From IMG/VR virus record IMGVR_UViG_3300042402_002518, positions 1 through 28,383 of that record: DNA of 28,383 nt; one strand, given 5' to 3'. Under the pieces are notes generated by a model, which did not search any database, was not told where the DNA came from, and saw nothing but the letters and a program-made list of their open reading frames with translations. Below are positions 1-28,383 of the stretch, piece after piece (the first letter of the stretch is position 1; every line of letters starts with the position of its first letter). This DNA is from a virus. The position numbers and the translations under genes are program-made.

Positions 1-139
1 TCTTATAGTTACTTTGCCCGCCCACACTCAGATTAGTAACATGGTGGCGCTCTATCAACGGAGATAACCACAACTTTCCTTCGGGCTCGTTAAATGCACA
101 GGTGTGACTAAATGAGTCACCAACAATAAGAATATTCAT
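1..139 (-). CDS. SGNH/GDSL-type hydrolase, N-terminal part only
   Basis: This is the first 46 codons of a minus-strand gene that runs off the left edge. It starts MNILIVGDSF, a short beta strand followed by GDS, the block I nucleophile motif of SGNH/GDSL hydrolases, with Ser9 as the candidate nucleophile. About 30 residues later NLSVGGQSN fits the Gly-containing block II. SGNH enzymes are esterases or acyl-hydrolases; in a phage late region one could deacylate host surface polysaccharide, but that is inference. The blocks with the remaining catalytic Asp and His lie outside the window. The start was chosen because it opens directly into the family's N-terminal strand; the Shine-Dalgarno signal upstream is weak. 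The gene lies 51 bases downstream of gene 55 on the same strand, and I see no late promoter or terminator between them, so read-through from gene 55 is plausible. Identity is moderate because only the N-terminus is visible. Confidence 0.6.
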   Translation of the reverse strand, partial: MNILIVGDSFSHTCAFNEPEGKLWLSPLIERHHVTNLSVGGQSNYK

Positions 140-190
140 ACTATATATTGTACGTGGGTTAAAGTTTAAGTGCAAATCTTATATTGCCAA

Positions 191-1075
191 TTATTCTTCG
201 TAGTGTCCACCACCACCGCCCCAATCTCCTTGGCGAGTGTAGCTTGGTGAATAATTGTTCATCTCTAAGATATCATCACGGATATTTTGATTGCGTTTCT
301 CAATATTTAGAACACGTGTAAAGCTGTTGGTGATCGCCGCGGTATAATAAGCAAAAGGATTTTGGCTTTTTGCTTCATCAAACTGTAGGCCGATCTGGCT
401 TAACTGTAACAGTGCTTGACTACGCATTTCATCGTTATAGGTATACCCACGCCAGTTACTACGTGTGGCATAACGCTCACATAATTTAATGAACATATGA
501 GCTAGTTTAGCAGTCATGGAGCCGTGATCTTTTGAAAATTTACCTTTTTCTACTCCGCCTTTCCAGTGGCTTAGACCTACGCATACGGGAGTTAATTCTT
601 CGGTGACTTGATAGTGTTGGAATGGGGGAAAGTTAACTTTGGTATACTTAGTAGCACCTTTAACTACTATAGGCTCATCATATTCAGTTTCAAAATTTTC
701 TTCGTCTGCATCGTATTCTTCTTGTGCTTTGGCATCAGCTTTTTTCTGTTTAACATCGTCGATGGGTATATGATCCCAGGTCATGACGCGGAATACCACA
801 TCAGTCACTGGAATGTCTTTAGTTGGGGTTAAGAATTCATCCAATTTACGTTTATTACCTAATAATAGTTCTGCTTCTTGCGCTTCTTTAGCTAGACGTT
901 CTGCACGAGCTTTACGTGCTTCCTGCACGACTTTCTTAGTGATCTTGTCAACACCAAGAACAATCATGTCATAACTTTTTACTTCATCATTGATAAAACT
1001 ACAATAAGTTAGCTTACTTTTTGCAATTTCTTTAAGAATATCTTTATTGTTTAGATAATTCACCTTTCTGGCCAT
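191..1075 (-). CDS. 55: late-transcription sigma factor, gp55 family
   Basis: This 294-residue protein replaces the host sigma factor on RNA polymerase and recognises the -10-like TATAAATA element of T4 late promoters. The N-terminus VNYLNNKDILKEI matches the T4 gp55 opening YNYVNNKELLQAI. The C-terminal half (SNWRGYTYNDEMRSQAL, then FDEAKSQNPFAYYTAAITNSF and a basic IEKRNQ stretch) matches the sigma region 2-like core of T4 gp55. T4 gp55 has 185 residues; the extra length is mainly an Arg/Lys/Glu-rich and then acidic segment between the N-terminal motif and the core. The protein ends in a Gly run followed by HYEE and lacks the T4 clamp-binding LDFLYE sequence. A longer reading from 1132 exists, but I place the start at 1075 because AAAGGA lies about 10 bases upstream of that ATG and the family begins here. 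It is divergent from the baseplate operon and has its own late-type promoter. Confidence 0.93.
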   Translation of the reverse strand: MARKVNYLNNKDILKEIAKSKLTYCSFINDEVKSYDMIVLGVDKITKKVVQEARKARAERLAKEAQEAELLLGNKRKLDEFLTPTKDIPVTDVVFRVMTWDHIPIDDVKQKKADAKAQEEYDADEENFETEYDEPIVVKGATKYTKVNFPPFQHYQVTEELTPVCVGLSHWKGGVEKGKFSKDHGSMTAKLAHMFIKLCERYATRSNWRGYTYNDEMRSQALLQLSQIGLQFDEAKSQNPFAYYTAAITNSFTRVLNIEKRNQNIRDDILEMNNYSPSYTRQGDWGGGGGHYEE

Positions 1076-1113
1076 GTTTACGTTTCCTTTTAAACTACTA
1101 CTATTATATAACC

Positions 1114-1121
1114 TATAAATA
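1114..1121 (+). promoter_or_regulatory. T4-type late promoter before the tube-cap gene
   Basis: A perfect TATAAATA followed by C lies 25 bases upstream of the ATG at 1147. T4 late promoters consist of this element centred near -10, with no -35 box, and are read by polymerase carrying gp55, whose gene is next door. The start of transcription would be near 1127, giving a leader of about 20 bases that contains the AAGAGG ribosome-binding site at 1131-1136. It would drive the operon running at least to gene 25. Confidence 0.88.
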
Positions 1122-1136
1122 CATAAAAGCAAGAGG

Positions 1137-1144
1137 TATTTATA
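1137..1144 (-). promoter_or_regulatory. T4-type late promoter for gene 55, facing the plus-strand promoter
   Basis: The plus strand reads TATTTATA, which is TATAAATA on the minus strand, again followed by C. The expected start point is near 1131, about 55 bases before the gene 55 ATG. It points towards the plus-strand late promoter at 1114-1121, and the two predicted start points are only a few bases apart. This suggests that gp55 stimulates its own late expression, and that only one of the two promoters can be open at a time. Both points are inference. Confidence 0.72.
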
Positions 1145-1146
1145 TT

Positions 1147-2166
1147 ATGGCTTTACCAAATTTTTCGCAGATAGCAAAAACAGCCACAAACTTCGCACAG
1201 ACATCGAGTGTGCAAAAAAGTTCAGGTACTGTATTTGATCTACTGAATCCTGCCAATGCCCGCAGATCTAAAGCAGGCTTTCCTGGTCTAGGGGGCATCG
1301 GTGGTCTAGGCAAGGTAATGCCTAATTTTGGCTTTGGCAGCGGATCTCCTGGACTAGGTGCTAGTGCTGCAGGTGAAGATGATTGGCGTGTGAGATTAAG
1401 CCTAGCTGATGGTGCTAACATATTTTACAAAGATCCCGGTGTGAATTTCAATACCATCATGACTCCTTTGATAGAAACCAACGGTGTAATATGGCCCTAT
1501 ACCCCCAGCATCCAAGTCAGCCACGTGGCTAACTATTCAACTGCCGTGCTTACACATAGTAATTATTCCGCACACTTCTACAACAACTCAGATGTGAGTG
1601 ACATAACCATCAGCGGTGAATTTACCGTGCAGAGCCAAGAAGAAGGGCAATATCTCATGGCAGCCATATATTTCCTAAGGGCATCTACTAAAATGTTCTT
1701 TGGACAAGGTGCTAACATAGGTAATCCACCTCCCATATTATTCCTAGATGGCTACGGTAGCCACTATTTCCCACATGTACCTTGCGTGATCACTAATTTC
1801 ACTCATAACCTTTCTAACGACGTAGACTATGTGCAGGTACCTATCACGCAGACTAGCCTAGAAGATGTGGCAATCACGGCTCCAGATAATCCCAATGGTG
1901 GCGGTGGACCTAATCTCTATGATTACGGTACAGGCGATCTTAAATCAGTAAGTTACGCACCCAATTTTGGCAGTAAGAAAGCAACCAGTACACAGAAATA
2001 TTCTACGATCACGTCAACTACACGTGTGCCTACATCCAGCACAGTATCAGTGACAGTGCGACCTGTGTACAGCAGACAGAATCTACATGATAGATTTAAT
2101 CTCAGCGAATTCGCACAGGGCAAATTAATTGGTGACAAGAAGAAAGGCTTTGGAGGATTCCTATAA
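1147..2166 (+). CDS. baseplate tail-tube cap/initiator protein (gp48/gp54-like)
   Basis: This 339-residue protein probably sits at the top of the baseplate hub, where the tail tube starts. Residues 1-75 are Ala/Gly/Pro-rich and look flexible. Residues 78-250 form a compact beta-rich domain that includes YLMAAIYFLRASTKMFFGQ and PPPILFLDGYGSHYFPHVPC. This arrangement, in which a paired-residue assay of membrane-like strands precedes a pilot Cys-containing strand, resembles tube-like folds of T4 gp48, gp54 and related tube-end proteins in marine T4-like phages. The C-terminus is Ser/Thr-rich. The start has AAGAGG about 10 bases upstream and a late promoter just before it. The stop overlaps the gene 53 start by one base (TAATG), so translation is probably coupled. 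I recognise the family by pattern and position, not by close T4 identity; gp48 fits the gene order better than gp54, but I cannot separate them. Confidence 0.62.
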   Translation: MALPNFSQIAKTATNFAQTSSVQKSSGTVFDLLNPANARRSKAGFPGLGGIGGLGKVMPNFGFGSGSPGLGASAAGEDDWRVRLSLADGANIFYKDPGVNFNTIMTPLIETNGVIWPYTPSIQVSHVANYSTAVLTHSNYSAHFYNNSDVSDITISGEFTVQSQEEGQYLMAAIYFLRASTKMFFGQGANIGNPPPILFLDGYGSHYFPHVPCVITNFTHNLSNDVDYVQVPITQTSLEDVAITAPDNPNGGGGPNLYDYGTGDLKSVSYAPNFGSKKATSTQKYSTITSTTRVPTSSTVSVTVRPVYSRQNLHDRFNLSEFAQGKLIGDKKKGFGGFL

Positions 2167-2468
2167 TGGCAGTGAACTACAGCAAGACCAGCCCATATTC
2201 CAACACCGAAACTTTCGCTTTCTTTCTGGATGTGGCTAATCTGCCCGCTATCCCATTAGATTCCAGCGATACGCAGTATATTATCGACGGTATTTATGAA
2301 CATCGCCCAGATCTCCTGGCCTATGACCTCTATGGCGACAGCAATCTTTGGTGGGTGTTTAGCATACGTAATCCCAATGTCTTACAGGATCCCATCTATG
2401 ACTTCCTACCAGGTGCTACTATCTATGTTCCCAAAAAGGATACCCTAACCGCCGCGTTGGGTTTATAA
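2166..2468 (+). CDS. 53: baseplate wedge subunit gp53-like
   Basis: This 100-residue protein is a short gp53-type wedge component, which in T4 helps join wedges around the hub. The central part DLLAYDLYGDSNLWWVFSI matches the T4 gp53 segment ELANAIYGNPQLYWVLLM, and it ends in FLPGATIYVPKK, the pattern of a LysM-like strand that closes many small tail proteins. T4 gp53 has 196 residues, so this is about half length and seems to keep only the core. A strong Shine-Dalgarno sequence, GGAGGA, lies at 2152-2157 within the end of the preceding gene. The start overlaps that gene's stop by one base, and the next gene follows after three bases. Confidence 0.82.
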   Translation: MAVNYSKTSPYSNTETFAFFLDVANLPAIPLDSSDTQYIIDGIYEHRPDLLAYDLYGDSNLWWVFSIRNPNVLQDPIYDFLPGATIYVPKKDTLTAALGL

Positions 2469-2471
2469 GCA

Positions 2472-5400
2472 ATGGCTTATTTAGATGAACAAGACAGAAT
2501 ACGCAAACAAGCCCAAGTCACCGCTCAAGCCAACGGAATAGTAAGTAAAAGCAATGATGTAGTAGGGACAGCAGAAGTTTTTATTAGTCAAGCGACCCCA
2601 GCGCAGGATACCACCGTGAGATTTGGTGGTCCTAGTGATCAAGAAAAATCTTTAACTAATATCTCAAATAAAAGTGCATTACTCACACAAAAAATTGCTA
2701 TAACCAGGCAAATCAACTATAATAATGAATTTCTTACTCTATTTGGTGATGAATCTAAAACTTGGGTAAATGATCCTGCTATCGTCAATGCAAGACAACA
2801 AGTACAAACAGCTACCTTGCAACTTGAAACAACTAGAATTAAAATTGGTGATACCATAGCAACAATAGAGGGTGCGAGTCCACAGATAGCGGCCACTGCT
2901 GAAACTAGGAACACCACACAAGATACAGCACAGCGTGATGTTGCTAATTCAACTTCTCCTGCTGTGGTTGAATCTGGCACTAGCCCGTTGCCTGCTAATC
3001 AGCTAACAAAGTTGAATACTAATTCTGGTCCAAATTCCGGAGTCATTCCCAATATCAGCGACAAAGTAGAACCAGCTCTAGAATCAGCACGCCCCGGAAT
3101 AACATTGACTATCCCTGAGGTTGGAGTAACAGCCAAGAGGATATATCCAGAAGACGTAATAAAAAATACTCCCATACCCAATGTGTTACATCAGTATGCC
3201 AGCTATACCTATGGCTTGAGTCTACATCTGCTGACCGCAGAAGAATTTAATAATATAACTGACAAAGGCGAATACACTCCAACCAAGGTGCTTATAGCCA
3301 GTGCTGGTAGATACAATAACACACCAGGACCTACTCAATTCACTCGCAGTCCCTATTTCAAAGAAGACTTTTACTTTGACGGATTTGACCTAGATACTGT
3401 AATAGGATTGAATGCGGCGTCAAGAAGCACTAATGCTATTAGATATAACTTTACCTTGATCGAACCTTATGGTTTTACGCTTATAGATCGTATTATAAAT
3501 CTCTGCAACAGTCCAGAGGTAAATTCTCCCAATTATCTAGATCAGCCCTATTTGTTACAGATAGATTTCTTTGGTATAGATGACTCCGGTCAGATCACGG
3601 GTGCTATACCTAATACCACCAAGCGCATACCTATCAGATTGTTAAAGATGGATGTAAAGATATCAGCCAGAGGTGCAGAGTATGCGATAACAGGTACACC
3701 GTTCAACCACGGTGCATTTGATCTTACCTATGTAAGCACTCCAAAAATTATTGAAGTAGAAGCCAATACCGTAGCAAAATTTTTCCAAAGTGACGAAACT
3801 CAAGGTGATACCACAGACACTACCGGTCAAAGAGAATCTGCGCAAGGCGGTATATGGGCCACGAGTGATGGGCGCATCGTCGGTCCTGATGGACAACTTA
3901 TACAAGTAAACACGCTGAATCAAAGCCTACTCAGCATCAAGACCAAGCGTGAATTAGGCCTATTTAACAGTTTTGGTAGTGCGCTTAATCAACATCAATT
4001 AAGCCTACAGCGCGATGGTAAGATAGAATTTCCTGACAAGTATGTTTTTAATTTTGTTGACCCAGAGATAGCTAACAGTCTATTTGTCACTGGAAATTTT
4101 TCAACACCTAAAAACGCAGGCATGGTTATCATAAACAGCGGTTCTCAATCGGCCAAAGACAACGCTACCAAAAAAGGTGATCTAGGATTTAACACCAATT
4201 CATACAGTCTAGATTCTAGATTATTCCAGATCAATCCTGGTACGTATATAGATCAAGTGATCAATTATGTTATACGTAACAGCGCCTGGGCCGCCAAAGA
4301 TTTGATCATACCAGAAGACGGAGCAGATGAAAAAACAATTAGGGCCGCGATTGAAAAGAACAAAAATCAGCCATTTTATTGGTGGAAGATAATTCCTTCG
4401 ATAAAACTAGGTAAGTTTGATAATATCAGGAAGGTCTTTTCAAGGACAATCACCTATACTATACAGAAATATGAAGTGCGTAATTTAAAAGTTCCTTTTG
4501 GCCCTCAAGGAACCGCAGGTCAAGCAGAAAATCCACGACCACCAGTAAAATCTTACAACTATATCTATAGTGGAAAAAATAATGATATATTAGATCTCGA
4601 CATAACATTCAATACTACTTACTACACAGCTCTAACCACATATAGGAATGCACAGGCTAAACTAGCACAATTGGCCACAGCTGGTGAATCTGAAAAAAGC
4701 CGAAACACTATCAAAAACAACGTAGGATCAAATCAGGATCCTAATGCTATCATGCCCTTGATCTTTAAACCACAGGTCTCAGATACCAGGGTCACCACTG
4801 GTAGTGGTGCCCAGACAGCAGAACAAGTTGCCATGGCAGATCTTGAAGCCAGCCTGTTAGATATGAGCCAAGCAGACATGCTACATGTAAAACTTAAAAT
4901 CATTGGTGATCCCAGCCTGATCAAACAGGACGATCTATTCTGGACTCCTAAATTAAACTCACAGGTCATCGAAAACAAGGTCAACGCTGATGACAGACTT
5001 ACTCCTGATGGCAGCATCAAGATGGACGGTGGTGAAGTCTATGTGAATCTCACATTCCGCACACCAGTAGACATAGATGAAACCACAGGCATGATGCAGT
5101 TTACCAATGAAAACATCTTAGGACCCATGCAGACCAGTTTGTTTTCTGGATTGTACAGGATACTCAAAGTAAAAAATCAGTTCCGCAGTGGTCAGTTCAC
5201 ACAGGAATTGGAATTAATAAGATTACCAAGGCAGGACAAGCTAGACTACGCTGATAACAAACCGCCTACCAGCGACGAAAGAGGAAATCAAGTGCCTGGT
5301 GAAAAAGCCATCTTAGACAACAACACGCTAGGCCCAGACTTTAATACACCAGATTCTGCCAAGAGCTCTACTGCGGAATCTGATGATACGGCTCAGTCAG

Positions 5401-5828
5401 CACAACAACAGCAAGCAGATAATCGCACTGATGAATCTGATAGAACTAAAGAAGAACAGGAATTAGTAGAAACTCGAGCTCTGGCTCCTGAAGAACCAAT
5501 AAGTGGTACAACTGAACCTGTAACGGTGCCGTATCCAAGCGCAGATAATAAAATAAACTCTGCAAAAGTAGAATTGAAAACGTCTATAGAAACACGTAAT
5601 ACTGCATCAGCGGGTAGAGATACAGCTGATGCAAACTTTGCTGCAATAAACCAAGAATTTAATTCTGCCAGTGACCCAACAGCATGGGCGCAGAATCCAG
5701 CAAATAGAGCAAGATACGAGTCAGCGAGATTGGAAGCAGATGCTGCCGATGCAGCTTATAAGAAAGCACAATCACAAGTTGCTGCGGGCTTTTCAAAAGT
5801 AGATATTCTTCAACAGGCAGGAAAATAA
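2472..5828 (+). CDS. large baseplate hub-like structural protein (possible gp27 counterpart)
   Basis: This 1118-residue protein lies directly before the spike gene, where a hub partner of gp5 would be expected. Residues 1-220 are Ala/Thr/Gln-rich and predicted by eye to be helical or coiled coil. Residues 240-425 begin SYTYGLSLHLLT and form a folded domain containing YNFTLIEPYGFTLIDRI. Residues 600-925 contain several beta segments, including LHVKLKIIGDPSLIKQDDLFW-type strands (split by loops) and SGLYRILKVKNQFRSGQFT. That last pattern is typical of the final domain of tail hub proteins of the gp27/GpD kind. Residues 925-1118 are polar, with Gln and Ala runs, and end in another likely coiled coil. 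T4 gp27 has only 391 residues, so if this is the gp27 counterpart it has large additions at both ends. The spike gene starts three bases after its stop. Alternative: a separate baseplate protein peculiar to marine T4-like phages. Confidence 0.5.
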   Translation: MAYLDEQDRIRKQAQVTAQANGIVSKSNDVVGTAEVFISQATPAQDTTVRFGGPSDQEKSLTNISNKSALLTQKIAITRQINYNNEFLTLFGDESKTWVNDPAIVNARQQVQTATLQLETTRIKIGDTIATIEGASPQIAATAETRNTTQDTAQRDVANSTSPAVVESGTSPLPANQLTKLNTNSGPNSGVIPNISDKVEPALESARPGITLTIPEVGVTAKRIYPEDVIKNTPIPNVLHQYASYTYGLSLHLLTAEEFNNITDKGEYTPTKVLIASAGRYNNTPGPTQFTRSPYFKEDFYFDGFDLDTVIGLNAASRSTNAIRYNFTLIEPYGFTLIDRIINLCNSPEVNSPNYLDQPYLLQIDFFGIDDSGQITGAIPNTTKRIPIRLLKMDVKISARGAEYAITGTPFNHGAFDLTYVSTPKIIEVEANTVAKFFQSDETQGDTTDTTGQRESAQGGIWATSDGRIVGPDGQLIQVNTLNQSLLSIKTKRELGLFNSFGSALNQHQLSLQRDGKIEFPDKYVFNFVDPEIANSLFVTGNFSTPKNAGMVIINSGSQSAKDNATKKGDLGFNTNSYSLDSRLFQINPGTYIDQVINYVIRNSAWAAKDLIIPEDGADEKTIRAAIEKNKNQPFYWWKIIPSIKLGKFDNIRKVFSRTITYTIQKYEVRNLKVPFGPQGTAGQAENPRPPVKSYNYIYSGKNNDILDLDITFNTTYYTALTTYRNAQAKLAQLATAGESEKSRNTIKNNVGSNQDPNAIMPLIFKPQVSDTRVTTGSGAQTAEQVAMADLEASLLDMSQADMLHVKLKIIGDPSLIKQDDLFWTPKLNSQVIENKVNADDRLTPDGSIKMDGGEVYVNLTFRTPVDIDETTGMMQFTNENILGPMQTSLFSGLYRILKVKNQFRSGQFTQELELIRLPRQDKLDYADNKPPTSDERGNQVPGEKAILDNNTLGPDFNTPDSAKSSTAESDDTAQSAQQQQADNRTDESDRTKEEQELVETRALAPEEPISGTTEPVTVPYPSADNKINSAKVELKTSIETRNTASAGRDTADANFAAINQEFNSASDPTAWAQNPANRARYESARLEADAADAAYKKAQSQVAAGFSKVDILQQAGK

Positions 5829-5831
5829 TCA

Positions 5832-7946
5832 ATGGCAATAGATCAAAGAGCAGGTACCAAGGTAATAAAAAGTCTACGCAGAGAAGAAGCTGGCGCCGCC
5901 CGTGTTGATCCCTATCCATATATTGGCATAGTAAAAAATAATCTTGATCCCACACGTAGTGGTCGACTACAGGTTTATATACCAGACCTAGGTGGTGATG
6001 AACGAGAGCAAACCAGTTGGAGAACAGTCAGCTATGCTAGCCCTTTCATGGGCTACACAACTAATCCTAACAGCAGTGACAAGGCCAATGCTTTTGAAAG
6101 TGTCACACATACCTATGGTATGTGGATGGTACCACCTGATATCGGTGTACAGGTCATAGTATTATTCATAGCCGGTGATCCTCTCCGTGGTTATTGGGTG
6201 GCCTGTGTTAACCCTAATCTCAGCCATCACATGTTACCAGGTTTAGCAGGCAGTACTAATGTTGACTTAAATTCAGCTAGTGGCGCCGACCGTACTGGAT
6301 TCCAAGCAGGAGTCCCTGTTCCAGTCGCAGAGTTTAACGAAAATCTACCTGAAAATATAACTAATCCCGCATTCTATAATTTAAGTAAACCCATACATAC
6401 TGAACAGTATGGCATACTAAAAGTACAAGGTCTGGATAGAGATCCTATACGTGGTGCTATAAGTAGCAGTAGCCAACGAGAAACTCCAAGTGCCGTGTTT
6501 GGTATCAGCACACCGGGTCGGCCACTTGATGCACAGGACCCCGCTAATCCTAAGAATGATTATATCAATAGACTAAACACAGGTACTTTGCCTCCAGATT
6601 TCTTTAGGATCAAAAGTCGCAAAGGTGGTCACACATTTGTCATGGATGATGGTGCTACATTAGGGCAGAACCAGTTAGTTAGATTACGCACTGCTGGTGG
6701 ACATCAGATTCTCATGCATGACAGCAGTAATACCCTATATATTTCGCATAAAGATGGTACCAGCTGGGTCGAACTAGCCAGTGATGGACAGGTTAAAATA
6801 TTCAGCCAAGGTAGTTTCAGTGTGAGATCGCAAGGTACTATAAATTTACACAGCGATGACAGCATTAATCTCAATGCGGCTAATAATATAAATCTCAATG
6901 CAGGAGGTAAGATACAAGCAGAATCCTCTAGAACGACTCTATTAACAGGTAGCCTTTCAATAGAAACCAAAACTACTACAGAATTTAAAATTGGTGGACC
7001 TTTCAAAGTAGAAACCGGTGCAGGCATCAGTCTCAAAGCCGCACAGACCTATGCATTAGAAGCCGCACAGATTCTAAACAACAGTGGAGGCACTTTAGTA
7101 GTTTCTAGTGTAAATGCATTCAATTTGAAAAATTTACCAGACACATCACGGGATAGTAGCAGTGGTTTATGGGTTAACAAACCCAATCAATTGACTAGCA
7201 TAGTCACGGTAGCACCCACGCACGAACCATTTGATAGGGGTGAGATAGTGGCATTCTTTAATCCTGAAAATGCCAGCACAGGTATAACCCCTCAAGCAAC
7301 CTACACAGGCACAGTTGACGCTGTCAAAGGTGTTGCTGGAACTGAAGTTAAGAATCCAGCTGGCACGAAAGATATTCGTGAACAGCTTAAGGTAAATGCT
7401 ACAGGAACCGTAGGTAATCTCAACAAAGATCAGACGACAGCATATCTAGCACAGGTAGGTAAAAGCGAAAGCGGTGGAAATTATGCCGCAGTTAATCAAT
7501 TGGGCTATGTAGGCAAATACCAATTTGGTTATCAGGCCCTGATAGATGGTGGTTATGTGAAATCATCAGTGACCAGTTTGGCACAGCTAGATAATCCTAA
7601 TTCATGGACGGGCAAAGATGGTGTCACTGACAAGAGTGCTTGGTTAAACAATCCCAGCGTGCAGGAATCAGCCATGGTTGAATATACGCAACGTAATTAC
7701 ACGGCCATGGTCAAGAATGGTGCTGTCACCGCTGACATGCCTCCAGAAGAAGTAGGCGGTATGTTGTCTGTGGCTCATTTACTAGGACCAAATAAAGGAA
7801 CACCTAATCGTCCAGGTGCACTAGGGTGGAGACAAGGATTAGGTGGAGCAGATGCTAACGGTACGACCGGTGACACATATTTCCAGAAAGGCAAGTTTGC
7901 TGTCTCAGTACTAGCACCGCAAGTACCCGCAGTTGCCGCAGGATAA
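5832..7946 (+). CDS. 5: baseplate central spike gp5-like, with C-terminal peptidoglycan hydrolase
   Basis: This 704-residue protein is the cell-puncturing spike. Residues 20-130 are the OB-fold of gp5/VgrG proteins (YIGIVKNNLDPTRSGRLQVY, later PPDIGVQVIVLF and GDPLRGYWV). From residue 264, GGHTFVMDDG begins the spike: short strands such as INLHSDDSINLNAANNINLN and GGKIQAESS form the VgrG-like triple-stranded beta-helix to about residue 430. Residues 535-690 are a second domain with KSESGGNY (Glu546) and GKYQFG, the signature of lysozyme- or transglycosylase-like peptidoglycan hydrolases; Glu546 is the candidate catalytic acid. In T4 gp5 the lysozyme domain lies between the OB-fold and the helix and is of a different family, so the enzyme here has been moved to the end. 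AGGA lies nine bases before the start. The stop overlaps a possible late promoter for gene 25. Confidence 0.88.
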   Translation: MAIDQRAGTKVIKSLRREEAGAARVDPYPYIGIVKNNLDPTRSGRLQVYIPDLGGDEREQTSWRTVSYASPFMGYTTNPNSSDKANAFESVTHTYGMWMVPPDIGVQVIVLFIAGDPLRGYWVACVNPNLSHHMLPGLAGSTNVDLNSASGADRTGFQAGVPVPVAEFNENLPENITNPAFYNLSKPIHTEQYGILKVQGLDRDPIRGAISSSSQRETPSAVFGISTPGRPLDAQDPANPKNDYINRLNTGTLPPDFFRIKSRKGGHTFVMDDGATLGQNQLVRLRTAGGHQILMHDSSNTLYISHKDGTSWVELASDGQVKIFSQGSFSVRSQGTINLHSDDSINLNAANNINLNAGGKIQAESSRTTLLTGSLSIETKTTTEFKIGGPFKVETGAGISLKAAQTYALEAAQILNNSGGTLVVSSVNAFNLKNLPDTSRDSSSGLWVNKPNQLTSIVTVAPTHEPFDRGEIVAFFNPENASTGITPQATYTGTVDAVKGVAGTEVKNPAGTKDIREQLKVNATGTVGNLNKDQTTAYLAQVGKSESGGNYAAVNQLGYVGKYQFGYQALIDGGYVKSSVTSLAQLDNPNSWTGKDGVTDKSAWLNNPSVQESAMVEYTQRNYTAMVKNGAVTADMPPEEVGGMLSVAHLLGPNKGTPNRPGALGWRQGLGGADANGTTGDTYFQKGKFAVSVLAPQVPAVAAG

Positions 7947-7949
7947 ATA
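7942..7949 (+). promoter_or_regulatory. possible late promoter overlapping the gene 5 stop
   Basis: GATAAATA matches the NATAAATA form used by marine T4-like phages and contains the gene 5 stop codon. It lies only five bases before the gene 25 ATG, so transcription would start at or just past that ATG. A transcript from here would be leaderless or lack the first codon, unless Met4 were used. The base after it is T, not the C seen after the other copies. It may be chance. Confidence 0.3.
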
Positions 7950-7954
7950 TCTAT

Positions 7955-8332
7955 ATGGCTATCATGTATCGTGGATTTAGTACTATCGGGCGCACACGCA
8001 AGTACCGCCTGACGGATTTTGAGTTGGTCAAGCAGGATCTGATCAATAATTTCTACATCCGCAAGGGTGAAAAGCTGATGAATCCTAACTTTGGTACTAT
8101 CATCTGGAACGTGGTACATGAACCGCTTACAGAAGACCTTAAAAGTGTGATAATCTCAGATATCAAAGCCATAGCCGAGTATGATCCAAGGATCAGTATA
8201 GATAACGTGGTTATCACTGAGTTTGACCAGGGTATACAAGTAGAGCTACAACTGCGCTATGTCCTAACAAATCAGACTAATTTGTTGAATCTACAGTTTG
8301 ACAATCAGAACAACACACTTACCGCTGTTTAA
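7955..8332 (+). CDS. 25: baseplate wedge subunit gp25
   Basis: This 125-residue protein is the wedge component that joins the sheath-proximal part of the baseplate; homologues include TssE of type VI secretion. The typical features are visible: YRGFSTIGR at the start, a helix DFELVKQDLINNF, the segment MNPNFGTIIWNVVHEPL carrying the conserved Gly and the Glu-Pro of the family core, then DIKAIAEYDPRISI and two closing beta strands. The length matches T4 gp25 (132 residues). Met1 at 7955 and Met4 at 7964 are both possible starts; I prefer the first because AGGA at 7940-7943 is better placed for it. It follows gene 5 after eight bases and ends the first operon segment. Confidence 0.9.
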   Translation: MAIMYRGFSTIGRTRKYRLTDFELVKQDLINNFYIRKGEKLMNPNFGTIIWNVVHEPLTEDLKSVIISDIKAIAEYDPRISIDNVVITEFDQGIQVELQLRYVLTNQTNLLNLQFDNQNNTLTAV

Positions 8333-8355
8333 TTAACTACCCAGTTATTTTTCCT

Positions 8356-8363
8356 GATAAATA
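8356..8363 (+). promoter_or_regulatory. late promoter before gene 6
   Basis: GATAAATA followed by C lies in the 52-base gap between genes 25 and 6. The expected transcription start is near 8369, and the ribosome-binding site AGGGA at 8373-8377 follows, seven bases before the ATG. This is the largest gap within the plus-strand genes, and nothing else in it looks functional; I see no terminator hairpin. Confidence 0.75.
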
Positions 8364-8384
8364 CATTATATTAGGGAACTATCG

Positions 8385-11300
8385 ATGGCAATTACCACAA
8401 GACAAAGCAGTTTATTAGTCGCAGAAGATTGGACTAAACTATATCAAACTTTCCGTAATGCGGATTTCCAAAGTTATGATTACGAAACCCTGCGCAAGAG
8501 CATGGTTGATTATCTCCGAATATATTACCCAGAAGACTTCAATGACTTTATTGAAAGTTCAGAATTTATAGCCTTAATCGACTTGATCGCTTTCCTAGGA
8601 CAATCATTAGCATTCCGCGGAGATCTAAATGCCCGTGAAAACTTCATCGATACAGCACAGCGCCGTGACAGCGTGCTTAAACTAGCACGCCTGATCAGCT
8701 ATAATCCCAAGCGCAATATCCCCGCAAGCGGACTGCTAAAAGTTGACTCAGTCAGTACAACCGAAACTGTTTTTGACAGCAACGGTTTAAATCTATCAGG
8801 ACTAGTAATCAACTGGGCAGACAGTGCCAACGACAATTGGCAAGAACAATTTATAGCAGTGATCAATGCTAGTTTGAACAGCAATCAAGCAGTGGGTAAA
8901 CCCAGCAACAGCCAGATCTTAAATAGTGTGATCACAGAAGAATATCAGATCAACCTAGTGCCAAATCTTACAGCTACCTATCAGTTTAGCGCCGCAGTTG
9001 AAGGTAGCCAAATAGCATTCGAAATAGTAAGTCCAACATCAGCAGGACAGAAATATCTTTATGAATCAGCACCTAGGCCCAACAGCCCATTTAACCTATT
9101 ATACAGAAACGACAATTTAGGCAATGGCAGCAACAATACAGGATATTTCCTACACTTCAAGCAAGGTGCGCTACAAAACATAGATGTCAACTTTCAAGAA
9201 AGCCTACCTAATCGTGTGTATAGTTTAAATGTTAGTAATATCAACAACACTGATGTTTGGGTATATAGCCTAGATAGGAATGGTAATCTCGGCACACAGT
9301 GGACACCAGTGCCCAGCGTCGGTGCTACTAACGTTATCTATAACAAATCTACTAACAAGAACATCTATCAAGTCAGCACACGTGCAGGTGATCAGATCGA
9401 TCTAGTTTTTGGTGATGGCAGTTTCGCAAACATTCCACAGGGCCGATTCAGGATCTACTACAGGGTCAGTAATGGACTCAGCTACAAAATATCACCAGAT
9501 GAACTCAGAGGCATAGTAATTCCAATCAACTATGTTAGCCGTACTGGTCGCACAGAAACTATCAACATACGTGCTAGCCTACGTTACACAGTTACAAATG
9601 CTACCACACGTGAAACAGTAGATGACGTGCGCCAGAAAGCGCCGCAACAATACTACACACAGGATCGCATGGTCACAGGTGAAGACTACAATATCTTACC
9701 ATATACATTATTCAACAATGTGTTAAAAGTCAAAGCAGTAAATCGTACCAGCAGTGGTATCAGCCGATATCTTGATGTTATCGATACCACAGGCAAGTAT
9801 TCATCAACTAATATATTCTGCCAAGATGGTATACTGTATCGCGATGATCCCATAGATTCATTTAATTTCAGTTTTAATACTACCAATGATGTCTATAGAG
9901 TGATCAACAATCAGGTCAAACCTCTGACATCTTCCAAGGAGATGTTGCAGTTTTTCTACAGTACTTATAATGCTATTAATGCCTCAAATACCTATTGGAA
10001 CAAGTCACTAGATGATGCAGGCATCACTGGATATTTCTATGACAGTACAGATAATATTCTACAGGTAGGTGATTTTGTAGCTGACAGCAAGAGATATATC
10101 AAGCAAGGCAGCATAGTGAAATTTTCAGCTGGTACAGGTAATTATTTTGATGCACGCAATACCATACAGCCGGGTGTGCCAAGCAACAACGGAGACAAAT
10201 ATTTTATCTATGCTCAGATCATACAGGTTTTGGCAGATGGTACCAATGGTGGTCAAGGCAATCTAGACAATGGCAGTGGACCTATAACACTTAATCAGGT
10301 AGTGCCAACAGGTGCAGAGGCTGTACGTATATTTCCAGTATTCAATAATAATTTCACTGACGCTCTGACTATCAGCATAGTAGATTACATCAGGGCCTAT
10401 AAGGATTTTGGTCTGCGCTATGACGTAATAGACAGCGAATGGACGGTAATACAACCCGAAGATCTCAACACAGGAGATTTTAGTTTAGGTAACGCAGGTA
10501 ATACCGGCGCCGCTGGTCTTGACGCCAGTTGGTTAATACGTTTTCAAGCAGTAGGGCAGACCTATACAGTCTACTACAGAGGACTAGAATATATCTTTGA
10601 AAGCGTCCGTGAAACAAACTTTTATTTTGATGACCGTGTAAAAATCTTTGACCCAAGGACGGGATTTACAATCAAAGATCAGATCAAAGTTCTAAAAGTA
10701 AATACCAATCCTGATGATAATCAATCATTGGCATTAGACTACATATGGCACATCTATGATAACATCGTAGAAGTTGATGGATACGCTAATTCTAGCAAGA
10801 TATTAGTCACATTTCCTGACAGCAACGATGATGGTATTCCAGACAATCCGGAATTGTTTGAATTGTTGATAAGTCCAGATACTAATTCTAATCAAAAATA
10901 TGTCTACTTCCAAAATACCTTTGGGTATGACAATTTCGTCATACAGACACCGGTGAGTAACAGCCTAGTGGTCAGTACTTATGATACATTGACCGCGGCA
11001 CAGATAGCGGCTACATTATTCCAAGATGGACAATTATTCTATATAGCACCAACTGATACTTTTTATCAACTATTAATCAGTGGTGCGAGTTATACGCTAA
11101 ATGTTGTTACAGGTTATACTGCCAAAGTTGGCCGCCAAGATCTATATTTCCAATATAGGCACAGCAGTCCAAACAATCGACGTATTGATCCTAGTCCAAA
11201 CAATATCGTAGACTTGTATATCTTGACCAAAGCCTATGCTACCGATTATCTAGCGTGGATACAGGATACCACAAACACGGTACAAGAACCTATCGCTCCT

Positions 11301-11765
11301 ACCCCAGAAACACTTGGCACAGACTATAGTGCCTTAGAAAAATACAAGAGCATCAGCGATACGATAATCTATAATCCCGCAAAATTTAAACCCATCTTTG
11401 GTGATAAAGCCGAAGCTGCACTGCGAGCAACATTTAAAGTTGTTAAAAATGCCAGCGTGGTAGTCAGTGATAATGATGTCAGGACCTCGGTCATCGCGGC
11501 CATAAACACATATTTTGATATCGCCAACTGGGACTTTGGTGAAACGTTTTATTTCAGTGAACTATCAGCGTATCTACACAGCGTACTAGCCCCAAATATC
11601 GCATCGGTGACTATAGTTCCGACTAGTACCAGTGAAACATTTGGTAGCCTATTACAGATTAATGCTGAATACAATGAAATCATTGTCAGTGCGGCCACAG
11701 TCGATAACGTGCAGATTATCACTGCTATTACTGCCGCACAGTTAAATCAAACAGTAGCAGTATAA
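8385..11765 (+). CDS. 6: baseplate wedge subunit gp6-like
   Basis: This 1126-residue protein is the wedge component that in T4 dimerises to form the continuous ring of the inner baseplate. The N-terminal block is well preserved: YETLRKSMVDYLRIYYP, then FIALIDLIAFLGQSLAFRGD and FIDTAQRRDSVLKLARLISY correspond to the helical start of T4 gp6, followed by the beta-strand region with PASGLLKV. The C-terminal 130 residues (RATFKVVKNASVVVSDNDVR, TYFDIANWDFGETFYFSEL) match the dimerisation end of the gp6/gpJ family. T4 gp6 has 660 residues, so roughly 450 residues have been inserted in the middle, mostly polar beta-rich sequence between about residues 460 and 960. The start has AGGGA at the right distance. 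Gene order 25-6-7 agrees with other T4-like phages. Confidence 0.86.
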   Translation: MAITTRQSSLLVAEDWTKLYQTFRNADFQSYDYETLRKSMVDYLRIYYPEDFNDFIESSEFIALIDLIAFLGQSLAFRGDLNARENFIDTAQRRDSVLKLARLISYNPKRNIPASGLLKVDSVSTTETVFDSNGLNLSGLVINWADSANDNWQEQFIAVINASLNSNQAVGKPSNSQILNSVITEEYQINLVPNLTATYQFSAAVEGSQIAFEIVSPTSAGQKYLYESAPRPNSPFNLLYRNDNLGNGSNNTGYFLHFKQGALQNIDVNFQESLPNRVYSLNVSNINNTDVWVYSLDRNGNLGTQWTPVPSVGATNVIYNKSTNKNIYQVSTRAGDQIDLVFGDGSFANIPQGRFRIYYRVSNGLSYKISPDELRGIVIPINYVSRTGRTETINIRASLRYTVTNATTRETVDDVRQKAPQQYYTQDRMVTGEDYNILPYTLFNNVLKVKAVNRTSSGISRYLDVIDTTGKYSSTNIFCQDGILYRDDPIDSFNFSFNTTNDVYRVINNQVKPLTSSKEMLQFFYSTYNAINASNTYWNKSLDDAGITGYFYDSTDNILQVGDFVADSKRYIKQGSIVKFSAGTGNYFDARNTIQPGVPSNNGDKYFIYAQIIQVLADGTNGGQGNLDNGSGPITLNQVVPTGAEAVRIFPVFNNNFTDALTISIVDYIRAYKDFGLRYDVIDSEWTVIQPEDLNTGDFSLGNAGNTGAAGLDASWLIRFQAVGQTYTVYYRGLEYIFESVRETNFYFDDRVKIFDPRTGFTIKDQIKVLKVNTNPDDNQSLALDYIWHIYDNIVEVDGYANSSKILVTFPDSNDDGIPDNPELFELLISPDTNSNQKYVYFQNTFGYDNFVIQTPVSNSLVVSTYDTLTAAQIAATLFQDGQLFYIAPTDTFYQLLISGASYTLNVVTGYTAKVGRQDLYFQYRHSSPNNRRIDPSPNNIVDLYILTKAYATDYLAWIQDTTNTVQEPIAPTPETLGTDYSALEKYKSISDTIIYNPAKFKPIFGDKAEAALRATFKVVKNASVVVSDNDVRTSVIAAINTYFDIANWDFGETFYFSELSAYLHSVLAPNIASVTIVPTSTSETFGSLLQINAEYNEIIVSAATVDNVQIITAITAAQLNQTVAV

Positions 11766-11797
11766 CGAATGATTAAAATCTAACTAAAGAGAACATA

Positions 11798-14700
11798 ATG
11801 GCCGCAAGAAAAAGTATAAATTTACTTCCTAATGTATTCAGAACTGATGTCAATGACAAGTTTCTCAGTGCTACATTAGATCAGCTGATTTCTGAACCTT
11901 CACTTACAAACCTATATGGATATATTGGTCGCAAATTTGCACCTACATTCGTAGATGGTGATAGTTATATTACGGAAGGATCAGCTGATAGGCAAAATTA
12001 TCAACTTGAACCAGCTACTATAATAACAGACACAGATGATAATACCACGTTCTTCGCAAGTTATATTGATTTCCTTGACAAGATCAGATACTATGGTGGA
12101 TTGACAGATGATCACAGCAGATTATTTACTGGTGAATACTACAGCTATGATCCAAGGATCAGCTATGACAAGTTCGTAAACTTTGGTCAATACTATTGGA
12201 TACCAAATGGACCCCCAGCGGTACAGGTCAATACCAGCGGCGTAGAATTAGTCAAGACATTCCTAGTCACACGCAATGATAATCAAAACGTCTATGATTA
12301 TTCAGTGGGCGGTATAAAAAACAATACACTGGTACTAGCTCGTGGTGGCACATATACATTCACTGTCAATCAATCAGCAGGTTTTTGGATACAGTCAGAA
12401 CTAGGTGTCGACGGCCGATTAAATGCGACTCCGACTATCAGCAGCCGCGATGTGCTAGGAGTAGAAAACAATGGTGCCGCATCAGGTGATGTAATATTCC
12501 GTGTACCACAGAAAGACGCACAGGATCGTTTCCTTGCTATGGAGTTAGTAGCCACTGTTGATTTTGCAGTTCCATTGGCATACTCTAACTTACAAAATAG
12601 ACTCTTAAGTGATTTCGTCACTGACTATCCGCAGTATGCAGGACTTACAGGGTCACTAGATGGCAAAACATTGATTTTCGTTGATCAACAGGATCTAACT
12701 AATTTTGGTGAAGAGGCCTGGACAGTTTCTGGAGAAACAGACAGCATTTCGGTCGCCTATGACAAGGGTGATGTAGTAGCTGAAGCTGATCGATATGGTA
12801 TTTGGAAGATACAGCTCATACCTTCAGGTGATGACTTCCTTATCAATTCTTATCCGTTGAATACTGTAGCCATAGATCAAAAAGTCTATGTTAAGTATGG
12901 GCTAGTGAATGCTAATCAAGAATTCTACAGAGACTTCACAGGTTTCTTTGAGCGCATGCCACTGATTACCAGCACAGCAGATACGCTTTACATACAAGAC
13001 GGTGATCGTGGAGATATCTATACCAAGATTAAAATTGTAGATTTTCAAGATTTTAGTATAGATGTCAATGACGACATCCTAGGTCAGATAGACTATACTA
13101 GCCCCAACGGTGTTAAATTTACCAGCGGATTAAAAATACAGTTTGATACGGATGTAATTCCTGCAAGTTATCAGAACAATATCTATTACGTTGAAAATGT
13201 TGGTGACAGCATAAGATTAGTTGATACTATGCTGCTGGTCACACCAGAATCATTCAATGACGAAATAGCTATTAATTATCCCGTACAACAGATAGTATTA
13301 GACTCTGCTACTACTGCGATAATACCTGGTGGTTCAATTATTACCATCGGTGGAATACCTATCGAGACCAACACAGAGATATCCGCAGGATCAATTAAAA
13401 TTACCACACTAGATTCAGTGATGACCATTACCAAAGACATGACAGTCACGGGAACAGGAATCGCTGATGGCACAACGGTTTATGATGCTTTTGCTGAAAC
13501 AGTATTTCCTGATTACATCACTATCAAGAGAGACGCATTAGATCTTAATTCTTGGGCTCGTCATAATCGTTGGTTCCATGTTGATGTCATTAAAGCCACA
13601 GCAGAATACAATGATGATGTGCTGATATTAGATCAGAGATTACGTGCTCAAAGACCTATCGTGCAGTTTGAAGGTGATCTGCAATTATTCAATCATGGCC
13701 GCATAGGTAAGAAATATATTGACATATTAGACACTATTATCACAGACGCTTTCAATCAACTCGAAGGACAGTTAGTAGATGATGGTGGTGCGATCACCTA
13801 CAATACCGCGGTATCTCCAGCTGAAGTATTCTATGATGGTGTACTAGTTGGTACAACAGACACAGTAAATTTCATAGGTGATGGCGCATTTGGAGTAACG
13901 TTATTTGATGGTATGCGTGTGTTGTTTGCCGCGGATGAAGATCCATTGGTCAGAGATAAAATATATGTGGTAAATCTTGTGCAGTTTGAAGTTGATGCAT
14001 TTGGTCGTCCTACTGGTGCTAAACATATCAAATTGAGTATAGCAGATGACGGTGATGCTGAAGAGTGGGATTCTGTGGTAGTTAGGCTAGGACAATACAA
14101 AGGCAGTGCTTGGTGGTACAATGGTTCGCAATGGTTAGAAAGCCAGCAGAAAACAGGACTACAGCAAGATCCTTTATTTGATGTCTATGACGCCGATGAT
14201 AGGAGCCTATCTGATACAGATTATTACCCTCGTAGCACATTTGCTGGTACTAAGGCATTTGGTTATCAGCGTAATGCCAATGGATCTACTGATCCGGTTT
14301 TAGACTTTGCCTTAGGCTATAGGAGTTTCCAAAGCCAAGGTGATATCCTGTTTTCAAATTATTTTAACACCGACACATTTGAATACGTGGTCGGCCAGAC
14401 GACATTTACAAAAAATATCAGCATAGGATTTTTGCAAAACATAGTTGATAGGATCACTACCAGTCCCAAGAATACCTGGCGTACGGTAGTAGAACCTAGC
14501 CGCCAATATCAAGTGATGAGTTTTGTCTACGATGGAATCAATAGTTCATTCGCACTAGACGTCACACCAAATAGTCAAAATGTACATGGTACGACTAACA
14601 CTATACCATATGTTAAAGTCTATAAAAATAAAAAATATCTGTTACAGTCCGAGTGGACGATCAGCATAGATAACAAGATAACCTTAGCTACTGAACCAAC

Positions 14701-17700
14701 TGAAGGTGACATAATTGATGTTGAAGTTTATAGCTCACAAGTAAGCCAGTCTGGTTATTATCAAGTACCATTGAATCTGGATCTGAATGCACAGAACATT
14801 GACGTCAATGATCTCACCCTAGGACAGATCCGTAATCACTTGGTTGAGCTCAGCAGAAACAGCACCAATCTCGATGGAGATGTGTTGGGTCCTTGTAATC
14901 TCAGAGACATTGAAATCAAAGCACAAGGCGGTACTATACTGCAACACAGTGCACCACTACCTTATGCCGAATTATTCTTGCTAGATCCCCAAGCTAACTT
15001 CATAGATGCAGTAAAATTAGCACAGCGAGAATACACTAAATTTAAGAACAAGTTCCTTGAACTAAGTTCTAGCTTACCAGGCATAGATCCTGATGATCCT
15101 GTAGCCAGTGTAGATCTTATACTAGCACAGATCAATCTAAATAAAACGCCTACATTACCTTGGTTCTATAGTGATATGGTACCCTATGGAACACTAAAAA
15201 ATATCATAACTTATACGGTATTTGATCCATTGGTGCTTAGTTATGAAATCACTTCAGTATTTTCATCTGTGACTTTGAGTAATCGAGCAGTGTTAGTCTA
15301 TCTAAATGATCAACAATTAATTTTAGGGATTGACTACACATTTGACACAGACAGACCTGCTGTTACATTTAACGACGTATCCATCACTTTAGCAGTTGAT
15401 GATGTCATAACCATAGTGGAATACAGCAATACTGATGGTAGTTTCGTACCAGAAACACCCAGCAAGCTAGGCACATATCCTAAATTTAAACCAGAAATCG
15501 TAGCAGATGACACCTATAGGACTACAAGAAATGTCATACGCGGCCATGATGGTAGTATAACTCCAGCCTTTGATGACTATAGAGACGATTTCCTGCTGGA
15601 ACTAGAAAAACGTATATACAATAACATCAAGCTACCCGACACTGGATCTTACAGAGACATCTACAGCCTATTGCCAGGTAAATTCAGAGACGATGGATAT
15701 ACCTACAGTGAAATGTGGAGCATTCTCAGCAAGAATTTCTTAACCTGGGTGGGCAATAATAGGATCGCAGATTTTACATCAAATGACACGTTCCTGAGCA
15801 ATGATGGATTCACTTGGAACTACTCGAGATTCGTTGATAGGATAGACGGTGAATACATGCCGGGTAGCTGGCGTGCAGTTTATGAATATTTCTATGACAC
15901 TATATATCCACATACTCGTCCATGGGAGATGCTGGGATTTACAACTAAACCTGATTGGTGGGAAGACTACTATGGACCAGGACCTTATACTGGTGGAAAC
16001 AAACTCTTATGGGATGATTTAGAAGCGGGTCTCATACGTTTTGGAGATCGTGCAGGAACAGACATCGACTATGCCCGCCCCGGACTATCAACCATAATTC
16101 CTGTAGATGAAAATGGATACTTGTTGAATCCAGCCCAGGTCATAGCTAAAGCTACCAATGGCAAATATGCGGCTACATCGTGGTCAGTAGGACAGCTAGG
16201 TCCAGTTGAATGGGCATGGAGGACCAGCAGCGAGTTCCCATTTGCAGTGCAACAGGCCGTGGCCGTAGCTAAACCTGGTATGTATTTTGGTCAGTTCATT
16301 GACACATATCAAGTACGATACAACAGTGAACTTGGACAATTCTTAACGCAGGATAATCATCATTTAAGGCAAACAGACATTACCTATAATGGTGATAGTT
16401 CATCGGGGGCTGTGGTTAGGAGCGCAGGATATCTAAACTGGATCGTAGATTATCTGCGTAATCTAGGAATAAATCCCGGCACTAAGATAACACCTATGCT
16501 GGAAAACTACAGTGTTAAATTAGCCTACAAGATGGCAGGATTTAGCGACAAGAAATATCTACAGATCCTAGCAGAGCAAAGCAGTCCTACCAGCACCAAT
16601 GCCAGCATCATGGTACCAGAAGAAAACTATGATGTGGTTCTATACAAATCAACACCTGTAGACAAGATCACCTACAGTGCTGTGATATTAGAAAAAACCA
16701 CTAATGGATTTACCGTAAGGGGCTATGATCTAAATAGTCCGTACTTTACTATCATACCAAGTGTAGTTAATAACAATGCCTACAAGATCACTGTGCTAAA
16801 CAGTTCAGGAACCGTATTCAACGATTATCGAAAAGTTAAACTAACGGTGCCATATGGGTATGAATTTAAGAACAAGCAACAGGTAGTAGATTTTCTTATC
16901 AGCTACGAAAGATATCTCATAGCACAAGGCTTTACGTTTAATGATCGTGACGGCGATCTTGGTGAAACACGAAATTTTAAATTGTCAGTAAAAGAATTCT
17001 TGTTTTGGGCACAGCAGGGCTGGAAGACAGGCACCTTGTTGGTTATGAGCCCAGTTACGAATTCGATCACGCTGACCACAGTTGGTAACATAGTAGATGA
17101 GATAACCGACAGCCAGCATGGTAGCAAGATCGTAGATCAAAATTTTAATTTAGTTAGGAATACTGGTTATCAGATATTACGTAGTCCTACGGGATTTAAA
17201 GTCACGCTTGCAGATGACAACGTGCTAGGTCTAGTAGAACTTAATCTAGTACAATATGAGCACGTGCTGACATTTGACAATACCACCGTATTCAATGACG
17301 TCATCTATAAACCAGAACTAGGTAATAGGCAATACCGGCTTAAACTAATAGGCCAAAAAACTGCAGCCTGGGACGGTAGCCTATATGCGCCAGGATTCGT
17401 TTATAATAGTGAAACTGTACAGACGTGGCAATCAGGAAGAGATTATCTTAAAGGCGAGTTGGTATTATTTAAAGACCAATACTACGTAGCACTGGTTAAT
17501 GTACCAGCGGCAGTAGAGTTTGATTTCACTACCTGGAAACTATTAGCAGCCTCTGAGATCAAAACTGGTCTTCTAAGGAATTTTTCTACCCTAGCAGTGG
17601 GTTCGCAAAGTTTCTATAACAGCTATGGTGATCTGCGTGATAACGATCAACTAGCATACAGTCATGGATTGATAGGATTTAAACCTAGGCAGTATCTCAG

Positions 17701-20700
17701 CGATCTAGGCGTAAGCGACACCACTCAAATTGAATTTTACAAGGGTTATATCAGGCAAAAAGGATCTACTAATGCAGTAGATGCCTTGACCAAAGCCGGT
17801 TTTAATAATCTATCTGGTAATATCAGCCTTTATGAAGAGTGGGCAGTGCGTACAGGCGAATATGGTGCACTTACTTCTAATCCCTATATAGAAATTGCTC
17901 TAGATGAACGTGCATTCAGCGTGAATCCAGCTGTAGCAGAATTTGTTGATACCGGTGACAGTAATCTTGGTGATGGGGTAACCATATTTAATAAATCACA
18001 ACTGTATAGATCCACAGATGCATTTGATGGAAATATAGCGATTAACAGAGATGATTACAGTGATTATGACAATGATATCCTTACAGCTGGATACGTAAAT
18101 CTAGAAGACGTATCAACTACTATTTTTGATATCGCTGATTATGCTGAACTAAATGATCAGCTCGCAGACATTGGCAACGGATATACTATTTGGTGTGCCA
18201 GAGATTTTTCAGGTAAATGGAATGTCTATAGGGTAAGTGAAACAGCAACGCAGGCAACTACGCTGACAAATGCACTTGATGGTTACATAACCTGGACCAC
18301 AGATAGACCGCATGGATTGGCAGTAGATGATGTGTTCTTGATACGTGGATTTAACGACAATTTCAATGGTTTTTATCAAGTTTATAGCGTGCTTGATCTC
18401 AATAGAGTTACAGTAGTATACCAAGGAAATCAAGATAATTTAAATGATCTCAATACTCTAAGTGGTCAAGGTATTTTATTTGTGCTTAAGAGTCTACGAT
18501 TCAGATTCATGGAAGATTCGCGAGTGTTTGGATTAACTAATCCACTTTATAGATGGCGAGTGGGTGAAAAAATCTGGATAGATGAAGATGCGGCTACAGA
18601 TAGCATACAAGGTCAACCGTATAATACTCCTAGCGGCGGATGGAAAGTTTATGAGAAAACTGAACCATGGTCATATAATCAGACTGTTATTAAATCTAGT
18701 GGTGAATACAAGACCAATGATGGATTTGGTACCAGCGTAAAATTAAGCTATGATGGATTGCTAGCTGTAGTAGGTAGTCCACAAGCCAATAGTACTCCAT
18801 ATTATAGTGGTGGTGTAGAAGAAATTACTGGTCGCGTAAATACCTTTGATAAGAACTATGTAGATGAATTTGTCAATGGATTTACCTTATTACCGACAGC
18901 AGGTAATGCAGTAGTAATCAATAGAGAATTTGGTTACAGTGTTGACCAGGCTATAGGCAAGGTCGCAGTTGGTGCTCCCGGCAGTTATGCTAATATAGGA
19001 TTAGTTTACATTTACGATAGAATTTCAGGTACTACTGATTTCAGTAAACCTCAAGTCATATGGTCAGGCAATGCTATATATGGAGCCGGAGATAGATTTG
19101 GTGCAAGTATTTCCTTTGATGAAAACGGTACATGGTTATATGTAGGTGCTCCAGGAAATGATCGTGTTTATGTTTATGGATTAAACAAATATGTTTCGTC
19201 ACAGCAACAGGTTATATCTGTAAACAATCGTAATATAATTCGTTTAAATGCAAATGTCTCTGTTGCTGATTTATCCTATATTTCTAATCCTAACACAGGT
19301 GCATTAGCAACAGTATATTCATCAGGAAATACATTCCTTGGATCAACATGGGGTGCTAATATTGTTGTTTCGACCTTAACAGGATTTACTGAAGGTAATA
19401 CAGCTGCGAATATCTATATCAATAATGTTGATTCTGGATTGTATGCTAATATATTGTTTACTGTATCAAATACCAGCACCATTACTACTAGCTTTACTCC
19501 TGACATAACTAATACGGCAGAATCACTGTTAGTTACAAATTCTAATAGAATATTCATTCCTAATTTAGATTACACTTTAAGTGGTAGTGTTATCACATTC
19601 ACTGGTAATATAGCACAAGATGTTTATGTAATTACACAGCAACCCTATTACACACTATCAAATACTATCCAAGGACCGAGTGGTAGTGATTTTGGCTATA
19701 GCATGGACAGCAGTTTGGATGGTGCACAGCTAGGTGTGGGTGCACCAAGCGCCAATGTCCTTGTTGGCAATGCGTGGATACAAGCCGCAGGCTCTGTATA
19801 CGTTTATGATAGGGTTATAGAAGCCTTTGAATCTACTGGCTTATTAGATTATACTGCGACTGGAACTATTGATATCGTACACCGAGTAACCATTGATAAT
19901 ATTGAAGTAACTAATTACACAATACCTGGTGGCATAGGATCAAACACCATACGATTTATTAATCCTCCTGCACTTGGTAAGACAGTCTATATTGAAACCA
20001 ATCAGTTTAATCTACTAGAACAACTAGTGGGTGTTGACAGCCTCGAAGGTGGAACAGATGCCATACACGCCAACGCGGCATTTGGTACTGATCTAACTAT
20101 CTGTAGCAATAACTGTGCGATATACGTAGGCGCACCATATTATAATGCTGGCACTAATTATAACACTGGTGCTGTGTGGAAATTCCATAACAGGGGCAGA
20201 TTGTATGGTACTAATAACGGTTACACAATAAATCCAATCTTCACACCTGGAGACACATTACGCTTAGATAACTTTGAAATAACAGTTCAAGGTCGATTGA
20301 TGCCAACGATTTTTGATGCAAACACAGCATCAACGATTTCGGGTATTCCATTGATATATGTCAGTGCTAACATTCTGGCATTAAGCAGTAACATAGTCGC
20401 CAACGTTGGTCAGGTAATCAGTCAAAATCTTGGTAGTGGATACTATGCTAATGTGATTGTGTTGGCAAATACTACTCCAAATAGTAGTAATACAGTTGTA
20501 GGATCTAAGTTTATCACGGTAGGCGGCAATATTAGACTTAGTGGACAATTAACAGCCAATGTATTTAACTATGGGCCTGGCAATGTAGTGACATTGTATG
20601 CTAACATCGGTAGCGGGTATAGTGGTACTGTTTCTACTGCTTATCCAATGGCCAGCTTAGATAACCTAATTAAAGATATCAATGATGCCGAATTGCTAGG

Positions 20701-23700
20701 TATAACCGCAGTAAACGAAAACGATACATTGAGATTAAATTCTAACAAGACAGTAGCTAAAAATTTACTGCGAGTATTAACTGGCACTAATCGTGCAGAC
20801 AGTGTTGGTGTATATGCCGCAGCAGACATGAAGATATTTGCATTCATGCAGATCATCGTAAACCCATATAACACCCCTGGCGAATATTTTGGTAATAAAG
20901 TCGTGCTAGCACAAAATGCCTATATGTTGGTCATCGGCAGTGAACGCGGTACTACTAGATCATATTTAACATTAGATGAAGCAACTACTACATTAGATCA
21001 AGACAGTACGAGATTCTTTGACGCTACTTTGGGCAGTGGTAGTGTTTACATTTATGAACTATATGATGATCCACGCGACGAAGTTGAAGATCCGGGCCGT
21101 TACGCTTTTGCACAACAATTAAAACTTCCTAATATAAATCCTGATGATTCCGATGATGAACTAAACACAGGAGATAGATTTGGAGCGGCTATTGATATCA
21201 TTGGTACTAATATCATTGTAAGTGCTCCTGGTGACGATACATCATTGATCGATGCTGGCAGCGTGTATATTTTTGCTAATCCTACTCTGACACGCGGATG
21301 GAATCTCATACGCTATCAACAAGATAAAGTAGATGTTGATAGTGTAAATAGGATCTATTTGTACAGTAATCTGACCAATACTATCTTGACTAATTTGGAA
21401 TTTATTGATCCAGCTAAAGGCAAGATCTTAGGTATAGCTGATCAAGAAATCTCCTATAAAACAGAATATGACCCTGCCGTATACAATCGAGGATCGAATG
21501 CTAATCAAAATTACTATTGGGGAGCGGAACAGGTCAATCAAGTTTGGTGGAATCTCAGCCAAGTTCGCTTTGTTGATTATGAACAAGCTAGTCTAACATA
21601 TCGCAGCATTAATTGGGGTAGACTATTCCCCGGCAGCATAATTGAAGTTTGTGAATGGGTAGAATCCCCAGTTCTACCTAGCCAATACGTTGAGGCAGGG
21701 TTTGATGGTGTGCCTAAGTATGCTGACGACAGCCAATATGTTGAGATAGTACGTGTTGATCCAAATACCAACATCATCGGCAGCAGATATTATTTCTGGG
21801 TGACTAATAAAACCAGCCTAACTGGTAATGATCCTAAACGCACACTACCAATACAATCAATAGCAAACTATATCAGTGATCCTAAATCACAAGCTATCGC
21901 CTATGCCGCCATCATAAAGAAAGATGCTATCATACTTTACAACGTAGGTAACTACTTATCTGCGCAAAACACTATCCTGCACTTGGATTATGACCTACTT
22001 AAAAATACCAATGTCATACACAGTGAATACGAACTTATACAGAAATCAAATCCAGTCAGTCTTGTACCTGAAAAGATCAGCAACAAGATGATAGACAGTT
22101 TGGCAGGACTTGATCTATTAGGTCGCATAGTACCAGATCCTAGGCTCAACATAGCTGATAGATATGGTACCGCAGTAAGACCAAGACAGAGTATGTTTAT
22201 TGATCGCCTAAGGGCCATGAGCGATCTAATAGAATACGTTAACAGCATATTGATCGCTAAACCTATAGCAAGACAGTATAATCTCACAACGCTAGGTGCT
22301 GAAGAAGATCAACCTAGCATTAAATTAGGTGAATATGATATCGCAGTGGCTACAGAAGAAGATCTAAACTATATCGATACTACACTGCTGTCAGCAGGCT
22401 ATAAGGTACTAGTAGAGCAAAATACAGTGCAGGATAATCTCTGGAGCCTGCACGAACTACAGTCAGATGGATCTTGGGATATCATAAGGATACAGAGTTA
22501 TAAATCTAGCCTTTATTGGGAATATATAGATTGGTATGCTGAGGGATTTAGTGAAGACGAAGTTATCGAATATGTGGTAGAAACACTTCCTGACGCACTT
22601 AAACTGCCGGTCGCAGTGGGGGATGAAGTCTTAGTAAGGGTTAATAACAGCACAGGTGGTGGATTTAATCTGCTAACAGTATTGGACGACAGAAGTTTTA
22701 GAGTAGTTGGTATTGAAAACGGCACAGTGCAATTAAAAACAAGCCTAAGTAACTTCGCAGACAATGGTATTGGGCTAGGTAATCAAGGATTTGATTCTAG
22801 CAGATTTGATCAGAGTCCAAATATAGAAATACGCTATATCATCGAAGCCTTAAAAAATGATATTTTCGTTGATGAATTACAAGGAGAATACAACAAACTA
22901 TTCTTCGTGATGATGAACTACCTGTTCAGTGAACAGAAATATGTTGATTGGATTTTCAAGACCAGTTTCATCAGCATCACACATTATCTGAGATCACTGA
23001 TCCAACCAGCTAACTATGTTAAGGATAATATTACCTATTATGAAAATTACATAGAAGAAGTCAAACCCTATATCACTAAGATACGTGAATACTTGACCAG
23101 TTACAGTGGGGATGACCTATTTAAAGGCAGCATTACCGACTTTGACCTAGCACCATACTACGATCCAGATACTAAAATATTCCGCAGTCCAGATGGCACG
23201 TTCATTGAAAAAGATCGACAATTATGGGCCACTGGTTATCTAATATCAAATGGTGCATTAATTAATCAAGATTACCCTCAATGGTATCAAAATAGAAATT
23301 TCTATGTCGATGAGATCATCATCACTAATCCAGGTAGCGGCTATACCGCAGAACCAACTATCACAATTACTGGCGGTGGCGCAAATGTACAGGCTACTGC
23401 CTTAGCAGAAATAGACGGAGATACCGGTGCTATTACCAGCATCACTGTCTTGACTCCTGGTAACGGCTACTACCTAACGCCAACAGTTATCATAAACGGA
23501 TCAGCGACTGAAGCCGCAACTGCTTATGCTGTGTTACGCAATGATCAATTAAGGACATTTGATACTACGCTTAAATTTGATCGCGTCAGTTATGGGACTA
23601 CAGTCGAACAATGGTCTGCTAACAGCTATTTTGTCGCTAATACTATAGTCAGCTACGAAGGACAGGGCTATAGGGTGAAAGCTAATCTGACCACCGGATC

Positions 23701-25852
23701 AACTTTTGTAGTCAGTGATTATGCCGCATATCCAGCTAATAGTTTTAATAATGCCAACGATCGCATCATGGCCTACTATGATCCAACTAATACGATGCCA
23801 GCCAAAGACCTTAATCAATTGATCTATGGCATTGAATATCCTGGAGTCAAGGTACAGGGATTAGATTTCAATCAACAACCTGGATTTAGTGGCGAGATCC
23901 GTGCTAATATTACATTTAATACAGCAATATCTGCAGGTGTTGGTGATGTGATCACACAACCTGAAGCAGATATTATATTAAACTTTAGTAATGTCATTAC
24001 TGCTAGCATTGGACAGACTATCAGCCAATATCAAGGTCCAGGGATATATGCCAATGCTGTAGTATATGGTAATACTATGTCTAATGGTGCGACACAGGGT
24101 AACATAACGAGTTCACTCACTGGTTATTTCCTCAAGACCACAGGATTTACTTTTGACACCACGAATCAAATATTTGTTGATGACGTAAGGCAATTTAGTA
24201 ATGTATTTGTAGCTAATGCATGGTCAAATATAGCTGTTAAACCAATATCATCTACCGTAGGTGGAATAACGTCGGTTGAAGTCGCAGTACCCGATGCGGC
24301 TATCACAGTAACAAGGATTTGGTCTAGCGCTAAGATTCAAGGTACTATTAATACATCATCAGATTTCCTAGTAGGTAATGTTGCTAACTCTAGCATAAGG
24401 AACGGAAACATCAAGATAGGCAGCACATGGGTGACTGCTTATCCTATCAACGTTGATTATGTCAGCACTACGGCAGGTACACCATTTGACAGTGGCGATT
24501 ACGATAATATTGACTATGACGAAGATGGCAATCCAATAGTCAGTGAAAATAGTATTGATACTATTATCCGTAGTACTTACTTAGACACCGCATTAGGCAC
24601 ACGTGCAGAAGACATTGACGTAGATGGCGGTGCTTATGTTGACACATATTCAAGTCATGCTCCAGAAGAGCTAGTTCCTGGCAGGACCTACGATACCTTA
24701 GACATGCGTGTTTATACTAAGATTAACAGCAATGTTGATGTGATTGGTTATAGAATATTTGATAATATGGTAGATGACGTCAGTTATCTACGTATTGCTG
24801 ATAATTTTTCTACCACATTAACGTCTGCATTGTCGTCAATTGCTACCAGTATATCAGTGGCCAATGTGGCACTGTTAGCAACCCCTAGTGTGTCATCTAA
24901 CACTCCTGGGGTGATATTTATTGGTGCTGAACGTATTACCTACTGGACTGTAAATACCGCGACTAATACTCTAGGTCAAATCCGCCGTGGCACACAAGGT
25001 ACTGCTATTCCTACTACACACCCCAATGGTAGTGTAGTAATTGATGGTAGTACTAGACAACTAGTACCAGACTCAGATCATAGCAATATTACCTTAACCG
25101 TTACTAACACCTATACGGTTACTGATACTATTAGTTACAATCTGAGACTAAGTGGAAATGTTTCAGCTAACGTTGGTGATATCATCACACAAACTACATC
25201 GGGAGCAAATGTAACTGTAATTGGCACAAATTTAATAACATCATCGCTATTAGTAACTTATAACAGCGGTGAGTTCAATTACTCAAATGTTACTGTACAA
25301 CTAAGCGGTAATCTACAAGCCAATGTTGGCAACTATATTACACAAACTAGTTCAGGTGCTAATCTACAGATTGTAGCAACTAACGCAGGCGGCACTAATG
25401 TTCTAGCACGGTATACCACAGTAACACAATTGATAACAGGTTCAGGCAATCTTAAACTAAATGGTACTAATGTTGGTGTGTATTCGACCAGTGTTGCTGT
25501 TACACCATTGACTACTTCAAATCTAGCTATCAACGGAGTATATTCTGGAGTTTATCCTTATGCCAGACAGCAGGCAGGATCTGCAGATATAGTAACAGCA
25601 GGTGGCAATGTTACAGTTGGGGCAGGAAACATATTAATCACAGCTCGATCATGGTATAATTTGGGTACTGCTAATATTGCTACAGATGGCACAGGATTTG
25701 ATGGGGCAATTACTAATGCTGTATTATTTTTAAAACAAGCAACAGCTAATAATTTAATAGTAGCATCTATCCCAGATGAGTTAGTCACTGAAGATGCGAT
25801 AAATACACTAACTACAGAAGATGGAAATACAATAATTGAGGAAGATCAGTAA
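11798..25852 (+). CDS. giant baseplate protein at the gene 7 position, with FG-GAP propeller and binding modules
   Basis: A single uninterrupted frame encodes 4684 residues, far above T4 gp7 (1032). The opening INLLPNVFRTDVNDKFLSAT and YYSYDPRISYDKFVNFGQYY are familiar from large baseplate or fibre proteins of marine T4-like phages. In order I see: this N-terminal region (1-150); a cupredoxin-like strand pattern without copper ligands (about 180-255); beta modules of about 45 residues (near 939 and 1165); a conserved Trp-rich region (1290-1550); a CBM5/12-like motif (1877-1913); seven FG-GAP motifs (about 2300-3165) with inserted repeats; a second conserved region (3165-3800, containing DWIFKTSFISITHYLRSLI); paired GSGY repeats (3842-3914); a second CBM-like motif (from 3939); NVG-type repeats; and a C-terminal tail with TEDG. 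The role is inferred as wedge periphery and host contact. The ribosome-binding site (AAAGAGAA) is modest. Its stop overlaps the next start by one base. Confidence 0.72.
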   Translation: MAARKSINLLPNVFRTDVNDKFLSATLDQLISEPSLTNLYGYIGRKFAPTFVDGDSYITEGSADRQNYQLEPATIITDTDDNTTFFASYIDFLDKIRYYGGLTDDHSRLFTGEYYSYDPRISYDKFVNFGQYYWIPNGPPAVQVNTSGVELVKTFLVTRNDNQNVYDYSVGGIKNNTLVLARGGTYTFTVNQSAGFWIQSELGVDGRLNATPTISSRDVLGVENNGAASGDVIFRVPQKDAQDRFLAMELVATVDFAVPLAYSNLQNRLLSDFVTDYPQYAGLTGSLDGKTLIFVDQQDLTNFGEEAWTVSGETDSISVAYDKGDVVAEADRYGIWKIQLIPSGDDFLINSYPLNTVAIDQKVYVKYGLVNANQEFYRDFTGFFERMPLITSTADTLYIQDGDRGDIYTKIKIVDFQDFSIDVNDDILGQIDYTSPNGVKFTSGLKIQFDTDVIPASYQNNIYYVENVGDSIRLVDTMLLVTPESFNDEIAINYPVQQIVLDSATTAIIPGGSIITIGGIPIETNTEISAGSIKITTLDSVMTITKDMTVTGTGIADGTTVYDAFAETVFPDYITIKRDALDLNSWARHNRWFHVDVIKATAEYNDDVLILDQRLRAQRPIVQFEGDLQLFNHGRIGKKYIDILDTIITDAFNQLEGQLVDDGGAITYNTAVSPAEVFYDGVLVGTTDTVNFIGDGAFGVTLFDGMRVLFAADEDPLVRDKIYVVNLVQFEVDAFGRPTGAKHIKLSIADDGDAEEWDSVVVRLGQYKGSAWWYNGSQWLESQQKTGLQQDPLFDVYDADDRSLSDTDYYPRSTFAGTKAFGYQRNANGSTDPVLDFALGYRSFQSQGDILFSNYFNTDTFEYVVGQTTFTKNISIGFLQNIVDRITTSPKNTWRTVVEPSRQYQVMSFVYDGINSSFALDVTPNSQNVHGTTNTIPYVKVYKNKKYLLQSEWTISIDNKITLATEPTEGDIIDVEVYSSQVSQSGYYQVPLNLDLNAQNIDVNDLTLGQIRNHLVELSRNSTNLDGDVLGPCNLRDIEIKAQGGTILQHSAPLPYAELFLLDPQANFIDAVKLAQREYTKFKNKFLELSSSLPGIDPDDPVASVDLILAQINLNKTPTLPWFYSDMVPYGTLKNIITYTVFDPLVLSYEITSVFSSVTLSNRAVLVYLNDQQLILGIDYTFDTDRPAVTFNDVSITLAVDDVITIVEYSNTDGSFVPETPSKLGTYPKFKPEIVADDTYRTTRNVIRGHDGSITPAFDDYRDDFLLELEKRIYNNIKLPDTGSYRDIYSLLPGKFRDDGYTYSEMWSILSKNFLTWVGNNRIADFTSNDTFLSNDGFTWNYSRFVDRIDGEYMPGSWRAVYEYFYDTIYPHTRPWEMLGFTTKPDWWEDYYGPGPYTGGNKLLWDDLEAGLIRFGDRAGTDIDYARPGLSTIIPVDENGYLLNPAQVIAKATNGKYAATSWSVGQLGPVEWAWRTSSEFPFAVQQAVAVAKPGMYFGQFIDTYQVRYNSELGQFLTQDNHHLRQTDITYNGDSSSGAVVRSAGYLNWIVDYLRNLGINPGTKITPMLENYSVKLAYKMAGFSDKKYLQILAEQSSPTSTNASIMVPEENYDVVLYKSTPVDKITYSAVILEKTTNGFTVRGYDLNSPYFTIIPSVVNNNAYKITVLNSSGTVFNDYRKVKLTVPYGYEFKNKQQVVDFLISYERYLIAQGFTFNDRDGDLGETRNFKLSVKEFLFWAQQGWKTGTLLVMSPVTNSITLTTVGNIVDEITDSQHGSKIVDQNFNLVRNTGYQILRSPTGFKVTLADDNVLGLVELNLVQYEHVLTFDNTTVFNDVIYKPELGNRQYRLKLIGQKTAAWDGSLYAPGFVYNSETVQTWQSGRDYLKGELVLFKDQYYVALVNVPAAVEFDFTTWKLLAASEIKTGLLRNFSTLAVGSQSFYNSYGDLRDNDQLAYSHGLIGFKPRQYLSDLGVSDTTQIEFYKGYIRQKGSTNAVDALTKAGFNNLSGNISLYEEWAVRTGEYGALTSNPYIEIALDERAFSVNPAVAEFVDTGDSNLGDGVTIFNKSQLYRSTDAFDGNIAINRDDYSDYDNDILTAGYVNLEDVSTTIFDIADYAELNDQLADIGNGYTIWCARDFSGKWNVYRVSETATQATTLTNALDGYITWTTDRPHGLAVDDVFLIRGFNDNFNGFYQVYSVLDLNRVTVVYQGNQDNLNDLNTLSGQGILFVLKSLRFRFMEDSRVFGLTNPLYRWRVGEKIWIDEDAATDSIQGQPYNTPSGGWKVYEKTEPWSYNQTVIKSSGEYKTNDGFGTSVKLSYDGLLAVVGSPQANSTPYYSGGVEEITGRVNTFDKNYVDEFVNGFTLLPTAGNAVVINREFGYSVDQAIGKVAVGAPGSYANIGLVYIYDRISGTTDFSKPQVIWSGNAIYGAGDRFGASISFDENGTWLYVGAPGNDRVYVYGLNKYVSSQQQVISVNNRNIIRLNANVSVADLSYISNPNTGALATVYSSGNTFLGSTWGANIVVSTLTGFTEGNTAANIYINNVDSGLYANILFTVSNTSTITTSFTPDITNTAESLLVTNSNRIFIPNLDYTLSGSVITFTGNIAQDVYVITQQPYYTLSNTIQGPSGSDFGYSMDSSLDGAQLGVGAPSANVLVGNAWIQAAGSVYVYDRVIEAFESTGLLDYTATGTIDIVHRVTIDNIEVTNYTIPGGIGSNTIRFINPPALGKTVYIETNQFNLLEQLVGVDSLEGGTDAIHANAAFGTDLTICSNNCAIYVGAPYYNAGTNYNTGAVWKFHNRGRLYGTNNGYTINPIFTPGDTLRLDNFEITVQGRLMPTIFDANTASTISGIPLIYVSANILALSSNIVANVGQVISQNLGSGYYANVIVLANTTPNSSNTVVGSKFITVGGNIRLSGQLTANVFNYGPGNVVTLYANIGSGYSGTVSTAYPMASLDNLIKDINDAELLGITAVNENDTLRLNSNKTVAKNLLRVLTGTNRADSVGVYAAADMKIFAFMQIIVNPYNTPGEYFGNKVVLAQNAYMLVIGSERGTTRSYLTLDEATTTLDQDSTRFFDATLGSGSVYIYELYDDPRDEVEDPGRYAFAQQLKLPNINPDDSDDELNTGDRFGAAIDIIGTNIIVSAPGDDTSLIDAGSVYIFANPTLTRGWNLIRYQQDKVDVDSVNRIYLYSNLTNTILTNLEFIDPAKGKILGIADQEISYKTEYDPAVYNRGSNANQNYYWGAEQVNQVWWNLSQVRFVDYEQASLTYRSINWGRLFPGSIIEVCEWVESPVLPSQYVEAGFDGVPKYADDSQYVEIVRVDPNTNIIGSRYYFWVTNKTSLTGNDPKRTLPIQSIANYISDPKSQAIAYAAIIKKDAIILYNVGNYLSAQNTILHLDYDLLKNTNVIHSEYELIQKSNPVSLVPEKISNKMIDSLAGLDLLGRIVPDPRLNIADRYGTAVRPRQSMFIDRLRAMSDLIEYVNSILIAKPIARQYNLTTLGAEEDQPSIKLGEYDIAVATEEDLNYIDTTLLSAGYKVLVEQNTVQDNLWSLHELQSDGSWDIIRIQSYKSSLYWEYIDWYAEGFSEDEVIEYVVETLPDALKLPVAVGDEVLVRVNNSTGGGFNLLTVLDDRSFRVVGIENGTVQLKTSLSNFADNGIGLGNQGFDSSRFDQSPNIEIRYIIEALKNDIFVDELQGEYNKLFFVMMNYLFSEQKYVDWIFKTSFISITHYLRSLIQPANYVKDNITYYENYIEEVKPYITKIREYLTSYSGDDLFKGSITDFDLAPYYDPDTKIFRSPDGTFIEKDRQLWATGYLISNGALINQDYPQWYQNRNFYVDEIIITNPGSGYTAEPTITITGGGANVQATALAEIDGDTGAITSITVLTPGNGYYLTPTVIINGSATEAATAYAVLRNDQLRTFDTTLKFDRVSYGTTVEQWSANSYFVANTIVSYEGQGYRVKANLTTGSTFVVSDYAAYPANSFNNANDRIMAYYDPTNTMPAKDLNQLIYGIEYPGVKVQGLDFNQQPGFSGEIRANITFNTAISAGVGDVITQPEADIILNFSNVITASIGQTISQYQGPGIYANAVVYGNTMSNGATQGNITSSLTGYFLKTTGFTFDTTNQIFVDDVRQFSNVFVANAWSNIAVKPISSTVGGITSVEVAVPDAAITVTRIWSSAKIQGTINTSSDFLVGNVANSSIRNGNIKIGSTWVTAYPINVDYVSTTAGTPFDSGDYDNIDYDEDGNPIVSENSIDTIIRSTYLDTALGTRAEDIDVDGGAYVDTYSSHAPEELVPGRTYDTLDMRVYTKINSNVDVIGYRIFDNMVDDVSYLRIADNFSTTLTSALSSIATSISVANVALLATPSVSSNTPGVIFIGAERITYWTVNTATNTLGQIRRGTQGTAIPTTHPNGSVVIDGSTRQLVPDSDHSNITLTVTNTYTVTDTISYNLRLSGNVSANVGDIITQTTSGANVTVIGTNLITSSLLVTYNSGEFNYSNVTVQLSGNLQANVGNYITQTSSGANLQIVATNAGGTNVLARYTTVTQLITGSGNLKLNGTNVGVYSTSVAVTPLTTSNLAINGVYSGVYPYARQQAGSADIVTAGGNVTVGAGNILITARSWYNLGTANIATDGTGFDGAITNAVLFLKQATANNLIVASIPDELVTEDAINTLTTEDGNTIIEEDQ
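12341..12570 (+). other. cupredoxin-like strand pattern lacking copper ligands
   Basis: Residues about 182-255 of the giant protein read RGGTYTFTV, SAGFWIQSE, then VENNGAASGDVIFRVPQ. The spacing resembles the cupredoxin-like domain in the fibre gene at 27403-27717 (TYTF, SHPFAI, GTQTFTVP), but the His is replaced and there is no Cys-x2-His-x2-Met at the end. It may be an ancient relative that kept the fold only. This is pattern comparison by eye. Confidence 0.35.
17426..17550 (+). other. CBM5/12-like carbohydrate-binding motif, first copy
   Basis: Residues 1877-1917 of the giant protein read W-QSGRDYLKGELVLFKDQYY and end with a second conserved Trp (W1913). The W-x3-x-x-Y-x-x-G-x-x-V-x-x-x-x-x-Y pattern is that of short chitin- or cellulose-binding modules, which place aromatic side chains on a sugar. 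A second, weaker copy lies at 23612-23740. The identification is by motif only. Confidence 0.45.
18700..21290 (+). repeat. seven FG-GAP repeats, likely integrin-type beta-propeller
   Basis: Seven copies of an FG...VGAP motif occur in the giant protein, with the Phe at residues 2310, 2378, 2434, 2632, 2762, 3031 and 3128. Examples are FGYSVDQAIGKVAVGAP, FGASISFDENGTWLYVGAP and FGYSMDSSLDGAQLGVGAP; each is followed by a V-Y-[IV]-[YF] strand in most copies. FG-GAP repeats form seven-bladed propellers in integrin alpha chains, and exactly seven are present. The spacings are about 56-68 residues for the first three and 97-270 afterwards, because other beta modules are inserted between later blades. 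The last two copies are the most diverged. Confidence 0.78.
20360..20480 (+). repeat. NVG-type beta repeat inserted between propeller blades
   Basis: The giant protein near residue 2869 reads NIVANVGQVISQNLGSGYYAN. The same scheme, (S/T)A-N-V/I-G-x-x-I-(T/S)-Q followed by a Gly/Ala-rich turn, recurs at 23932-24063 and as a tandem pair at 25148-25370. It lies between FG-GAP motifs five and six. Confidence 0.6.
23321..23540 (+). repeat. paired GSGY beta repeats
   Basis: Two adjacent repeats of about 36 residues, starting NPGSGYTAEPTITITGGG (residue 3844) and TPGNGYYLTPTVIINGSA, each continue with an Ala-rich strand (ATALAEI and ATAYAVL). This is a common small module in marine phage structural proteins, probably a beta-solenoid-like spacer; its function is unknown. 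Confidence 0.65.
23612..23740 (+). other. CBM5/12-like motif, second copy
   Basis: From residue 3939 of the giant protein, WSANSYFVANTIVSYEGQGY repeats the W-x-x-x-x-Y-x-x-x-x-x-V-x-Y-x-G-x-x-Y scheme of the first copy at 17426. The Gly before the first Tyr is missing. It follows the GSGY repeats directly. Confidence 0.4.
23932..24063 (+). repeat. NVG-type beta repeats, second cluster
   Basis: Two units follow one another in the giant protein: ISAGVGDVITQPEAD, then ITASIGQTISQYQGPGIYAN. The second unit is very like the single unit near 20402 (NVGQVISQNLGSGYYAN), which suggests duplication and spread of one module within the gene. Confidence 0.6.
25148..25370 (+). repeat. tandem 51-residue NVG repeats near the C-terminus of the giant protein
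   Basis: Two units start at L4451 and L4502, exactly 153 bases apart. They read LSGNVSANVGDIITQTTSGA and LSGNLQANVGNYITQTSSGA. The DNA copies are similar but differ at many third codon positions, so the duplication is not recent or has been kept at protein level only. Confidence 0.75.
25798..25805 (+). promoter_or_regulatory. late promoter inside the 3' end of the giant gene
   Basis: GATAAATA followed by C lies 46 bases before the fibre ATG at 25852 and inside the coding sequence of the giant gene. The expected transcription start is near 25811, and the ribosome-binding site GAGGA at 25838-25842 lies in the leader. The placement and flanking C match the other late promoters, so the fibre genes can probably be expressed independently of the 14-kb gene. 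Confidence 0.65.
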
Positions 25853-28233
25853 TGTCAACGATTAAAATAACTGGATTAACTAGCTCAGGAGCAATAGTAG
25901 GTAATGTTATATTACCAATGGTTGGTAATGTTGCTGGCACACTTACTACGCTCAGAGGAACGGTAGATCAGCTGAAGACTTTTATCACAGCCGGTGCTGA
26001 AGCAAATATACTAGCGGCCAATGCTGCCACTATTTTTGCTAACACTATAATGAAAAGTTATGTTGACCTAGCCAACACTATACAATCAGCTCAACTTACT
26101 TCTGCAAATATTGGTATTATTGGTTATGTAGATAATTCGGTATCAACTGCTAACTTAGGAATGAAGGGATATGTTGACAGCGTAGCTAATCAATCAATCT
26201 ACGGTAACGGTAATGTTACTTCTTATACTGTGTCAATGGGCTTTACTAATTTTAGTAATGTTAATGTGTCGGCACTGATAACAACAAATGGATTAACAAA
26301 CTACAGCAACGTTAACACCAAAGCCTATGCTGAGTCAATGGGCTATCAAAACTTTGGTAATGTAAATGTTGCGGCTTACGTGACCACAGCTAACTCAGCA
26401 GTAATTGGATATGTAGACAATGCAGTATCTACTGCTAACGTAGGTATGAATGGATTCGTCAATGCAGTGATAGATGCTGTAAATGTTGCTAACATTGTGG
26501 TCACACAGTCTATAGTTTCTGCCAACGTAGGTATGAAAGGTTATGTTGACAGCCTAGTGGGTGGTGGTAGCAGTTATGGCAACGGTAATGTTGCCAGTTA
26601 CTTGATATCAACACGAGTGTCCGTCGCTAATATCAAACTTGAACCAAGCGGCAATATAACATTCGCTGATGGCACAACACAAACCACAGCAGCCTCAGGT
26701 GGTGGTAGTAATTATGGTAATGCTAATGTCACTGCTTATACAGTGTCAATGGGCTTTGCTAACTTCAGTAATGTAAATGTCAAAGCATATTCTGAGTCCA
26801 TGGGCTATCAAAACTTTAGCAACGTAAACGTAGCGGCCTATGTGACCACTGCTAATTCAGCGGTTATTGGCTACGTAAACAATCAAGTATCAACAGCTAA
26901 TATTGGCATCATTGGATATATTGACTTAGGTAATACCATACAATCAAATCAGATCTCATCAGCTAACCTAGGTATGAAAGGGTATGTTGATAACGCTATT
27001 ACAACCATCACAGGCGGTGCACCAGCAATATTAGATACCTTGGGCGAATTAGCAAATGCACTCGGAGCAGATGCAAATCTATCAGTGACATTAACTAGTT
27101 ATATTGGTAATGTTAATGCTAACATAAGCACAGCCAATCTTGGCATGAAAGGGTATGTTGATAGTGTTGCTAGTCAATCATTATATGGCAATACTAATGT
27201 TTCAGCACTAATAACAACCAATGGATTAACTAATTATAGCAATGTAAATGCCAAAGCCTATACTGAATCTATGGGTTATCAAAACTTTGGTAATGTTAAT
27301 GTTGCAGCTTATGTGACCACAGCCAACTCAGCCGTAATTGGTTACGTAGACAATTCTGTACTGACTGCCAATGTTGGTATGAAAGGCTATGTTGACGCTG
27401 GTGTCATATGGTCCATATCGGCCTCTGGTACGTCAGACTATGTATTTTCTGGACCTGGTATAGTCGCTGGCAATACCAATGATCCTGTGCTGTATCTTTA
27501 TAAGGGATTGACTTATACTTTTATCAACACAACTGGAGGGTCACATCCATTTGCCATCAGAGTAAGCAATGGAGGTGCTGACTATACCAGTGGTGTTAGT
27601 GGTAGTCAAACCGGTACACAGACATTTACAGTGCCTATGGATGCACCTTCGACTCTATATTACCAATGCACAATCCACGGTGTTATGGGCAATACGATCT
27701 ATATAGGATCAATTGATAACAACTATTCAAATGTCAACGTCAAAGCCTACACTGAAAGCATGGGCTTCCAAAATTATAGTAATGTCAACGTAGCGGCATT
27801 GATAACTACAAATGGATTAACAAACTACAGCAATGTCAACGTCATAGCTTATCTAGCAGGTAATATTACTGTGGGTAACATCGCAGGCAGTGTCGACGGT
27901 TACAGCATTGGTTACAGAGATGTTCCACAGATCACAGTGGCTAACTTGACATTGATCGCCAGTGACGCAGGCAAACACTACTATGGTGCTAATACAAATC
28001 CAACCACTATAACCATTCCAACTAATGCCAACGTGGCATTTGGCAACGGTACTGCTATCAGTATCGTCAATCAAGGCACAGGTAATATCACTGTTGCTAA
28101 TGCCGCAGGTGTTTCGCTTTACCTAGCAGGTAACTCAACAGCAGGCAGTAGAACACTTACCAGTTATGGTATGGCGACACTAATTAAAGTCCAAGTCAAT
28201 ACTTGGTTTATCAATGGTAGCGGAGTAGTTTAA
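25852..28233 (+). CDS. repeat-rich tail fibre with inserted cupredoxin-like domain
   Basis: This 793-residue fibre opens with MSTIKITGL, then ILPMVGNVAG and LRGTVDQLKTFI, the attachment-type start common to marine phage fibres. The shaft is made of degenerate repeats with eight GYVD and four ESMG(Y/F)QN motifs. Within it are familiar fibre elements: GNITFADGTTQTTAA (residues 267-281) and LDTLGELANALGADANLSVT (394-413). Residues about 518-622 are a cupredoxin-like domain with His565, Cys606, His609 and Met612. The last 110 residues (GYSIGYRDVPQ, DAGKHYYG, WFINGSGVV) match a C-terminal domain seen on many phage fibres. The start overlaps the previous stop (TAATG), has GAGGA nine bases upstream, and is served by the late promoter at 25798. 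The role is host adsorption, inferred from architecture. The next gene begins two bases after the stop. Confidence 0.85.
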   Translation: MSTIKITGLTSSGAIVGNVILPMVGNVAGTLTTLRGTVDQLKTFITAGAEANILAANAATIFANTIMKSYVDLANTIQSAQLTSANIGIIGYVDNSVSTANLGMKGYVDSVANQSIYGNGNVTSYTVSMGFTNFSNVNVSALITTNGLTNYSNVNTKAYAESMGYQNFGNVNVAAYVTTANSAVIGYVDNAVSTANVGMNGFVNAVIDAVNVANIVVTQSIVSANVGMKGYVDSLVGGGSSYGNGNVASYLISTRVSVANIKLEPSGNITFADGTTQTTAASGGGSNYGNANVTAYTVSMGFANFSNVNVKAYSESMGYQNFSNVNVAAYVTTANSAVIGYVNNQVSTANIGIIGYIDLGNTIQSNQISSANLGMKGYVDNAITTITGGAPAILDTLGELANALGADANLSVTLTSYIGNVNANISTANLGMKGYVDSVASQSLYGNTNVSALITTNGLTNYSNVNAKAYTESMGYQNFGNVNVAAYVTTANSAVIGYVDNSVLTANVGMKGYVDAGVIWSISASGTSDYVFSGPGIVAGNTNDPVLYLYKGLTYTFINTTGGSHPFAIRVSNGGADYTSGVSGSQTGTQTFTVPMDAPSTLYYQCTIHGVMGNTIYIGSIDNNYSNVNVKAYTESMGFQNYSNVNVAALITTNGLTNYSNVNVIAYLAGNITVGNIAGSVDGYSIGYRDVPQITVANLTLIASDAGKHYYGANTNPTTITIPTNANVAFGNGTAISIVNQGTGNITVANAAGVSLYLAGNSTAGSRTLTSYGMATLIKVQVNTWFINGSGVV
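26098..27860 (+). repeat. degenerate GYVD / ESMGYQN fibre-shaft repeats
   Basis: The repeat unit alternates (S/T)AN-x-G-M-K-G-Y-V-D-(S/N) with YSNVNVKAY(T/S)ESMGYQNF and NVAAYVTTANSAVIGYVDN. Three long arrays lie at about 26098-26560, 26570-27000 and 27100-27400, and a shorter one after the cupredoxin-like domain at 27718-27860. Copies differ mostly at third codon positions, though short stretches are identical, for example around 26284 and 27812. Such arrays allow recombination between copies. Confidence 0.85.
27403..27717 (+). other. cupredoxin-like domain with intact type 1 copper ligands
   Basis: Fibre residues 518-622 show a beta-sandwich pattern: YLYKGLTYTFIN, SHPFAIRV, GTQTFTVPMDAP and YYQCTIHGVMGNTIYI. 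His565, Cys606, His609 and Met612 have the spacing of a type 1 blue-copper site; Cys-x2-His-x2-Met is the arrangement in amicyanin. The domain interrupts the repeat shaft without breaking the frame. Whether it binds copper cannot be told from sequence. Confidence 0.75.
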
Positions 28234-28234
28234 C

Positions 28235-28383
28235 GTGGCCGGTATAATGATGGGGTTAATGAATAATGTTCAACCTCAGAACGTTGTGGTTGTAAATTAT
28301 ACACCACTTGCGGGCAGTTTGCAGTTCAACGGCTCCACCCAGTATCTCAGTATGAGTCCAGGCTTTGCATTAGGTGCCGGCGC
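28235..28383 (+). CDS. LamG/ConA-like fibre or lectin protein, N-terminal part only
   Basis: An open frame runs from a GTG at 28235 to the right edge (49 codons visible). GGAG at 28222-28225 lies nine bases before the GTG, which is why I prefer it; ATG codons at 28247, 28250 and 28259 are alternatives. After VVVVNYTPLAG the sequence continues SLQFNGSTQYLSMSPGFALG, the typical first strands of a LamG/concanavalin A-like jelly-roll domain as found in phage fibres and surface lectins. It begins one base after the fibre stop and so is probably in the same transcript. A role in binding host glycans is inference. The rest lies outside the window. Confidence 0.68.
   Translation, partial: MAGIMMGLMNNVQPQNVVVVNYTPLAGSLQFNGSTQYLSMSPGFALGAG

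Follow-up and report, generated by a model that had tools for sequence, protein, structure and literature searches.

The question raised by this locus is whether a phage tail protein carries a cupredoxin domain able to hold copper and, if so, what the metal would do there. The window, meaning the whole stretch of 28,383 nucleotides that was analyzed, is virus record IMGVR_UViG_3300042402_002518 from position 1 to position 28,383. An open reading frame at 25852..28233 on the plus strand encodes a 793-aa protein, which was assigned as a tail fiber or gp9-like connector protein by two family matches. The match to PHROG 677, "baseplate wedge tail fiber protein connector," had an E value of 3.4e-30, spanned aa 165-618 of the protein and positions 35-408 of the 412 in the profile, and takes in the cupredoxin region. 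The second match was to PHROG 1197, a tail protein family. The gene immediately upstream (11798..25852, plus strand) is an open reading frame for a giant protein of 4684 aa, which matched PHROG 10938, virion structural protein.

The 793-aa protein begins with fiber-type repeats (25852..27402, plus strand), which include the DTLGELANALG module and, at aa 332-471, matches to the tail families PHROG 1197 and PHROG 18185. The cupredoxin domain follows at aa 518-618 (27403..27705, plus strand). Downstream of it are more repeats and a C-terminal segment (27706..28230, plus strand), which is missing from most relatives, since these mostly stop just past the domain. In the translation, GYVDS and SNVNVAAY repeats were found on both sides of the cupredoxin domain, and the TLGELANALG module was found upstream of it. 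A plasmid search with the entire fiber protein gave one weak match, at aa 369-431, which is outside the cupredoxin domain.

The sequence-only reading of this DNA had proposed that the stretch from aa 518 to 622 is a cupredoxin-like domain with complete copper ligands, and had named structure prediction with comparison to known copper proteins and an alignment of homologues as checks. The structural check gave a confident cupredoxin model. AlphaFold2, run on 40 sequences drawn from the window and related contigs, predicted nine strands with a pLDDT of 94.8 and a pTM of 0.87. The best VIA-align match of this model was the N-terminal domain of the Hyphomicrobium three-domain copper nitrite reductase 2dv6 (Z 10.9, 2.4 Å, 96 residues), and the match to rusticyanin had a Z of 9.2. 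Foldseek matches at E<=1e-3 comprised copper nitrite reductases, rusticyanin, amicyanin, pseudoazurin, AcoP, other cupredoxins, multicopper oxidases, and SufI. The Foldseek and VIA-align matches listed are cupredoxins or multidomain proteins made of cupredoxin domains. According to the model, aa 518-618 form a cupredoxin fold, a Greek-key beta sandwich of about 100 aa, with the caveat that AlphaFold2 may have learned the link between motif and fold. The three-domain copper nitrite reductases (2dv6, 6tfd), which provide the best structural match, also have their cupredoxin domain fused into a larger protein, but they are bacterial enzymes, and the identity to the phage domain is 21%. The fold was also matched, with TM scores of about 0.62-0.71, by BFVD entries named "Beta-sandwich proteins" from Pithovirus- and Marseillevirus-like giant viruses (A0A481Z6J5, A0A481YWX9, and others).

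Four residues of the domain are putative copper ligands, and the translation places them at the numbers given in the sequence-only reading. These are His565 (27544..27546), Cys606 (27667..27669), which is the sole Cys of the protein, His609 (27676..27678), and the putative axial ligand Met612 (27685..27687), all on the plus strand. Their order, His, Cys, His, and axial Met, with Cys, His, and Met on the last loop, is that of type 1 copper sites. In the model, His565 is located just ahead of strand 53-56, and the C-x2-H-x2-M loop bridges the last two strands, 87-92 and 99-105; this predicted arrangement is the topology of a cupredoxin site. The 793-aa protein contains 1 Cys, 3 His, and 18 Met. 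On composition only, and with the upstream His uncounted, the chance that its sole Cys would have a His at +3 and a Met at +6 is approximately 3/793 x 18/793 = 1e-4.

The spacing of the loop had been likened to that of amicyanin, and this part of the comparison held. The HMMER alignment set all four ligands of the phage domain on the amicyanin ligands, with the loop aligned residue for residue, and the distance from the first His to the Cys is 41 here versus 39 in amicyanin (H53-C92). The likeness did not extend to the residue after the first His, where amicyanin has Asn and the window domain has Pro566 (HN versus HP). Asn at this position is common in the type 1 class but is not a strict requirement, and rusticyanin has Ser86 there, a residue also named in the title of PDB entry 1gy1. 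Among 102 intact domains, the residue was Pro in 94 and Asn in 2. With Pro in place of Asn, the second shell of the site differs from that of amicyanin, and the copper affinity and the color or spectroscopic properties may differ as well. The structural alignment with amicyanin gave an identity of about 17%, and amicyanin is a soluble periplasmic carrier, whereas the phage domain is part of a tail protein. The NCBIfam scores of the window domain for amicyanin and halocyanin were far under the cutoff. The phage site resembles that of amicyanin, but judged by its profile score the domain is not an amicyanin, because it reached 17 bits against the 110.2 bits of TIGR02657.

When the window domain was searched as a single sequence, no Pfam family was matched, and phmmer against the PDB also returned no match. 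A profile built from 18 relatives and searched against 177,635 PDB sequences retrieved nearly only type 1 copper proteins, with a best E value of 2.8e-6 and amicyanin at 2e-4. When the ligands were masked in the profile, most of the 17 matches at E<10 were still cupredoxins, but they were weak (E 0.09-1.1). By these searches, the kinship of the domain to type 1 copper proteins is genuine but remote, and much of the sequence signal is in the motif, because masking the four ligands leaves only weak matches in the PDB.

The alignment of homologues supported the conservation of the ligands. The pattern V[PQ][MHF][DN]A[PN]xxLY, which contains no ligand residue, was used as a ligand-blind search and found 80 loci. 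The set of H, C, H, and M was complete in 79 of the 80, and the one other locus had Tyr for the second His. After reduction of this set at 80% redundancy, the four ligands were kept in 23/23. In an alignment of 18 rows, the only invariant columns were the four ligands, one Gly, and one Tyr, and in an alignment of 40 rows, they were the four ligands and one Tyr. The rows of both alignments were picked as ligand-bearing, and the ligand-blind search is the unbiased test. Codons were counted in relatives picked as ligand-bearing or nearly so. His565 was encoded by CAT or CAC (65/41), Cys606 by TGT (73) or TGC (33), His609 by CAT (66), CAC (39), or TAT (1), and Met612 by ATG (103) or AAA (3). Silent change in the ligand codons is free, and replacement is almost absent. 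The C-x2-H-x2-M loop was exact in 102/102 intact domains, with the spacing between His and Cys ranging from 32 to 76, and the ligands were retained down to about 28% identity, in podoviruses and myoviruses. The ligand-blind retention, the invariant columns, the silent codon change, and the exact loop indicate that selection acts on the four ligands jointly.

A natural control is provided by those relatives in virion proteins that lost the site. In a tree of 65 nonredundant domains, the window-type clade (support 98/98) was intact in 40/40, and the 11 degenerate copies all fell in the other clade. Most of the degenerate copies lost Cys, the second His, and Met together, and sometimes the first His too; the exceptions were a change of Met to Lys in three close rows and a single change of His to Tyr. 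A ligand-less relative was also detected in the window itself by an HMM match, at aa 167-240 of the 4684-aa giant protein (12296..12517, plus strand). The homologue L229 is 38% identical to this giant protein over the N-terminal part (BLASTP E 2e-44) and has a complete site at the matching place. The C-H-M motif (CxxHxxM) was absent from the giant protein of the window and from 32 aligned homologues (33 copies), in which a gap lies over the C-H-M segment. The ligand-less domain's own model was poor (pLDDT 61.8, best Z 4.5), so its apparent relationship to the cupredoxin domain rests on sequence. The domain can evidently persist without its ligands. Their strict retention in the connector would consequently need a reason that applies to the whole set, and metal binding would be the simplest one.

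The four residues might hold a metal other than copper, such as zinc, or no metal, and be kept for structural reasons. This explanation is unlikely, and it ranks marginally first among the alternatives. A cupredoxin-like protein in the PDB was solved with zinc (4hcg), and the second shell of the phage site is unlike that of amicyanin. However, a Cys, two His, and a Met spaced in this way make up the ligand set of type 1 copper sites, and retention for the fold only is unlikely, considering that related domains exist in which the ligands are gone.

The domain was present in 338 phage records, mostly from T4-like cyanophages with a gp9-like "baseplate wedge tail fiber connector." The cyanophage connectors of PHROG 677 have all four ligands, are 52-58% identical to the window domain at their best, and are encoded at or near the place after the giant structural protein. 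In L061, L064, and L066, the gp9-like connector has the domain at its C-terminal end, and the connector gene directly follows that of the giant structural protein, which is the gene order of the window; in L052, one extra gene lies between the two. Carriers among the Autographiviridae were P-GSP1 and MedDCM-OCT-S30-C28. A SAR11 phage and a Methylophilales phage have the domain in their tail fibers, and in P-SSM2, S-SCSM1, and MED4-213 it is part of other large proteins, the majority of them tail proteins. The proposal that the domain-bearing protein is a virion part is supported by its homology to PHROG 677 and by the position of the connector gene after that of the giant structural protein. 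No published virion proteome of a carrier phage was found. S-CREM2, which has a published virion proteome, was considered as proof of virion location and rejected, since the 23-kb stretch searched was without the domain.

The sequence-only reading had described the domain as embedded in fiber repeats. This is true of the window protein but is not the typical state. The cyanophage connectors are about 390-410 aa long with the domain at the extreme C terminus, whereas the window protein has 793 aa, has repeats on both sides of the domain, and runs for 175 aa past it. Of 88 distinct intact domains whose 3' end was complete, 71 finished no more than 15 residues ahead of the stop codon. By this comparison, the internal position in the window protein is an exception, and a terminal position is the state in most relatives. 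The gene after the connector was found to carry domains of this kind as well. In L061, L064, and L066, it encodes two cupredoxin-like domains, the first ligand-complete and the second without ligands, and in L089, L090, and L094, H, C, and H are kept and the axial Met is changed to Lys (HCHK).

From the conservation of the ligands and the predicted structure, we conclude with moderate confidence that the segment is a cupredoxin domain with a type 1-like copper site formed by His565, Cys606, His609, and Met612 and with a mainly structural role. The binding of copper in the virion, taken by itself, appears quite likely; stabilization as the main role of the copper is a more tentative proposal. 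Cupredoxins do not need copper to fold, and binding it makes them more stable. The apo domain would fold inside the host cell, and each subunit would then acquire a single copper from the lysate or the water, probably giving a total of three in a trimeric fiber. The bound copper would cross-link the His565 strand to the Cys-His-Met loop, and this cross-link would stiffen and stabilize a domain that usually caps the connector or the fiber.

Rather than stabilizing the fiber, the copper-loaded domain could be recognized by a copper uptake system or another surface system of the host and aid adsorption as a copper "Trojan horse." In the T4 gp37 tail fiber tip, iron is held by HxH motifs, and a Trojan horse role has been proposed for it (PMC11705849). 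This tip also places a metal in a phage tail fiber, but it differs in that the metal is iron on HxH pairs and the fold is another one. The occurrence of the cupredoxin domain in tail proteins, usually at the C-terminal end, and in phages that infect cyanobacteria, SAR11, or Methylophilales would fit such a role. However, unrelated phages that infect different hosts share a well-conserved version of the domain, as in the cyanophage matches of 52-58%, and its conservation roughly equals that of the remaining gp9-like protein, which is not what a typical host-range tip shows. The cyanophage carriers are also mostly annotated as connectors. We regard host recognition as an improbable explanation, second among the alternatives.

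A role as a redox or copper sensor, or in surface electron transfer, that triggers a conformational change at host contact ranks lower still and appears quite improbable. The exact amicyanin-type loop is kept, and the type 1 sites of the closest families are redox active. However, there is no known redox partner, and elsewhere in the virion the axial Met was changed to Lys and the site was lost, which shows related domains managing without it. Redox sensing and the use of a copper-linked receptor are possible functions, suggested by the location of the domain and by analogy with iron in T4 gp37.

Chance, or a recent capture of a host cupredoxin whose ligands are kept by inertia, is very improbable and largely refuted by the ligand conservation: cyanophages carry plastocyanin genes (petE), as mentioned in PMC10665884, but the ligands are kept in podoviruses and myoviruses whose domains share as little as about 28% identity, the ligand codons change synonymously, and a search of limited sensitivity in 84,980 genomes found no close host gene for the domain. 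A second genome scan yielded six relatives, L227-L232. L227 and L229 resemble phage genes within MAGs, and L228, L230, L231, and L232 resemble bacterial proteins that are probably exported (a collagen-like protein, a putative lipoprotein, a repeat protein, and others). Some of the related domains among these four bacterial proteins have altered ligands.

Type 1 copper sites have been described in electron carriers and in copper enzymes. In the present case, the type 1 ligand set and the fold occur in tail structural proteins from several groups of phages, among them hundreds of cyanophage records. Public records list the domain as a connector or hypothetical protein, and the fold and the ligand set were known already; what appears to be new is a putative cupredoxin copper site as a phage tail part. 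In the open-access journal papers searched, no literature was found that joins cupredoxins with tail fiber, baseplate, or cyanophage structural proteins. Because a blue-copper-like domain keeps its four ligands almost unchanged across hundreds of aquatic phages, the results suggest that the virus particles of the carrier phages contain copper. If copper is bound, these phages would be metalloparticles whose stability or adsorption could depend on the metal. The isolated cyanophages S-SSM4, Syn9, S-SM1, and Syn33 allow direct testing of the copper reading. A broader and doubtful extension is that the blue-copper site on aquatic phage tails is a metal- or redox-responsive attachment element, with copper-loaded virions, copper-dependent infectivity, and an addition to the copper ligand pool of the water.

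The genes near the fiber gene encode members of baseplate wedge families and a baseplate hub/lysozyme family, more virion proteins, and a late sigma factor. The hub protein of the window had its closest counterparts in large phages, Atu_ph07 and PA5oct among them, with 27-36% identity. On the basis of this similarity, the probable source of the record, which would be a genome fragment, is a large myovirus of the T4-related or jumbo type and not a close relative of the cyanophages. The gene of the late sigma factor (191-1132, minus strand; PHROG 12791, E 2.6e-80) is located beside the baseplate cluster.
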